The notes beneath the pieces were generated by a model. It saw only the letters and a program-made list of their open reading frames with translations. It had not been told where the DNA came from and ran no database searches. From Rhizobiales bacterium IMCC20636 (GTDB lineage Bacteria; Pseudomonadota; Alphaproteobacteria; Rhizobiales; GCA-2746425): a stretch of DNA of 64,000 nucleotides. This document shows, in pieces, positions 1 to 64,000 of this stretch (positions within the stretch are counted from its first letter, which is position 1; each line of letters begins with the position of its first letter). The DNA is taken from positions 1,767,001 through 1,831,000 of the forward strand of contig CP018226.1 in NCBI GenBank assembly GCA_016865015.1, given 5' to 3'. The position numbers and the translations under genes were made by a program.

Positions 1-2667
1 GGTCTTTATTATCTGTCTCTTCAGTCGGATAATGAGCCGGGTGAAGGCATGGCATTTGGTGATATTGCCGAGGTTCAGCACGCGCTGGACAATGGTGTTG
101 TCACGCTGCATTCGAAAATCAGGGGCCGATTCATCACTAAGGATGAAGACGGTAATAAGGTAACCGGAATTCACGAGACATCGCCGGGCCGTATGTTGAT
201 TGGTGATCTTCTTCCAAAGCACCACAATGTGCCTTACGACACATGCAACCGTCTGATGACCAAAAAAGAAATCTCCGGCATGATTGATGTGGTTTATCGC
301 CACTGCGGTCAGAAGGAGAGTGTGATCTTCTGTGACCGCATCATGCAGCTTGGTTTCAGCAACGCGTTCAAGGCCGGTATTTCCTTCGGCAAGGACGACA
401 TGGTTATTCCTGATACCAAGAAAGCTTTGGTGGAAGAATCCCGTTTGCTGACGAAAGAATATGAGCAGCAATATAATGACGGACTGATCACCCAGGGCGA
501 GAAGTACAACAAGGTTGTTGATGCCTGGGCGAAATGTACCGACAAGGTTGCTGATGAGATGATGAAACGCATCTCCTCGGTTCAGATGGACGAAGAGACC
601 GGACGTCAGAAGCCGATGAACTCGGTTTACATGATGTCGCATTCCGGTGCTCGTGGTTCACCTGCCCAGATGAAGCAGCTGGCTGGTATGCGTGGTCTGA
701 TGGCGCGACCAGATGGCTCGATCATTGAATCTCCGATCATCGCCAACTTTAAAGAAGGCCTGACGGTGATGGAATATTTCAGTTCCACCCACGGAGCCCG
801 TAAGGGTCTCGCGGATACGGCACTGAAAACCGCCAACTCCGGTTATCTGACACGTCGCCTTGTTGATGTTGCGCAGGATTGCATCATCACCAAGGAAGAT
901 TGTGGCACGGATGACGGTCTGACTGTTCAGGCAGTGGTCGATTCCGGTCAGGTTGTGGCAACGCTGGGTATGCGCACCTTGGGCCGTACAACGGCTGCTG
1001 ATGTGGTGACCGTGGATGGCAAACTGGTTGTTCCACAGAACACCCTGATCCAGGAAAAGGAAGTCGATATGATCGAGACGGCTGGTATCCAGTCGATCAA
1101 GATCCGATCTGTCCTGACCTGTAAAAACAAGGTCGGTGTCTGTGGTGCCTGTTACGGACGTGATCTGGCACGCGGCACAACCGTCAATATGGGTGAAGCA
1201 GTTGGTGTCATCGCGGCTCAGTCTATTGGTGAGCCCGGTACTCAGTTGACCATGCGTACCTTCCACATTGGTGGTACGGCACAGGTGGTGGATAGTTCCT
1301 TCATCGAAAGTAACTTCGATGGAACCGTCAGCCTGCGCAACCGTAATGTGGTGCGTGATTCCGATGGCAAGTTGATTGCCATGGGCCGTAACATGTCGGT
1401 GGTCATCACTGATGAGCAGGGTGCTGAAGTTGCAGTTCACCGCATCCAGTATGGTGCGCGTGTCCATGTTGATGATGGCGACAAGGTTAAATCCGGTCAG
1501 CGTATCTCTGAATGGGATCCGTACACACGCCCAATCCTCACCGAAGTCGATGGTGTGGTTGAGTATGAAGATCTGGTCGATGGTCTGTCGGTATCGGAAA
1601 ATGCTGATGAGGCAACCGGCATCACAAAACGTGTTGTCACAGATTGGCGCAGCAGTTCCAAGGGTGGTGATCTGAAGCCAGCTATGGCTGTGAAAGACAA
1701 GAATGGCGAAGTCTACAAACTGGATCGCGGTCGTGAAGCCCGTTATCAGCTGTCTGTGGATGCGGTTCTGTCGGTCGATCCGGGCGCTTCGGTGAAAGCT
1801 GGCGATGTGCTTGCACGTATTCCGCTTGAAAGTGCCAAAACAAGGGATATTACCGGTGGTTTGCCACGGGTGGCTGAACTGTTTGAAGCACGCCGTCCGA
1901 AGGACCATGCCATCATCGCTGAAATCGGTGGCACGATCCGCTTTGGTCGTGATTACAAGAACAAGCGCCGTATCGTTATCGAGCCGCTCGACGAGACCAT
2001 GGAGCCAACGGAATATCTCATTCCAAAGGGCAAGCCTTTTCATCTTCAGGATGGCGATGTGGTTGAAAAGGGTGACTACATCATGGACGGCCTGCCGGCA
2101 CCGCATGATATTCTGGCCATCAAGGGCGTTGAGGAACTGGCTTCCTACCTCGTCAATGAAATTCAGGATGTCTATCGTCTGCAGGGTGTTGTGATCAACG
2201 ACAAGCACATTGAAGTGATTGTGCGTCAGATGCTGCAAAAGGTCGAAGTGACCGAAGCCAATGATGCCGATTATCTGAATGGCGAACAGGTCGACCGGAT
2301 CGAGTTCGAGACGAACAATGAAAAACTGGTTGAAGAAGGCAAGACGCCTGCAACAGCCAACCCTGTTCTGCTTGGTATCACCAAGGCCAGTCTGCAGACC
2401 AAGTCGTTCATCTCGGCAGCTTCATTCCAGGAAACGACACGTGTCCTGACAGAAGCCGCTGTGAATGGTAAGGCCGATACGCTGGAAGGCCTGAAAGAGA
2501 ACGTGATTGTGGGTCGTCTTATCCCTGCCGGGACGGGCGGTGCCATGAACCGGATGAAAATTATCGCAGGTCGTCGCGATGATTTGATTTTGGATGATCG
2601 CAAGAAGACTTCATTGGCCTCCGCTGCTGCTGCAGCAGAAGCTGAAGCGGCTGCGGAAAGTCTCTAA
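1..2667 (+). CDS. rpoC: DNA-directed RNA polymerase beta' subunit (3' part, start outside window)
   Basis: This is the C-terminal 888 residues of RNA polymerase beta'. The reading frame is open from the first base, so the N-terminal zinc domain and the catalytic Mg-binding aspartates lie upstream of the window. The second zinc site is visible as the cysteine set in EDCGT and [15 protein letters not shown] (Cys-x6-Cys-x2-Cys pattern), followed by the trigger-loop region [19 protein letters not shown]. The C-terminus ends in an alanine/glutamate-rich tail. It is followed after about 27 nt by a strong intrinsic terminator. Identity is certain from these family signatures. Confidence 0.99.
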
Positions 2668-2693
2668 GCCTTCTCCGAAGACCATATAAAATG

Positions 2694-2726
2694 AAAAGGC
2701 CGTCAAACAAGTTTGGCGGCCTTTTT
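2694..2726 (+). terminator. Intrinsic terminator after rpoC
   Basis: A 14-bp stem (2695-2708 with 2711-2724, one G-U pair) is followed directly by a T run. The innermost pairs probably open to give a longer loop than the two bases drawn. It separates the rpoBC unit from the downstream small gene and the rpsL unit. Confidence 0.85.
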
Positions 2727-3067
2727 GTGTGCTGCGTCACAAGACATGCTTGGATGCCGGCTACAGGCCGACAACGTCCAGGTCTGATCAGTCTCGTCCT
2801 TCTCCGTAGTGACGCGCTCTGAGGGGCAGCTCGATCTTGCGCACCCTGTCACTGAGTTTCGAGCGCTATGCGGCAACGTTCTGGACATCATCGGTGGCAC
2901 TGTATAGAAAGCCCAACTGCTACGTGACGGGTTGGGCGAAGGCACTGGCTGGAATTGCAATCTGCTCGTAACACAAGGGCTGTTCAGATTGAGCTGGTCT
3001 AAACCCATATATGAGTTCAGACCCCGGGCAGTGCAGCGAAACATCTCAAACCTCAAAAGAGACCAGA
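2727..3067. other. Non-coding stretch between rpoC terminator and the next small gene
   Basis: About 340 bases without a gene I can support. A minus-strand open frame covers it, but its translation is rich in Ser, Pro and Arg, runs through the rpoC terminator and on into the next gene, and matches no family I know. Promoter elements for the downstream small gene should lie here, but I see no convincing -35/-10 pair. Confidence 0.4.
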
Positions 3068-3376
3068 ATGAGCAAAGACGTATATGTTGTGGTGGGCGAG
3101 GGCGGCGTTCACAAATCCCTCGTTGGTGAGGCTGGTCCAAAAGATCAGCCCGATTATGGCTTTCAGGTTTTCCTGCAGGCGAGCGACCTTGATGAGGCGG
3201 TTGATCTTGCCGCCGCATATCTGGAAAAGGAAGGCTGGCAGGGAATCGATTGGCAAAAAGGCGGTCTGGTTGACGAATCTATGATCGACGAAGATGTCGA
3301 AGAGGCCTTTGACCGCGCTGTCACTGGCGAAGTGGCCGCTATCATCTATGCCACTTCCGGGACAGAAGTGGACTGA
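3068..3376 (+). CDS. Small acidic protein of unknown function
   Basis: This is a 102-residue protein that I do not recognise. It is strongly acidic and begins MSKDVYVVVGEGGVHKSLVG, with a predicted beta-strand start, a central helix rich in Asp, Ala and Leu, and a C-terminal acidic helix before a last strand (EVAAIIYATSG). There is no signal peptide or membrane segment. The ATG at 3068 is chosen because a purine-rich AAAAGAGA precedes it and the frame reads as soluble protein only from there. It sits alone between the rpoC terminator and the rpsL promoter, so it is probably its own transcription unit. The composition and strand-helix pattern look like a real folded protein. Function is unknown. 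Confidence 0.65.
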   Translation: MSKDVYVVVGEGGVHKSLVGEAGPKDQPDYGFQVFLQASDLDEAVDLAAAYLEKEGWQGIDWQKGGLVDESMIDEDVEEAFDRAVTGEVAAIIYATSGTEVD

Positions 3377-3500
3377 TGAACTGCAGAACGGGAATTTCTG
3401 GACTTATTGCGCAATATTCGCAAAGTAAACGACCATTTGACGCAGGATTCAGCAATTTTAACCCTTCCGATGTCCCTCGAAAAAAGTCCCGAAAATACAC

Positions 3501-3529
3501 TTGACGCATGAGGGTGATAGCCATATGTT
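3501..3529 (+). promoter_or_regulatory. Candidate sigma-70 promoter for the rpsL (str) operon
   Basis: TTGACG at 3501-3506, a 17-nt spacer and TATGTT at 3524-3529 give a reasonable housekeeping promoter. Transcription from about 3536 would make a leader of about 250 nt before rpsL, which holds the hairpins described separately. This is inferred from sequence only. Confidence 0.5.
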
Positions 3530-3634
3530 TCGCGCCATAAGAAGACAGGTCGTGAAACACACAGTCTGCGGCGACGCGCCAAAGATAAAGTTTTAAACAC
3601 TGTCTTATGTAAGCGACTGAAAATACGGGTTCAT

Positions 3635-3720
3635 GACCGCGGTTTTGCCGTGGTCCTCTGGTTAGCCGGCTCCCCCATCTTAACGGATGGAGTGGGGCTT
3701 TTGCGTATGTCTATACGCAA
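3635..3720 (+). promoter_or_regulatory. Structured 5' leader of the rpsL operon (three tandem hairpins)
   Basis: Three consecutive hairpins lie 69-154 nt before the rpsL start. The first pairs 3635-3642 with 3648-3655 (8 bp, one G-U). The second is built on 3675-3679 with 3686-3690 and extends outward past a three-base bulge. The third is a perfect 8-bp stem, 3701-3708 with 3713-3720, closed by a four-base loop. None is followed by a T run, so they are not simple terminators. An autoregulatory r-protein leader is a reasonable reading but is an inference. Confidence 0.45.
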
Positions 3721-3788
3721 GCCGGGGCGTGGATTCGATATCCAGTTTTCTGTTAGAGATTTTAAGCCGAACGGCTGAGAGAGACGGC

Positions 3789-4160
3789 ATGCCAACGATT
3801 AACCAGTTGATCCGGAAGCCACGCAAGGCGCCAATCAAGCGGAACAAAGTTCCAGCGCTTGAAGCAAACCCTCAGAAGCAGGGTTCATGTACTCGCGTGT
3901 ATACCACCACTCCAAAAAAGCCGAACTCGGCTTTGCGTAAAGTTGCAAAGATTCGTTTGCGCAATGGCTTTGAAGTCATCGGATACATTCCAGGTGAAGG
4001 TCACAACCTTCAGGAATTCTCCGTTGTGCTGATCCGCGGCGGCCGCGTAAAGGATTTGCCCGGCGTGCGCTATCACGTCATTCGCGGCGTTCTTGATACC
4101 CAGGGCGTTAAAGATCGTAAGCAGCGCCGTTCCAAATATGGCGCTAAGCGTCCGAAATAA
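3789..4160 (+). CDS. rpsL: 30S ribosomal protein S12
   Basis: S12 is a decoding-centre protein of the small subunit that contacts the A-site helix. The 123-residue length is standard. The conserved [13 protein letters not shown] block and the [11 protein letters not shown] loop are both present. Lysine is found at the two places (about residues 43 and 87) where substitution gives streptomycin resistance in other bacteria, so the sequence looks wild type there. An upstream in-frame start at 3687 is rejected because the family always begins MPTINQL. It is the first gene of the str operon, 12 nt ahead of rpsG. Confidence 0.99.
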
Positions 4161-4172
4161 GAGGGCATAGAT

Positions 4173-4643
4173 ATGTCTCGTCGTCACAGAGCTGAAAAGC
4201 GCGATATCATTCCTGATCCAAAATTTGGTGATGTCGTTCTGTCTAAATTCATGAACAGCGTTATGCAGGATGGCAAAAAGTCAGCTGCAGAAAGCATTGT
4301 TTACGGTGCCATGGATATCATGGGCGCAAAAACCAGCCAGGACCCAGTTGTTCTGTTCCATCAGGCTCTTGAGAACGTCATGCCTCAGGTTGAGGTTCGG
4401 TCCCGCCGGGTTGGTGGTGCAACGTATCAGGTTCCTGTTGAAGTGCGTAACGAGCGTCGTCAGGCGCTGGCTATTCGCTGGTTGATTATTGCTGCACGCA
4501 AGCGCAACGAAACAACAATGATTGATCGCCTGTCCGGCGAGCTGCTTGATGCAGCCAACAATCGTGGTTCCGCTGTCAAGAAGCGTGAAGACACTCATAA
4601 GATGGCTGACGCGAATAAAGCGTTCTCCCATTATCGCTGGTAA
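4173..4643 (+). CDS. rpsG: 30S ribosomal protein S7
   Basis: S7 starts assembly of the 3' domain of 16S rRNA and lies at the exit site of the small subunit. The protein has 156 residues, the usual bacterial length, with the typical [10 protein letters not shown] start, the [19 protein letters not shown] beta-hairpin and the [10 protein letters not shown] helix. In enterobacteria S7 represses the str operon by binding the rpsL-rpsG gap. Here that gap is only 12 nt, too short for such a site, so any feedback would have to act elsewhere, for example in the long leader before rpsL. Confidence 0.99.
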
Positions 4644-4663
4644 TTTTTGAAAGACTCTACGTC

Positions 4664-6736
4664 ATGACTCGCAGTCACAAAATTGAAGACTACCGCAACT
4701 TCGGCATTATGGCCCATATCGATGCGGGTAAAACGACCACCACCGAGCGTGTGTTGTATTATTCTGGCAAGAGCCACAAAATTGGTGAAGTCCATGATGG
4801 CGCTGCCACCATGGATTGGATGGAGCAGGAGCAGGAGCGTGGCATTACGATCACCTCGGCTGCAACCACCACGTCCTGGAACGGTAAGCTTCTGAACATT
4901 ATTGATACACCGGGGCACGTTGATTTCACGATTGAAGTTGAACGTTCACTGCGTGTTCTTGATGGTGCTGTTGCCCTGCTTGATGCCAATGCCGGTGTTG
5001 AGCCGCAGACTGAAACTGTCTGGCGTCAGGCTGACAAGTATAAAGTGCCGCGCATGATCTTCGTCAACAAGATGGACAAGATCGGTGCTGACTTCTACCG
5101 CTCCGTTGAGATGGTTACAGAACGTCTTGGTGCAATCGCTCTTCCTATTCAGCTGCCGATTGGTGCTGAGAATGATTTCCTCGGTGTTGTCGATCTCGTT
5201 GAGATGCGCAGCATCACATGGGAAGGTGAGACGCTCGGTGCGGAATACGTCTATGGCGAAGTTCCTGCTGATATGGCTGAACAGGCCGCTGCGTATCGTG
5301 AGAAACTGATCGAGATTGCTGTGGAAGCTGATGAAGCTGCCATGGAAGCGTATCTGGAAGGTGATGAGCCTGATATCCCCACGCTGAAAGCTCTGATCCG
5401 TGCCGGCACCATTCATAATCTGTTTGTGCCAATTCTTTGCGGAACAGCTTTCAAGAACAAGGGCGTTCAGCCTTTGCTTGATGCAGTTGTTGATTATCTC
5501 CCAAGCCCGGTTGATGTGCCTGCGATTTCTGGTATCGATCCGAAGACCGAAGAGCCTACGACACGTAAATCCAATGATGAAGCGCCGCTTTCAATGCTGG
5601 CGTTCAAATTGATGGATGATCAGTATGGTTCCCTGACTTTCTGCCGTATCTATTCCGGCAAGTTGGTGACTGGGTCGACAATGTTGAACTCCGTGAAGAA
5701 CAAGCGTGAGCGTATCGGCCGTATGGTTCAGATGCACTCCAATTCACGTGAAGAAATCAAAGAAGCCTATGCTGGTGATATTGTTGCCATCGTTGGTCTG
5801 AAAGACACAACAACAGGCGATACACTTTGTGATCCGCTCAAGCCGGTTATTCTGGAACGAATGGAATTCCCGGAGCCTGTGATCGAGATTGCTATTGAGC
5901 CGAAGACAAAAGCCGACCAGGAAAAAATGGGTGCTGCCCTGCATCGTCTTGCTGCAGAAGATCCTTCATTCCGCGTCAAGCTTGATGAAGAATCCGGTCA
6001 GACAATCATCGCCGGTATGGGCGAGTTGCATCTGGACATTATCGTTGACCGCATGAAGCGCGAGTTCAAGGTTGAAGCGAATATTGGTGCCCCTCAGGTT
6101 GCCTATCGTGAAACCATTACCCGCGCTGCTGAAATTGATTATACCCATAAGAAACAGTCTGGTGGTTCTGGTCAGTTCGCGCGCATCAAGATTATTTTCG
6201 AACCAGGCGAAGTCGGTTCCGGCTACGTGTTTGAAAGCAAGATTGTTGGCGGCAACATTCCTCGGGAATTTATCCCGGGTGTTGAAAAAGGTGTCGGCAG
6301 TGTCATGTCATCGGGTCCGGTTGCGGGCTTCCCGATGCTCGATATCAAGGCGACGCTTATCGATGGTGCTTACCATGATGTTGACTCCAGCGTCCTGGCC
6401 TTCGAGATCGCAGCCCGCGCTGCGTTCCGTGAAGGTGCTGTGAAAGCTGGTGCTGTTCTTCTGGAGCCGATCATGGCCGTTGAGGTTGTGACACCGGAAG
6501 ATTACATGGGCGACATCATTGGCGATTTGAATTCACGTCGTGGTCAGATTACCGGCTCTGAGAGCCGCGGAATTGCGACAGTGATTAGTGCCATGGTTCC
6601 TTTGGCAAACATGTTTGGTTACGTGAACAATCTGCGCTCATCGAGCCAGGGTCGTGCACAATACACCATGCAGTTTGACCATTATGAGCAAGTGCCTCAG
6701 CAGGTCGCTAAAGAAGTGCAGGAAAAATTCGCGTAA
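4664..6736 (+). CDS. fusA: Translation elongation factor G
   Basis: EF-G is the GTPase that drives translocation of tRNA and mRNA on the ribosome. The 690-residue protein has all GTP-binding motifs: [13 protein letters not shown] (P loop), the switch region [18 protein letters not shown] and NKMDK. Domains II to V follow, including the domain IV block with [21 protein letters not shown]. It lies 20 nt after rpsG and 72 nt before tuf, in the classical str operon order. A 7-bp hairpin covers its stop codon. Confidence 0.99.
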
Positions 6737-6787
6737 ACCTTACGCGGTTCGAATTAAACAAATATCAGAAATTGCCACCAAGGTGGC
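6730..6787 (+). promoter_or_regulatory. Two hairpins in the fusA-tuf gap
   Basis: The first hairpin, 6730-6736 with 6740-6746, is a perfect 7-bp stem with a three-base loop, and it contains the fusA stop codon. The second, 6774-6779 with 6782-6787, is a GCCACC/GGTGGC repeat ending 21 nt before the tuf start. Neither has a T run behind it. They could be processing sites or could set the fusA/tuf expression ratio; this is inferred from symmetry alone. Confidence 0.35.
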
Positions 6788-6808
6788 TCGAAATACGGAG
6801 AAGTTCCG

Positions 6809-7984
6809 ATGGCCAAGGAAAAGTTTGAACGCAATAAGCCGCATGCGAACATTGGCACGATTGGTCACGTTGACCACGGCAAGACAACGTTGACGGCAGC
6901 GATTACGAAATATTTTGGTGACTTCAAGGCTTATGATGAGATTGATGGCGCACCAGAAGAAAAAGCGCGTGGCATCACGATTTCCACGGCTCACGTTGAG
7001 TATGAGACGGAAGCGCGTCACTATGCGCACGTTGATTGCCCAGGCCACGCGGATTATGTGAAAAACATGATCACTGGTGCTGCCCAGATGGATGGTGCGA
7101 TTTTGGTCGTGTCAGCAACTGATGGTCCAATGCCTCAGACCCGCGAGCACATTCTGCTGGCCCGTCAGGTTGGTGTGCCTTCACTTGTTGTGTTCATGAA
7201 CAAGGTTGATCAGGTTGACGATGAGGAGCTTCTCGAGCTCGTCGAAATGGAAATCCGTGAATTGTTGTCCATGTACGAATATCCTGGTGACGACATTCCA
7301 GTGACCATGGGTTCTGCGCTGGCCGCTCTTGAAGGTCGTGATCCGAAGATTGGCGAAGATGCCATTCGTGCGCTGATGGCGACTGTTGATGAGTATATTC
7401 CACAGCCAGAACGTCCGGTTGATCTGGCATTCCTGATGCCGATTGAAGATGTGTTCTCGATTTCCGGTCGTGGTACTGTTGTGACCGGCCGTGTCGAGCG
7501 TGGCATCATCAAGGTTGGCGACGAAATTGAAATCGTTGGCATCCGTGACACACAGAAATCGACTTGTACCGGTGTTGAAATGTTCCGCAAGCTGCTTGAT
7601 AGCGGCCAGGCGGGTGACAATATTGGTGCACTTCTTCGTGGTGTTCAGCGTGAAGATGTTGAGCGTGGTCAGGTTCTTTGTAAGCCAGGTACCGTCAAGC
7701 CACACACGAAGTTCAAGGCAGAAGCTTATATTCTGACGAAGGAAGAGGGTGGTCGTCACACACCATTCCTGACCAACTACCGTCCACAGTTCTACTTCCG
7801 TACTACGGATGTGACGGGTGTTGTTCAGCTTCCAGAAGGTACAGAAATGGTTATGCCCGGCGACAACATCGAAATGGATGTTGTGCTGATCGTACCAATC
7901 GCAATGGAAGAGCGGCTGCGCTTCGCCATTCGTGAAGGCGGACGTACCGTCGGTGCCGGCATCGTTGCAAGCATCATCGAATAA
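6809..7984 (+). CDS. tuf: Translation elongation factor Tu
   Basis: EF-Tu is the GTPase that delivers aminoacyl-tRNA to the ribosome. The 391-residue protein shows the P loop [11 protein letters not shown], the switch region [18 protein letters not shown] and [10 protein letters not shown], then the two beta-barrel domains with [13 protein letters not shown]. It begins [17 protein letters not shown], as in other alphaproteobacteria. Many members of the class carry a second, nearly identical tuf gene; only one copy is in this window. It is followed after 66 nt by rpsJ. Confidence 0.99.
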
Positions 7985-8001
7985 TACTTAAGAGCCATTC
8001 G

Positions 8002-8034
8002 GACCTGTCCGGCCATTCTGGTCTAGGGCAGGTC
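8002..8034 (+). promoter_or_regulatory. Hairpin between tuf and rpsJ (candidate S10 leader element)
   Basis: A 9-bp stem with one G-U pair (8002-8010 with 8026-8034) and a 15-base loop ends 16 nt before the rpsJ start. The downstream bases are not a T run, so it is unlikely to end transcription well. In enterobacteria L4 acts on the S10 leader; whether this element has such a role is only a guess. Confidence 0.3.
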
Positions 8035-8050
8035 TTCAAAGGACAGATCC

Positions 8051-8359
8051 ATGAACGGTCAAAACATCCGCATTCGCCTAAAGGCGTTCGACCATCGCGT
8101 GCTGGACGTGTCGACGAAAGAAATCGTCTCCACTGCCAAGCGCACAGGTGCTCAGGTGCGTGGCCCAGTACCACTGCCGACACGCATAGAAAAATTCACG
8201 GTGAACCGTTCACCTCATATCGACAAGAAAAGTCGTGAACAGTTCGAAATTCGGACTCACAAGCGTCTTCTCGACATCATCGACCCGACACCGCAGACAG
8301 TGGACGCGCTTATGAAGCTCGACCTTGCGGCCGGTGTCGACGTCGAGATCAAGCTTTAA
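8051..8359 (+). CDS. rpsJ: 30S ribosomal protein S10 (NusE)
   Basis: S10 belongs to the 30S head and, as NusE, also works with NusB and NusG in processive antitermination and transcription-translation coupling. The 102-residue length is standard. The start [19 protein letters not shown] and the block [26 protein letters not shown] are typical of alphaproteobacteria. It opens the S10 section of the cluster, with rplC 18 nt downstream. Confidence 0.99.
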
Positions 8360-8377
8360 AGCGGCGGGGGATTGAAG

Positions 8378-9124
8378 ATGACCAGGCGTTCTGGTGTAAT
8401 CGCACAAAAAGTGGGTATGACCCGCGTCTACAGTGACGCAGGCGAACATATTCCGGTAACCGTCCTCAAAGTGGACAATTGCCAGGTAGTAGCTCAACGC
8501 ACAGTCGAAACGAATGGCTACACAGCCCTTCAGCTTGGCGTTGGTACACGTAAAGTCAAAAACACGCCGAAAGCTTTGCGTGGCCATTTTGCGGCCTCCA
8601 ATGTTGAGCCTAAGCGTCGTGTTGCCGAGTTCCGCGTCAGCGAGGACAGTCTGGTCGATGTGGGTGCCGAAATCACCGCCGACCATTTTGTTTCCGGACA
8701 GTATGTGGACGTTGTGGGCACATCGATCGGTAAAGGTTTTGCCGGCGCGATGAAGCGTCACAATTTTGGCGGCATGCGTGCGTCTCACGGCGTATCGGTC
8801 TCCCACAGGGCACATGGTTCTACCGGCCAGTGTCAGGATCCGGGCAAGGTTTTCAAAGGCAAGAAGATGGCTGGCCATCTTGGTGCCGAGCGTGTGACCA
8901 CCCAGAACCTGGTTGTGGTCAAGACTGACGCAGACCGTGGACTGATCCTGGTTCGGGGCTCTGTTCCCGGTGCCAAGGGCGGCTGGATCATGATTTCTGA
9001 CGCTATCAAGCGCACACTTCCTGCTGAGGCTCCAATGCCAGCTGCCATTCGGGCATCTGCTGCGGCTCCTGTTGCTGAAGAAGCGCCTGCAGAAGCGCCA
9101 GCTAGCGAAGAGAGTGCAGAATAA
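8378..9124 (+). CDS. rplC: 50S ribosomal protein L3
   Basis: L3 is an early-assembling 50S protein whose central loop reaches the peptidyl transferase centre. The 248-residue protein has the [17 protein letters not shown] start and the conserved loop [22 protein letters not shown]. The ATG at 8378 is preferred over an in-frame TTG at 8372 because a GGGGG sits 7 nt before it. An Ala/Glu/Pro-rich tail of about 30 residues extends the C-terminus, a common alphaproteobacterial feature. Its TAA overlaps the rplD ATG by one base (TAATG), so the two are probably coupled in translation. Confidence 0.98.
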
Positions 9125-9744
9125 TGAAACTCGCTGTTAAAACACTTGATGGCGCCGATGCAGGGTCCGTCTCTGTTGCAGATGACGTGTTTGGTCTTGA
9201 GCCACGCACCGACATTCTGCACCGTATGGTCCGCTACCAGCTGGCCAAGCGCCGGGCCGGCACTCATGCGGTGAAGAACCGTGCTGATGTTGCTGGTTCA
9301 ACCCGGAAGTTTGTGAAGCAAAAAGGCTCTGGCGGCGCGCGTCACGGCAACAAAAAGGCTCCACAGTTCCGCTCCGGTGGTCGTGCATTTGGTCCCGTTG
9401 TTCGTGACCATGCAACTGACCTTCCGAAAAAGGTTCGTGCGCTGGCTCTGAAACATGCTTTGTCAACAAAGGCGAAAGCGTCCGAGTTGATCGTCTTGGA
9501 AGATGCAAATCTGTCCGATGCGAAGACAAAGGTTCTGACAGCTAAGCTGAAGGAACTTGGTGTGAGCAACGCATTGGTGATTGATGGCGCAGAAGTGAAT
9601 GAAAACTTCGCTCGTGCCGCCGGTAACATTGCGCATCTCGATGTGCTGCCAATTCAGGGCATTAATGTTTACGACATTCTGCGTCGGGACGTTCTGGTTC
9701 TGACGAAGGCTGCTCTTGGTGCACTTGAGGAGCGTTTCAAATGA
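9124..9744 (+). CDS. rplD: 50S ribosomal protein L4
   Basis: L4 lines the constriction of the peptide exit tunnel through its extended loop, seen here as the basic stretch [20 protein letters not shown]. The 206-residue length is normal. In gamma-proteobacteria L4 is also the repressor of its own operon. It overlaps rplC by one base and its stop overlaps the rplW start (ATGA). Confidence 0.98.
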
Positions 9745-10034
9745 TCAAGCTGTCCGCATATGATGTGATTGTCAGTCCGGTTATCACCGAGAAATCAACC
9801 AATGCTTCCGAGCATAATCAGGTTGTATTCAACGTGGCACCGACGGCGACAAAACCAGAGATTAAAACCGCAGTCGAAAAACTGTTTGGTGTGAAGGTCG
9901 AAAAGGTCAACACACTTGTCCGCAAGGGCAAGGTCAAACGTTTTCGCGGAATCAAAGGTCGCCAGTCTGACGTAAAAAAAGCAGTCGTAACGTTGAAAGA
10001 CGGTGAGACCATCGACGTAACGACCGGTCTTTAG
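9741..10034 (+). CDS. rplW: 50S ribosomal protein L23
   Basis: L23 sits at the tunnel exit and docks trigger factor and the signal recognition particle. The 97-residue protein has the family start region [21 protein letters not shown] and the conserved [21 protein letters not shown] block. It starts inside the rplD stop (ATGA overlap), which suggests translational coupling. A 32-nt gap leads to rplB. Confidence 0.98.
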
Positions 10035-10066
10035 GCCGGGCTGCGACAAGGGAATAGGCAAGAACA

Positions 10067-10903
10067 ATGGCATTGAAAAAGTTCAAACCGAATACACCGG
10101 GCCAGCGCCAGCTGGTGATTGTGGATCGGTCCGGCCTTTGGAAGGGTAAACCGGTCAAAACTCTGACCGAGGGTCTCTCCAAATCCGGTGGTCGTAACAA
10201 CATGGGTCGTATTACCTCCCGCCGTCGTGGTGGTGGTCATAAGCGTACCTATCGTGTGATCGATTTCAAACGCACGAAGTTGAATGTGGAAGCGACTGTA
10301 GAGCGGTTGGAGTATGATCCGAACCGCACCGCTTTCATAGCGCTGATCAAATACAGCGATGGTGAGCAGGCCTATATTCTGGCACCGCAGCGTTTGCAGG
10401 TTGGTGACAAAGTCATCGCCAGCGAAAAAGCTGATGTGAAGCCAGGTAATGCCATGCCATTGGGTGCCATGCCTGTTGGAACCATCATCCACAATGTGGA
10501 GATGAAACCAGGCAAGGGCGGTCAGATCGCTCGCTCAGCCGGTGCTTATGCGCAGTTGGTTGGTCGTGATGCCGGATATGCCGTCATTCGCCTCAATTCT
10601 GGCGAGCAGCGTCGGGTTCCATCTGCTTGTATTGCTTCAGTGGGTGCGGTTTCAAATCCGGATCACAGCAATATCAGCCTTGGTAAAGCCGGTCGCTCCC
10701 GTTGGTTGGGCCGTCGTCCAAGTGTTCGTGGTGTTGCCATGAACCCGGTCGATCACCCACATGGTGGTGGTGAAGGTCGTACGTCGGGTGGTCGTCATCC
10801 GGTTACGCCTTGGGGCAAGCCGACAAAAGGCAAGAAGACACGTCGCAACAAAGCGACTGATAAATTCATTCTGCGCTCGCGTCATGCGCGCAAAGGTCGT
10901 TAG
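10067..10903 (+). CDS. rplB: 50S ribosomal protein L2
   Basis: L2 is needed for subunit joining and for peptidyl transferase activity. The 278-residue length is standard. The functional C-terminal loop is intact: [17 protein letters not shown], including the conserved histidine, followed by [16 protein letters not shown]. The basic N-terminal extension ([17 protein letters not shown]) fits the family. It is 9 nt from the GTG start of rpsS. Confidence 0.99.
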
Positions 10904-10912
10904 AGGTTCATA

Positions 10913-11191
10913 GTGGCACGTTCTGTTTGGAAAGGTCCGTTTGTCGACGGATATTTGTTGAAAAAGGCCGAGAAAGCTCAGGCTTCGGGTCGCAACGACG
11001 TGATCAAGATCTGGAGCCGTCGCTCCACTGTCTTGCCGCAGTTCGTTGGTCTGACCTTTGGCGTTTACAACGGTCATAAGCACATTCCGGTGCAGGTTTC
11101 GGAAGATATGATTGGCCATAAGTTTGGCGAATTTGCTCCGTCCCGCACTTATTACGGTCACGGCGCCGATAAGAAGGCGAAGAGGAAGTAA
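10913..11191 (+). CDS. rpsS: 30S ribosomal protein S19
   Basis: S19 binds S13 in the 30S head and contacts the A-site tRNA side. The 92-residue protein begins at a GTG and reads [20 protein letters not shown], the expected N-terminus. The block [20 protein letters not shown] and the end [23 protein letters not shown] are diagnostic. Two bases separate it from rplV. Confidence 0.98.
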
Positions 11192-11193
11192 TC

Positions 11194-11574
11194 ATGGGTA
11201 AGTCAAAACGCGAACGCGTATTGAATGACAGCGAGGCCAAAGCGGTTGTACGCAATCTGCGCGTCAGCCCTCAGAAGCTGAACCTGGTTGCGGCTACGAT
11301 CCGCGGCAAGAAGGTAGAGAAGGCTTTGGCCGAACTTACATTCTCGCCCCGTCGTATTGCCGGAAGCGTTAAGGCAGGGCTGGAATCAGCCATTGCCAAT
11401 GCGGAAAACAATCACGATCTCGATGTGGATTCACTGGTTGTTTCTGAAGCTTATGTCGGCAAGAGCATTGTCATGAAGCGCTGGCAGCCTCGTGCACGTG
11501 GCCGGGTTGGCCGCATTGTGAAGCCTTTTGCAAATCTGACGATTGTTGTTCGTGAAGTTGAGGAGACAGCTTAA
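11194..11574 (+). CDS. rplV: 50S ribosomal protein L22
   Basis: L22 spans the 50S and sends a beta-hairpin into the exit tunnel near the macrolide site. The 126-residue protein has the conserved [21 protein letters not shown] segment and the hairpin sequence [15 protein letters not shown]. No tunnel-loop duplication or deletion is seen. Its TAA overlaps the rpsC ATG by one base. Confidence 0.98.
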
Positions 11575-12272
11575 TGGGAAATAAAGTAAGCCCGATTGGC
11601 CTGCGCCTCGGCATCAACCGGACATGGGATTCACGCTGGTTCGCCAATACTGGTGAGTATGGTGTGCTGCTCCATGAAGACATGCGCATTCGCAAGTTTC
11701 TGGAAGACGAACTGAAGCAGGCTGCTGTTTCGAAGATTGTCATCGAGCGTCCGCACAAAAAGTGCCGTGTCACCATCTACAGTGCCCGTCCAGGCATCGT
11801 GATTGGCAAGAAGGGTGCTGACATTGAAAAGTTGCGCAAGAAGATTGGCGCAATGACAACGTCTGAAGTGCATCTCAACATTGTTGAAGTGCGCAAGCCG
11901 GAAGTTGATGCAAATCTGATCGCTCAGTCCATTGCTCAACAGTTGGAGCGTCGTGCTTCTTTCCGTCGTGTGATGAAACGTGCTGTTCAAAATGCCATGC
12001 GCCTCGGCGCTGAAGGCATCCGGATCAATTGTGGTGGCCGTCTTGGCGGTGCCGAGATTGCTCGGGTTGAATGGTATCGTGAGGGCCGCGTTCCGCTGCA
12101 CACACTGCGCGCTGATATCGATTATGGTACCTACGAAGCTGCTACAGCCTACGGTATCATTGGAATTAAGGTTTGGGTCTTCAAGGGCGAAATCATGGAA
12201 CACGATCCCATGGCGTCCGAGCGTCGTATGAACGAAGGTCCAGAATCAAATCGTCGTCGTCCAGCCGCGTAA
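11574..12272 (+). CDS. rpsC: 30S ribosomal protein S3
   Basis: S3 forms part of the mRNA entry channel of the 30S subunit, with helicase activity. The 232-residue protein begins [20 protein letters not shown] and has the KH-type RNA-binding motif [12 protein letters not shown]. The C-terminal domain includes [15 protein letters not shown]. The start overlaps the rplV stop by one base; rplP follows after 44 nt. Confidence 0.99.
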
Positions 12273-12316
12273 GCGCTGATTCGAAGATATATAAATAAGA
12301 GCGAGGGCAGGCAATC

Positions 12317-12730
12317 ATGCTGCAACCGAAGCGAACAAAATTCCGCAAAGCCCATAAAGGCCGCATCCACGGCTTGGCAAAAGGCGGAACAGATCTGAAT
12401 TTTGGTGCTTTTGGCTTGAAAGCTTTGGAACCAGAGCGTATTACAGCGCGACAGATCGAAGCTGCTCGTCGTGCCATGACACGTCATATGAAGCGTGCAG
12501 GTCGTGTCTGGATCCGTATATTCCCGGATGTTCCAGTTTCCAGCAAACCTACCGAAGTCCGTATGGGTAAAGGTAAGGGTTCGCCGGATTATTGGGCCGC
12601 CCGTGTCAAGCCGGGTCGGATCATGTTTGAAATTGACGGTGTAACACCGGAAGTAGCGCGCGAAGCGTTTCGTCTGGCGGCAGCAAAACTGCCGATCAAG
12701 ACCCGTTTTGTGCAGCGTATCGGCGAATAG
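12317..12730 (+). CDS. rplP: 50S ribosomal protein L16
   Basis: L16 binds near the A site of the 50S and finishes assembly of the peptidyl transferase region. The 137-residue length is standard. Conserved blocks include [33 protein letters not shown] and the C-terminal [11 protein letters not shown]. The Arg at [14 protein letters not shown], in the loop that is hydroxylated in E. coli, is present. rpmC follows after 33 nt. Confidence 0.98.
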
Positions 12731-12763
12731 TCGAAACAAGAGAATTTGGTGAAGGTTTGAGCC

Positions 12764-12967
12764 ATGAAGGCAGATGATTTGGCAACGATGACCGTTGATC
12801 AACTCGACGATGAGTTGGTGAAGTTGAAAAAGGAGCAGTTCAATCTGCGTTTTCAACGTGCAACGGGTCAGTTGGAGAACACAGCACGGTTCCGGCAGTT
12901 ACGCCGGGATATCGCGCGTATTAATACAGTAGCTGCGCAAAAGCGCGTCGCTGCTGTGGCAGGCTAA
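12764..12967 (+). CDS. rpmC: 50S ribosomal protein L29
   Basis: L29 is a small all-helical protein at the tunnel exit, next to L23. The 67-residue length and the [27 protein letters not shown] signature (shown in part) are typical; the [11 protein letters not shown] core is the family hallmark. It ends 10 nt before rpsQ, with an AGGAGG-like ribosome-binding site in between. Confidence 0.97.
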
Positions 12968-12977
12968 GGAGGCCTCG

Positions 12978-13211
12978 ATGCCAAAACGTATTTTGCAGGG
13001 CGTCGTGGTCAGCGACAAGAGCGACAAAACAGTAGTTGTCAAAGTGGAGCGTCGTTTTACGCATCCTCTTTTGAAAAAGACGGTTCGTCGGTCGAAAAAG
13101 TATAAAGCGCATGATGAGACCAATCAGCGCAAGATCGGTGAACTGGTTTCCATTGAGGAAACAAAGCCGATTTCGAAGGATAAATCCTGGATCGTGGTTG
13201 AAAACGCCTAA
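12978..13211 (+). CDS. rpsQ: 30S ribosomal protein S17
   Basis: S17 is a primary 16S-binding protein with an OB fold. The 77-residue protein begins [20 protein letters not shown] and has the conserved [21 protein letters not shown] loop. A good SD (AAGGAGG) precedes the ATG. An 87-nt gap separates it from rplN, the first spc-type gene. Confidence 0.97.
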
Positions 13212-13298
13212 GCAGGCGAGTTCGACTTCACCAGGGTCAAACAACTGGAACGTTCAGCAGTCGGAAATTGCTGTTCATCAACATAAAGGCAGCCAGTT

Positions 13299-13667
13299 AT
13301 GATTCAGATGCAAACCAACCTCGAGGTGGCCGATAACTCCGGCGCACGTCGTGTGCAGTGCATCAAGGTGCTTGGTGGTTCCAAGCGCAAATATGCATCC
13401 GTAGGCGATATTATTGTCGTCAGCGTAAAAGAAGCTATCCCACGCGGCCGTGTTAAAAAGGGCGACGTGCTGAAAGCTGTTGTCGTACGCACCCGTAAGG
13501 ATCTGCGTCGCGCAGATGGCAGTGTTATCCGTTTTGACGGAAACGCAGCCGTGATCGTGAACAACAACAAGGAACCTATCGGTACCCGTGTTTTTGGCCC
13601 GATCCCTCGTGAATTGCGCGCGAAAAATCACATGAAGATTATTCAGCTCGCGCCAGAGGTGCTCTAA
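13299..13667 (+). CDS. rplN: 50S ribosomal protein L14
   Basis: L14 lies at the subunit interface and takes part in bridge B5/B8; silencing factor RsfS binds it in other bacteria. The 122-residue protein opens [20 protein letters not shown], the family signature. It ends [18 protein letters not shown] as expected. Its TAA overlaps the rplX ATG by one base. Confidence 0.98.
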
Positions 13668-13984
13668 TGGCTGCTAAATTGAAAAAAGGCGATCGCGTTG
13701 TTGTGCTTGCCGGCAAGGATAAAGGTCGCAACGGCGAAATTATCCGGATTATGCCGAAAGAAGGCCGTGCCTTCGTAACCGGTATCAACATGGTCAAGCG
13801 TCATCAGCGCCAGACTCAGGATACTGAAGGCGGTATTATCAACAAGGAAGCTGCAATCCAGTTGTCCAATCTTGCATTGGAAGACCCGAAGGATGGCAAG
13901 CCGACCCGTGTTGGTTTCAAGATGAATGATGATGGCAAGAAGGTTCGGTTTGCGAAGCGTTCCGGAGAAATGATCGATGGCTGA
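13667..13984 (+). CDS. rplX: 50S ribosomal protein L24
   Basis: L24 is an assembly initiator for the 50S. The 105-residue protein carries the KOW motif near its N-terminus ([19 protein letters not shown]). It overlaps rplN by one base at the start and rplE by 8 bases at the end, so rplN-rplX-rplE are probably coupled in translation. Confidence 0.98.
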
Positions 13985-14534
13985 TGCTGCAACGCAAGCC
14001 CGGCTTAAAGGGCAATATGAAGACGTTATTCGCGCCAAACTGATCGAAGAGTTCGGTTACAGCAATCCAATGCAGGTTCCCGCGCTTGATAAAGTCGTTA
14101 TCAACATGGGTATCGGCGAAGGTGTTGGCGATCAGAAGAAAGTTAAATCTGCTTCTGAAGATCTGACACTGATCGCTGGTCAGCGCGCTGTTATTACGAA
14201 GGCTCGCAAGTCAATTGCCGGCTTTAAGGTTCGTGATGGAATGGCCCTTGGTACGAAGGTCACCCTTCGTAAGACCAGAATGTATGAGTTTGTGGATCGG
14301 TTGGTAACAATCGCACTGCCACGCGTTCGTGACTTTCGTGGTCTGAACCCGAAGAGCTTTGATGGTAATGGCAACTTTGCCATGGGCATCAAGGAACATA
14401 TCGTGTTCCCCGAAATCGAATATGACAAGGTGGAGCAGGTTTGGGGCATGGACGTTATTGTTTGCACGACAGCAGATAATGATGACGAAGCACGAGCATT
14501 GCTCAAGGCATTGAACTTTCCGTTCCGTAAGTAA
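13977..14534 (+). CDS. rplE: 50S ribosomal protein L5
   Basis: L5 binds 5S rRNA and the P-site tRNA in the central protuberance. The 185-residue protein has the conserved [17 protein letters not shown] block, the [19 protein letters not shown] segment, and the C-terminal [18 protein letters not shown]. The start inside rplX gives [16 protein letters not shown], in keeping with alphaproteobacterial L5. rpsN follows after 35 nt. Confidence 0.98.
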
Positions 14535-14569
14535 CGGACCTGGAAACGAGTCGCTAAGGACTAAGACGC

Positions 14570-14875
14570 ATGGCTAAAAAAAGCGCTGTTGAAAAGAATA
14601 ATGATCGCCGGGAATTGGTGGACAAGTATGCTGCAAAGCGTGCTGCCCTCAAGGCGAAAACAAGGGATCAGAGCGTTCCTGCTGAGGAACGCTTCCTGGC
14701 TCAGCTGAAACTGGCTGAATTGCCCCGCAATTCTTCCAAAACTCGTGTTCGCAACCGTTGCGAGGTCTCCGGACGTCCACGCGGTTTCTATCGTAAATTG
14801 AGAATGTCGCGTATCGCGCTGCGTGAACTTGGTTCCGCTGGCAAAGTGCCTGGCCTCGTCAAGTCCAGCTGGTAA
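14570..14875 (+). CDS. rpsN: 30S ribosomal protein S14 (zinc-free long form)
   Basis: S14 is a 30S head protein. This is the long, 101-residue form. It keeps only one cysteine of the zinc ribbon ([16 protein letters not shown]), so it is the C-minus type that does not depend on zinc. The C-terminus [21 protein letters not shown] is standard apart from one residue beyond the usual reporting length; [10 protein letters not shown] is the diagnostic end. rpsH starts 12 nt later. Confidence 0.97.
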
Positions 14876-14887
14876 GGAGAAACAGTC

Positions 14888-15286
14888 ATGTCAATGTCTG
14901 ATCCACTCGGCGATATGCTGACACGTATTCGCAACGCCCTGATGCGCGGTAAGAGCTCCTGCTCAACGCCCGCTTCCAAGTTGCGCGCACGCGTATTGGA
15001 TGTCCTTCAGTCTGAAGGCTACATTCGCGGCTATAGTGAAGTTGAGTATGACAAGGGTAAATCTGAGTTTCAGATTGAGCTGAAATATTTTGATGGCGAC
15101 CCTGTTATTCAAAAAATCGAGCGGGTATCCAAACCTGGCCGTCGTGTTTACGCCGGTGCAGATGGTATTCCCCGTGTTGCTAACGGACTGGGCGTTTCAA
15201 TCGTGTCCACACCACGTGGTGTGATGGCCGATCATGAAGCACGGACCCAGAATGTTGGTGGTGAGGTATTGTGTCGCGTCTTCTAA
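14888..15286 (+). CDS. rpsH: 30S ribosomal protein S8
   Basis: S8 binds the central domain of 16S rRNA. In E. coli it is also the repressor of the spc operon. The 132-residue protein has [20 protein letters not shown] at the start and the [17 protein letters not shown] motif near the end. rplF follows after 49 nt. Confidence 0.98.
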
Positions 15287-15335
15287 GGCGGTGGCATGGT
15301 AATGAAGTTTAACGAGAATTGGACAGGTAAGTCAG

Positions 15336-15869
15336 ATGTCTCGGATTGGTAAAAAAGCAGTGGCAGTACCTTCAGGGGTAACAGCTACGATTGACGGCCA
15401 GCAGGTCAATGTTAAAGGTCCCAAGGGAGAGCTGTCAGCCGTATTGGTTGATTTGGTTCTTGCTTCCATGGGCGACAGTGGCATTGAAGTGAAACCCGTT
15501 GATAATTCTAACCAGGCACGTGCCATGTGGGGTATGTCCCGCACAATCATCGAGAATTTGGTGATTGGGGTTACAGACGGTTTCAAAAAGGATCTGCAGA
15601 TCAACGGTGTTGGTTACCGTGCAGCCGTGCAGGGCAAAAACCTGCAACTGGCGCTCGGCTTCAGCCACGAAGTTCTGTACGAAATTCCTGAAGGCATTCA
15701 GATTGCCTGTGCCAAGCCCACTGAAATCAGTGTGTCTGGTATAGACAAGCAGAAGGTCGGTCAGGTTGCGGCTGAAATTCGTAAATATCGTCCGCCCGAA
15801 CCCTATAAGGGCAAAGGCGTTAAATATGCGGATGAATACATCTTCCGCAAAGAAGGCAAGAAGAAGTAG
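15336..15869 (+). CDS. rplF: 50S ribosomal protein L6
   Basis: L6 lies by the sarcin-ricin loop and helps bind elongation factors. The 177-residue protein begins [15 protein letters not shown] and ends with the conserved [16 protein letters not shown] block. Two similar alpha/beta domains of about 80 residues each are expected, and the lengths fit. rplR starts 11 nt later. Confidence 0.98.
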
Positions 15870-15880
15870 CGGCTGATATC

Positions 15881-16243
15881 ATGGCAAAGAATTTGACACT
15901 TTTTGAACGTCGTCGCGCCCGTGTTCGCCGTTCACTTCACAAGACATCAACTGGTCGTCCGCGTTTGAGCGTGCACCGGTCGTCTAAGAATATCTACGCT
16001 CAGATCATAGATGATGTTGCTGGCAAAACACTTGCTGCAGCTTCTTCTCTGGACAAAGAGCTGCGCTCCGGGTTGAAAACCGGCGCTGACAAGGATGCAG
16101 CTGCGGCTGTCGGCAAGTTGGTTGCAGAACGTGCAGTCACCGCTGGCGTCAAGCAGGTGGTCTTTGACCGTGGTGGATTTATTTACCACGGCCGTGTCAA
16201 AGCGCTTGGTGATGCTGCCCGCGAAGGCGGTCTGGAATTTTAG
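15881..16243 (+). CDS. rplR: 50S ribosomal protein L18
   Basis: L18 binds 5S rRNA together with L5. The 120-residue protein has the [20 protein letters not shown] segment and ends [20 protein letters not shown] followed by a short tail, both typical of the family. The basic N-terminus ([12 protein letters not shown]) fits rRNA binding. A 63-nt gap precedes rpsE. Confidence 0.98.
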
Positions 16244-16306
16244 GGCTTTTGATAGTCTGATTGATACTAACTGGGACTTGGTCCCACAGAATTGGAAAGA
16301 GTGAAC

Positions 16307-16855
16307 ATGGCTGGCAGAGATCGTGAAGAGCGCGACAGCGAATTCGTCGATAAGCTTGTACACATCAACCGTGTGGCCAAAGTGGTCAAGGGTGGTCGTC
16401 GTTTTGGCTTCGCCGCTTTGGTGGTTGTCGGTGATCAGAAGGGCCGTGTTGGCTTTGGTCACGGGAAGGCCCGTGAGGTGCCTGAGGCAATTCGCAAGGC
16501 GACTGAAGCTGCGAAACGCGGCATGATTCGCGTGCCATTGCGTGAAGGCCGGACATTGCATCACGATGCATCCGGACGTCATGGCGCGGGACGAGTGACA
16601 ATGCGGTCAGCACCTGCTGGTACCGGAATTATCGCGGGTGGCCCAATGCGTGCGATCTTCGAAACACTCGGTGTTCAGGATGTCGTTGCCAAATCAGTTG
16701 GCACGTCAAACCCGTACAACATGATCCGTGCGACCTTCGAAGCGCTCAAGAATGAGAACAGCCCGCGCAGCGTGGCATCTCGTCGTGGGATTAAAGTATC
16801 AACATTGCAGTCTCGCCGCACACCGGCTGAAGGCGGCGAAGTGGCAGAAGCTTAG
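16307..16855 (+). CDS. rpsE: 30S ribosomal protein S5
   Basis: S5 sits at the mRNA entry side of the 30S and affects decoding accuracy and spectinomycin response. The ATG at 16307 is preferred over an in-frame TTG at 16292 because GGAAAGA precedes it. The resulting 182-residue protein has the double-stranded RNA-binding type N-domain [19 protein letters not shown] and the [20 protein letters not shown] block. The C-terminal extension (residues 160-182) is rich in Arg and Ser. rpmD follows after 29 nt. Confidence 0.98.
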
Positions 16856-16884
16856 GCTTCTCACAGAATTGAGTGGAGGCCATC

Positions 16885-17076
16885 ATGGCTGATAGCAAGA
16901 AAAAAACTGTTACGGTTGTTCAAACGGGGAGCCCATTGCGGCGCCCTCAGGAACAGCGCGCGACGCTTGTGGGTCTTGGCCTTAACAAGATGCAACGCCA
17001 ATCTGTCCTTGAAGACACACCGGCTATTCGTGGCATGATCCGCAAGGTCAGCCATCTGGTTCGGGTTGTCGAATAG
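16885..17076 (+). CDS. rpmD: 50S ribosomal protein L30
   Basis: L30 is a small 50S protein. The ATG at 16885 is chosen over a GTG at 16873 because the GTG overlaps the GTGGAGGC ribosome-binding site. The 63-residue product has the family core [20 protein letters not shown] and the [20 protein letters not shown] block. A 123-nt gap without clear features leads to rplO. Confidence 0.97.
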
Positions 17077-17199
17077 TTCGGCGTTTGTGGAAACTTAAAC
17101 CTGGCCTCATTGATTCTTGAGGCTTGAACTTTGACATCTGCCACACGATATCAGCCGGTATAACGGCATCAGTGTTGCGGCAAGTCTGGAATTGATACG

Positions 17200-17697
17200 A
17201 TGAAACTCAATGAACTTCAGGACAATGATGGTGCTGTAAAGAACCGGATGCGCGTTGCACGCGGCATTGGTTCTGGAAAAGGCAAAACCGGCGGGCGTGG
17301 CGTTAAAGGCCAGAAGTCCCGTAGTGGTGTCTCCATCAAGGGCTTTGAGGGCGGACAAATGCCGCTTCACAGGCGTTTGCCAAAACGTGGCTTCAATAAT
17401 ATTTTTGCCAAGAAATTCAATGAAGTCTCTCTGGGTCGTATCCAGACAGCCATTGATGCTGGCAAACTTGACGCAAGCAACACCATTGACGCTGCTTCGC
17501 TTGTTGCAGCTGGCGTTGTGCGCCGTGCAAAAGACGGCATTCGTGTTGTTGGTGGTGGCGAGTTGAAGACCAAGGTTACGCTTGCAGTCGCTGGTGGTTC
17601 CAAACCAGCTCTGGCAGCGGTTGAAAAAGCTGGTGGATCCGTCACAATTATTGCGACGAAATCCGACGAAAAAGACACTGGTGGCGACGCCAGATAA
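17200..17697 (+). CDS. rplO: 50S ribosomal protein L15
   Basis: L15 is a late 50S assembly protein. The 165-residue protein has the Gly-rich N-terminal tail [20 protein letters not shown] and the [17 protein letters not shown] block. The C-terminus extends slightly past the core with an acidic end ([10 protein letters not shown]). It is followed after 85 nt by secY, the classical spc arrangement. Confidence 0.98.
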
Positions 17698-17782
17698 AAC
17701 CCCGTTTTAAAGCCGGGCTGAAGGCAATTTCTTTTTCTTGCCGCCGGTCCGGTTCTTAAAGGCGGTGTTTGGAGAGAAATGA

Positions 17783-19117
17783 ATGGCTTCAGCAGCTGAA
17801 CAACTCGCGTCAAATATCAATTTTGGCGCATTTTCCAAGGCGACCGAACTCAAAAAGCGCATCTGGTTTACACTGGGTGCGCTGCTTGTTTATCGGCTTG
17901 GTACCTACATTCCATTGCCCGGGATTGATCCTGATGCCTTCGCAGCCGCCTTTGATCAGGCGCAGCAGGGTGTCATTGGTCTTTTCAACATGTTTGCCGG
18001 TGGCGCTGTTGAACGGATGGCGATCTTTGCCCTTGGCATCATGCCCTACATCTCCGCTTCTATTATCATTCAGTTGATGACTACGGTTGTTCCAACGTTA
18101 GAACAATTGAAGAAAGAGGGCGAGCAGGGCCGCAAGAAAATCAATCAGTACACACGGTATGGAACGGTGTTCCTGGCGGTGCTTCAGTCTTATGGCATTG
18201 CTGCCGGACTTGAGGGCGGTACCAATATTGTTTCCGATCCGGGCTGGTTCTTTAAGCTTTCGACGGTCATTTCCCTGACGGGCGGCACGATGTTCCTGAT
18301 GTGGCTTGGAGAGCAGATCACGGCCCGCGGTATCGGCAACGGTATCTCACTGATCATTTTTGCAGGCATTGTTGCCGGTTTGCCTGGTGCGATTGCCGGT
18401 ACGCTGGAGCTCGGTCGACAGGGAGCCATTTCGACCTTTCTGATTTTGGCCATCATTGTTTTGGCCGTCGCAATTATCATGCTGATCGTATTTGTAGAGC
18501 GTGCACAAAGGCGCCTGTTGATCCAGTACCCCAAACGACAAATGGGGAATCGGATGTTCCAGGGCGATTCGTCGCATCTGCCACTGAAGCTGAATACAGC
18601 TGGCGTGATTCCTGCGATCTTTGCCTCATCGCTGTTGCTGCTACCAACGACTGTTGCCGGCTTTGCAAGTGGTACGGGCCCAGAATGGCTCAACGCTATC
18701 GCTGCCTGGCTTGGCCACGGTCAGCCGCTTTACATGTTGTTTTATGCATCCATGATCGTGTTCTTCTGTTTCTTCTATACTGCGATTGTTTTCAATCCAG
18801 CGGACACAGCAGACAATCTGAAGCGCCATGGTGGCTTTATTCCCGGCATCCGTCCGGGCGAGCGAACAGCGACCTATATTGATTATGTGTTGACCCGGAT
18901 TACCGTGGTTGGTGCCATATTCATGGTTGTCGTGTGTCTTCTTCCGGAGTTTTTGATCTCAGCAACTGGTGTACCCTTCTACCTTGGTGGTACTTCCCTT
19001 TTGATCGTGGTCAGCGTAACCATGGACACTGTGTCTCAGGTGCAGGGCCATTTGCTCGCGCACCAATATGAGGGACTTGTGAAAAAATCGAAGTTGCGCG
19101 GGGGAAAACGTAGATGA
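17783..19117 (+). CDS. secY: Preprotein translocase subunit SecY
   Basis: SecY is the pore of the Sec translocon in the inner membrane and works with SecE, SecG and SecA. The 444-residue protein has ten hydrophobic segments. Signatures include the plug-side [17 protein letters not shown], the [14 protein letters not shown] segment and the cytoplasmic loop FERAQRR-type [19 protein letters not shown]. Its stop overlaps the adk start (ATGA), so export and nucleotide genes share a transcript, as in many bacteria. Confidence 0.99.
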
Positions 19118-19692
19118 GGTTGATATTGCTGGGGCCTCCGGGTGCAGGCAAGGGGACCCAGGCACAGTTCATGGTGGAGCAGCATGGCATTGTTCAACTG
19201 TCCACCGGGGATATGCTAAGGGCCGCTGTTGCAGCCAAGACACCCATTGGCCTTCAGGCCAAGGAAATTATGGATCGTGGTGATCTGGTTTCGGACGATG
19301 TTGTTGTCAGCATCGTGTCAGACCGGGTTGACGAGCCGGATTGTGTGAAGGGCTTCATCCTGGATGGATTTCCACGCACAGTTGCTCAGGCAGAGGCATT
19401 GGATGTGATGCTGAAGCAAAAGGGTTTGAGTTTGGATACGGTGATCGAGCTTGCCGTTGATGAAGGAATTCTTCTGGACCGTATTATAAAACGGGCAGAA
19501 GAAACGGAAGGTGGTCCGCGTGCGGATGACAATGCTGAAGCACTTGCGAAGCGTTTGTCAGTGTATCGTGAGCAGACCCAACCATTGATTGATTATTACC
19601 GTGGTACAGGGCTTTTGAGCTCTGTCGACGGGATGCAATCCATGGAAGAAGTGAGGGCGTCCATCGGGGCGGTCTTGAAAGAGCTAGCGTAA
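19114..19692 (+). CDS. adk: Adenylate kinase
   Basis: Adenylate kinase interconverts ATP, ADP and AMP in the cytoplasm. The 192-residue protein is the short form: the P loop is [10 protein letters not shown], the AMP site shows [10 protein letters not shown], and the [16 protein letters not shown] signature is intact. The LID is short and lacks the four-cysteine zinc knuckle, as usual in alphaproteobacteria. It begins within the secY stop codon. Confidence 0.98.
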
Positions 19693-19717
19693 CGGGCCAT
19701 TTACTGGGAATTGACGG

Positions 19718-19745
19718 TTGACGACTCGGCCTCAACTCCTATAGA
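19718..19745 (+). promoter_or_regulatory. Candidate promoter for rpsM-rpsK-rpoA-rplQ
   Basis: TTGACG at 19718-19723, a 16-nt spacer and TATAGA at 19740-19745 lie in the 188-nt adk-rpsM gap. A transcript from here would have a leader of about 130 nt. A second TTGACG lies 7 nt upstream (19711). A sequence-based guess that would let the alpha section be transcribed on its own. Confidence 0.45.
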
Positions 19746-19880
19746 TAACCGCAAATACAAGGAATGACTGATCGCATTGGGGCCGGGAGAATCCGGAGCC
19801 GAGGCGGTTCTGTTCGTTTTATTGGAAGCAGATTTACTTCATCAGCATTCGTTCTGATGATCTATTAAGGAGAGACGGTT

Positions 19881-20249
19881 TTGGCACGTATTGCTGGCGT
19901 CAACATTCCGACCAACAAACGCGTGGTCATAGCCCTGCAGTATATTCACGGCATTGGTGCTGCGAAAGCTCAGGAAATTGTGACCAAGGTCAACATCCCG
20001 GCTGAACGTCGGGTTAACGAATTGTCCGATTCGGAAGTATTGCAGATTCGCGAATCCATCGACCAAGATTATTTGGTTGAAGGTGATCTGCGCCGGGAAC
20101 GGGCTATGAATATCAAACGGCTGATGGATTTGGGCTGCTATCGCGGCTTGCGTCATCGTCGTGGTCTGCCGACACGTGGTCAACGGACCCATACCAACGC
20201 CCGCACCCGCAAGGGTCCGGCGAAGGCAATTGCCGGCAAAAAGAAATAA
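19881..20249 (+). CDS. rpsM: 30S ribosomal protein S13
   Basis: S13 forms bridges between 30S head and 50S and touches the P-site tRNA. The gene uses a TTG start, supported by the AAGGAGAGA site just before it and by the invariant N-terminus [19 protein letters not shown]. The 122-residue protein ends in the conserved [19 protein letters not shown] basic tail. The weak start may lower its translation or allow feedback, but this is an inference. Confidence 0.98.
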
Positions 20250-20325
20250 TCATTACTGACATTCTTCGGATTGTTCGGTGGAGCCGCCGATTAACGGCGG
20301 TGCTGAGATCGAAAGGGACTACCCA

Positions 20326-20712
20326 ATGGCTAAAGAAGCACGCGTGCGTCGCCGCGAGAAAAAGAACATTATCTCCGGCGTGGCTCACATTAATTCCACG
20401 TTCAACAATACAATGATCACCATTACTGACGCGCAGGGAAACACGATTTCGTGGTCTTCTGCGGGCACAATGGGTTTCAAAGGGTCTCGTAAGTCGACCC
20501 CTTATGCTGCGCAGGTTGCCAGTGAAGATGCTGCCAAGAAGGCGCAGGAACACGGCATGAAGACCCTTGAGGTTCAAGTGCGCGGTCCTGGCTCCGGCCG
20601 AGAATCAGCTTTGCGTGCTCTGCAGGCTGCTGGTTTTACAGTAACCACAATCCGGGATGTAACTTCCATCCCGCATAATGGTTGCCGTCCTCCTAAACGA
20701 CGTCGCGTTTAG
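20326..20712 (+). CDS. rpsK: 30S ribosomal protein S11
   Basis: S11 lies on the 30S platform near the mRNA exit and E-site codon. The ATG at 20326 gives a 128-residue protein, with GAAAGGGA before it; an upstream in-frame ATG at 20278 would add a 16-residue extension not seen in the family. Signatures are [18 protein letters not shown] and the C-terminal [16 protein letters not shown]. Confidence 0.98.
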
Positions 20713-20824
20713 AGTTTACCGCAATGTGGCTGTTGGGCGAGTCCCTGCAGCCATTTGGTGTTTTCAGGCTAACCCTTTTCGTTCCCAAGACCGGAATTGA
20801 TGTTTAAGCCGAGAAGCGAATTTG

Positions 20825-20860
20825 CCGGAACAAACCTGTGACGACAGGATGCTATTCCGG
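20825..20860 (+). promoter_or_regulatory. Nested hairpin before rpoA
   Basis: An outer 6-bp stem (20825-20830 with 20855-20860) encloses an inner 5-bp stem (20835-20839 with 20844-20848) with a GACG loop, separated by an asymmetric internal loop. It lies 44 nt before the rpoA start, in a 192-nt gap after rpsK. No T run follows. It may be a protein-binding leader site or an RNA processing site. Confidence 0.4.
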
Positions 20861-20904
20861 TGCTGAAAAATAGGCCTTTTAACTGGCCGAGAAAGGATTG
20901 TGAT

Positions 20905-21921
20905 ATGATCCAGAAAAATTGGCAGGAACTGATCAAGCCAACCAAGCTTGAAGTGAAGCCCGGCGATGAGCCGCTTCGCGTTGCGACCATTGTGGCAGAG
21001 CCACTTGAGCGCGGCTTTGGTATGACACTTGGTAACGCCCTGCGCCGCATTCTTTTGTCATCGCTGCAAGGTGCTGCTGTAACAGCGCTGCAGATCGATG
21101 GCGTGCTCCATGAGTTTTCATCCATTCCCGGTGTTCGCGAAGATGTTACAGACATCGTTCTGAACGTCAAAGCCATCGCTGTTAAGATGGAAGGTGATGG
21201 TCCCAAACGTATGACAGTTCGCAAACAGGGCCCTGGCGCTGTGACTGCTGCTGACATCCAGACGGTTGGTGATGTGGAAATCCTGAACCCGGATCTGGTC
21301 CTTTGTACTTTGGATGAAGATGCAGAAATCCGGATCGAATTTACTGTGAATACCGGCAAGGGTTATGTCTCGGCAGAGCGCAACCGTCCCGATGATGCAC
21401 CAATTGGTCTGATCCCGGTCGACAGCCTTTATTCGCCTGTTCGCAAGGTTTCCTACAAGGTCGAGAACACCCGCGAGGGACAGGTTCTGGATTACGACAA
21501 ACTGTTGATGACTGTTGAAACTGATGGGTCGATTTCTCCGGAAGATTCGGTCGCATTTGCGGCTCGTATCCTGCAGGATCAATTGTCCATCTTCGTGAAT
21601 TTCGAAGAGCCTCAGAAAGAGGTCGTCGAAGATCAGGCACCAGAACTGGCCTTCAACCCTGCCTTGTTGAAAAAGGTAGACGAGTTGGAACTGTCTGTTC
21701 GTTCTGCAAACTGCCTGAAGAACGACAACATTGTGTATATCGGCGATCTTATTCAGAAAACCGAGAGCGAAATGCTGCGGACACCGAATTTTGGTCGCAA
21801 GTCGTTGAACGAGATCAAAGAAGTTCTGGCTGGTATGGGCCTCCATCTTGGTATGGAAGTCGAAAACTGGCCGCCCGAGAACATTGATGATCTGGCCAAG
21901 CGCTTCGAAGATCAATACTGA
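20905..21921 (+). CDS. rpoA: DNA-directed RNA polymerase alpha subunit
   Basis: Alpha dimerises to start polymerase assembly and its C-terminal domain binds UP elements and activators. The ATG at 20905, preceded by GAAAGGA, gives 338 residues beginning [12 protein letters not shown], as in other alphaproteobacteria; the longer in-frame start at 20860 is rejected. The N-domain has [20 protein letters not shown]. The C-domain shows [17 protein letters not shown] and the helix-hairpin-helix [16 protein letters not shown]. Confidence 0.99.
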
Positions 21922-22029
21922 GACTCAGATGCGGTGAAAGCCGCTTAATTCAAGAAAGTCCCCGGAAACCAAGTGATCTTCCACAACGGATAGTCAGTCA
22001 GTCCGGGGCATTAGAAAGAGGAGAGGGCC

Positions 22030-22458
22030 ATGCGCCACCGCAAATCAGGTCGCAAGCTCAATCGTACATCAAGCCATCGTAAGGCGATGTTCGCGAATAT
22101 GTCCGCATCGCTTATTACCCATGAGCAGATCGTGACAACCCTGCCAAAGGCGAAAGAGCTTCGCCCGGTTGTGGAAAAACTGATCACGCTTGCAAAGCGC
22201 GGTGATCTGCATGCCCGTCGTCAGGCGATCTCGCAGATCCGTGATTTGGGCGCTGTTGGCAAATTGTTTGACACGCTGGCTGAACGCTACAAGGACCGTC
22301 AGGGTGGCTACACCCGTGTTCTCAAAGCGGGCTTCCGCTTCGGTGATAATGCTCCGGTTGGAGTGATTGAGCTGGTCGATCGCGATACTGAAGCCAAAGG
22401 TGCAGGCGATCATGCCCGTGCCGAAAGCGAAGACGTCGCAGAAACCGTTGCTGCCTGA
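22030..22458 (+). CDS. rplQ: 50S ribosomal protein L17
   Basis: L17 lies at the outer rim of the peptide exit. The 142-residue protein begins [20 protein letters not shown] and has the [20 protein letters not shown] block. The tail after residue 118 is acidic and variable. It is the last gene of the ribosomal block and is followed by a terminator. Confidence 0.98.
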
Positions 22459-22613
22459 TAAAGCTGTCTGAGGTCGGGACGGGTTTTCTCTGGAAAGCCT
22501 TTTCTCCACCTGTTTCATGCTTGGCGCGCTGTAATGGCGCGACTGCAACACTATAAAACCGAAGCCGCTCAACGCAGGTTCGGAAGCCGCATTTGATTTC
22601 GGCAAAACTGTGT

Positions 22614-22639
22614 AAAGGCGGCCATTGTGCCGCCTTTTT
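22614..22639 (+). terminator. Intrinsic terminator after rplQ
   Basis: A perfect 9-bp GC-rich stem (22614-22622 with 22629-22637), a 6-base loop and a T run of five mark the end of the ribosomal gene block. Confidence 0.85.
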
Positions 22640-22711
22640 CTTTGCCTTGTTTGATCGGAAGGGACAGACTCAGTCCGTTTGATGCCACTGATCCAAAATT
22701 GGAAAATTACA

Positions 22712-24151
22712 ATGCAGATACATCACCGCTCCTTTCAATCCTTTTCAGTCTTTGCCGCTCTGGCTGTCGTTGCCTTCGTGGCGTGCCTTTCGGGGCCGGC
22801 TGCTGCCCAGCAGGTGCCGGAAAGCCAGGAGCAGATGCGTCTCAGTTTTTCACCGATTGTGAAGCGGGCAGCGCCCGCTGTGGTCAATGTCTACGCGACA
22901 CGGATGATCAGCCAGCGGCCGAGATCCCCTTTTGGAAATGATCCGTTCTTTCGCCGGTTTTTTGGCGAGCCGGGGTCTGGTTCTCGTGAGCCCAGACAGC
23001 GCGAAACCAGTTCCTTGGGGTCCGGCGTGATAGTGGAACCATCCGGCATCGTGGTGACCAATAATCACGTCATCAAGGATGCCAGCACCATTAAAGTTGT
23101 GCTGGCCGACAAGCGCGAATTTGAAGCCGAGATCATGTTGAAGGATGAACGCACCGATCTGGCGATTTTGCGGATTGATCTGGATGGTGGCCGGGAGACC
23201 TTTCCATATCTCGAATTTGCCGACAGCGATGCCGTGGAGGTTGGCGATCTCGTATTGGCGATCGGGAACCCGTTTGGGGTTGGTCAGACGGTGACCAGCG
23301 GAATTGTCTCGGCTTTGGCGCGTACCCGTGTCGGGGTGACGGACTACCAGTTCTTTGTTCAGACGGATGCTGCCATCAATCCGGGCAATTCGGGCGGTGC
23401 TCTGGTTGATGTCGAGGGCCGACTGGTTGGAATCAATACTGCAATTTTTTCCCGGTCCGGTGGATCAAACGGGATTGGTTTTGCGATCCCGTCAAATATG
23501 GTGAGCGTCGTGGTGGCTGCTGCTGATATGGGGGATATCGTCAAACGCCCTTGGCTTGGTGCGACTTTCCAACCGGTATCGTCTGACATTGCCGACAGTC
23601 TGGACCTGGACCTGCCGCGCGGCGCGTTGGTGACCGGCGTTGTTGATGACGGGCCGTTTGATCTGGCTGGTGTTCGTGTGGGCGATCTTGTGGTGCGGAT
23701 GGATGGCAAGCGGCTTTCTGATCCTGATGAACTTGGTTACCGGCTTGCAACGCGGCGTCTTGGCGATGAGGTCAGGTTTGTCGTCCTGCGCGGCAAGAAA
23801 CGTATCCGCTTCAATCTGATCATGCAGGCACCGCCTGAAACCGTTCCTCGTGATGAGCAATTACTGACCGGGCGCACGCCACTTGCCGGTGCGACCATTG
23901 CCAATCTGTCGCCAGCGTTGGCGCAGGAAATCGGTTCGTTCAAGAATGCCGGTGTGATCATATTGTCTGTTGAACCTGGTTCACCGGCTGCGCGCTACCG
24001 GTTCAGGAAAGGTGATCTGATTCTTGAACTGAATGACCGTGAAATGAAAACCGCGGATCAACTTGCGCGGCGGGCGCGCCGGGCCGGATCTGTCTGGCGA
24101 TTCAAGATTGACCGTGACGGCAGAACCATTCGCTTCTCTGTTGGAGGTTAG
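22712..24151 (+). CDS. Do/DegP-like periplasmic serine protease with two PDZ domains
   Basis: This is an HtrA-family envelope quality-control protease. The ATG at 22712 (GGAAAAT before it) gives a 479-residue protein with a signal peptide ending near AAA-QQ (residue 33). The catalytic triad is His119 (VVTNNHVI), Asp149 (ERTDLAIL) and Ser227 (NPGNSGGAL). Two PDZ domains follow (about residues 290-375 and 395-475). A long loop after residue 66 rich in Arg, Pro and Phe resembles the LA loop. In-frame starts at 22679/22682 are less well placed for an SD. It is the first gene after the ribosomal terminator and is followed directly by rarA. DegQ-type or DegP-type cannot be decided. Confidence 0.92.
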   Translation: MQIHHRSFQSFSVFAALAVVAFVACLSGPAAAQQVPESQEQMRLSFSPIVKRAAPAVVNVYATRMISQRPRSPFGNDPFFRRFFGEPGSGSREPRQRETSSLGSGVIVEPSGIVVTNNHVIKDASTIKVVLADKREFEAEIMLKDERTDLAILRIDLDGGRETFPYLEFADSDAVEVGDLVLAIGNPFGVGQTVTSGIVSALARTRVGVTDYQFFVQTDAAINPGNSGGALVDVEGRLVGINTAIFSRSGGSNGIGFAIPSNMVSVVVAAADMGDIVKRPWLGATFQPVSSDIADSLDLDLPRGALVTGVVDDGPFDLAGVRVGDLVVRMDGKRLSDPDELGYRLATRRLGDEVRFVVLRGKKRIRFNLIMQAPPETVPRDEQLLTGRTPLAGATIANLSPALAQEIGSFKNAGVIILSVEPGSPAARYRFRKGDLILELNDREMKTADQLARRARRAGSVWRFKIDRDGRTIRFSVGG

Positions 24152-24154
24152 TTG

Positions 24155-25480
24155 GTGTCGTCGCTGTTTGATTCTGCCGGAATGGGGGAGGACGCCCCCA
24201 GACCCCTTGCTGACCGTTTGAGGCCAGCGACTCTCGGCGAGGTTGTCGGACAGGATCACATTGTTGGACCTGAGGGAACGCTGACTCGCATGTTGCGCAG
24301 TGGGCGCGTCGGTTCACTTGTCTTCTGGGGGCCTCCCGGTACCGGAAAAACAACCGTTGCACGATTGCTGGCTGATGAAACCGATTTGCATTTTGAGCAA
24401 CTGTCAGCGATTTTTTCTGGTGTGGCCGATCTCAAGCGGATATTTGAGACCGCCCGGCATAGACGCAGCACCGGTCAGGGCACCCTGCTGTTTGTGGACG
24501 AGATACATCGCTTCAACCGGGCCCAGCAGGATGCGTTCTTGCCGGTGATGGAAGATGGAACCGTGACGCTTGTCGGGGCCACCACCGAGAACCCGTCATT
24601 TGAATTGAATTCAGCTGTTTTGTCACGGGCACAGGTTCTTGTGTTCAACACTTTGGATGATGTCGCGATTGGTTCCATGCTGACCCGTGCCGAGGATTTC
24701 CTGAAACAGACACTGCCTCTGGATGCCGATGCCAGATCATCTCTCATCCGGATGGCTGATGGCGATGGTCGTGCCGTGTTGAGTCTTGCCGAAGAAACAT
24801 GGCGCGCCGCCGGGCCCGACGAAACCTTTGATGCAGACATGTTGCAAACTGTGCTGCAACGCCGCGCGCCGATTTATGACAAGAGTGAGGACGGGCACTA
24901 CAATCTGATTTCGGCACTTCACAAATCAGTGCGTGGTTCTGATCCCCAGGCATCGCTTTATTATCTATGCCGCATGCTGGATGCTGGCGAGGATCCGCTG
25001 TATCTGGCGCGTCGGCTTGTGCGCATGGCATCGGAAGAGATCGGACTGGCTGACCCGAATGCACTGAGCCATTGCATCGCGGCTAGGGATTCCTTTCAGT
25101 TTCTCGGCAGCCCCGAAGGTGAACTGGCACTGGCCCAGGCTGTGATCTATCTGGCGACGGCGCCAAAATCGAATGCGGTCTACACAGCTTACAAGCAGGC
25201 CATGAAAGCCGCCAAGGCCAATGGCTCCCTGATGCCGCCCAAACATATACTGAATGCCCCCACAAAGCTGATGAAAGAAGAAGGCTATGGCGGCGGGTAT
25301 CTGTATGATCATGACCAGCCGGATGCGTTTTCAGGGCAGACTTATTTGCCGGATGCGCTCCAGAATGAACAGTTTTACCAACCTGTTCCGCGCGGATTTG
25401 AAAGAGACCTCCAGAAACGGCTGGACTACTGGCACAAACTGCGGCAGGACCGCACTCGACAGGTGGAAGACGAGGACTGA
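24155..25480 (+). CDS. rarA: Replication-associated recombination protein A (MgsA/WRNIP1 family AAA ATPase)
   Basis: RarA is a clamp-loader-like AAA+ ATPase that acts at stalled replication forks. The 441-residue protein has Walker A (WGPPGTGKTTVARLL, about residues 58-72), Walker B (LLFVDEIHRFN, 111-121) and sensor 1 (GATTENPSF). The C-terminal oligomerisation region has SALHKSVRGSDPQASLYYL and the family hallmark LMPPKHILNAP. The start is set at the GTG at 24155, 6 nt after GGAGG; a TTG at 24152 lies too close to the SD. It begins 3 nt after the protease gene. Confidence 0.95.
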   Translation: MSSLFDSAGMGEDAPRPLADRLRPATLGEVVGQDHIVGPEGTLTRMLRSGRVGSLVFWGPPGTGKTTVARLLADETDLHFEQLSAIFSGVADLKRIFETARHRRSTGQGTLLFVDEIHRFNRAQQDAFLPVMEDGTVTLVGATTENPSFELNSAVLSRAQVLVFNTLDDVAIGSMLTRAEDFLKQTLPLDADARSSLIRMADGDGRAVLSLAEETWRAAGPDETFDADMLQTVLQRRAPIYDKSEDGHYNLISALHKSVRGSDPQASLYYLCRMLDAGEDPLYLARRLVRMASEEIGLADPNALSHCIAARDSFQFLGSPEGELALAQAVIYLATAPKSNAVYTAYKQAMKAAKANGSLMPPKHILNAPTKLMKEEGYGGGYLYDHDQPDAFSGQTYLPDALQNEQFYQPVPRGFERDLQKRLDYWHKLRQDRTRQVEDED

Positions 25481-26344
25481 ATGAACCGGTTTGACAGGTT
25501 TTTGGCAATTGATTGGTCTGGCGCGATGGGTGAGCGCCAGCGAGGAATTCAGATTGCCTATGTCGATGCCCAGACGGATACCGGACCTGTCCTGATGCGG
25601 CTGCCGGATGGCAAGAACTGGGGTCGGGTGGTTATCAAGAACCTGTTGGGCAAGCTCGCCCGCGCCAACAAGCGCACGCTTGTCGGCATGGATTTCTGTT
25701 TCTCTGTACCCTGGCCTGATGAAGGGCCGTTGCCCGAAGGGCACCAACAAGTCGAGACCGTGGAACAGCTGTGGGAAATGGTAGAGGCGACTTGCTCGGG
25801 CGAGGCTCATTACTATGCCGGGCCTGCCATTCGCAATCTGAACTCGGCATTCTCGCCGTATATCCTGTGCGACCGCTATCGCGGTCCGGAATTTCGGTTT
25901 GACCGATTTCGGGAAACCGAGCGTCAATTGTCGCCGAAACCAGCCAGTATCTATCATTGCATGGGTGCCAAGCAGGTTGGACCGGGCTCTTTTGCCGGAA
26001 TGCGGATGTTTCATGCTTTGCGCGCTGTCAATGACCCGAGAATTGCGATCTGGCCTTTCGATCCGATTGAAAATGCGAATGTGGTCTTGTGTGAGATGTA
26101 TCCCAGTCTGTTCTATCAGATGGCCGGGCTGAAACGCGCTTATGATCAGGCGACCATACGCAATACACTGGCTTACTTTCATTCCGGCAGTCCTCCACCG
26201 ATGAGCATTCAGGACGAAGCGGATGCGGTGATTGCAGCCGCCGCATTGCGCGCCATGTCGGCTGATGAAAATCTGTTTTCGTATCCGCCAAGAGTTGAGG
26301 CGGCGCACAAGGAAGGCTGGATTTTTGGCGTTATGCCATCATGA
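25481..26344 (+). CDS. DUF429-like predicted nuclease with RNase H-type fold
   Basis: A 287-residue cytoplasmic protein. Motifs of the RNase H-type fold are visible: a first strand with the acidic residue in FLAIDWSG, a central VGMDFCFSVPWP strand with another Asp, the VVLCEMYPSLFY segment, and a C-terminal QDEADAVIAAAALRAM helix with the last acidic pair. This order matches the DUF429 group of predicted nucleases; the biochemical role is not known. It starts right after the rarA stop and its own stop overlaps the crcB start (ATGA), so rarA, this gene and crcB are likely co-transcribed. Family placement is from motif order only. Confidence 0.65.
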   Translation: MNRFDRFLAIDWSGAMGERQRGIQIAYVDAQTDTGPVLMRLPDGKNWGRVVIKNLLGKLARANKRTLVGMDFCFSVPWPDEGPLPEGHQQVETVEQLWEMVEATCSGEAHYYAGPAIRNLNSAFSPYILCDRYRGPEFRFDRFRETERQLSPKPASIYHCMGAKQVGPGSFAGMRMFHALRAVNDPRIAIWPFDPIENANVVLCEMYPSLFYQMAGLKRAYDQATIRNTLAYFHSGSPPPMSIQDEADAVIAAAALRAMSADENLFSYPPRVEAAHKEGWIFGVMPS

Positions 26345-26715
26345 CCGGTATATTTGCAGTTGCGCTGGGTGGTGCATTGGGGGCGTCTTTGCGCTATGGG
26401 TCCGGATTGCTCATTGTTCGTATGGTCGGCGGCGTCTATCCGTGGCCGACCCTGTTTGTGAATGTTGTTGGATCATTTCTCATGGGAGCCATGGCAAGTT
26501 TTCTGTTGCAGAGGGGCAGTTCTGACGAATTGCGCCTTTTCCTGCTGACCGGTCTGCTTGGTGGCTTTACAACCTATTCGGCGTTTTCACTTGAGACACT
26601 GCAACTTTGGGAACGTGGAGAGGGCGGCATCGCTGCTCTCTATATGATCGGCAAGTTGCTGTTGTGTTTCATCGCGGTTCTGGCAGGGGCCAGACTGATA
26701 AGGGCTTTTGCATGA
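26341..26715 (+). CDS. crcB: Fluoride ion channel CrcB/Fluc
   Basis: Fluc proteins are small dual-topology channels that expel fluoride through the inner membrane. The 124-residue protein has four hydrophobic segments and the family signatures GGALGASLRYGSG, PTLFVNVVGSFLMG (pore Asn) and LLGGFTTYSAFS (the Phe box and central sodium site). It is coupled by ATGA overlaps both to the upstream nuclease-like gene and to the downstream pseudouridine synthase. No fluoride riboswitch can precede it in this arrangement, so expression is probably constitutive. Confidence 0.95.
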   Translation: MTGIFAVALGGALGASLRYGSGLLIVRMVGGVYPWPTLFVNVVGSFLMGAMASFLLQRGSSDELRLFLLTGLLGGFTTYSAFSLETLQLWERGEGGIAALYMIGKLLLCFIAVLAGARLIRAFA

Positions 26716-27719
26716 ACGCTGTACAAATGATAAAAGTGGACGCTGACGAGGGCGATATGCGTGTGGACCGATGGTTCAAACTGCATTTTCCCGGCGTCGG
26801 TTTCGGTCAATTGCAGAAACTTCTGCGGTCTGGACAGATCCGCGTTGAAGGTGGGCGGGTGAAGAGTTCGACCCGGCTTCTGGCCGGGCAGATGGTTCGT
26901 GTACCACCGCTGACCGGTGCTGCCGCGCCTGATCAGGCGTTGGGTCAGTCAAAAGCCGTCTGGCGCGAAGATGATGCGACATTCCTGCGCTCTCTTATCC
27001 TGCATGACGACAAGCATGTGATGGTGCTGAACAAGCCCTTCGGCCTTGCGGTGCAGGGTGGTTCGGGCATCAACCGCCACGTTGACGGCATGCTGGAAGC
27101 ATTTCGCGATAAGAAGGGACAAAAACCACGCTTGGTGCACCGACTCGACCGGGACACAACAGGCGTGTTGTTGATTGCCAAAACGCGCAGTGCCGCCAAG
27201 GCGATGGCTGAATCCTTTCGTCACCGGGATACCCAGAAAACCTACTGGGCGATTGTGAAAGGCGTGCCGCGACCGAATGAGGGGCGCATCTCCACCCATC
27301 TGGTGAAAGAAGCGACCGAAGATGGTGACCGGATGCGGATTGCGCGTCACGGGGAACCTGATGCCGATCATGCAGTGACCCATTACCGGGTCGTTGAAAA
27401 GGCAGGCGACCGACTGTCATGGCTTGAATTGAAGCCGATCACTGGCCGGACCCATCAACTGCGCATTCACACTCAATATATCGGGACGCCCATTATTGGT
27501 GATCCCAAATATTTTGACATTGAAAATTGGGAACTTCCCAACGGAATTCAAAAACGGCTGCATCTGCACGCTCAACGCATTATTATTCCGCATCCTGCGC
27601 CACATCTGGGAATTCCGGTTCTCGATATCACCGCACCCTTGTCACCGCACATCAAGCAGACCTTCAATCTGCTCGGGTTTGATGAGGAAAATGGCATGCT
27701 GGAAGAAGACGAGTTCTAA
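26712..27719 (+). CDS. RluC/RluD-family 23S rRNA pseudouridine synthase
   Basis: The 335-residue protein has an N-terminal S4 RNA-binding domain (MRVDRWFKLHFPGVGFGQLQ, about residues 17-75) and a catalytic domain with the family motif LVHRLDRDTTGVLLIAKT, whose second Asp is the nucleophile. GRTHQLRIHTQYIGTPIIGD is the second hallmark. It most resembles RluC (positions 955/2504/2580 in E. coli numbering), but RluD cannot be excluded. The ATG at 26712 overlaps the crcB stop; the longer frame would run inside crcB. Confidence 0.92.
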   Translation: MNAVQMIKVDADEGDMRVDRWFKLHFPGVGFGQLQKLLRSGQIRVEGGRVKSSTRLLAGQMVRVPPLTGAAAPDQALGQSKAVWREDDATFLRSLILHDDKHVMVLNKPFGLAVQGGSGINRHVDGMLEAFRDKKGQKPRLVHRLDRDTTGVLLIAKTRSAAKAMAESFRHRDTQKTYWAIVKGVPRPNEGRISTHLVKEATEDGDRMRIARHGEPDADHAVTHYRVVEKAGDRLSWLELKPITGRTHQLRIHTQYIGTPIIGDPKYFDIENWELPNGIQKRLHLHAQRIIIPHPAPHLGIPVLDITAPLSPHIKQTFNLLGFDEENGMLEEDEF

Positions 27720-27722
27720 GTC

Positions 27723-28382
27723 ATGCGTTTGATCTTGTTCGATTGCGATGGAACGCTGGTCGATAGCCAGCACATGATTGTTGCAGCTATGGGGCAAGCC
27801 TTTGCGGCTGCCAATCTTCAGCCGCCATCCCGCGCGCGCACCTTGTCAATCGTTGGCCGCTCGCTGCATGAAGCGATGGTGGATCTGACGGATGCTGATC
27901 ATCCCATCGAAGATATGGTTGCGGCCTATCGCAAGAGCTTTTTTGAACTGCGCGGCAATCCTGATTATCACGAACCGCTTTATGAGGGCGCCAAGGCGTG
28001 TATCGAGGCACTGGCGGCCCGTGATGATGTGCTGCTCGGCCTTGCCACAGGCAAATCCCGGCGCGGTGTAGATGCTCTTCTGGAGTTGCATGATTTGCGT
28101 GACCGGTTTGTCACCATTCAAACCTCCGACAATGCACCGTCCAAACCCAATCCGGCGATGGTTCATCAGGCCTTGGCAGAAACCGGTCTGCAGGCTGCTG
28201 ACACCACGCTGATCGGCGATACGAGCTTTGACATGCTGATGGCGCAGAACGCCTCTATAGCGGCTCTGGGGGTAACCTGGGGCTATCATGACCCACTAGA
28301 ATTGAAGCAGGCCGGCGCGAGCAATCTGTTCGACACCTTTCCTGACCTTCAAACATTTTTGCTAACTGACATAAATGGCTGA
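27723..28382 (+). CDS. HAD-superfamily hydrolase (phosphoglycolate phosphatase-like)
   Basis: A 219-residue HAD hydrolase of subfamily I. Motif I is FDCDGTLVDS with the nucleophile Asp7 and acid/base Asp9. Motif II is LATGKSRRG (Thr-type), motif III the Lys in APSKPNPAM, and motif IV the GDTSFDMLMAQNA aspartates. The substrate is likely a small phosphorylated metabolite, but which one cannot be told. It starts 3 nt after the pseudouridine synthase and overlaps the next gene by 8 nt, a pairing of HAD phosphatase and ATP12 chaperone that is common in alphaproteobacteria. Confidence 0.9.
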   Translation: MRLILFDCDGTLVDSQHMIVAAMGQAFAAANLQPPSRARTLSIVGRSLHEAMVDLTDADHPIEDMVAAYRKSFFELRGNPDYHEPLYEGAKACIEALAARDDVLLGLATGKSRRGVDALLELHDLRDRFVTIQTSDNAPSKPNPAMVHQALAETGLQAADTTLIGDTSFDMLMAQNASIAALGVTWGYHDPLELKQAGASNLFDTFPDLQTFLLTDING

Positions 28383-29151
28383 TACTTTGGATCCAAAAGA
28401 GCAAGACCCGGTCAAGCGCGCGCAGGTTCATTCCGCGCCGCAATTGCCAAAACGCTTCTACAAGGAAGCCACGGTGGGCGAGGGGACAGGTTCCTACCAT
28501 CTCCTGCTGGATGGCCGCATGGCGCGTACGCCGGGCAAGAATGCGCTGGCCATCAGCAACGAAGCCTTTGCGAGAGGGCTTGCAGCAGAGTGGAATTTAC
28601 AGAAAGAGCACATTAATCCAGCCACCATGCCATTTACGCGGTTGGCCAATTCGACAATCGACGGGGTGGCGACGGCGCTTGATCCGGTTGCGGAGGAGAT
28701 TTCCAACTTCGCAAAAACCGATTTGCTGTTTTACAGGGCAGCGCGACCAGACACACTTGTCGCATTGCAACAGCAGCATTGGGACCCGCTTCTGGATTAC
28801 TTTGAAAACCAGCATCAGACGCGATTTCAGCTGGCTGAGGGGCTGATGTATGTCGAACAGCCATCAGAGAGCGTTTCGCGCGTCACAAAGCTGATTGAGA
28901 TCTACAAGAGCGATCCTTTGTGCCTGGCCGGCTTGCAGGTGATGACATCCTTGGCCGGATCCGTTTTGGTAGCCCTGGCTGCTGCCAAGGGCGTGCTGTC
29001 GGCTGATGCAGCCTGGCAGGCCGCTCATGTGGACGAAGACTGGAATATTTCCGAATGGGGCACCGACGAGGAAGCTGAGGCCCGACGGGCTTATCGCAGA
29101 CGCGAGTTCGATGTGGCTCACATGGCAGCATCCTTCTTATCCGACGAATGA
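28375..29151 (+). CDS. ATP12-family F1-ATPase assembly chaperone
   Basis: ATP12 proteins bind the F1 alpha subunit before it joins beta; they occur in mitochondria and alphaproteobacteria. The 258-residue protein has the RFYKEATVGEGTGSYHLLLD start of the domain, LDGRMARTPGKNAL, the PFTRLANSTIDGV segment, and the C-terminal DEDWNISEWGTDEEAEARRA block that is the clearest family signature. It is soluble, without signal peptide. It overlaps the HAD gene by 8 nt. Confidence 0.92.
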   Translation: MADTLDPKEQDPVKRAQVHSAPQLPKRFYKEATVGEGTGSYHLLLDGRMARTPGKNALAISNEAFARGLAAEWNLQKEHINPATMPFTRLANSTIDGVATALDPVAEEISNFAKTDLLFYRAARPDTLVALQQQHWDPLLDYFENQHQTRFQLAEGLMYVEQPSESVSRVTKLIEIYKSDPLCLAGLQVMTSLAGSVLVALAAAKGVLSADAAWQAAHVDEDWNISEWGTDEEAEARRAYRRREFDVAHMAASFLSDE

Positions 29152-29229
29152 TTATCTTCTCCCAGTGGCGTCTTGCGTGGTAATGCTTCTAGAGATTTGA
29201 GGCAGGCACGAGACGAGAGTGGGAGATTC

Positions 29230-30762
29230 ATGACATCTGAATTGGCTGAACTGGAAGCCCGCCGCGCGAAGACGCGGCTTGGTGGTGGCGAACGGCGTAT
29301 TGAAGCCCAGCACGCCAAAGGAAAACTGACAGCACGCGAACGTCTTGAAGTGCTTCTGGATGAGGGTTCCTTCGAAGAATACGATATGTTCGTGCAGCAC
29401 CGCTGTACGGATTTCGGCATGGATGAGACGAAAATAGCCGGAGATGGGGTTGTGACCGGTTGGGGCACGATCAATGGCCGTCCGATTTTTGTCTTCGCCA
29501 AGGATTTCACGGTTTTCGGTGGCTCCCTGTCAGAAACCCATGCTCAGAAAATCACAAAAATTCAAGATATGGCTCTGAAAAACCGGACGCCCATCATCGG
29601 CTTGTTCGATGCTGGTGGCGCGCGCATTCAGGAAGGTGTTGCAGCGCTTGGTGGCTATGGTGAGGTGTTTCAGAGAAATGTGCTGGCATCCGGCGTTATT
29701 CCCCAGATCTCTGTGATCATGGGCCCTTGTGCCGGTGGCGATGTGTATTCGCCGGCGATGACCGATTTCATCTATATGGTGCGCGATACCAGCTATATGT
29801 TTGTCACCGGCCCGGATGTGGTGAAGACCGTCACCAATGAAACGGTCAGTGCCGAGCAACTGGGTGGTGCGTCCATCCACACCACCAAATCATCGATTGC
29901 TGATGGCGCTTTCGACAATGATGTGGAAGCCTTGCTACAGATACGGCGTCTGGTGGATTTTCTGCCAGCAAGCAACACAGCTGATTTGCCTGTCATGCCA
30001 TTGCAGGATGATCCGAACCGGATTGAACCGTCGCTGGACACGCTGATCCCGGACAATGCAAACAAGCCCTATGACGTCAAGGAACTGATCGTCAAAACGG
30101 TTGATGATGCGGATTTCTTCGAGGTGCAGGAAAAACATGCAGCCAATATTGTGGTTGGTTTTGCGCGTATCGAAGGCCGTCCGGTGGGCATTGTGGCCAA
30201 TCAACCGATGGTGCTGGCAGGTGTGCTGGACAGTGATGCAAGCCGCAAAGCTGCACGGTTCGTGCGTTTTTGTGACTGTTTCAATATTCCGATTGTGACC
30301 TTTGTTGATGTGCCGGGCTTTCTGCCGGGAACTGCTCAGGAATATGGTGGCTTGATCAAGCATGGAGCAAAACTGCTGTTTGCCTATGCGGAAGCAACCG
30401 TTCCGAAAATCACGATCATTACCCGCAAGGCCTATGGTGGCGCTTATGATGTGATGGCATCGAAGCATTTGCGGGGGGATGTGAATTATGCCTGGCCAAG
30501 TGCCGAGATTGCTGTGATGGGGGCGAAGGGGGCTGTGGAAATCATCTTCCGCAAGGATATTGCAAATGCGGAGCGTATTGCCGAGCACACTGCGCAATAT
30601 GAAGATCGCTTCCTGTCTCCATTCGTGGCGGCGGAGCGCGGTTACATCGATGATGTCATCATGCCGCACTCCACACGCAGGCGTGTGGCACGCTCGCTGA
30701 TGCTATTGCGCGGCAAGCAGTTGGAAAACCCCTGGAAAAAGCATGACAATATTCCCCTATGA
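29230..30762 (+). CDS. pccB: Propionyl-CoA carboxylase beta subunit (carboxyltransferase)
   Basis: The beta subunit moves the carboxyl group from biotin to propionyl-CoA, giving methylmalonyl-CoA. The ATG at 29230 (GGGAGA before it) gives 510 residues, the family length; the TTG-type start at 29173 is rejected. Signatures are [20 protein letters not shown], the [19 protein letters not shown] oxyanion loop and the second crotonase-like half with [16 protein letters not shown] and [12 protein letters not shown]. The biotin-carrying alpha subunit (pccA) is not in the window. The short tail [12 protein letters not shown] is typical of PccB rather than AccD or MccB. Confidence 0.95.
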
Positions 30763-30853
30763 TTGGAGTCTGGACCCAATCCGGGTTCCGGGCATTATTG
30801 CAATTGCACCGGTAGCCGGTTAAACAGATTTTTTTATTGTTGCGGCCAATTCA

Positions 30854-31567
30854 ATGCGCACACATCCGTTGAAAATAACTCTGTTTGTCAGTTTGTTTTA
30901 CGTCTGGATACCAGTGGTGTCCTATCTCGTGATTCTATTCGTGGCGGCTTCTGACCCTTCTTTGTACCGGGCCGTCGCAACCGGCGAAGATGGGGTTATT
31001 GAATTGCTGCATATCGCTTTGGGTTTGTGCGGTTTCCTGCTCGCGCTGCGGCTGCTCTATTGGTATTGGAAACAGGACAACAGGCTGGGGATTGCTTTTG
31101 CCGTGTTTTCGGCCGCCGTCTGTCTTTACATCGCACTGGAAGAAGCCAGCTACGGCCAGCACCTGTTTGGCTGGGAGGCTGATGGTCTGTTTCTGGAAGT
31201 GAACAAGCAGCAAGAAACCAATCTGCATAATATCAGTTCCTGGTTCAACGAGAAACCAAGGGTTGTGCTGGAGCTGGCGATCATTTTGGGTGGTTTGCTG
31301 CTGCCCGCGTTTCCGGGACTGTTCATGCGGTTTGTTCCAACGGGACTGAGGCCCTACGCACCCACAATCTTGTTTCTTCCAACCAGCATTCTGGTGATTG
31401 TGTCACGGTTGCCAGAACGGCTGGGCCTGAAAGGGCTGGAGCCATATCTGGGGAGCATTCGCCACAGCGAAGTGCAGGAACTCTACATGTTCCTGTTTAT
31501 CTGCCTATATATCTACTTCGTCCTGCAGCTGGAGCGCGACAAACAGGTCAAGCAGCCTATCGCTTGA
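30854..31567 (+). CDS. Polytopic membrane protein with EExxYGQ motif, function unknown
   Basis: A 237-residue protein with about six hydrophobic segments (near residues 9-30, 48-68, 78-96, 138-157, 169-186 and 212-229). Two polar blocks stand out between them: ALEEASYGQHLFGWE (after the third segment) and NKQQETNLHNISSWF. Paired Glu, Gln and His residues next to the membrane suggest a metal or substrate site, and I have seen similar motif pairs in uncharacterised membrane proteins, but I cannot name a family or function. No operon partner: 91 nt after pccB, and its 3' end overlaps fghA on the other strand by 11 nt. Confidence 0.7.
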   Translation: MRTHPLKITLFVSLFYVWIPVVSYLVILFVAASDPSLYRAVATGEDGVIELLHIALGLCGFLLALRLLYWYWKQDNRLGIAFAVFSAAVCLYIALEEASYGQHLFGWEADGLFLEVNKQQETNLHNISSWFNEKPRVVLELAIILGGLLLPAFPGLFMRFVPTGLRPYAPTILFLPTSILVIVSRLPERLGLKGLEPYLGSIRHSEVQELYMFLFICLYIYFVLQLERDKQVKQPIA

Positions 31568-32399
31568 GGCGCTCAGCGTGCCACTGGATGTGATCCTTCA
31601 TGAAGCTTGAGATGAAGTAGTAGGAGTGGTCGTATCCCTCATGCTGCCGCAGTGTCAGGTCAATTCCCGCTGATGCACACGCTTCTGCCAATGCCTCTGG
31701 CATCAACTGCTCCTGCAGAAAATCGTCAGCCAATCCCTGATCTACCAGAATTTCTGCGACGCGGCTGCCATCTTCGATCAGCGCGACTGCGTCAGATGTT
31801 CGCCAGGAAGGCGTATTGGCACCCAGATATCTTGAGAAGGCATGTTTGCCCCACTGGCTGTTCATCGGATTGCAAATGGGCGCGAAGGCAGACACGGAGC
31901 GATAGCGATCCGGATGCTTGAGTGCCAAGGTTAAAGCACCATGTCCGCCCATTGAATGACCAAAAATTGAGTCTTTGGAATCGCTTACCGGAAAGTGTTC
32001 AGAGACAAGATTCGGCAACTCCTCGGTGATGTAGCGTTCCATGTTGTAGTGTTTTCTATAGGGCTCTTGTGTCGCATTCAGATAATAGCCTGCGCCCTTG
32101 CCGAAATAATAGAAATCTTCATCCGGCACATCATCGCCGCGCGGGCTTGTGTCCGGACAGATGATTATGATCCCATGCTGGGCCGCCGCTTCGCGATATT
32201 CGCCCTTTTCCATGACATTGGTGTGGCTGCAGGTGAGGCCTGACAGAAAGGTCAATGTGGGGCAGGGACCGTTGGCGGCCTGCGGCGGCAGGAAGATCGC
32301 AAAAGTCATGTCGCATTGGCAGGCATGGCTCCAATGGCTATAGACGCGTTGAACGCCACCATGAGAGTGGCGTTCTTCGATCAACTTCAAATCGGACAT
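31557..32399 (-). CDS. fghA: S-formylglutathione hydrolase
   Basis: This esterase-D family enzyme splits S-formylglutathione to formate and glutathione, the second step of glutathione-dependent formaldehyde oxidation. The 280-residue alpha/beta hydrolase has the nucleophile Ser in IFGHSMGGHGALTLA, the Asp in VDQGLADDFL and the His in EGYDHSYYFI. The FLSGLTCSHTNVMEKG block is also typical. It lies 8 nt after the class III alcohol dehydrogenase, which catalyses the preceding step, so the two form an operon. Confidence 0.96.
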   Translation of the reverse strand: MSDLKLIEERHSHGGVQRVYSHWSHACQCDMTFAIFLPPQAANGPCPTLTFLSGLTCSHTNVMEKGEYREAAAQHGIIIICPDTSPRGDDVPDEDFYYFGKGAGYYLNATQEPYRKHYNMERYITEELPNLVSEHFPVSDSKDSIFGHSMGGHGALTLALKHPDRYRSVSAFAPICNPMNSQWGKHAFSRYLGANTPSWRTSDAVALIEDGSRVAEILVDQGLADDFLQEQLMPEALAEACASAGIDLTLRQHEGYDHSYYFISSFMKDHIQWHAERLKR

Positions 32400-32407
32400 T
32401 GTGTTTC

Positions 32408-33517
32408 CTAGAAAATAACGACGCCGCGGATGGATTCACCGGAATGCATCAGATCGAAGCCCTTATTGATATCCTCAAGCGGCATGGTGTGGGTGATCAT
32501 CGGATCAATCTGAATCTTGCCATCCATATACCAGTCGACGATTTTTGGCACATCTGTGCGGCCGCGTGCGCCGCCAAAGGCCGTGCCTTTCCATGTGCGT
32601 CCGGTGACCAGCTGGAATGGTCTCGTGGAGATTTCCTGTCCAGCGCCTGCAACACCGATGATGATGGATTCGCCCCAGCCCTTGTGACAGCACTCAAGCG
32701 CCTGTCGCATGACCTTGGTGTTGCCAATGCATTCGAATGAATAATCGGCTCCGCCACCTGTCAGATCCACCAGATAGGAGACAAGATCGTCTCCAGCTTC
32801 CGCAGGATTGACGAAATGGGTCATGCCGAATTTCTCGCCCCATTCCTTTTTGCTGTTGTTCATGTCAACGCCAATGATCTTGTTGGCTCCAGCCAGTTTG
32901 CAGCCCTGAATGACGTTGAGGCCGATTCCACCAAGCCCGAACACGACGCAATTGGAGCCTGGCTCCACCTTTGCCGTGTTGATGACAGCACCAATGCCGG
33001 TGGTGACGCCGCAGCCAATGTAGCAGATGGTTTCAAACGGCGCGTCTTCACGTACCTTTGCCAGCGCGATTTCCGGCAGCACGGTGTAGTTAGCGAAAGT
33101 GGAGGTTCCCATATAATGCATGATGGGCGTGCCATCGATCGAGAAGCGCGAGGTCCCATCCGGCATCAGGCCCTGTCCCTGTGTCGTGCGAATCGACTGG
33201 CAGAGATTTGTCTTGGGGTTCAGGCAATATTCGCATTCACGACATTCCGGCGTGTAAAGGGGAATCACATGATCACCGGGTTTCAGTGATTTGACACCGG
33301 CACCAACTTCAACCACCACGCCAGCGCCTTCATGACCCAGGATCGCCGGGAAGATGCCCTCCGGATCGTCACCTGACCGGGTGAACTCATCTGTATGGCA
33401 CAGGCCAGTCGCCTTGATTTCCACCAGCACTTCGCCAGCCCGGGGGCCTTCCAGCTGCACTGTTGTCACTTCCAAAGGTTTGCCTGCTTCAAAGGCTACA
33501 GCTGCTCTTACATCCAT
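32408..33517 (-). CDS. adhC: Class III alcohol dehydrogenase / S-(hydroxymethyl)glutathione dehydrogenase
   Basis: This zinc- and NAD-dependent enzyme oxidises S-hydroxymethylglutathione to S-formylglutathione and can also reduce S-nitrosoglutathione. The 369-residue length is standard. Catalytic zinc ligands are in ATGLCHTDEF and ILGHEGAGVV; the four structural-zinc cysteines are in PECRECEYCLNPKTNLC. The NAD-binding fold has VFGLGGIGLNVIQG. The SD AAGGA precedes the ATG. The 197-nt gap to the divergent ClpP-like gene must hold promoters for both. Together with fghA it gives formaldehyde detoxification. Confidence 0.97.
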   Translation of the reverse strand: MDVRAAVAFEAGKPLEVTTVQLEGPRAGEVLVEIKATGLCHTDEFTRSGDDPEGIFPAILGHEGAGVVVEVGAGVKSLKPGDHVIPLYTPECRECEYCLNPKTNLCQSIRTTQGQGLMPDGTSRFSIDGTPIMHYMGTSTFANYTVLPEIALAKVREDAPFETICYIGCGVTTGIGAVINTAKVEPGSNCVVFGLGGIGLNVIQGCKLAGANKIIGVDMNNSKKEWGEKFGMTHFVNPAEAGDDLVSYLVDLTGGGADYSFECIGNTKVMRQALECCHKGWGESIIIGVAGAGQEISTRPFQLVTGRTWKGTAFGGARGRTDVPKIVDWYMDGKIQIDPMITHTMPLEDINKGFDLMHSGESIRGVVIF

Positions 33518-33714
33518 CGTTTCATCCTTCGCATTGCATTTTGCGTAAAACTACACAGCTGGAACAGGGGTGCAACGATTTTGTAACCCGCAAGGTGACA
33601 AACTGTCGGATTGTATGCTTGTGAAGGGGCAGAGCGATGTTTCTCTTGTTTCCCCGCCACCCAAGTGCCATATCGAGAAAAACAATTCTCCCGCCTTTGA
33701 AACGGAACCGCCAG

Positions 33715-34326
33715 ATGACCCATGCTGAAATGCCCGCCCGACTGGATGACGACGACACCCAAAAAGATGACGACAAGGAAAAGTCGCCGTCCGTTGACAA
33801 GCATCTGTTCGATGCCCGTACGGTCTTGATCACAGGTCAGGTGTCGCAGGATATGGCTCGGGACGTTTCTGCGCGCCTGCTGGCGTTGGCACAGGCTTCC
33901 GACGATCCAATTCTGGTCATCGTTTCCTCGCCGGGCGGACATGTGGAATCAGGTGACATGATTCATGACATGATCCGGTTTATCAAACCCACGGTGAATA
34001 TGTTGGGAACCGGATGGGTCGCCAGTGCAGGGGCCCTGATTTATGTGTCAGTGCCAAAAGAACGCCGCTTTGCCACCCAGAATACTCGCTTTTTGCTGCA
34101 TCAACCATCCGGTGGTGCCGGCGGGGCAGCCAGTGATATTGAAATTCAGGCGCGTGAAATCATCAAGATGCGCGATCGCCTGAACCAAATGTTCGCCGAT
34201 GCGACCGGCCAGAAGATCGAGCAGATCGAAAAGGATACTGATCGGGATTACTGGATGAGTGCTCAGGAAGCGATCGATTACGGTCTGTCCGGTCAGATCG
34301 TACAAACTGCAGCTGAAATCAAATAG
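33715..34326 (+). CDS. ClpP-like serine peptidase (alphaproteobacterial paralogue type)
   Basis: The ATG at 33715 gives a 203-residue protein of the ClpP/crotonase fold. The triad is complete: Ser104 in [11 protein letters not shown], His129 in FLLHQPSGG and Asp178 in TDRDYWMSA, and the oxyanion loop [11 protein letters not shown] is present. It differs from the housekeeping ClpP by an acidic N-terminus (Asp/Lys-rich residues 11-25), by VASAGA in place of the usual AASMGA, and by its solitary position away from clpX. An upstream start at 33637 is possible but lacks an SD. Whether it forms a 14-mer with ClpA or ClpX is unknown. Confidence 0.88.
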
Positions 34327-34402
34327 AGACTGCCTGAACGGGTTCTGTTCGGGGAGGCCGACAAAGTGGTGATCCCGCTCGATAAATCAAATTCTGCTGT
34401 CA

Positions 34403-34431
34403 GGCGCGCGATCTTGCATCGTGCGCCTTTT
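34403..34431 (+). terminator. Intrinsic terminator after the ClpP-like gene
   Basis: A 10-bp GC-rich stem with one G-U pair (34403-34412 with 34418-34427), a 5-base loop and four Ts. In the other direction no T run follows, so it serves the plus-strand gene rather than pxpA. Confidence 0.75.
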
Positions 34432-34460
34432 GCATGTGTGGTGACCATCTGGGTCTGGCG

Positions 34461-35252
34461 TCAAATTGCCATATCTGCAACCGTGGCGGTTGCGATGTGA
34501 TGTGTTGCGCAGTTCTTGCGGATGGCTTTTGCAATTGAGACAGCCGCCCTCTCATCGCCATGAATGCAGAATGTCTCAATCGGCGTGACAAGTCTGGTGC
34601 CGTCACACGTCGTCAATTCCTGCCTCTCCAGCATTTCAAATGTGCGCCGGGCCGCCGTCCCGGGGTCAGAGATGACCGCGTCTTTCATGGCCCGAGGCAT
34701 CAAGCAGCCATTTGGCAGATATTGCCGGTCGGCATAGGCTTCATGGATAACTCTTAGGCCTTCATTTTCGCCCGAGGTCACCATTTCCGAAAGACAGTTT
34801 GCGACGAAGATCAAATCCCTGTCGGCTGCACGGATGCCACGTGCAATCGCTGATGCGATTGCCGAATCCTGATGCGCCATGCTGTTCAACGCTCCGTGCG
34901 GCTTGACATAGTCAACTGTCGCACCTTGAGCTCCCGCAAGAGCCTGTAGCGCCCCGATCTGGTAGGTCACCAGGTATTCGATGTCTTTGGCCGACATCGC
35001 CATCTGGCGGCGGCCAAATCCCCAGATATCGTTGAAGCCGGGATGCGCCCCAATGCAGGTTCCATGGGCTGTCGCCAACGCTACAGTTTGCGCCATGACA
35101 CTTGGGTCGCCTGCATGCATACCGCACGCGATATTAGCCGATGTGACCAACGGAATCAGTGCTGCATCATTGCCGTGGTGATAGACACCAAAGCTCTCAC
35201 CCATGTCTGCATCAAGGCAGATTCTTTTTGCTGAACTACTCATCGGCCGCAT
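34461..35252 (-). CDS. pxpA: 5-oxoprolinase subunit A (LamB/YcsF family)
   Basis: PxpA works with PxpB and PxpC to hydrolyse 5-oxoproline with ATP. The 263-residue protein has the family hallmarks DADMGESFGVYHHGND, SANIACGMHAGDP, GAHPGFNDIWGFGRR and VDYVKPHGALNSMA. The partner genes pxpB and pxpC are absent from the window; instead the gene is divergent from a LysR regulator and close to a tripartite tricarboxylate transporter. The actual substrate may thus differ from 5-oxoproline. A second in-frame ATG at 35243 is an alternative start; neither has a strong SD. Confidence 0.88.
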   Translation of the reverse strand: MRPMSSSAKRICLDADMGESFGVYHHGNDAALIPLVTSANIACGMHAGDPSVMAQTVALATAHGTCIGAHPGFNDIWGFGRRQMAMSAKDIEYLVTYQIGALQALAGAQGATVDYVKPHGALNSMAHQDSAIASAIARGIRAADRDLIFVANCLSEMVTSGENEGLRVIHEAYADRQYLPNGCLMPRAMKDAVISDPGTAARRTFEMLERQELTTCDGTRLVTPIETFCIHGDERAAVSIAKAIRKNCATHHIATATVADMAI

Positions 35253-35274
35253 ACTCTATTTCGTTGGCTTGTGT

Positions 35275-35317
35275 GTCCAATGCATCTATATTCATCGTTT
35301 ATATGCAGTGTGCGCAT
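35275..35317 (+). promoter_or_regulatory. Candidate LysR operator, copy A (pxpA/lysR gap)
   Basis: GTCCAATGCAT (35275-35285), 16 bases, then TATGCAGTGTGCGCAT (35302-35317). The same layout with 24 of 27 matching bases in the outer blocks recurs before tctC (39157-39199). The half-sites share ATGCA/GCGCAT. It lies 22 nt before the pxpA start and 11 nt before the lysR start, so one site could serve both. Binding by the LysR product is inferred. Confidence 0.65.
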
Positions 35318-35328
35318 GGATGGATTGA

Positions 35329-36231
35329 ATGCTGGAACTGAGAGAACTGCGGAACTTTGTGGTGGTCGCTGCCCGCCTGAACATCACAAATGCCGCACAG
35401 GAAGTGCACCTTAGCCAGCCGGCACTGTCACGGCAGATTCAGGCGCTGGAGCGCAAATTGGGTGTAGATCTGTTCCACCGCGTTGGAAAGCGACTGGTTC
35501 TCACGGCAGAAGGTTCTGATTTTGCCGAGCAAGCGAAAGAGCTTCTGGAACGTGCGTCGGATTTGACCTATCGGGCCTCAAATCAGGGCGATATGGGCGG
35601 CGGTACACTTCGCATCGGGGCTTCTCCTCAGACGACCGCCTGGCTGCTTTCTCCCGCAATGGCGCAGTTTCGAAGCCAAAACCCCGGCGTGAGATTTGTT
35701 GTCAACGAGGGCAATAATGACAAGCTCATTGAAATGGTTGAGCATGGTGCAGCCCATCTCGTGGTTGCCAATCTGGGTATCAACCATCTTGTTGCCGGAC
35801 AGCATCTATTTGATGCGCGATTGCTTGCTGTCCTGCCACCCGAGCACCATTTGCGGGACCGGGAGTCAATTACAATCGAGGATATTGCAGACACGCCATT
35901 GTTGATCATGCGTCGAGGGTTTTTGACTCGACACCTGTTCGAACAGGCAGCCCTTGCACACGGGGTCAGACCTGAAATCGTTTTGGAAAGTGACAGCACA
36001 CACACTTTGAGGGCGCTTGCCCATGACGGGCATGGTGTTGCGATTGTCTCGTCTTCGGCGCGAGATTTTTTCTTCGGTGAGAATGTTGTGCCTATACACT
36101 CCGGTCTGTGTCAAACCTCTGCTGATGTTTCCGCGCTTTGGAACCCGAAACGCTATCAACCCAAAAGCATGAGCGGTTTTGTGAACGTCCTCGCCGAAAT
36201 CTGCAAACAGGCAGCTAAGCCTTCCGTTTGA
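35329..36231 (+). CDS. LysR-family transcriptional regulator
   Basis: A 300-residue LysR-type regulator. The winged helix-turn-helix is at residues 1-60: LRELRNFVVVAARLNITNAA, then VHLSQPALSRQIQALERKLG and VDLFHRVGKRLVLT. The effector domain runs from about residue 90 to 295. It is divergent from pxpA with a 76-nt gap and convergent with tctA, which it overlaps by 17 nt. The repeated element in both promoter regions suggests that it controls pxpA, itself and tctCBA; the inducer is unknown, probably the transported acid. Confidence 0.93.
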   Translation: MLELRELRNFVVVAARLNITNAAQEVHLSQPALSRQIQALERKLGVDLFHRVGKRLVLTAEGSDFAEQAKELLERASDLTYRASNQGDMGGGTLRIGASPQTTAWLLSPAMAQFRSQNPGVRFVVNEGNNDKLIEMVEHGAAHLVVANLGINHLVAGQHLFDARLLAVLPPEHHLRDRESITIEDIADTPLLIMRRGFLTRHLFEQAALAHGVRPEIVLESDSTHTLRALAHDGHGVAIVSSSARDFFFGENVVPIHSGLCQTSADVSALWNPKRYQPKSMSGFVNVLAEICKQAAKPSV

Positions 36232-37693
36232 GAAAGAACATGACCGCGAAGACGGATGCTGCGAGAAACACCATTGCGATGGGATGTTGCAGAACATCCG
36301 AAACTGAATGGTTCGTCACGATCAGTGCCTGCCGCAGTGACAGTTCAAACAGAGGCCCAACCACAAATCCGATCAGAAATGTGATGACCGAGTAGCCATA
36401 GCGCTGCATTACAAACCCAACTCCGCCGAGTGACAGCATGGCCAGGACAGGGAAGATTGTGTCTCGCTGAAGGTATGTTCCCACGACACAAAACAGTATC
36501 ACGAAAGGAATGATCACCAGCAGTGGCAGGCGGGTTGCCTTGGCAAACAGGGTCAAACCGAGGCGTCCGACAATCAGCATCACGAGACTGGCGACGATCA
36601 TTGAAACATAGATGCCATAGATCAGGCGCGGATGTTGTTCGAACACCAAGGGGCCTGGCTGAACGCCGTGAAGCATGAATGCGGAGACCAGAATAGCGGC
36701 CGAGACGCTCCCTGGCAGGCCAATGGCAAACAGCGGGATCAGGCTGGCTGGCAGGACCGCATTGTCAGCAGCTTCCGTCGCAGCCACACCTTTCAGGTCA
36801 CCTTTGCCATAACAGTCACCCGGCTTGGCCATGCGCTTGTTGACTGCATAGGACAGAAATGCGCCGATGGTTGGGCCCAGGCCCGGTAAAATACCGGCAC
36901 CGATCCCAATTCCGGTGGCGCGCAAGGTAACTGGAATAACGCGAAATATGTCGGCCCGGCTCAAGTCTTTGTTGGTCTCGGTGGCAAAACGGGCAGCTGT
37001 GACACCGGATTTGCGTTCGGCAAACAAGGTTTGTGTTTGAACCAGCATTTCTGTGAAAGCCAGCATGCCAACTGTTGCGGCGATCAGGGGAATGCCATCA
37101 AACAGTTCGATCATTCCGAAAGTCATGCGCGGTGTCGCACTTTCAGGGTCCAGCCCGATGGTCGCGAGAAACAAGCCCAACACACCGGAAATGATACCGC
37201 GCGTCAGGGAGGACCCTGACAATGCGGCAATGAATGTCAGGGCAAAGATCATGACAGAAACCATTTCGACCGGTCCCATCTTCAGCGCAAAGCTTGCCAG
37301 GGGCGCTGCCAGAAGGATCAGCACGATTGTGGCAGAGAGATCACCAAACACGGATGCGTAGAGTGCGACCTTCAAAGCGCGGGTGGCTTCGCCTTTTTTT
37401 GCCAGAGGGTGGCCGTCGAATGTCGTGGCAGCCGAGCTTGGCTCACCGGGCGTATTTAGCAAGATTGCGCCAGTGGCACCGCCTGCCGCGCTTGCTTTTG
37501 TGACACCTACAAGAAAGGCAATCGCAGCAATGGGCGACATTGCGTAGGTGATTGGCACCGCGACCGACAATGCAGCTGGCCGGCTCAGACCAGGGAGAAC
37601 ACCAACGACATAGCCGAGAAAGATGCCACCAATGACTGCGATGATTGATGAAAGCTGGAGCGCATCAGCTGCACCCTGAAGGAAAGTTTCCAC
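36215..37693 (-). CDS. tctA: Tripartite tricarboxylate transporter, large membrane subunit TctA
   Basis: The 492-residue protein has 11-12 hydrophobic segments and the TctA hallmarks: FLGYVVGVLPGLSRPAALSV, ILLNTPGEPSSAATTFDGHP and GIGAGILPGLGPTIGAFLSY (a repeat of the first motif). It works with TctB in the membrane and the periplasmic TctC to import carboxylates using an ion gradient. The start codon is GTG, 3 nt after tctB. The last gene of tctCBA; its 3' end overlaps lysR by 17 nt. Confidence 0.95.
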   Translation of the reverse strand: METFLQGAADALQLSSIIAVIGGIFLGYVVGVLPGLSRPAALSVAVPITYAMSPIAAIAFLVGVTKASAAGGATGAILLNTPGEPSSAATTFDGHPLAKKGEATRALKVALYASVFGDLSATIVLILLAAPLASFALKMGPVEMVSVMIFALTFIAALSGSSLTRGIISGVLGLFLATIGLDPESATPRMTFGMIELFDGIPLIAATVGMLAFTEMLVQTQTLFAERKSGVTAARFATETNKDLSRADIFRVIPVTLRATGIGIGAGILPGLGPTIGAFLSYAVNKRMAKPGDCYGKGDLKGVAATEAADNAVLPASLIPLFAIGLPGSVSAAILVSAFMLHGVQPGPLVFEQHPRLIYGIYVSMIVASLVMLIVGRLGLTLFAKATRLPLLVIIPFVILFCVVGTYLQRDTIFPVLAMLSLGGVGFVMQRYGYSVITFLIGFVVGPLFELSLRQALIVTNHSVSDVLQHPIAMVFLAASVFAVMFFLKRKA

Positions 37694-37696
37694 AGT

Positions 37697-38155
37697 TCAG
37701 AGCCCTGCCCATTCTATAAAATACAGCAATAAGAAAGCTGCTCCGACCATCAGTGACAGATGCATGATGTTCCGCATCCCGACGGCCAGCGCAGTCAGGA
37801 AAATCAGAACCGTACCTCCGACCAACAGGCCAAATTGGTAAATTGTCCAGGCGCCGATGAGTGTGGCAGCGCACAGAAGGAATACGCCTGCCAGACCATT
37901 GCTGGCGGGTGCGGCCACCTGTTTGGATCCGGTGAGATTTACGAGCAGCCCGATGATTGCGAAACCGATGATGATGACGATGGTGGCAACGGGGACCATC
38001 CGTGGTGACAAGCCAAAATTGTCACTTTGCTGGGTGCCGGTGGGGATGATGATCGTCAGGCAGATCAGGCACAGGGAAAACACAATTGCAAATTCGCAAA
38101 TGGGCCTGAACTTTCGTCCAGGCCCGATTTGTTCTGGACCATTGCCAGTTTTCAT
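37697..38155 (-). CDS. tctB: Tripartite tricarboxylate transporter, small membrane subunit TctB
   Basis: A 152-residue protein with four hydrophobic segments, a basic N-terminal tail, and the typical PRMVPVATIVIIIGFAIIGL motif after the first segment. The sequence of this subunit is poorly conserved in general; the assignment rests on size, topology, that motif and the position between tctC and tctA. Its ATG follows the tctC stop with no gap. Confidence 0.9.
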   Translation of the reverse strand: MKTGNGPEQIGPGRKFRPICEFAIVFSLCLICLTIIIPTGTQQSDNFGLSPRMVPVATIVIIIGFAIIGLLVNLTGSKQVAAPASNGLAGVFLLCAATLIGAWTIYQFGLLVGGTVLIFLTALAVGMRNIMHLSLMVGAAFLLLYFIEWAGL

Positions 38156-39103
38156 TTATTTGAGCGCCGCTTCGAACTGAGCGCTTTGTGCGCGGATTTG
38201 CGCTTCAAATTCGTCACCGGTCAAAATGAAGCTACCCATATTCCTGCCAGCCAGTATTTCAAGGACAGTCTCAGACTCAGCGGCGGCCTTGAACGCATCC
38301 ACAAGGATGGTCTTGGTCTCATCGCTCAGTCCTGCTGGTGCAACATACACCACCATGTTGACGCTTGAAATGTCATAACCAAGACTTTCCAGTGTCGGTG
38401 CGCTTTCAAAGCCGGGGACAGGCTCTTTGCCGAGTCCGGCCATAACTGCCAGATCGCCTGCTTTTGCCTGAGCATAGTAAGTGCCCGAGCTATATGCGAA
38501 ATCCACATGTCCGCCAAGCGTTTGGGCAACGGCTTCGGCGCCACCTTTGGTCGGAACCGGTTTGATCGTGACGCCTTCCTGTTTTGCGATGGTCGCCATG
38601 ATAACGCGGTCAAGTGAGGTTGTTGATGCGTAGTTCAAGCCGTCAGGGGCTGCTTTTGCTGCCGCAACAATATCGGAGAAATCGTTCCAGCCCTTTGACG
38701 GCAGTGCGACAATTGCTTCCGGAAAGACTCCGAAAGCCCCGATATAGTCGAAGGAATCGATGTTATAGGCCCGATCACCTGTATGCGGATCAAACGAAAC
38801 CGTTGTCGTGATGGCTGCGGCGAGTTCATATCCGTCAGCTGGCTTGGCCAGCAGAGCGGTTAGTGCAAGTCCGCCACCGGCACCGGGTTGGTTGTCGACG
38901 ACGACCGATTGCCCAAGCGCTTTGGAAATGGCATCTGAAGCGGCTCGCGTAATTGTGTCGACGCCACCGCCAGGCCCGAAGCCAACTGTTATTCTGACGC
39001 TTCGTTCCGGAAACTCGGCAAACGCAGCGCTTGCAGTTAATACAACAGCGGCCCCTGCACAGAGGAACACACCAAATTTAGAAGAACTTTTGTAACTATC
39101 CAT
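38156..39103 (-). CDS. tctC: Tripartite tricarboxylate transporter solute receptor TctC
   Basis: A periplasmic binding protein of the Bug/TctC family. The 315-residue protein has a signal peptide with cleavage near SAAFA-EFP (residue 29). Family signatures are FPERSVRITVGFGPGGGVDT and the ligand-site loop VVVDNQPGAGGGLALTALLA, where Bug proteins hold a carboxylate through water and backbone contacts. SD AGGAAG precedes the ATG. It is the first gene of tctCBA, downstream of operator copy B. The ligand is unknown; dicarboxylates, cyclic amides and amino-acid derivatives are known for the family. Confidence 0.95.
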   Translation of the reverse strand: MDSYKSSSKFGVFLCAGAAVVLTASAAFAEFPERSVRITVGFGPGGGVDTITRAASDAISKALGQSVVVDNQPGAGGGLALTALLAKPADGYELAAAITTTVSFDPHTGDRAYNIDSFDYIGAFGVFPEAIVALPSKGWNDFSDIVAAAKAAPDGLNYASTTSLDRVIMATIAKQEGVTIKPVPTKGGAEAVAQTLGGHVDFAYSSGTYYAQAKAGDLAVMAGLGKEPVPGFESAPTLESLGYDISSVNMVVYVAPAGLSDETKTILVDAFKAAAESETVLEILAGRNMGSFILTGDEFEAQIRAQSAQFEAALK

Positions 39104-39156
39104 GATCTCACTTCCTGTTTTGTCCTAAAGTTACTGTCACTCATGCGCTGCATGAC

Positions 39157-39199
39157 GTCCAATGCATATTTACGGGCGGTTGATATGCGTTGAGCGCAT
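39157..39199 (-). promoter_or_regulatory. Candidate LysR operator, copy B (before tctC)
   Basis: GTCCAATGCAT (39157-39167), 16 bases, then TATGCGTTGAGCGCAT (39184-39199), written on the plus strand. The spacing and total length of 43 nt are the same as in copy A. The edge facing tctC is 53 nt before its ATG, and the element has the same orientation to tctC as copy A has to pxpA. Confidence 0.65.
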
Positions 39200-39518
39200 T
39201 TGTAAAGCGCTGATTTCAGCGACTTGTGGTTGTTCCGCCAGGGTTGAATCACACCAATTGGCCAATTCTAACATTGGCACGGAAAACCTCATTGCGTGCT
39301 TTTTTCGGGCGCTATCCCATAATGTGTCCGAGGAAACGCCGTCATGTTTCCAGACCATCAGAACATACGATTGCCTGAGTAAAATTCCGGCCGCCAGATT
39401 GAAGCGTTTCCAATCTGATACCCAATGGGTGCCAGTCATACCATCAACCTTGGTTTGGCGGGCAAATGTGCGGACGAAATATGATGCTCGACAGGCTAGC
39501 GCCCGCCGGGAGCGGATA
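39200..39518. other. Non-coding stretch between tctC and the DUF3253 gene
   Basis: About 320 bases with open frames on both strands that match no family known to me and have no SD. A decayed gene is possible. I see no terminator-like hairpin for the DUF3253 gene. Confidence 0.35.
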
Positions 39519-39794
39519 TTACACAGGTTCGTCTGGTGATTTGTCACCGAGACGGTAAACACCCTTGAAATTCCTGGGGTCAACTGTTTTGCCTTTGCGG
39601 CTGATGACAATTTCCTGTTGTTCGGCGAGCAGAACTGCTCTCGCCCTGATGGGCTTCATCAAGAGCCGCCACTTCTTTTCATCTGTGCCTGCAATGGCCC
39701 GGGCAACTTCGGATGGGCTGATGGATTTACCAGCTCCCCGTTGCGCGATCAATTCCAGTATCGTTTGATCAATTGTCGTTTCCTGATGTGTCAT
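39519..39794 (-). CDS. DUF3253 small protein
   Basis: A 91-residue soluble protein. The pattern QRGAGKSISPSEVARAIAG, then WRLLMKPIRARAVLLAEQQE and ISRKGKTVDPRNFKGVYRLG fits the DUF3253 family, a short winged-helix-like domain of unknown function. Its ATG overlaps the stop of the DUF599 gene (ATGA), so the two are translated from one transcript. Role unknown; a nucleic-acid contact would fit the winged-helix-like pattern but is a guess. Confidence 0.75.
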   Translation of the reverse strand: MTHQETTIDQTILELIAQRGAGKSISPSEVARAIAGTDEKKWRLLMKPIRARAVLLAEQQEIVISRKGKTVDPRNFKGVYRLGDKSPDEPV

Positions 39795-40504
39795 TTGACT
39801 TTGTTGCTTTCCAGACTTTTGAATGCTGCGCGGCGCGAAGCTGAATAGAACTGGCGCCTTATGAGCACCAGCAGCACAACGGTTGTCGAGACCATAAATA
39901 CTTCCGGCCCAAGGAACCAGCCGAGAAACCCCATTGCGAAAAAGAACGCGCGCAAACCCCTGTTGAAGTGTGTGCCTGCCAGGATTGTCATTTCTGTGAC
40001 ACTTTCAATGGCTGCCTTGGTATGCGCCGTCTCGGCGTGTTCCTTGGCGGGAACGGCACCGACCAGCATGGATGCATAATTGAACAGCCGATAAGCCCAG
40101 CCAAATTTGAAAAAGGCATAGGCATATACCAGCAACATGCCGAGCACTTTTGTTTCCCATTCTGCGCGAGTCATTTCAATTGCGAAGGGCAGGTGACTGA
40201 AAACCGCCAGAACTTCTTCGGCACCACTCAGCAGAGCAAAGGTACCGCCGATTGCAAAGATCGAGGTAGACGCGAAGAACGCAGTGCCTTGTTGCAGTCC
40301 GGCCATGATGGAGGTGTCGACAATGCGCAGGTCTCGTTGCAGCATCGTTTGCATCCATAATGCGCGTTGCCGGTCCATCGCCGCCGACAGCGTGCGGTCT
40401 GCGAATTTTGAATGGTCCAGCAGATAGGAATAGAGAATCCAACCGGCTGCGAACCAGGAGATGGCGATGACATCCATAAGCGGTAATTGAGGCAACATGT
40501 TCAT
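39791..40504 (-). CDS. DUF599 family membrane protein
   Basis: With the ATG at 40504 this is a 237-residue protein; a second ATG follows two codons later. It shows a DUF599 pattern: an N-terminal hydrophobic segment (DVIAISWFAAGWILYSYLL), the cytoplasmic block MDRQRALWMQTMLQRDLRIVD, two central hydrophobic segments and a C-terminal one. The RIVDTSIMAGLQQGTAFFAS stretch is characteristic. The frame extends upstream to 40705, but that part is Cys/His/Ser-rich and unlike the family. Function unknown. It is coupled to the DUF3253 gene. Confidence 0.82.
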   Translation of the reverse strand: MNMLPQLPLMDVIAISWFAAGWILYSYLLDHSKFADRTLSAAMDRQRALWMQTMLQRDLRIVDTSIMAGLQQGTAFFASTSIFAIGGTFALLSGAEEVLAVFSHLPFAIEMTRAEWETKVLGMLLVYAYAFFKFGWAYRLFNYASMLVGAVPAKEHAETAHTKAAIESVTEMTILAGTHFNRGLRAFFFAMGFLGWFLGPEVFMVSTTVVLLVLIRRQFYSASRRAAFKSLESNKVK

Positions 40505-41214
40505 GTGGCGAAGATGCCGCCGGGAGCGGGAAAACACAAGCTGTGATGGTTCGCAACGCGACATTGAAACTGTGTGAAAATGCCAGATGGCCGGTTTGCT
40601 CGCCGGATGTGTGCATATGGCTGCCTGTTGCTCCACAGATATTTTGGTGCGCGAGACCAAAAGCTGACAAGCAGAATAAAACAGCGATCTGGATTCGTGC
40701 GGCACGCCAGTCCAGAACAGGCATATTCCAGCACTGCATTTTATACCTGCATCTGGCGGTCAAACCCCTTGTTACCAGTCGTTTCTAACAGGTTGCAGCT
40801 ATATTTAGACCTTGCTATTCGGTGGATTGGCCCGTATGGGTTGGCCAGATGGTCTTGGCGTAAAGCGGCAGAGGTTTGCTGCAGCATTCAATTTTCTCAA
40901 ATCGAATTGCCCGCAATGACTGTCCATTGAGCCTGCAAAGTTCAACTTCACCTTTTATGATTCTGAGTGTTGACCGATTTTGCGGCCTCTAAGTGTACTC
41001 GACTCTGCGCGCTATTCCTCTGACGTCAATTTTTGACATATTTGGATCACATCCGTTTGTGACTGATCTTCGTTTGTGACTGACAGTCATGATGGACAGA
41101 TTGCCGTTTTTAACACGACGTTCAAATTCTGAATGGAGTGACTGAAGCCATCCTTGTGGCTGTGTTTTCTAAAATGAATTGTGCCTTCCCGATGTCCCCG
41201 CTCCATACCCGAGC
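40505..41214. other. Long intergenic region with direct repeats
   Basis: About 700 bases without a gene I can support; frames at 40574-40930 and elsewhere read as random protein. Near its right end CGTTTGTGACTGA occurs twice (41054-41066 and 41071-41083) with a 17-nt period. The second copy runs into a TGACT-GAC-AGTCA dyad (41077-41089), and a TGACGTCA palindrome lies at 41021-41028. This looks like the control region of the following three-gene unit. Confidence 0.45.
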
Positions 41215-42468
41215 ATGGATCGTCATGGCGCGTTGATTTCCTGTCCTTTTGTCAGGAAGTCCCAGGAGCTTGAAAATATTTTGGACAAATACCTGCTTTT
41301 TACACCAGGCCCCGTCAATGTGGCCGAGACCTTGCGCCGCGCGATCTGCAAGGAAGATATCTGCCACCGAGAACCGGATTTCGATAAACTTCTTGCCAGT
41401 ATAGAGCAGAAAATCATCTCACTCTTCCAGGTCAGAAACCGCAATCGCTATCGCGCAGTTGTGATCACCGGGTCAGGTACGGCCGCCAATGAAGCGATCC
41501 TCTCATCTGTTGTCGGCAAAGGTGCAATACTGATCCTGTCAAACGGTGAATTTGGTGAGCGTTTGCACAAGACCTCCATCATTCACAACAGAAAAACCCA
41601 TCAGATCAAAATGCCATGGGGAACCGGTTTCAATCTGGCAAAGATCAAAACCTATCTGGCGACGCATAAAATTGATGTCGTGGCGATGGTTCATCATGAA
41701 ACCTGTTCGGGCATGCTCAATCCGCTGGTCGAGATAGGCGCGATGGTCAAGGCGTGTGGTGCAATCTTTGTTGTGGATGGCGTCAGTTCTGTGGGTGCCG
41801 ATATGGTGGATATGGAAAGGTGCAATATTGCATTTTGTTCCAGCTCCAGTTCAAAGGCACTCGGGTCTTATCCTGGTCTGTCCTTTGTCATCGGACGCAA
41901 AAAGCAATTCAAGAAGCTCAAGAAGCATGCCGCAAACACCACCTATCTGAACCTGGCGACATTTTACGACTTTCTGAAATCGCGCAATCAAACGCCCAAT
42001 ACGCCCGCTGTTCCGTTGTTTTTTGCGTTGGAAACGGCTCTCGTCAACATTTTGCAGGAGGGCGTGGGCAAACATGGTGCAGCCATTCAGGCACGGGCGG
42101 ATCTGTTGCGCCTTGGCATGCGCAAGCTCAATCTTGAATTTTTGATTGATGAGCGCAAGATGAGCTCGGTCCTGACCACTGTGTGCGTTCCGCTGTCCAT
42201 CACCGTCAAAGACATTCGTGATCGTCTGCGCGAAAAATCCATCATCATCTATGAGGGCAAGGGCTGCTTTGCCGGCAAGGTGTTTCAGGTTGGCAATATC
42301 GGAGAGCTGTCCGACTATGACATAGGATACTTTCTGGCGTCACTGAAGGACGTCCTGCTGACCTTGCGGGCAGAGGCCGCAATTCCAGTCGTTCTTCCCC
42401 TCAGGTCTGAGTCCGCACGGCTCCTGAATGTGCTGCCCAAAAGGCGTGTGCTGGCGAGGGTGGCATGA
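41215..42468 (+). CDS. PhnW-like class V aminotransferase (2-aminoethylphosphonate type)
   Basis: A PLP-dependent fold-I aminotransferase related to 2-aminoethylphosphonate-pyruvate aminotransferase. Visible blocks: KYLLFTPGPVNVAETLRRAI with DICHREPDF, the VVITGSGTAANEAILSSVV loop, the PLP-phosphate and ring contacts in IFVVDGVSSVGADM (Asp188), and the Schiff-base lysine Lys214 in SSSSKALGSYPGLSF. With the ATG at 41215 the protein has 417 residues; a TTG at 41281, behind AGGAG, would start only four residues before LLFTPGP and fits PhnW better, so the start is uncertain. The C-terminal 40 residues extend past the usual end. It overlaps the next gene by four bases. Confidence 0.8.
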   Translation: MDRHGALISCPFVRKSQELENILDKYLLFTPGPVNVAETLRRAICKEDICHREPDFDKLLASIEQKIISLFQVRNRNRYRAVVITGSGTAANEAILSSVVGKGAILILSNGEFGERLHKTSIIHNRKTHQIKMPWGTGFNLAKIKTYLATHKIDVVAMVHHETCSGMLNPLVEIGAMVKACGAIFVVDGVSSVGADMVDMERCNIAFCSSSSSKALGSYPGLSFVIGRKKQFKKLKKHAANTTYLNLATFYDFLKSRNQTPNTPAVPLFFALETALVNILQEGVGKHGAAIQARADLLRLGMRKLNLEFLIDERKMSSVLTTVCVPLSITVKDIRDRLREKSIIIYEGKGCFAGKVFQVGNIGELSDYDIGYFLASLKDVLLTLRAEAAIPVVLPLRSESARLLNVLPKRRVLARVA

Positions 42469-43235
42469 TGAATGGCAAGATGTCGCAGCTTTGGGATACC
42501 AAAACCAGAGATGATGAATGGTGGTCCTCATTTGTGACGGCACCATTGGCCCTGATCGCCAATTACGCCGTGGTGGACGTGCCCTGGATAACGCCCAACC
42601 GCATCACTGCAGCATCATTTCTGGTGGCGGTGCTGTCGATCTTCTGCATTCTGATCGGAGGCTACGGTAATTTTATCGCAGCTGCGATCCTGATCCATCT
42701 CAGCCACGTGCTCGACTGTATGGATGGGCAAATGGCGCGCTACCGGAAGGTATCGTCCCCGGTTGGCAGCTACTATGATCGCCTGACGGATCAGGTTCAG
42801 GTGACATTGTGGTTTGGCGCGATAGGGTATGCCGCCTATGCACAGACGCTCAGTGTCGTACCTGTCTTTCTTGCCCTGATTGGCATCGCGTTCTACGGAC
42901 TGCGCGGTTATGTCAAATACATTGCCATTCAAATCGAAACCGCACGCAATCCGGATTATCCGGCTGCGATGGCTGATCTGAACCATGTGAAACCCACAGC
43001 AGGTTTCGGCTTTGGCCTTCGCGCAAATCTATCGTGGTTCTTCAGGGAACAGCACAAGATTGTTTTTGCGGATGAGGGGGTTTTCATCTTCATACTGTCT
43101 GCAGCGCTTGTCCTGGACCAGATCACTGCGATGCTCTGGGTGTTTGCTGCCAGCCAACTTTTCTGGGGCATCTACTGGTCCGTGAAACAGGGGATGAACA
43201 TCAATGCAAACCGACAATTTCCGATTCAAAAATAA
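42465..43235 (+). CDS. CDP-alcohol phosphatidyltransferase family membrane enzyme
   Basis: A 256-residue membrane protein with about five hydrophobic segments. The full CDP-alcohol signature is present at residues 84-109: Asp84, Asp87, Gly88, Ala91, Arg92, Gly101, Asp105 and Asp109 (in LDCMDGQMARY and GSYYDRLTD). Such enzymes join a CMP-activated head group to an alcohol, or the reverse. Between a PhnW-like aminotransferase and a nucleotidyltransferase, the likely substrate is a CMP-activated aminoalkylphosphonate or related head group. The start is the first of two ATGs and overlaps the upstream stop (ATGA). Confidence 0.88.
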   Translation: MMNGKMSQLWDTKTRDDEWWSSFVTAPLALIANYAVVDVPWITPNRITAASFLVAVLSIFCILIGGYGNFIAAAILIHLSHVLDCMDGQMARYRKVSSPVGSYYDRLTDQVQVTLWFGAIGYAAYAQTLSVVPVFLALIGIAFYGLRGYVKYIAIQIETARNPDYPAAMADLNHVKPTAGFGFGLRANLSWFFREQHKIVFADEGVFIFILSAALVLDQITAMLWVFAASQLFWGIYWSVKQGMNINANRQFPIQK

Positions 43236-43273
43236 CGCGCCTGTGATGGCGACAAGACGGGATACATTCAACT

Positions 43274-44104
43274 ATGAGACATGAAAACAATCGCGCTCCA
43301 AAGGCTGTCATTCTGGCGGCTGGCATCGGATCCAGACTGCACCCACTGACAGATGATTGCCCCAAAAGTCTGCTGTCTGTCGGCGGGTCCGTTATTCTGG
43401 AAAGAATGATCCGGAATTGCCTCAGCTCCGGCATCTCCCAGTTCGTTCTGGTGCTGGGATATCGCGACGATCAAATCAGAGAATTCATCAACAAGACGTT
43501 TCGGGGAATCCGTATCAGCTATGTTTTCAATGACAAGTACCAAGACACCAATACCGGCTATTCGCTGATGTTGGCATCTTCGGCCATCGCAGGCTCGGAA
43601 TTTGTCAAATTCGATGCCGATGTGGTGTTCGACACCAAAATCCTGCGCCGTCTTCTGGATAGTGACATGCCAAACGTGCTGTGTATCGACCGCAATATCG
43701 CACTTGAAGACGAAGAGGTGAAGGTCATTGCCGACGATCAGATGCGTGTGCTCGAAGTTGGCAAGAAGGTCGACCCGAAGAAGGCCGTTGGTGAATCAAT
43801 CGGCATAGAAAAGATCAGTGCCGAGGCCGGATCCCTGCTGTTTGCGGAACTGGCGCAGATGATGAAAAATCCCTTGCTTCATCAAGAGTATTATGAGGCG
43901 GCTTACGCACAATTGGTGACCAAGGGAACTGTGTTTCACGCGCTTGATATTACGGGACTGGATTGGACCGAGATTGATACAGCCAAAGACTTTGCACTTG
44001 CAAACGACATGTTCCAATCCCCGATCAAAACCGTGTCACGCAGTCAGCAATCGGCGCTGGATGAAGCTGCAGCCAAGGTTGCCATGCCCGTTTTACCAAG
44101 TTAG
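43274..44104 (+). CDS. Sugar-phosphate/phosphonate-type nucleotidyltransferase (LicC/PntC-like)
   Basis: A 276-residue NTP transferase with a Rossmann-like domain. The nucleotide-binding motif AAGIGSRLHPLTDDCPKSLL has the conserved Gly, Arg21 and Lys31. The metal-binding aspartates are in FVKFDADVVFD and, near the C-terminus, LDWTEIDTAKD. The short size and absence of a left-handed beta-helix fit cytidylyltransferases such as LicC (phosphocholine) and PntC (2-aminoethylphosphonate). The neighbours favour a CMP-phosphonate product. 38 nt after the CDP-alcohol gene; same operon. Confidence 0.85.
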   Translation: MRHENNRAPKAVILAAGIGSRLHPLTDDCPKSLLSVGGSVILERMIRNCLSSGISQFVLVLGYRDDQIREFINKTFRGIRISYVFNDKYQDTNTGYSLMLASSAIAGSEFVKFDADVVFDTKILRRLLDSDMPNVLCIDRNIALEDEEVKVIADDQMRVLEVGKKVDPKKAVGESIGIEKISAEAGSLLFAELAQMMKNPLLHQEYYEAAYAQLVTKGTVFHALDITGLDWTEIDTAKDFALANDMFQSPIKTVSRSQQSALDEAAAKVAMPVLPS

Positions 44105-44246
44105 AAATCATTTCTCTGGTGCGCAAAATCTGCTCTTGCATACAGGGTTAAAAAAGTCTAAATGACTTGCTGCATCGCAATAAACATTGTCCTTGGGGGG
44201 CTGGTGTGAACATGTGATGGTCCTGTTTTCAATAGAAGTTTTAAAC

Positions 44247-44390
44247 ATGTATCAACAGAATGGAGCGTCCTGCTGGGGCGCCGCACGTTGGACCTTATGT
44301 GGCTCTGCATGCGTACTGCTCGTGTTTTTCCTCGTCAACAACAGCGAGACACAGTCGGTCTCCGACCCTGCTGCGATTGCTGCTAACTAA
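44247..44390 (+). CDS. Possible 47-residue membrane peptide
   Basis: A short frame with one hydrophobic segment (SACVLLVFFLVNN) after a Trp/Cys-rich start and a polar tail. AGAAG lies about 9 nt before the ATG. It sits alone in the 354-nt gap between the nucleotidyltransferase and the rhodanese gene, in which I see no other feature. Coding status is doubtful. Confidence 0.3.
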   Translation: MYQQNGASCWGAARWTLCGSACVLLVFFLVNNSETQSVSDPAAIAAN

Positions 44391-44458
44391 GCGCTTATCA
44401 GACTCGCTTTTTAACACTAATGTGGACCCTCGACGAAATATGATCGGGGTCACACAGC

Positions 44459-44866
44459 GTGCAAACAATTACCAAATCTGCGTCAGATCTGGTCGCCGAG
44501 GCGGAAGCTGAAATTGCAGCTTTCACGCCCGCAGAAGTTCAGCAGCGCATGATAGGGGACAATCCACCTGTCATGATTGATATTCGCGATATAAGGGAAC
44601 TGTCCGCATCCGGCAGGATCAGCGGTGCGGTCCATGCACCACGCGGCATGCTGGAGTTCTGGGTAGATCCTGAAAGCCCCTATCACCGAGACGTTTTTAG
44701 CAATCATGACAGTTTTGTGCTGTTCTGCGCCGCCGGATGGCGCTCGGCACTGGCTACAAAAACGCTGCAGAATATGGGCATGACAGGATTGGCTCACATG
44801 ACTGGTGGCTTTACGGCCTGGGTCGAGGCCGGTTTGCCTGTGGATAAAGAGAAGAGCGCCCGGTAA
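44459..44866 (+). CDS. Single-domain rhodanese-like sulfurtransferase
   Basis: A 135-residue protein starting at GTG, with CGGGG upstream as SD. It has the rhodanese pattern: VMIDIRDIRELSASGRISGA, then the active-site loop LFCAAGWRSALATKTL with the catalytic Cys, and the end MTGGFTAWVEAGLPV. No signal peptide. It probably carries a persulfide or acts as a small-molecule sulfurtransferase; the physiological acceptor is not known. Confidence 0.9.
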   Translation: MQTITKSASDLVAEAEAEIAAFTPAEVQQRMIGDNPPVMIDIRDIRELSASGRISGAVHAPRGMLEFWVDPESPYHRDVFSNHDSFVLFCAAGWRSALATKTLQNMGMTGLAHMTGGFTAWVEAGLPVDKEKSAR

Positions 44867-45012
44867 TCCCCGCAATTCACACACTTATCCACAGGGGGAT
44901 TCAGTGAGGCACTACAGGCTTTGGCCGGTTCTGTTTTACGGGCTGGACATGTATGTTGTGACGGCTGGGCTCTCTCCGGCAGTCCATTAAAGTTACAGGT
45001 AACGAAAGCCGC

Positions 45013-45450
45013 ATGACACTCAATCTCATCAAGCTTTGTGTTGGTGCTGAATCGATTGACGATCTGGAGCGCTGGATTGAAAACCGGGCGATGCTTGCCA
45101 GGCAGGCGGGTCTGGAGCCTGAACATGCTCACACTACCCGGATGATGCCCAAACGTCGTGACGAGCTTCTGGATGGCGGCTCGCTCTACTGGGTGATCAA
45201 GGGCAATGTGCAGGCACGTCAACGTTTGCTGGATGTGCGCCCCTTTACCGATTCAGCCGGGATCAGCCGCTGTGATCTGGTTTTGGAACAACTTGTGCGG
45301 CCGACACAATGGCAGCCCAAGCGCCCGTTTCAGGGATGGCGATATTTCAGAGCCGAAGATGCACCGGCAGATCTGACGGAAGATGCGCAAGCGCTGAAGG
45401 ACATGCCCGACGCAATGCGCAATGAACTTCTGGAACTGGGACTGCTTTAG
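45013..45450 (+). CDS. DUF1489 family protein
   Basis: A 145-residue soluble protein of the alphaproteobacterial DUF1489 family: INLIKLCVG-type start (MTLNLIKLCVGAESIDDLE), HTTRMMPKRRDELLDGGSLY in the middle, and the end RPFQGWRYFRAEDAPADL followed by PDAMRNELLELGLL. Function unknown. A 146-nt gap separates it from the rhodanese gene and it converges with the TPR gene across about 205 nt. Confidence 0.85.
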   Translation: MTLNLIKLCVGAESIDDLERWIENRAMLARQAGLEPEHAHTTRMMPKRRDELLDGGSLYWVIKGNVQARQRLLDVRPFTDSAGISRCDLVLEQLVRPTQWQPKRPFQGWRYFRAEDAPADLTEDAQALKDMPDAMRNELLELGLL

Positions 45451-45655
45451 GCTTGCGCCAGGGAACGACATCGCAATCATGAGTTGGGATTTGCCTGTCT
45501 CCAAATGCCGAGCATTTCCCGCGATTGTCCAAACCATCAATAATTCCGACCCTCAAACCTGTATGGATATTTCATGGGTCTGCAGGCATGCGAAACAGCT
45601 TTTTTGAAGTGGGTGGAATAGGCTCACAAACGGCTTCTTTGGAGAGCTCTGCCGG

Positions 45656-47707
45656 TTAGTTTTGTCTCGTCAGATCCGCCAGAGCTCTCATGGCGGCCTT
45701 GTTCCCGACACTGACCAGAGAGCGGAAAATTTTGATCGCGTCAGGCCGGCGCCCGAGTTTTTGATAGGCATATCCACGAATGATCATGAGGTCCTGGCGT
45801 TCGGGGGCGAAGCGCGCGCGCTGATCAAGAGCAATGATTGTTTCGTGGTATCGGCCGATTTTGAAGGCGCCAATTGCGCGGTCTGCCAAAATCGAGCTCT
45901 GCAATTCCTTTGCGCGTTCCGGAGACTGCGGTGCGGCCGTTGCCGCAGCTGCAGCCTTATCCGGCATCTCCAGTCTCAAATAAGCAAGGCTCTGACCATA
46001 AGCGGCTTCCCGCCGTGTTGCATCCGAGCCGCTATCGAGTGCGCGTTCAAATGCACTTACTGCTTCCATCGTCCGACCCAGTTCCATCAGGCACCAGCCG
46101 CGCGTCAATGCGTGTTCGGGAGACAGGTTGTTGGAGCTTTTTGTACTTTTACAGGAATTGTTCGGAGCAGATGAGCCGGCAGAGGACTGGGCAGGTACAG
46201 TCTTGGTCGTCCTTGGCTTGACGGGAGGATTGGTCGTCTGCGTATCGTTGTCTTGCCCAAGGGTGGCAATACGCTCCGACAGGTTCTTCCATCTGGCCTG
46301 AATCGTTGCCACTTCGCTGTTGTTCCCAAGTGCATTAAATGCAAGTGCGAGGCCATAAGCAGCGGGTTCATGTGCGGGATCCAACGACAGAGCGGTCCGA
46401 AACCATTCGACGGCTGTATCGTGTTGTCCCAAATAATGCGCATACCAACCGAACTGCTCGATCGCAATAACATTGCCTGCATCCAGAACAACTGGCGCCA
46501 TGCGCATCAAAACTTCAGATTTGATGGCTTTCGGTGGGTTGAGACCGAGAAGGTTGGTCACTGCTGCCAGATAGGCCTCGCCGGTTTTTTCATCGACATT
46601 GCGAAATTCATAAAGCAATTCCTCCGCCTCGGAAAAATTGCCGAGTTCGAGCTCAGAAAGGGCCAAGCCCTGAGCGGCCTCGGGAGACTTGACCTGGTCG
46701 AGAGCGTTGCGAAACCAGATGCGTGACTGCGTGTAAACAGCTCTTTCGTAATTGTACCAACCCAGGAGCATGGCGTCCGACGGCTCCTCTTTGCGAAGAG
46801 CTGTCGTTTTCAATTGGGTGAGATATTCGTCGGGCACAATGATTGATTTATCATTTGCAGCGCGTGATATGATTGACCGTGCAAGGTCGTCCCGAATGTC
46901 GTCGAATTCTCCCTGTCCGGTCCTGCTGCGGCGTTCCAGTTTCAGGAGCGTTTCCATCTGTGCAATATCGAGAAATGCTCCGGCTTTGATCGGGGTCGCT
47001 TTGCGTTCTGCAGGATCGTCGCAATTGCTCAGGATATAGACATAGGCCTCGGCTGCACGCTGCTGTCTTCCTGTCTCAGCAAATGCTTCGGCCAGACGCC
47101 ACATGACATCCACTTCGGCGCATGTCAGCAGTTGCGTGGCACGTGCCGAGATGTCGATGACCGCCTGAAACCGTCCATCTTCCGACGCCATGACGAGTTC
47201 TTGTCTGTCTTTGGCCAGCTTCAGGCTGTTTAGCAGTTCTGCAGGTGGGAGAAAGGCCGGGTCGCTTTCACGTATTCGATCGATCTCGCTGTCGACTTCC
47301 TCATGCAGACCTTCCGAATACAGCTTCCACAAATTCTCGATCCGGCGGTCACTTGACGTGGAATAATCGAGTGGGTCTTGCGGCGGCTCCCAATTGGGAT
47401 ACAGCGCCTTAAGCCGCGCAATTTCCTTGTTGAGACGCTCGATATCACCTTGCGCGGCAAAATAGCGCAGGGCGCTTTCGTCCACGTCTCGCCGGTCAGA
47501 AACGGCACCTACCTCATTGCGCGGCAGATTTGGTTTTCCCAGACCTGCTTCCGCTCTGACAAGAGGTTTGGTCTGAATTGGAACGAACGGCCTTACACCG
47601 GATTCTTCCTGTGCGAAGGCAGGTCCCATATAATCTTTGCCCCGCAAACCGGCATATCCGGCGGTCGCCAATGCGAAGACTGTTAAAGCCACATATGAGG
47701 TGCGCAT
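45656..47707 (-). CDS. Exported TPR-repeat protein of the cellulose locus
   Basis: A 683-residue protein with an N-terminal signal or anchor (YVALTVFALATAGYAGL) and many TPR-like repeats, clearest in residues 195-240, 310-380, 415-460 and 530-680 (for example AVEWFRTALSLDPAHEPAAY and AVSAFERALDSGSDATRREA). A Thr/Ser/Pro-rich linker occupies about residues 490-530. There is no C-terminal beta-barrel, unlike BcsC. It is divergent from bcsN across a 215-nt gap. A role as periplasmic scaffold of cellulose export (as proposed for TPR proteins such as BcsK in rhizobial-type loci) is plausible, but the name is not secure. Confidence 0.7.
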   Translation of the reverse strand: MRTSYVALTVFALATAGYAGLRGKDYMGPAFAQEESGVRPFVPIQTKPLVRAEAGLGKPNLPRNEVGAVSDRRDVDESALRYFAAQGDIERLNKEIARLKALYPNWEPPQDPLDYSTSSDRRIENLWKLYSEGLHEEVDSEIDRIRESDPAFLPPAELLNSLKLAKDRQELVMASEDGRFQAVIDISARATQLLTCAEVDVMWRLAEAFAETGRQQRAAEAYVYILSNCDDPAERKATPIKAGAFLDIAQMETLLKLERRSRTGQGEFDDIRDDLARSIISRAANDKSIIVPDEYLTQLKTTALRKEEPSDAMLLGWYNYERAVYTQSRIWFRNALDQVKSPEAAQGLALSELELGNFSEAEELLYEFRNVDEKTGEAYLAAVTNLLGLNPPKAIKSEVLMRMAPVVLDAGNVIAIEQFGWYAHYLGQHDTAVEWFRTALSLDPAHEPAAYGLALAFNALGNNSEVATIQARWKNLSERIATLGQDNDTQTTNPPVKPRTTKTVPAQSSAGSSAPNNSCKSTKSSNNLSPEHALTRGWCLMELGRTMEAVSAFERALDSGSDATRREAAYGQSLAYLRLEMPDKAAAAATAAPQSPERAKELQSSILADRAIGAFKIGRYHETIIALDQRARFAPERQDLMIIRGYAYQKLGRRPDAIKIFRSLVSVGNKAAMRALADLTRQN

Positions 47708-47922
47708 AGCCGCTTTTGTCTTTCTTGCGGAGTGAAGGGTAATTTTGTCTAAATCTTACCGAACAGGGTAAACGTTTGATTAATTTCTCCCCGTTAAGGT
47801 TGTTTTCAACAAAGGTTACCTCTTGCGTAGCCCACGTGTTCAAGATTCAATTATGACGGGTGATTTGTGTTCGCTGACCAACGAACGACAGGACGCTGCT
47901 GCCTCCGGTTAAGGAAACACTC

Positions 47923-48882
47923 ATGATGGACCGCTTTGCGAAGACGCAACGCGCGGCGTCTTATTGCGCGCTACTAGTCACTGCATTTCTGGTGGCAGGC
48001 TGTGCGGGTGATCCTGTCACGCTGGACTCCGGAGTGCGCACACCTGGTAATGAACAGGCATATCTGATGCCGCAACCAGGGTCATTTGCCATCACAGGCA
48101 TCGTGGAACAACGATATGGCAATGCGCTTACACAGCAGATATTTCTATCTACCGACTCGTCTGTGGCCGGTTCAAACGTGGCTGAAATCAAAGCTTTCGG
48201 CACACGCAATCCGCATCGTTACGGCGACAACAAGATCAGTTTCAAGCCTCTGACCGAGGCGCAGATCGCTCGGGAAATCCGCGCTGCATTGCCCACTGTT
48301 CGAATGACAAAGTCTGATTTCTTTGTTCAAAACGAGTACGGTTCATTTGGTTACGCGATGGGACGACCGACCAGCGGTGAATTATGCATGTATGCTTGGC
48401 AGCAAATTCGCTCGCAGGGGAGTGGCAATCTGTTCGCCCAGCGTGGTGCGCTGCAGATAGGCGTTCGGTTGTGCAAGGCCGGTGCGACCGAGCGTGAACT
48501 GCTTTCCTTCATGTACGGGTTTACCATTACCGGGGCTGTCGATGTGCCCGGTTGGAATCCTTACGGTGCGCCACCTGAAACGCCCGAACGACTTGGCATG
48601 ACCGGCGCCCCGATGTTTCCCATGGAATCTGCAACGGTTTTGCCAAAGGTTGCGCCGGTCGCTCCATCTCGCACCAAATCCTCCACATCCGCGACGAGAA
48701 AACCGTCGACAAAGCGTCAAACTGTGAGCACGACTCAGCAAGCGCCTTCAGTCACAGTTCCCTCGCCAATCAACCTGATGCTCGCAGTGCCGCAAACCGA
48801 CGGTGCGACCGGGCCAGCGGTTATCGTGCCATTGCCAAACTGCGTTCGCGCGGGAGAGACATCCCCGGCGCCGTGCTCATGA
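47923..48882 (+). CDS. bcsN: Cellulose biosynthesis protein BcsN (lipoprotein)
   Basis: A 319-residue protein with a lipoprotein signal: hydrophobic LLVTAFLVAGC, with the lipid-carrying Cys at residue 27. The domain of residues 40-210 (with GNALTQQIFLSTDSSVAGSN and GELCMYAWQQIRS) fits the BcsN family, which occurs next to bcsA in Rhizobiales and is needed for cellulose production there. The C-terminal 110 residues are low-complexity Ser/Thr/Pro. SD AAGGAAAC precedes the first of two ATGs. It is the first gene of bcsNABZ, 54 nt before bcsA. Confidence 0.85.
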   Translation: MMDRFAKTQRAASYCALLVTAFLVAGCAGDPVTLDSGVRTPGNEQAYLMPQPGSFAITGIVEQRYGNALTQQIFLSTDSSVAGSNVAEIKAFGTRNPHRYGDNKISFKPLTEAQIAREIRAALPTVRMTKSDFFVQNEYGSFGYAMGRPTSGELCMYAWQQIRSQGSGNLFAQRGALQIGVRLCKAGATERELLSFMYGFTITGAVDVPGWNPYGAPPETPERLGMTGAPMFPMESATVLPKVAPVAPSRTKSSTSATRKPSTKRQTVSTTQQAPSVTVPSPINLMLAVPQTDGATGPAVIVPLPNCVRAGETSPAPCS

Positions 48883-48936
48883 AGTGTACCTGCCAAGCTT
48901 CTCGACAAATCCTGATATTGCAGAGGTGCGCCTGAC

Positions 48937-51120
48937 ATGCGTCTGTTCGTCATTTTCCTGATCTGGGTGATGTGTGCCACGGTGATGGTGTTTTTCATCT
49001 TTTTACCGATCGATGCGCGGACCCAGTTGGTCACCACGTTTATCGTGTTGCTGGGTGTTATCGTATTGAAGTATTTTCAGCCCAAGGGTTCGATGCGAAT
49101 GGTACTTCTGGCGCTCGGCACATCAATCGTGCTGCGCTACGTCTACTGGCGCACAACCAGCACGTTACCTCCCGTCAATCAGCCAATGAACTTTGTGCCT
49201 GGCCTTTTGCTCTATCTGGCGGAGATGTTCAGCGTCTGTATGCTGTTTCTCAGCCTGTTTGTCGTCTCTCGTCCTTTGGCACCCAGGCCACCAAGCCCGG
49301 GCCTTGATGAACAAACACTCCCGACGGTCGATATCTTCATTCCGACATATAACGAGGATGCCATGCTGCTCGCGCACACCATTGCGGCAGCATGCAATAT
49401 TGACTACCCGGAAGAGAAATTTACGGTCTGGCTGCTTGACGACGGGGGGACGGAACAGAAGCGCGGATCCATGAATTTGCTGGAAGCAAAAACGGCAGAG
49501 AAGCGTTATGCTGAGTTGCAACTTCTGTGTCAGCAACTTGGGATAAAGTATTTAGCGCGTGAGAAGAACGAGCATGCCAAAGCGGGAAATCTGAACAACG
49601 GGCTGGCGCACTCTACAGGCGAACTCGTGGCTGTGTTCGACGCGGATCACGCTCCGGCGCGTGACTTTCTGAAGGAAACAGTCGGTCATTTTTCCACAGA
49701 TCCCCGTCTGTTTCTTGTCCAGACGCCACACTTCTTCATCAATCCCGATCCGATTGAGCGCAACCTGAAGACATTTCAGCATATGCCCAGCGAAAACGAA
49801 ATGTTCTACGGGATCATTCAACGCGGCCTGGATAAATGGAATGCTGCGTTTTTCTGCGGATCAGCGGCTTTGTTGCGTCGGGAGGCGCTGACGGAATCAG
49901 AGGGGTTCAGCGGCTTGTCGATTACGGAGGACTGCGAGACTGCGCTGGAATTGCACTCGCGTGGGTGGAACAGCATTTACATCGACACTCCACTCATTGC
50001 AGGTCTGCAACCTGAAACCTTTGCCAGTTTTATCGGTCAGCGCAGCCGTTGGGCGCAGGGCATGATGCAGATCATGAGGTTTCAGTTTCCACTCTTCAAG
50101 CGCGGGTTAAGCTTCGCTCAACGACTTTGCTATCTGTCGTCGACCATGTTCTGGCTGTTTCCATTTCCGCGCTTCATCTTTCTGCTCTCACCACTGCTCT
50201 ATCTGTTTTTTGACCTGCAGATTTTCACAGCGTCTGGTGGGGAATTCATGGCTTACACGGTGTCCTACATGGTCGCCAACTTGCTGATTCAGAACTCTCT
50301 TTATGGTTCGTTCCGATGGCCCTGGATTTCGGAGCTCTATGAGTATGTGCAGTCGATCCATCTATTGCCGGCGGTGGTTTCAGTTGCGGTTAACCCAACC
50401 AAGCCGACATTCAAGGTAACGGCGAAGGACGAGTCAGTCTCTCAGAACCGGCTTTCGGAAATCAGCCGCCCGTTCTTTGTTATTTTCTTTGTTCTCCTCA
50501 TCGCCTTCGGCGTCACCATCTATCGACTGTATACAGAGCCTTTCAAAGTCGACATTACTCTGGTCGTTGGAGGTTGGAACCTGCTCAATCTGTTACTGGC
50601 GGGCTGCGCGCTTGGCGTGGTGTCCGAACGAAGGGAGCGGCAAACGTCAAGACGTGTGAAGGTAAAGCGTCGTGCTGAAGTCGAAGTTGACGGACGATGG
50701 TATCCGGCGATGATCCGTGATGTGTCACTGCGTGACTCCGGAATACAGATTTTTACGAAGGACACTGCAAAGTTTCCGTTGGGAGCGCATGCGAATTTGC
50801 GCTTCGAGGCGCATGGTCGGGCCGGGAAGGGAGAGCTTCCCATAGAGATCACCAGATCAAGGGCCGATGGCGAAATTCTTGATGTCGGGTGCCGATTCAT
50901 GCCCGAGGATGCCGGGCATCACGGTCTTGTGGCCGATTTGATTTTTGCAAATTCAGATCAGTGGAAATTGTTTCAGAATTCGCGCCGCCATAATCCCGGC
51001 GTCTTGCGCGGCACTTTGTGGTTCATCAGGCTTTCGCTGATTCAGACCGTCCGTGGCCTCCAGTATCTGCTTTTTCACAGGCAATCTGCCCAGGATTCCA
51101 AAACAAGTCGGGATGGGTAA
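48937..51120 (+). CDS. bcsA: Cellulose synthase catalytic subunit BcsA
   Basis: BcsA polymerises UDP-glucose into cellulose and threads the chain through the inner membrane. The 727-residue protein has eight or so membrane segments and every catalytic motif of the GT2 family: IPTYNED, LLDDGG (168-170), FDADHAP (235-237), SITEDCE (330-332) and QRSRWAQG (368-372). The C-terminal PilZ domain begins near residue 565 with RQTSRR; its second motif, DVSLRDSG, has two more residues than the usual DxSxxG. It overlaps or abuts bcsB. Confidence 0.97.
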   Translation: MRLFVIFLIWVMCATVMVFFIFLPIDARTQLVTTFIVLLGVIVLKYFQPKGSMRMVLLALGTSIVLRYVYWRTTSTLPPVNQPMNFVPGLLLYLAEMFSVCMLFLSLFVVSRPLAPRPPSPGLDEQTLPTVDIFIPTYNEDAMLLAHTIAAACNIDYPEEKFTVWLLDDGGTEQKRGSMNLLEAKTAEKRYAELQLLCQQLGIKYLAREKNEHAKAGNLNNGLAHSTGELVAVFDADHAPARDFLKETVGHFSTDPRLFLVQTPHFFINPDPIERNLKTFQHMPSENEMFYGIIQRGLDKWNAAFFCGSAALLRREALTESEGFSGLSITEDCETALELHSRGWNSIYIDTPLIAGLQPETFASFIGQRSRWAQGMMQIMRFQFPLFKRGLSFAQRLCYLSSTMFWLFPFPRFIFLLSPLLYLFFDLQIFTASGGEFMAYTVSYMVANLLIQNSLYGSFRWPWISELYEYVQSIHLLPAVVSVAVNPTKPTFKVTAKDESVSQNRLSEISRPFFVIFFVLLIAFGVTIYRLYTEPFKVDITLVVGGWNLLNLLLAGCALGVVSERRERQTSRRVKVKRRAEVEVDGRWYPAMIRDVSLRDSGIQIFTKDTAKFPLGAHANLRFEAHGRAGKGELPIEITRSRADGEILDVGCRFMPEDAGHHGLVADLIFANSDQWKLFQNSRRHNPGVLRGTLWFIRLSLIQTVRGLQYLLFHRQSAQDSKTSRDG

Positions 51121-51124
51121 GCTG

Positions 51125-53413
51125 ATGAGAACCCTTTTGACTGTCGTCTGGCTGGTATTTTCATGTTCAGTGGTTGTGGCTCAGACCCCGACATTCGATA
51201 TGGCGCCGGAGCGTAAGGAGCTAACGCCAGATCCTTCAAGAATACCTGAAGCGAGTGGAGAATTCGTCGAAACAGACGAGGTCGATGAAGCTGAGGCCCA
51301 ACCGGTTCCCATACGTTATCTCATGGAGGAGCCAACACTCAGACTTCAGGGAGAAACTGCAGTCCGCGAATGGTCAATCGGTTTGACACCGGCACAAGCA
51401 GCATCTCCGGCTGAATTTGTATTCACCTATTCCAATTCAATCGTAGTGGCTCCTGAATCCTCGCTGCTGACTGTCGAGATCAATGGCACAACATTGTTGG
51501 AGGAATCGCCACGTGGGGCCGAACGTGAGCAACGCCGAGTGGTGAAAGTCCCTTCCGGCACGCTGGTGTCTGGCGGCAATAGGGTACGCATCGAAGCGCG
51601 GCAAACGCATCGCACGGATTGCACGATCAACTCAACATTCGAGCTGTGGACCGATGTGTCTGCGGAAGACACGTATCTGTCCTTTTCAGCACAGAGTGCG
51701 AACCGGATGACAAGCCTCAGGGATATCGTGGCGGTTGGGACTGACACGACCGGTTTGACAAGATTCCATATGATCATGCCGTCGATGGGATCCGCGGAGA
51801 TGGCTGATATCGCACTGCGGCTTTCCCAGAAACTGGCCATTGCCAGTGGCAGCGAAAGCCCATTCTTTTCGTTCGGCACGACACTTCCCGAAGCCGTGGG
51901 GCCGGGTGAAATGATTGTCGCAGTCGGTTTCACAGAAGATATCTCCCGGATTTTGCCGGGGCGAGTTGGATCAAGTGATCCTAACCAGGCCAGATTTCTG
52001 ACAATTCCCGGAGACATTGAGGCCCAGGCTCTGGTTCTGTCAGCGCCTGATCTGCGCTCGCTGAAGTTAATTCTCGATGATATGAATGTGCAAGGTCTGG
52101 TTCGGCAGGATGAAGTGCCTTTTGTTGCTCCGTCAGGGTCGACCCGTTTCAGTTTCGCCGACCTTGGGGTAACTGCATCACAATTTTTTGGCCGTCGGTT
52201 CGTAACGAGCGTGAAGCTCGGTATGCCTGCGGATTTCTATGCCAGCAATTATGGTGTGGCGCGTATTCTTCTGGATGCTGCGTATTCGAGTGATGTGCTG
52301 CCTGGTGGCAGCTTCAATGTGATCGTCAACGGAGAACTGGGAACGACAGTGCCGATCACGACTGCTGGTGGCGCTGTCTTGCAGAAATATCCCATTCGAA
52401 TTCCTATGCGTCACTTGACACCCGGTATCAACATCATTGGCTTTGAGGCCATTCTTCCAACGCAAGTTGACAATTCCTGTATCCCTGGTGCGGACGTAAC
52501 CGATACACCGCGTTTCGCATTGTTTGGGACATCAGAACTTATCATTCCGAATTTCGCGCATGCAGAACGCGCGCCGGATCTGGCTGCCTGGTCCGCATTT
52601 GCAAGTCCCCTGGACGCGTCCGGATCCAGGCTCGACCTCTCGCTGGCACGCTATGATGAATTGACACTGTCCGCAGCCGCAACCGTAATGGCAAAACTGG
52701 CACGTTCCGCCGGCGCAGTAATCGACTTTCAACTGGTCGCCCCGGAGGTTCGTGCCCAGGCTGATAACGTCATCTTCATCGGCGTTGCTGATCGTTTGCC
52801 CGCTGAGTTGCTGGACGGGGTTGTCCTGACTGCCGTTGGAGACAGTGCAGACGACATAGAGCAGTTGGATAACGAAAATCTTGAACTTTGGAATAACCGG
52901 ATCACCCAACCCCGGTTGCTTTCCTGGTTCAGCAATGTTGGCGCTTGGTTCAAGGAGAACTTTGATCTGGACGCTTCTATTGCTTTTGTCTGGTCCGATG
53001 GTGATAGTCTCTACAATCTACCTTCGACCATCGACACTTTCTTTTATCAAACCGTTGATGCGGAAACCGGTGCAATTCGGACCATCGTGAGCGCAGCCAG
53101 CGACGTTCAACTGGTCAATGGTGCCGAGGCTTTTGCACGACAGACCAATTGGTCCCAGATACGGGGTGTCGTCAGCTATCATGACATTTTGACAGATGAG
53201 GTTGTTTCCATCGAGCCGTCATCTGCTCAGTTCCTGTCTGTCCGACCCCTGACGTTTACCAATCTGCGTCTTGTGTTGACGAACTGGTTAGCCAGTCACT
53301 TCATTCTTTATTCTCTGCTGCTACTCCTGTCAGCTGTTGCTGCAGGGTTTGCGACCAACAAGCTGTTGGGCGTGCTGGGCCGAGGTCATGAGAAACATGA
53401 GGAACATGAGTAA
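51125..53413 (+). CDS. bcsB: Cellulose synthase periplasmic regulatory subunit BcsB
   Basis: BcsB is the periplasmic partner of BcsA, anchored by one C-terminal helix. With the ATG at 51125 the protein has 762 residues and a signal peptide ending near VVVAQ (residue 20). An ATG at 51113, inside bcsA, is an alternative. Family segments are LRLQGETAVREWSIGLTPAQ, the VNGELGTTVPI carbohydrate-binding strand and YPIRIPMRHLTPGINIIGFE. The C-terminal anchor is FILYSLLLLLSAVAAGF, followed by a His/Glu tail (GHEKHEEHE). Confidence 0.93.
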   Translation: MRTLLTVVWLVFSCSVVVAQTPTFDMAPERKELTPDPSRIPEASGEFVETDEVDEAEAQPVPIRYLMEEPTLRLQGETAVREWSIGLTPAQAASPAEFVFTYSNSIVVAPESSLLTVEINGTTLLEESPRGAEREQRRVVKVPSGTLVSGGNRVRIEARQTHRTDCTINSTFELWTDVSAEDTYLSFSAQSANRMTSLRDIVAVGTDTTGLTRFHMIMPSMGSAEMADIALRLSQKLAIASGSESPFFSFGTTLPEAVGPGEMIVAVGFTEDISRILPGRVGSSDPNQARFLTIPGDIEAQALVLSAPDLRSLKLILDDMNVQGLVRQDEVPFVAPSGSTRFSFADLGVTASQFFGRRFVTSVKLGMPADFYASNYGVARILLDAAYSSDVLPGGSFNVIVNGELGTTVPITTAGGAVLQKYPIRIPMRHLTPGINIIGFEAILPTQVDNSCIPGADVTDTPRFALFGTSELIIPNFAHAERAPDLAAWSAFASPLDASGSRLDLSLARYDELTLSAAATVMAKLARSAGAVIDFQLVAPEVRAQADNVIFIGVADRLPAELLDGVVLTAVGDSADDIEQLDNENLELWNNRITQPRLLSWFSNVGAWFKENFDLDASIAFVWSDGDSLYNLPSTIDTFFYQTVDAETGAIRTIVSAASDVQLVNGAEAFARQTNWSQIRGVVSYHDILTDEVVSIEPSSAQFLSVRPLTFTNLRLVLTNWLASHFILYSLLLLLSAVAAGFATNKLLGVLGRGHEKHEEHE

Positions 53414-53539
53414 GGGGTTGCAACTCGTTGATCTGTCAGAACGTCAAAGAATTAACTCCCGATCAATACACTGGCTGCGTTGAGCAGAAGGAGTTGAGTG
53501 CCGGAAGCTGGTTTCTTTGGATTGCGATTGGAAATTTTC

Positions 53540-54619
53540 ATGAATCTCAGACGTTTCATCGACAGCACTGTGAGATTTCCGGCATCTGTGGCTGTCACGG
53601 TTTCTCTGTTGGCAAGCTCGATTGTTTTGGCTGAAGCAAACCCCGCATCACACATTCTCGAGAAGGAATGGACTCGTTACGCCACACAATTTGTGGCTTC
53701 CGATGGCCGCGTCATCGACAATGCAAATGGCAATATCAGCCATAGTGAGGGGCAGGGATACGGAATGCTGATTGCCTTTCTGGCGGGGCAACCAGCAGAT
53801 TTTCAACGCATCTGGTCGTTCACGGAAACCGAGTTATTGGTCCGTGACGATGGTTTGGCCGCCTGGCGCTGGGAGGTGGACAAGACACCCCACATCAGCG
53901 ATTTCAACAATGCAACTGACGGCGACATTCTCATTGCTTACGCTTTGGCGCTTGCAGGCAGGAAATGGCGGAAAGTCGCATATCTGCAAGCGGCAGCACG
54001 CATCGCGACGGGTATTCTCTCCAAAACCGTCAAGATGCATTCCGGGCGGGCCATCCTGCTGCCGGGTGTTGATGGCTTTTCAGCCAAGAGTCGACCAGAC
54101 GGGCCGGTGGTGAACCCTTCCTATCTGATACTGGAAGCCTTTCCGATACTCAATGATATCGTTCCGTCGCCATTGTGGGGCGCACTCTATGATGATGGTC
54201 TGGACCTGATCAGCCGTGCACGTTTCGGCCCGGCACGGCTACCGCCAGAATGGCTTGCATTGAACGGGATTCCAAAGCCGGCTGAAGGCTTTGATCCGGT
54301 GTTCTCCTATAACGCAATCCGCATTCCGCTCTATCTGATCCGATCGGGAATTACCGATGCAACGCTGCTTGACCGCTTCCAGAGCGGAATTACAAGCGGT
54401 GGTGGTGAACCTTCGGTGATAGACCTCAAGACAGGGGGGGCAGTGGAAACACTCTCGGATACGGGATACCGGATAATCGTGGAGGCGATCGGTTGCGTCA
54501 CAAAAGGCGAGCGCATCCAGCCTGAAAACCTTCGTTTCGAACCCGTCAATTATTATCCAGCCTCGTTGCAATTGCTTTCACTGGCCTACCTTCGGGAGTT
54601 CCACCCCGACTGTATTTAG
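53540..54619 (+). CDS. bcsZ: Endo-1,4-beta-glucanase, GH8 family (BcsZ)
   Basis: A periplasmic cellulase of family GH8 that accompanies bacterial cellulose synthases and trims or edits nascent chains. The ATG at 53540 (GGAAA before it) gives 359 residues with a signal peptide ending near VLAEA. A GTG at 53498 behind AAGGAG is a good alternative that would add 14 residues. The general acid Glu is in ISHSEGQGYGM and the second catalytic-region Asp in NNATDGDILIAYAL. It ends the bcs operon, 126 nt after bcsB, and converges on speB. Confidence 0.93.
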   Translation: MNLRRFIDSTVRFPASVAVTVSLLASSIVLAEANPASHILEKEWTRYATQFVASDGRVIDNANGNISHSEGQGYGMLIAFLAGQPADFQRIWSFTETELLVRDDGLAAWRWEVDKTPHISDFNNATDGDILIAYALALAGRKWRKVAYLQAAARIATGILSKTVKMHSGRAILLPGVDGFSAKSRPDGPVVNPSYLILEAFPILNDIVPSPLWGALYDDGLDLISRARFGPARLPPEWLALNGIPKPAEGFDPVFSYNAIRIPLYLIRSGITDATLLDRFQSGITSGGGEPSVIDLKTGGAVETLSDTGYRIIVEAIGCVTKGERIQPENLRFEPVNYYPASLQLLSLAYLREFHPDCI

Positions 54620-54710
54620 AACACTGGATGAGAAATCAAGTCGTCGCTTGAATAAGGCTATCGGATGCCGCGAAAGTTCGCACTTGATTTTCAGATGGTG
54701 AAGAACCGTC

Positions 54711-55571
54711 TTAAAGTGTTGCAGCCATCAGGCGGTAGACGATCTGTGCTGCCGTGAAATCCCAGGCCGGATTGCCATCCGGTGCCAGTTCCACCACATC
54801 CAGACCAACACAATTGCGGCCTTCCAGTGCGTGCTCCACAAGATGGAGCGCCTGGTAATAGCCAAGGCCACCGGGCACCGGTGTACCGGTGGCGGGCATC
54901 AGGGACGGATCGAGGCCATCCACGTCAAATGAGATGTAGATGTCCTGAGGAAAATCATCCGGCAGGGTGACTTCATGGATGTTGCCTGACACCAGCGCTT
55001 CGCCATCCATATGGAACACATTGTTGCTCTGGCGGCTCTGCATTTCTTCGCGGCAGAGCGCGCGTACGCCAAATTGTGCCAGCCGGATATTTTCCTCCGC
55101 AAGCAGATGCATGACCGACGCGTGAGAGTGTTTGTTGCCCTGATAGGCCACACGCAAATCGGCATGTGCATCAATCTGCACAAGACCAATGGGGCGATTC
55201 AGGGCTTTCTGGATGCCGGTGACAGCGCCGTAGGTCAGGGAATGTTCTCCGCCCAGAACCACGGGCAGCTTGTTGTTGGCAACAGCCGCGCCGGTGCGCT
55301 CGCCAATGGTGTCCATGATGTGCGGCAAGGGGCCGGAACAATCTACCGCTGTCTGTGTATCAATGCCCAGTTGGCAGGGCTCCAGAACCAGATCGCCAAT
55401 CTGGCAGATGCGCTCCAATTCATTGCTGGCTTCCAGAATGGCTGAGGGGCCGTCCTTTGTGCCGGAGCCGTAGGAGACAGTGCGTTCCAGTGGAACCGGT
55501 ATGATGGTGAAGCGGGCGGTTTTGGGATCGCGCTCTTCGCCGGTCAGTTCACTGTCCATAAAATCGATCAA
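54711..55571 (-). CDS. speB: Agmatinase
   Basis: This arginase-fold enzyme hydrolyses agmatine to putrescine and urea. The 286-residue protein has all manganese ligands: His110 in LGGEHSLTYG, Asp134/His136/Asp138 in IDAHADLR, and Asp216/Asp218 in SFDVDGLDPS. A TTG start at 55571, with GGAG 8 nt before it and a TTGA overlap with the upstream stop, fits better than the ATG at 55559. It is the last gene of a four-gene spermidine operon. Guanidinobutyrase activity is possible for the fold, but the context favours agmatine. Confidence 0.94.
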   Translation of the reverse strand: MIDFMDSELTGEERDPKTARFTIIPVPLERTVSYGSGTKDGPSAILEASNELERICQIGDLVLEPCQLGIDTQTAVDCSGPLPHIMDTIGERTGAAVANNKLPVVLGGEHSLTYGAVTGIQKALNRPIGLVQIDAHADLRVAYQGNKHSHASVMHLLAEENIRLAQFGVRALCREEMQSRQSNNVFHMDGEALVSGNIHEVTLPDDFPQDIYISFDVDGLDPSLMPATGTPVPGGLGYYQALHLVEHALEGRNCVGLDVVELAPDGNPAWDFTAAQIVYRLMAATL

Positions 55572-56761
55572 GACAAACGCTCCAGAAAATCAGTGTAACC
55601 AAATTGCTTGATGATGCGCAGTTCATCGCTTTGGGAATTCCAGACGGCGATCGATGGCAGAGGCACGCCGTTAAAGGTGTTGGTCTTGACCATCGAGTAA
55701 TGCGCCTGATCCAGAAATGCGATGCGAGAGCCAATCTGGAATGGTTCGGCAGGGGTGTATTCGCCAATTACATCACCAGCCAGGCAGGATGGTCCGCCGA
55801 TGCGGTATGTCGTGCCGGCGGCTGTATCTGTTTCGCCCAAGAGAGCCGGCCGATAGGGCGCCTCGATGACATCCGGCATGTGACACGTCGCCGACAGATC
55901 GCTGATCGCCAGATTCATGCCGTTTTGTGGAAGGTCCAGAATTTCTCCAACCAGTATACCGGCGTCCAGCGCCACCGCTTCTCCCGGTTCCAGATAGACG
56001 TCAATGTTGTAACGTGCACGGATTGTCTGAACGAAGTTGATCAGCGCTTCGCGGTCATAGTCAGCGCGGGTGATGTGATGACCACCGCCAAAATTGATCC
56101 ACTTCAAGCCCCCCAGTCTATCACTCAGCCGGTCTTCAATTGCATCCCATGTGCGCTGCAAAGGCTCAAAACCCTGTTCGCAGAGCGTGTGCATGTGCAG
56201 ACCGTCAATGCCAGCAAAAGCTGCATCATCCAGTTGGGAAATCGGTGTGCCAAGCCGCGAGCAGGGTGCACAGGGATCATATTTGGGGATTTCGCCTTCG
56301 GAATGTTCCGGATTGATCCGCAAACCGATCTGGACAGATTTCCCGCTGGCTTGGATCTGGCCCTCAAAGCGGGTCTTCTGCGCAGGGGAATTGAAGATGA
56401 TGTGGTCTGAGCAGGCAATGATCTGATCAAATTCGGCAGGCTTGTAGCCAGCACAGAATGTGGCCACTTCGCCGCTGTATTTTTCGTGAGCCAGACGCGC
56501 TTCGTGAACGCCCGAGGCACAGGTGCCTGACAGATATCGGCCGACGAGCGGGGCCAGTTCAAACATTGAAAATGCTTTAAGTGCCAGAAAAACCTTGGCA
56601 CCGCTGCGCTCTGCCACGTCGCCCAGAATGGCGAGATTTCGTTCAATGGCGGTCTCATCCACCACGAAACACGGGCTTGGAACACGGCTGAGGTCGAACC
56701 GGGCAAAACTGCCCGGTTCGCCTGCCTGCGTCTGCATGATTGGGGCCACAGTGTGTATCAT
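55568..56761 (-). CDS. nspC: Carboxynorspermidine/carboxyspermidine decarboxylase
   Basis: A PLP-dependent alanine-racemase-fold decarboxylase that turns carboxyspermidine (or carboxynorspermidine) into spermidine (norspermidine). The 397-residue protein has the PLP lysine in FLALKAFSMFEL, the PLP-phosphate glycine loop in WINFGGGHHITRADYD, and the C-terminal GGPSCLAGDVIGEY block with the cysteine contributed across the dimer. The ATG at 56761 shares one base with the CASDH stop (TGATG). Third gene of the operon. Confidence 0.95.
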   Translation of the reverse strand: MIHTVAPIMQTQAGEPGSFARFDLSRVPSPCFVVDETAIERNLAILGDVAERSGAKVFLALKAFSMFELAPLVGRYLSGTCASGVHEARLAHEKYSGEVATFCAGYKPAEFDQIIACSDHIIFNSPAQKTRFEGQIQASGKSVQIGLRINPEHSEGEIPKYDPCAPCSRLGTPISQLDDAAFAGIDGLHMHTLCEQGFEPLQRTWDAIEDRLSDRLGGLKWINFGGGHHITRADYDREALINFVQTIRARYNIDVYLEPGEAVALDAGILVGEILDLPQNGMNLAISDLSATCHMPDVIEAPYRPALLGETDTAAGTTYRIGGPSCLAGDVIGEYTPAEPFQIGSRIAFLDQAHYSMVKTNTFNGVPLPSIAVWNSQSDELRIIKQFGYTDFLERLS

Positions 56762-57978
56762 CAAAAGTCGACTGGGCCGTCCAGTTCATGAACCTGCCAA
56801 GGGAGGCCCTGGGTGTTCAGCATGTCCATGAAGCCATCTGGATCGCGTTGCTCCATGTTCCAGACCCCTGGCTCGAGCCAGTTCCCGGTGATGATCTGGG
56901 CTGCGCCAATCATGGCAGGAACGCCGGTTGTATAGCTGACCGCCTGGCTGCCCACTTCCGCATAGCACTCCTCGTGATCACAGATATTGTAGATGTAGAA
57001 GGTGCGTTCCTTGCCATCCTTGTGCCCGGTGACAATATCGCCGATGCAGGTCTTGCCCTTCGTCAGCTCACCCAGATCGGATGGGTCGGGCAGAACAGTT
57101 TTGAGGAATTGGAGCGGAATGATTTCAACGCCATCATGCATGACGGGCTCAATCGAAGTCATGCCGATATTCTGCAACACGGTCACATGGTTGATATAGG
57201 CATCGCCAAATGTCATCCAGAAACGGGCGCGCTTGACCTCTGGAATGTGTGTCTTCAGGCTTTCCAGTTCCTCATGATACATCAGATACATGTTGCGGGT
57301 TCCAACGCCGGGAAAATCAAACGGCACCTTGTGTGTCATCGCAGGTGAGGTGACCCAATCACCATTTTCCCAATGTCTGGCGTCAGCGGTTACTTCGCGA
57401 ATGTTGATTTCCGGATTGAAATTGGTCGCAAACGCCTTGCCATTATCGCCGCCATTGCAATCCAGCACATCAATCTGGCTGATTGTATCCAGCTTGTGCT
57501 TCTTCAGCCATGTGGCAAAAACGGAGGTGACACCGGGATCAAAGCCCGATCCCAGAATTGCCGTCAGACCCGCTTTTGCGAAGCGGTCCTGATACGCCCA
57601 CTGCCAGTGATATTCGAATTTTGCAACGTCTTCCGGCTCATAATTGGCCGTGTCGAGATAGTGGATTCCAGCTTCCAGGCAGGCATCCATCAATTTCAGG
57701 TCCTGATAGGGAAGCGCCAGATTGACCAGCAGATCAGCACCGGTTGATTTGATCAGGGCGACCACTGCAGAGACATTCATGGCATCGACTTCTGCTGTGT
57801 CAATTGAAACGCCGGTGCGTTTCCTGACAGCATCAGCGATGGCATCGCATTTGAACTTTCGACGGCTCGCCAATGTGATTTTTGTGAATATCTGCGGGTT
57901 CATTGCCATCTTGTGGACAGCAGCGGACGATACGCCACCTGCACCAATGACCAAAGTGTTGCCGGTTAGTTTTGTCAT
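56761..57978 (-). CDS. Carboxy(nor)spermidine dehydrogenase (saccharopine dehydrogenase family)
   Basis: A 405-residue NADPH-dependent enzyme of the saccharopine dehydrogenase family. It condenses putrescine (or diaminopropane) with aspartate semialdehyde and reduces the product to carboxyspermidine. The Rossmann motif is TLVIGAGGVSSAAVHKMA. Further blocks are VNLALPYQDLKLMDACLEAG, HYLDTANYEP, AILGSGFDPGVTSVFA and the C-terminal GVWNMEQRDPDGFMDML. SD GGAGGACAGG is strong. It precedes nspC directly, the usual CASDH-CASDC pair. Confidence 0.93.
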   Translation of the reverse strand: MTKLTGNTLVIGAGGVSSAAVHKMAMNPQIFTKITLASRRKFKCDAIADAVRKRTGVSIDTAEVDAMNVSAVVALIKSTGADLLVNLALPYQDLKLMDACLEAGIHYLDTANYEPEDVAKFEYHWQWAYQDRFAKAGLTAILGSGFDPGVTSVFATWLKKHKLDTISQIDVLDCNGGDNGKAFATNFNPEINIREVTADARHWENGDWVTSPAMTHKVPFDFPGVGTRNMYLMYHEELESLKTHIPEVKRARFWMTFGDAYINHVTVLQNIGMTSIEPVMHDGVEIIPLQFLKTVLPDPSDLGELTKGKTCIGDIVTGHKDGKERTFYIYNICDHEECYAEVGSQAVSYTTGVPAMIGAAQIITGNWLEPGVWNMEQRDPDGFMDMLNTQGLPWQVHELDGPVDF

Positions 57979-57999
57979 ATCCTGTCCTCCAATCCGAAA

Positions 58000-59919
58000 T
58001 TATTCGAAATAAGTGTAGCTGTTGATGGCTTCCCGATAGGTCGCAATGAGCAATTTGCGTTCGGAAGTTTTCAACCGATTTTGTGACGTTGCCCGATCCA
58101 GCAATTTGCGAAAATCATCTACGCAATCTTTTGGATCAAATTCTACATAGGAAAGAACCTGAGCAATTGTATCCCCTTCGACTTCCTGTAGCAGATCAAA
58201 ATGCCCGTCGTCGCGCAATTCAATAGTGACCACATTGGTATCGCCAAACAGATTGTGCAGATCACCCAACGTCTCCTGATAGGCGCCAACAAAGAAGACC
58301 GCCAGATAATACGGCTCTCCCTCAACCAGATCATGAACCGGGAGCGATGGTGACAGACCGTCTGCGAGGATAAATTCATCGATTTTACCATCGGAATCGC
58401 AGGTGATATCCGACAGGATTGCTCGTCTGGTCGGTTCTTCGTTCAATTGCTGAACGGGCGCGATCGGGTGGATCTGGTCGATGGCCCAGACATCGGGAAG
58501 CGATTGGAAAAGCGAGAAATTGCAATGGTATATATCTGCCAGCGCATCCAGTTGCTCATCAATTTCGGGAGATCCTTCGGCTTCACTCGCCATCAATTTG
58601 ATGCGTGACATCAGATAAAGATAAATGCGCTCGGCACGCGCCATTTGGCGCAGATCAACTGCATTGCGCATAAACAGATTTCGCAACTCATTGCGATAGA
58701 AGCGCGCATCATTGATGCATTCCTGCAGACGTTTGGGCTCCAGATAGGTCTCAATCACGGCCAGATCATTAACATAGTGATGGTCTGTGCTTTCCGGCGC
58801 GCTTTTGGTGACACTGTCATACAGGGTTGCTTCCAGAACGTTGAAAATCAGCATGGATGACGTTGCAACGATGGCGCGACCGCTTTCGGTGGTCAGGGTC
58901 GGGTGGTCCAGACCTGCCTCGTCCATGGCATACCGGACCGCTTCAACCACGTTTTCGCAATATTCCATGACGGAGTAGTTGATCGAACTCTTGGAGGCTC
59001 TCTTTTCGCCGGTGTAATCCACGCCCAGACCGCCGCCGAGATCCAGATTGGTCAGGGGCGCGCCTTCTTTTGTTAATTCGACAAAATACCGACAGGCTTC
59101 GACCACGGCCCGGCGCACATCGTTGACATCGGGAACCTGGCTGCCCAGATGCGAGTGCTGAAACTTCAGACAATGCAACAAGCCGACTTCGCGCAGACGA
59201 TCGATGACCAGCATCAACTGGTCAGTGTTCATGCCGAAGGTGGAGCGGTCACCGGAGCTTTCTGCCCAGTCACCACCAATGCGGCTGAAGAGCTTGACCC
59301 GAACCCCGAGAAGAGGTTCGACACCAAGCTCCTCATAGGCCTGGATTACCAGTTCCAGTTCCTTGGGGCTTTCCAGCACGATCGCCGTGTTGAAGCCGAG
59401 CTTGCGCGATAGAATAGCGAGTTTGATGAATTTCAAATCCTTGACGCCATTGCAAACAACTAGGGCGTCATCTTCCAGCGATTGCGCCAGGGCGATCACC
59501 AGTTCAGGTTTTGAGCCTGCTTCAAGACCAAACGCATAGGGACGCCCTATATCGACGATCTGCTTGATCACCTGCGCCTGCTGATTGACCTTGATCGGGA
59601 ACACGCCGCGGTAACTGCCACGATAGCCAGCTTCTTTCATGGCTGATGCGAATGACTGATTGATGTCCCTGATTTCGTTTTCCAGGAAGGAATTGACCCG
59701 CAACAGCAGGGGTGCATGAACGCCGCGCTGGTCCAAATCGCGGATGATGGAGGGCAGGCTGATCGGGGGTGTGTCGGGTTTGAGCGGATTTTGCAAACCG
59801 ACATCACCATTCTCAAGCACGGTCAGCAGGTCACGTCCCCAACGCTCAAAACCATAGATTGTGTGCGATGCATCCAGATTGGTATCTGTGGTCGTACCGG
59901 GCTTTCCAGAAGGTGACAT
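58000..59919 (-). CDS. speA: Biosynthetic arginine decarboxylase
   Basis: This PLP-dependent fold-III enzyme makes agmatine from arginine. The 639-residue length is that of SpeA. Features: the PLP lysine in YRGVFPIKVNQQAQVIKQI, the LDLGGGLGVDYTG glycine loop, HSHLGSQVPDV and the TESGRAIVATSSMLIF block. It is the first gene of speA-CASDH-nspC-speB, so arginine is taken through agmatine, putrescine and carboxyspermidine to spermidine in one transcript. An 11-nt repeat with a palindromic core lies 19 nt before its start. Confidence 0.96.
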   Translation of the reverse strand: MSPSGKPGTTTDTNLDASHTIYGFERWGRDLLTVLENGDVGLQNPLKPDTPPISLPSIIRDLDQRGVHAPLLLRVNSFLENEIRDINQSFASAMKEAGYRGSYRGVFPIKVNQQAQVIKQIVDIGRPYAFGLEAGSKPELVIALAQSLEDDALVVCNGVKDLKFIKLAILSRKLGFNTAIVLESPKELELVIQAYEELGVEPLLGVRVKLFSRIGGDWAESSGDRSTFGMNTDQLMLVIDRLREVGLLHCLKFQHSHLGSQVPDVNDVRRAVVEACRYFVELTKEGAPLTNLDLGGGLGVDYTGEKRASKSSINYSVMEYCENVVEAVRYAMDEAGLDHPTLTTESGRAIVATSSMLIFNVLEATLYDSVTKSAPESTDHHYVNDLAVIETYLEPKRLQECINDARFYRNELRNLFMRNAVDLRQMARAERIYLYLMSRIKLMASEAEGSPEIDEQLDALADIYHCNFSLFQSLPDVWAIDQIHPIAPVQQLNEEPTRRAILSDITCDSDGKIDEFILADGLSPSLPVHDLVEGEPYYLAVFFVGAYQETLGDLHNLFGDTNVVTIELRDDGHFDLLQEVEGDTIAQVLSYVEFDPKDCVDDFRKLLDRATSQNRLKTSERKLLIATYREAINSYTYFE

Positions 59920-60338
59920 AAAAAGGTTCTCGCAGAGGACAATTGTGTTGGCAAATAGCCTAGCACGATGTGCATGACATTAGAAAAAGTGCACTACGGA
60001 AATCCAATACGAAGTGCGAGTCTTTTCTTCTGCAAACTACATCTTGGAATGCGTGATAAATGTGAAAACCGGAATACCCGGGCAGAGGTCTGTTTCACAA
60101 TTGGTGCCCCCCTCAGGACGGACATGTGTGTCTGTCCGTGCACTTGTCGCTGACAATTGTGTCCAGCGTGTTGCTATATCTTGAAGTTATCAGAAATTGG
60201 GGGCGTGTTTGGATTGGTATCATGTTGCCACTTTTGGCGCAGCCCGTGATGTGCGGGACGATGGCAATCGGTCAATAAACAGCACTCAAATCAGTTGGGA
60301 TGCACGAAGCCGAGCATCCCAGAGCGGTTCGAAGTTAC
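59920..60338. other. Upstream region of the spermidine operon with repeats
   Basis: About 420 bases without a supported gene. GACAATTGTGT occurs twice, at 59938-59948 and 60152-60162; its core ACAATTGT is a palindrome. A hairpin of 9 bp with one G-U pair and a TGTG loop lies at 60116-60137. On the minus strand these are in the 5' region of speA and may be operators or leader structure. Confidence 0.4.
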
Positions 60339-60617
60339 CTAGTCGCCGAAACTGATTTCGACGGCCATTGTGCCATTGGGGGTATAGCAGTCCAGAGTGA
60401 CATTCTTGACCGGCATGGTGTGGCGCCTTGCGCGTGCGCCATGACAGCGCAGGAAGTTCAACATGTCGCCAGGTTTGCGTCTCAGACCTGCCAGTTTGAA
60501 CCTTGGCACTTCAAGCGCTGTGGCCTGATCGTAGACCTTCTCAATACCGGCGCTCAGAGACCGCTTGGCTGCATGAGGTTGACGGGACGCCAATGGGTAG
60601 GTTTCGTCGAGAAGCAT
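60339..60617 (-). CDS. Hypothetical 92-residue protein
   Basis: A basic protein I do not recognise, beginning MLLDETYPLASRQPHAAKRS and ending VTLDCYTPNGTMAVEISFGD. AGGGA lies about 9 nt before the ATG. It follows the carboxypeptidase gene's 3' end by about 70 nt upstream in minus-strand order and may be its own unit or a read-through of it. No signal peptide or membrane segment. A frame of similar length exists on the other strand, so coding status is uncertain. Confidence 0.4.
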   Translation of the reverse strand: MLLDETYPLASRQPHAAKRSLSAGIEKVYDQATALEVPRFKLAGLRRKPGDMLNFLRCHGARARRHTMPVKNVTLDCYTPNGTMAVEISFGD

Positions 60618-60684
60618 CTTCTAATCCCTGTACACAATACAATCAAAGGGAGCCGGCAAAATGCGCCGGCTTAGGCTATAAAAT

Positions 60685-61983
60685 TTAACGCAGCGCGAGG
60701 CAGACAAAGTCCTTGGCTTCAAGATAGTTGCAGGCATCGCGCGCCGCGTTCTTGTTGGTGAAACCGGCAAAACGTGCACGGTGCAGTGTCTGACCACGGC
60801 TGATGACCGGTTCTGTAAACGGTACCTTGCCGCGCAGGTGACTGGTGCCGACATTCATGGCGCTTCCCAGAAGAATGTTTGCAGCTTCCTCACTGGGAAC
60901 GGCACCAATCTGGATTTGCCAGCCGTCCGGAAGGTCGGTTTTGTCATAATCGTCAACACTGCCAATCTCGGGCTCGGTTGCTGCAGCAGAGTGCGTTACG
61001 CTGGCCGTTACAATCTCATCCGGTCGAATTTGCGGGATGAGTTTTCCATCGGCGGCAGCTGCCGCAACATCACGTGCACGGGGCAGTGGGACGTCACGGC
61101 TTGCGACCAAAGGGGTTTGACGCCGTCCTTTTGTCGCGGTTTCCAGATAACGTCCGATCAGGTTTTTCATGTGGGCATCACGGGATTTCCCGGTGCGTCC
61201 ACCCATCACCACCGCCACGATATGACGGCCATCACGCTTGACGGATGTTACCAGGTTGAAGCCTGACGCCCGGATGTAACCGGTCTTGATGCCGTCAACG
61301 CCCTTGACTGTTCCAAGGAGGCGGTTGTGGTTGCGATAACTTTTGCCCTTGTAGGAGAAGGACCGCATGGAGAAATATTTGTAATATTTCGGATAGCGAT
61401 CCTGAATGGCCATGCCGAGGCGTGCCATATCGCGCGCTGTTGTGCGTTGTCCGTTATTTGGCAGACCAGATGCATTTTTGAAAGTCGTACTTTTCATGCC
61501 CAGACGCCGGGCAGTGCTGGTCATCTTGGCCGCGAACTTGCTTTCTGTTCCACCAATATGCTCAGCAATCACGACAGCAACATCATTTGCCGATTTGGTC
61601 ACAAGTGCGCTGATGGCGTCCTTGACTCGAATTGTGCTGCCGACTTTCAGGGCCAGCTTGGAGGGCGCTTGCCCGGCTGCGCGCTTGGACACCTTCATTC
61701 GGGTGTTCAGACTGACGCGACCGGCATCGAGTTCTCCGAACAGCATGTAGAGAGTCATGATTTTTGTAAGAGAGGCGGGATAGCGCAGATTGTCCGCATT
61801 ATCCGCATAAAGCGTTTTCCCGGTTTTTACATCAATCACAATGCCGGCATATTTTGCATTGGCATTTGCTGTGGTTGTGACTGACAGAGACGCAGCCAGA
61901 CCAATCAGAAATGTTGCGAATAGCGTTTTGCCCAGCTTTGTGATCCCAAGACCCTTGGTCGATTTTAGTCGCCGGGAGTACAT
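60685..61983 (-). CDS. D-alanyl-D-alanine carboxypeptidase (class A, PBP5/6-like) with SPOR-like C-terminus
   Basis: A periplasmic enzyme that trims the last D-Ala from peptidoglycan stems. The 432-residue protein has a signal peptide (LFATFLIGLAASLSVTTTANA) and the three active-site motifs: SLTK in YPASLTKIMTLY, SAN in TKSANDVAVVI and KTG in GIKTGYIRASG. The PBP5-type C-terminal amphipathic helix is replaced by a Pro/Ala-rich linker and a SPOR-like domain (WQIQIGAVPSEEAANILLGS to the end), which could target denuded glycan at the septum. A GTG at 62004 is an alternative start; neither has a clear SD. Confidence 0.92.
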   Translation of the reverse strand: MYSRRLKSTKGLGITKLGKTLFATFLIGLAASLSVTTTANANAKYAGIVIDVKTGKTLYADNADNLRYPASLTKIMTLYMLFGELDAGRVSLNTRMKVSKRAAGQAPSKLALKVGSTIRVKDAISALVTKSANDVAVVIAEHIGGTESKFAAKMTSTARRLGMKSTTFKNASGLPNNGQRTTARDMARLGMAIQDRYPKYYKYFSMRSFSYKGKSYRNHNRLLGTVKGVDGIKTGYIRASGFNLVTSVKRDGRHIVAVVMGGRTGKSRDAHMKNLIGRYLETATKGRRQTPLVASRDVPLPRARDVAAAAADGKLIPQIRPDEIVTASVTHSAAATEPEIGSVDDYDKTDLPDGWQIQIGAVPSEEAANILLGSAMNVGTSHLRGKVPFTEPVISRGQTLHRARFAGFTNKNAARDACNYLEAKDFVCLALR

Positions 61984-62259
61984 ATACACTTGCACGATTT
62001 GCACCCATTTGTTGGCAGTCGGATTTTGTGTTTTTGGTTCGAGCCAGTGATGGACCCATCAAAATGGCCCAATCATGGCAACACGCCGCTCCGCTGCGAG
62101 ATCATTCAAATTTGCATCAATTTAGGAAAAACAGGGTTACGAAACAGTAAAGCGCCTGAAACTTTTCTCATGCGGGTTGTATTCAATGCAGATTGCACGG
62201 AAATTCTGGATGGTTCGGCCCCTTGAAAACCGGCCATCAAATGGTGCATGAAAATAATT

Positions 62260-62310
62260 TTGTGCGCTGCACAATAATTGCTGGACATTTCATGTTGCAC
62301 TGCATATATC
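62260..62310 (+). promoter_or_regulatory. Candidate phasin promoter with two TGC-N3-GCA dyads
   Basis: The first dyad is TTGTGC-GCT-GCACAA (62260-62274). The second, TGC-ACT-GCA (62296-62304), lies in the spacer of a possible promoter, TGGACA (62282-62287), 17 nt, TATATC (62305-62310). PhaR-type repressors bind TGC-rich dyads in front of phasin genes in other alphaproteobacteria. The rest of the 62005-62357 gap, which also serves the divergent carboxypeptidase, shows nothing else I can name. Confidence 0.45.
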
Positions 62311-62357
62311 TGGTGTCAGGAACGAACAATAACTGCTTAACAAAAGGACCATTCATC

Positions 62358-62690
62358 ATGATGCAGAACATTGACGACATCCAGACCCAGGCAAAAGAAA
62401 CCATGGAAATGGCCACACAGAACCTGTCCACGGTTACCAAATCGGTACAGGCTATTGCTACCGAAACTGCTGACTATGCCAAAAAGTCTTTCGAAGACGG
62501 CACTCAGGCAGCTGAAAAAGTTTTCGGCGCGAAAAGTCTCGACAAATTCATGGAAGCTCAGAGCGAATATGCGAAGAACGCATATGAAGCTCACGTCAGC
62601 GAAATGAACAAGCTCGGCGAAATGTTCATGGACCTGTCAAAAACCATGTACAGCCCTGTTGAAACTGCTCTTGCACGCGTCAACAAGTAA
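62358..62690 (+). CDS. Phasin family protein
   Basis: Phasins coat polyhydroxyalkanoate granules. The 110-residue protein is almost all amphipathic helix and has no Cys or Trp: VTKSVQAIATETADYAKKSF, KVFGAKSLDKFMEAQSEYAK and YEAHVSEMNKLGEMFMDLSK match the Phasin_2 pattern. The first of two ATGs (62358) has AAAAGGA before it; a frame extending to 62193 is not phasin-like. It is a single-gene unit with its own terminator. Small phasin-like proteins can also have roles not tied to granules; no PHA synthesis gene is in the window. Confidence 0.9.
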   Translation: MMQNIDDIQTQAKETMEMATQNLSTVTKSVQAIATETADYAKKSFEDGTQAAEKVFGAKSLDKFMEAQSEYAKNAYEAHVSEMNKLGEMFMDLSKTMYSPVETALARVNK

Positions 62691-62738
62691 GGCCACTCGC
62701 TTTACAAACTGATTTGAACGGCTGCGAGGCCTGTTCTG

Positions 62739-62767
62739 AAAAGCCAATCCCACGGGGTTGGCTTTTT
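62739..62767 (+). terminator. Intrinsic terminator after the phasin gene
   Basis: A strong stem of up to 13 pairs with one G-U (62739-62751 with 62754-62766), its innermost pair open, followed by Ts. The flanking A and T runs would let it work in both directions. Confidence 0.85.
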
Positions 62768-62885
62768 GCATTGCAGAGGTCCTTTTAATCCGGCACCCGG
62801 CTCCTATATTAACATTCCTGTGAAGCCGGTCGACACCGATTGCCAAATTGTCTCAGTCAGATCCCTTGGCATGTCTTTATGAAAC

Positions 62886-62908
62886 CATGTACGCTCTCAA
62901 GGTACATG
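62886..62908 (+). promoter_or_regulatory. Inverted repeat upstream of clpS
   Basis: CATGTAC (62886-62892), nine bases, then GTACATG (62902-62908): perfect 7-bp arms. It lies about 180 nt before clpS in a 318-nt gap after the phasin terminator. The spacing suits a dimeric regulator. No clear promoter is seen near it. Confidence 0.4.
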
Positions 62909-63085
62909 CTGTGATTTGGCATGAAATGGTCGGTGTTGGTTTGTCTGTGGATTAGGAGCGAAACAATCGAAGCAATGCGTTTTGACTCAGACAAGAAAGC
63001 TGACAGATGGTATTCTGGCGGCGTGGCGGCAGACCGTATGCAAAAATTTTTTATACGAACAATGATAGACAGCAGCGATTTTACA

Positions 63086-63427
63086 ATGTCCCAAAACGAT
63101 CGCGGCAGTTCAGATGATGATCGCGACAATGACTCAGGAACTGTCGTTGTTACAAAGACAAAACCGAAGGTTAAGAAGCCCAACCTTTACAGAGTTCTGC
63201 TTCTTAATGACGATTTTACGCCGATGGAATTTGTCGTGCATGTGCTGAAACGCTTCTTCCACAAGAATGAAGAAGAGGCAACTTTGATCATGCTTCATGT
63301 GCATCAAAACGGCGTCGGCGAATGCGGAGTGTTCACCTTTGAGGTGGCGGAAACTAAGGTCACGCAGGTGATGGATCTTGCAGCCAAGCATCAACATCCA
63401 TTGCAATGTGTCATGGAAAAGAAGTGA
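63086..63427 (+). CDS. clpS: ATP-dependent Clp protease adaptor ClpS
   Basis: ClpS hands N-degron substrates to ClpA. The ATG at 63086 gives 113 residues, close to other alphaproteobacterial ClpS; ATGs at 63062 and further upstream are possible, and none has a good SD. The core is clear: [20 protein letters not shown] (N-end binding pocket with Asn, Asp and Met), the [19 protein letters not shown] block with the pocket His, and the C-terminal [12 protein letters not shown]. The N-terminal 35 residues are a flexible acidic tail. clpA follows after 9 nt. Confidence 0.94.
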
Positions 63428-63436
63428 GGATTTAAC

Positions 63437-64000
63437 TTGCCGTCCTTTTCAAGAAGTCTGGAAAAAGCCCTCCATAATGCTCTGGCTCAGGCCAATGAGC
63501 GGCGTCAGGAATATGCAACTCTGGAGCATTTGCTTCATGCGTTGACCAACGACTCGGATGCGGCCGCAGTGATGCGGGCCTGCGGAGTGGATCTCGATCT
63601 GCTGCGACGCAATTTGATGGAGTATATCGACACGGAACTCAGCAATTTGATTGCTGACGCGGATGTCGATACCAAACCTACATCAGGTTTTCAGCGCGTG
63701 ATTCAGCGTGCTGTCATCCATGTGCAATCGTCTGGTCGCGAAGAGGTGACCGGAGCGAATGTTCTGGTCGCAATTTTTGCCGAGCGGGAAAGCCATGCGG
63801 CTTATTTCCTGCAGGAACAGGATATGACCCGTTACGACGCGGTCAACTATATTAGCCATGGCATTGCCAAGCGGCCTGGCATGTCTGAAGCACGGCCTGT
63901 GACCGGTGCCGAAGATGAAGACGCCACCACTGTGGAATCTGAAGCAGGGGAGGACAAGAAGACGCCTGACGCTTTGTCAGCCTATTGTGTGGACCTGAAC
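63437..64000 (+). CDS. clpA: ATP-dependent Clp protease ATP-binding subunit ClpA (5' part, cut by window end)
   Basis: ClpA is the AAA+ unfoldase that feeds ClpP. Only the first 188 codons are in the window: the N-domain repeats FSRSLEKALHNALAQANERR and YATLEHLLHALTNDSDAAAV, the second repeat around GFQRVIQRAVIHVQSSGREE, and the acidic linker before the first ATPase domain. The start is a TTG with GTGAGGA before it, giving MPSFSRSLEKAL, as in other alphaproteobacteria. It forms an operon with clpS. Confidence 0.95.
   Translation, partial: MPSFSRSLEKALHNALAQANERRQEYATLEHLLHALTNDSDAAAVMRACGVDLDLLRRNLMEYIDTELSNLIADADVDTKPTSGFQRVIQRAVIHVQSSGREEVTGANVLVAIFAERESHAAYFLQEQDMTRYDAVNYISHGIAKRPGMSEARPVTGAEDEDATTVESEAGEDKKTPDALSAYCVDLN

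Follow-up and report, generated by a model that had tools for sequence, protein, structure and literature searches.

A conserved three-gene cassette with a structured leader RNA and a predicted role in head-group transfer

Distant marine bacteria share a compact cassette of three genes, and in one branch it is preceded by a structured leader RNA. It was found in a 64-kb stretch (64,000 nucleotides, hereafter the window) of the complete genome of Rhizobiales bacterium IMCC20636. The genes encode an aminotransferase (AT), a CDP-alcohol phosphotransferase (CDP-OH), and a nucleotidyltransferase (NT). Taken together, the evidence favors a self-contained, horizontally moving head-group operon, in which a CDP-activated amino head group is made and passed to an alcohol acceptor. 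A literature search found neither the three-gene cassette nor the leader RNA; a report elsewhere remains possible.

Gene content of the cassette

The three genes lie in tandem on the + strand. AT (41281-42468) is PhnW-like and matches Pfam Aminotran_5; its best NCBIfam model is TIGR03301 (PhnW-AepZ), at 283 bits, which is below the cut-off of 360.8. CDP-OH (42465-43235) matches Pfam PF01066 (CDP-OH_P_transf) and has its catalytic motif at 42714-42791. NT (43274-44104) is LicC/PntC-like and is a predicted cytidylyltransferase on the basis of its motif, profile matches, and fold. The initial annotation had given the genes these same family names, and all three are upheld. It had also described the genes as overlapping or abutting; AT and CDP-OH overlap by 4 nt, and the NT gene begins after a gap of 38 nt.

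The start of AT has to be moved. The initial annotation began the gene at an in-frame ATG at 41215, but this codon falls inside the conserved leader RNA and the orthologues begin at a later site, so TTG at 41281, which fits the orthologue N-termini, is the likelier start. A Shine-Dalgarno sequence (AGGAG, 41264-41268, + strand) is found directly 3' of the last leader hairpin, and a GGAG-like box is conserved at this place in the leader alignment.

The protein sequences retain the catalytic features of their families. In AT the PLP lysine K192 (41854-41856) and D166 are invariant in the orthologue alignment, and the fold matches PhnW and AGT with a Z of about 41, identifying the protein as a class V PLP aminotransferase. 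The CDP-OH motif, D84xxD87G88xxA91R92(x8)G101xxxD105xxxD109, is complete as first annotated, and those positions are invariant in 32 aligned orthologues. By profile matching, the nearest solved relatives of CDP-OH are AF2299, cholinephosphotransferase 1, and IPCT-DIPPS. NT has a GxGSR...PK motif, in which G17, G19, S20, R21, P30, and K31 show little or no variation across 31 orthologues.

The best solved relatives of NT are LicC and PntC, both of which score above the inositol enzymes. By sequence LicC slightly outscores PntC; for the predicted model (mean pLDDT 88.9), the structural match to PntC 6pd2 (Z 31.1) is better than that to LicC (Z 28.1). Asp114 of NT, invariant in the 31 orthologues, occupies the position of Glu104 in Tde-PntC, and LicC likewise has Asp there (D105). 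Glu104 of Tde-PntC contacts the amine of 2-aminoethylphosphonate (AEP), and another PntC has been noted as close to LicC (PMC6697681). Asp114 leans weakly away from AEP as the substrate, and one residue does not settle specificity.

Several other genes surround the cassette in the window. Downstream are a gene for a large repeat protein, encoded on the opposite strand (45656-47707), and, about 4.8 kb from the cassette, BcsA-like cellulose synthase and BcsB-like genes (48937-53413). A tripartite tricarboxylate transporter-like set is found at 36215-39103, beside a LamB/YcsF-type gene and a LysR-type regulator.

Distribution of the cassette

The three genes are conserved as a unit. When 84,980 species genomes were scanned with the AT alignment, 107 relatives were obtained, and 80 loci from this set were retained. 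In 68 of these 80 loci, tblastn found CDP-OH and NT both downstream of AT, in the same order and within 5 kb, indicating that the gene set is more than a chance arrangement. NT was present in 71 of the 80, and several of the exceptions end at a contig edge. The 4-nt overlap between AT and CDP-OH is found in most cassette loci. The hosts are mostly marine Rhodobacterales, followed by other alphaproteobacteria and by gammaproteobacteria (Shewanella benthica, Aliivibrio, SAR92, and Thioglobus), and further loci occur in metagenome-assembled genomes labelled Chlamydiae, Nitrospinaceae (Nitrospinota), SAR324, and others.

The composition of the cassette varies in some lineages. In loci of the L111, L114, and L118 types, CDP-OH has been exchanged for a different enzyme of its superfamily and AT and NT are retained, suggesting that AT and NT form the head-group core. 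L140 and L147 have one additional CDP-OH superfamily gene. An ATP-grasp-like protein is encoded between a different CDP-OH gene and NT in L114 (6097-7368, with a PF02786 match) and L130 (6866-8173). Three loci have an extra gene inside the operon (L128, 10965-11525; L129, 3331-3891; L132, 11027-11587). Its 186-aa product has no Pfam match and begins with a P-loop-like sequence, GPLAVGKMTVG; judged by this sequence, it could be a candidate head-group kinase. In L107 (8977-11652) AT lacks its partners and is beside a gene that resembles the glutamine synthetase family in sequence, a neighbor that might hint at the amine involved.

Origin and loss in the Rhizobiales

The cassette is rare in the order to which the window belongs. 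A close NT relative is present in only a few of 397 sampled same-order genomes, and four genomes besides that of the window have all three cassette genes. Other NT homologues in the order, at about 30% identity and in other gene contexts, were set aside as a different branch. In the tree, AT of the window falls within the roseobacter group (support 99/85 and 100/99); it is 78% identical to the Roseovarius protein versus 61-69% to same-order relatives. This placement and identity fit horizontal transfer, and the donor was probably roseobacter-like. Carriage of the cassette by phage was considered and rejected, as there was a match on one viral contig only, to a protein of 26% identity.

Within the genus the unit is in the process of being lost. 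One species has an NT of 80% identity and only a C-terminal remnant of CDP-OH, another has an NT remnant only, and two have no match at all. The first two states are those of the same locus in sister species (L038, 8764-9708; L039, 8813-9064). The transporter flank of the window is also conserved in L038 and L039.

The leader RNA

A structured leader RNA lies upstream of AT (41141-41280, + strand) and ends at the Shine-Dalgarno sequence. Its core (41174-41269) was defined by covariation in an alignment of 31 leaders of about 140 nt, 30 from other loci and one from the window. The core consists of a helix P1 (about 41181-41185 paired with 41227-41231), which encloses P2 (41191-41224), and a hairpin P3 (41235-41261), which adjoins the Shine-Dalgarno sequence. 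Upstream of the core, the minimum-energy fold contains a hairpin P0 (GCCAUC..GUGGCU, 41146-41161), and equivalent hairpins are found in nearly all of the 31 single-sequence folds. The leader of the window is more stable than its shuffles in minimum-energy folding, with a z-score of -3.66.

The alignment supports the structure. Changes on both sides are seen in 16 of 26 leader pairs, and 92% of the cells pair. The covariation score is 0.469, compared with at most 0.171 for a slid control that keeps the relatedness of the sequences; none of 500 shuffles reaches the score, a count that is not a probability because the leaders are related. A model made from 27 loci, with the window withheld, recovers the leader of the window at 43.9 bits (E 1.7e-11) and has no other significant match in the 64-kb window. 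It also finds the held-out leaders of L103, L075, L073, and L101, while L110 gives a marginal match of 21 bits at the right place.

In the genomes searched, the leader is associated with the cassette and with no other gene context. Exactly one strong match, located at the cassette, was obtained in 17 of the 22 genomes searched, and every strong match found is upstream of a cassette. Other contexts were sought in 149 further genomes of the family, where the matches besides the known one were at most 26 bits. Eight weak matches are attributed to chance because their loci hold no cassette gene. The leader is found in the roseobacter-type branch and in the window, and it was not found in the gammaproteobacterial cassettes. 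Rfam 15 contains no match to it, at thresholds of E 1 for the window and E 5 for L086. A conserved, covarying structure thus stands upstream of a single type of gene, and the leader is a candidate cis-regulatory, riboswitch-like RNA.

The position of the leader suggests how it acts. Because its 3' end lies at the ribosome-binding site, control of expression is probably translational. A coding attenuator was rejected: the ATG frames in the leader differ, reading MAR-stop in the window and MGAATS-stop in L069, and this difference in length makes a conserved leader peptide unlikely. Upstream of the leader, at 41060-41105 in the window, is an imperfect direct repeat, CGTTTGTGACTGA, possibly a promoter-proximal site for a regulator.

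The phosphonate question

The head group is very probably not a phosphonate made de novo. The initial annotation had noted that PEP mutase and phosphonopyruvate decarboxylase (Ppd) were missing from the neighborhood of the cassette, and the same is true of the whole single-contig genome. Statements of presence and absence for genomes rest on family searches, and neither pepM nor ppd was found above its cut-off. For PEP mutase the best match scores 107.9 bits (cut-off 319.55), and for Ppd the best match scores 34 bits (cut-off 312.5). The motif of PEP mutase is EDKxxxxxNS (PMC6697681). In its place the nearest PEP-mutase-like protein has EDQVSPKRCGH, and this protein was rejected as a mutase, as was the other family member of the genome, a weaker match in a 432-aa frame.

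Phosphonate genes are not associated with the cassette in other genomes either. PEP mutase was not found above the cut-off in any of five genomes of the same genus or order that have cassette genes, two of which are only 61-71% complete. Among 40 other cassette genomes it is above the cut-off in one (HTCC2083), and two more have intermediate scores. The PEP mutase motif was not found in the neighborhoods of the 80 cassette loci. The C-P lyase protein PhnJ is absent from the genome of the window, and only 10 of 29 cassette genomes have it, so there is no general tie of the cassette to phosphonate use. De novo phosphonate synthesis was therefore rejected: the complete genome lacks both PEP mutase and Ppd, and cassette genomes as a set show no association with it. 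Two same-order genomes have a distant NT homologue, of the branch set aside above, whose neighbor is a PEP mutase gene carrying the EDKxxxxxNS motif (L049, 9568-12574; L052, 6929-9988), and these loci are likely to be true phosphonate clusters.

The active site of AT differs from those of AEP transaminases. In a profile alignment, AT has Gln336 (42286-42288) where the solved AEP transaminases have the Arg of FRI(G/A)NIG; these are PhnW of Salmonella (1m32), PhnW of Vibrio vulnificus (9kk8), and the AEPT of Treponema denticola (6pd1). Gln is found at this position in all 79 cassette loci with a readable motif. In addition, the cassette family has Pro-Asn where the solved AEP transaminases carry the Arg of RFT. 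In this aminotransferase family the FRIxNIG-type Arg is regarded as the contact for the amino donor's carboxylate. AT is without this residue, so its substrate pair is probably unusual.

Salvage of AEP from seawater would make PEP mutase unnecessary. NT would then activate AEP as PntC does, the product would be transferred to lipid or glycan, and AT would interconvert AEP and phosphonoacetaldehyde. The best sequence match of AT is the solved PntC-AEPT fusion 6pd1, whose two halves are close relatives of AT and NT. Together with PntC as the best structural match of NT, this leaves an AEP-type substrate conceivable. However, the two Arg of AEP transaminases are missing from AT, PhnJ has the limited distribution given above, and a conserved AT would be hard to explain if AEP were simply salvaged. 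Salvage is thus an unlikely source of the head group.

The aminophosphonate head group proposed in the initial annotation is therefore not borne out. PEP mutase and Ppd are missing, both Arg residues are absent from AT, and NT has an Asp of the LicC type in place of Glu104 of Tde-PntC. That annotation had also allowed that the head group might not be a phosphonate at all, and this is the option favored by the evidence. Its general logic, in which a small head group is activated by a nucleotidyltransferase and then transferred by the CDP-alcohol enzyme, is supported, and the fold of NT matches PntC best. As a whole the earlier interpretation stands in part; it had overlooked the leader RNA and how widely the unit is conserved.

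Proposed function

The preferred reading is an operon that makes, activates, and transfers an amino head group. AT would make or interconvert the amine of a small head-group precursor. From its fold and motif, NT is expected to react the phospho-head group with CTP and so produce a CDP- or CMP-activated form. CDP-OH would then pass the activated head group to an acceptor in a Kennedy-style reaction, as its complete motif and its likeness to cholinephosphotransferase suggest. The leader RNA at the start of the mRNA would provide translational control, perhaps with the product or a precursor as its ligand. As for the head group itself, a phosphate ester is most likely, rather than a phosphonate synthesized by the cell, and the acceptor, which is assumed, is most likely a membrane lipid. 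A kinase able to make the phosphate ester is absent from the operon of the window, and this counts against the reading. A further, more tentative proposal is that the leader belongs to a new class of riboswitch, specific to this operon, that senses an intermediate or end product of an amino phospholipid pathway not yet described, and that the operon, with its AT lacking the carboxylate-binding Arg, makes a new head group in marine bacteria.

The cassette could instead make a soluble phosphodiester solute similar to di-myo-inositol phosphate, with NT forming a CDP-compound and CDP-OH joining it to a soluble alcohol phosphate. NT and CDP-OH both match inositol-phosphate cytidylyltransferase/DIPP synthase (NF041135; 4mnd), and many of the hosts are marine. 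This use of the genes is nevertheless improbable, since LicC and PntC outscore the inositol enzymes, an aminotransferase has no role in the di-myo-inositol-phosphate pathway, and the unit contains no phosphatase gene. It is still less probable that the PLP enzyme has another class V activity, such as that of a lyase, and that the unit decorates a glycan: the carboxylate-type Arg is lost in every member and a cellulose synthase-like cluster lies downstream in the window, but the PLP lysine and the fold are kept, and no link to the cellulose genes is seen because the flanks vary between related loci.

Comparison with known systems

The proposed head-group operon resembles several known systems and differs from each. 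The Pnt clusters, including PntC-AEPT of Treponema denticola, likewise combine a cytidylyltransferase of the PntC/LicC fold with a PhnW-like aminotransferase and use activation by CTP (PMC6697681). The cassette lacks PEP mutase and Ppd, consists of separate genes, and has a CDP-OH enzyme and a leader RNA; its AT has Gln instead of Arg, and its NT has Asp at the Glu104 position. NT shares with LicC of the Lic phosphocholine pathway the fold, the GxGSR...PK motif, and an Asp pair (D114/D116, corresponding to D105/D107 of LicC). In contrast to that pathway, the cassette has an aminotransferase and CDP-OH, and it lacks genes for choline uptake and a choline kinase.

In the Kennedy pathway, with its CTP:phosphoethanolamine/phosphocholine cytidylyltransferase, a CDP-activated amino alcohol is likewise transferred to an alcohol by a CDP-OH phosphotransferase (CPT/EPT), and the corresponding steps of the cassette are predicted ones. 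The cassette has a predicted cytidylyltransferase of a different family and an aminotransferase in the operon, and most of the operons have no kinase. The di-myo-inositol-phosphate pathway (IPCT-DIPPS) also pairs an NTP transferase with a CDP-OH enzyme, but the similarity is lower than that to LicC/PntC, and the pathway is without an aminotransferase. The leader RNA can be compared with the SAM/SAH riboswitch upstream of metK in Rhodobacterales (PMC2864571), which is also compact, structured, and near the start codon. The two differ in sequence, structure, and associated gene.

Conclusions

Annotation of proteins as PhnW- or PntC-like does not imply that phosphonates are involved. A compact operon is common to distant marine bacteria and is accompanied by an RNA in one branch, and its head group may be one that has not been described. 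If the leader RNA binds a ligand, it would report the product of the pathway.
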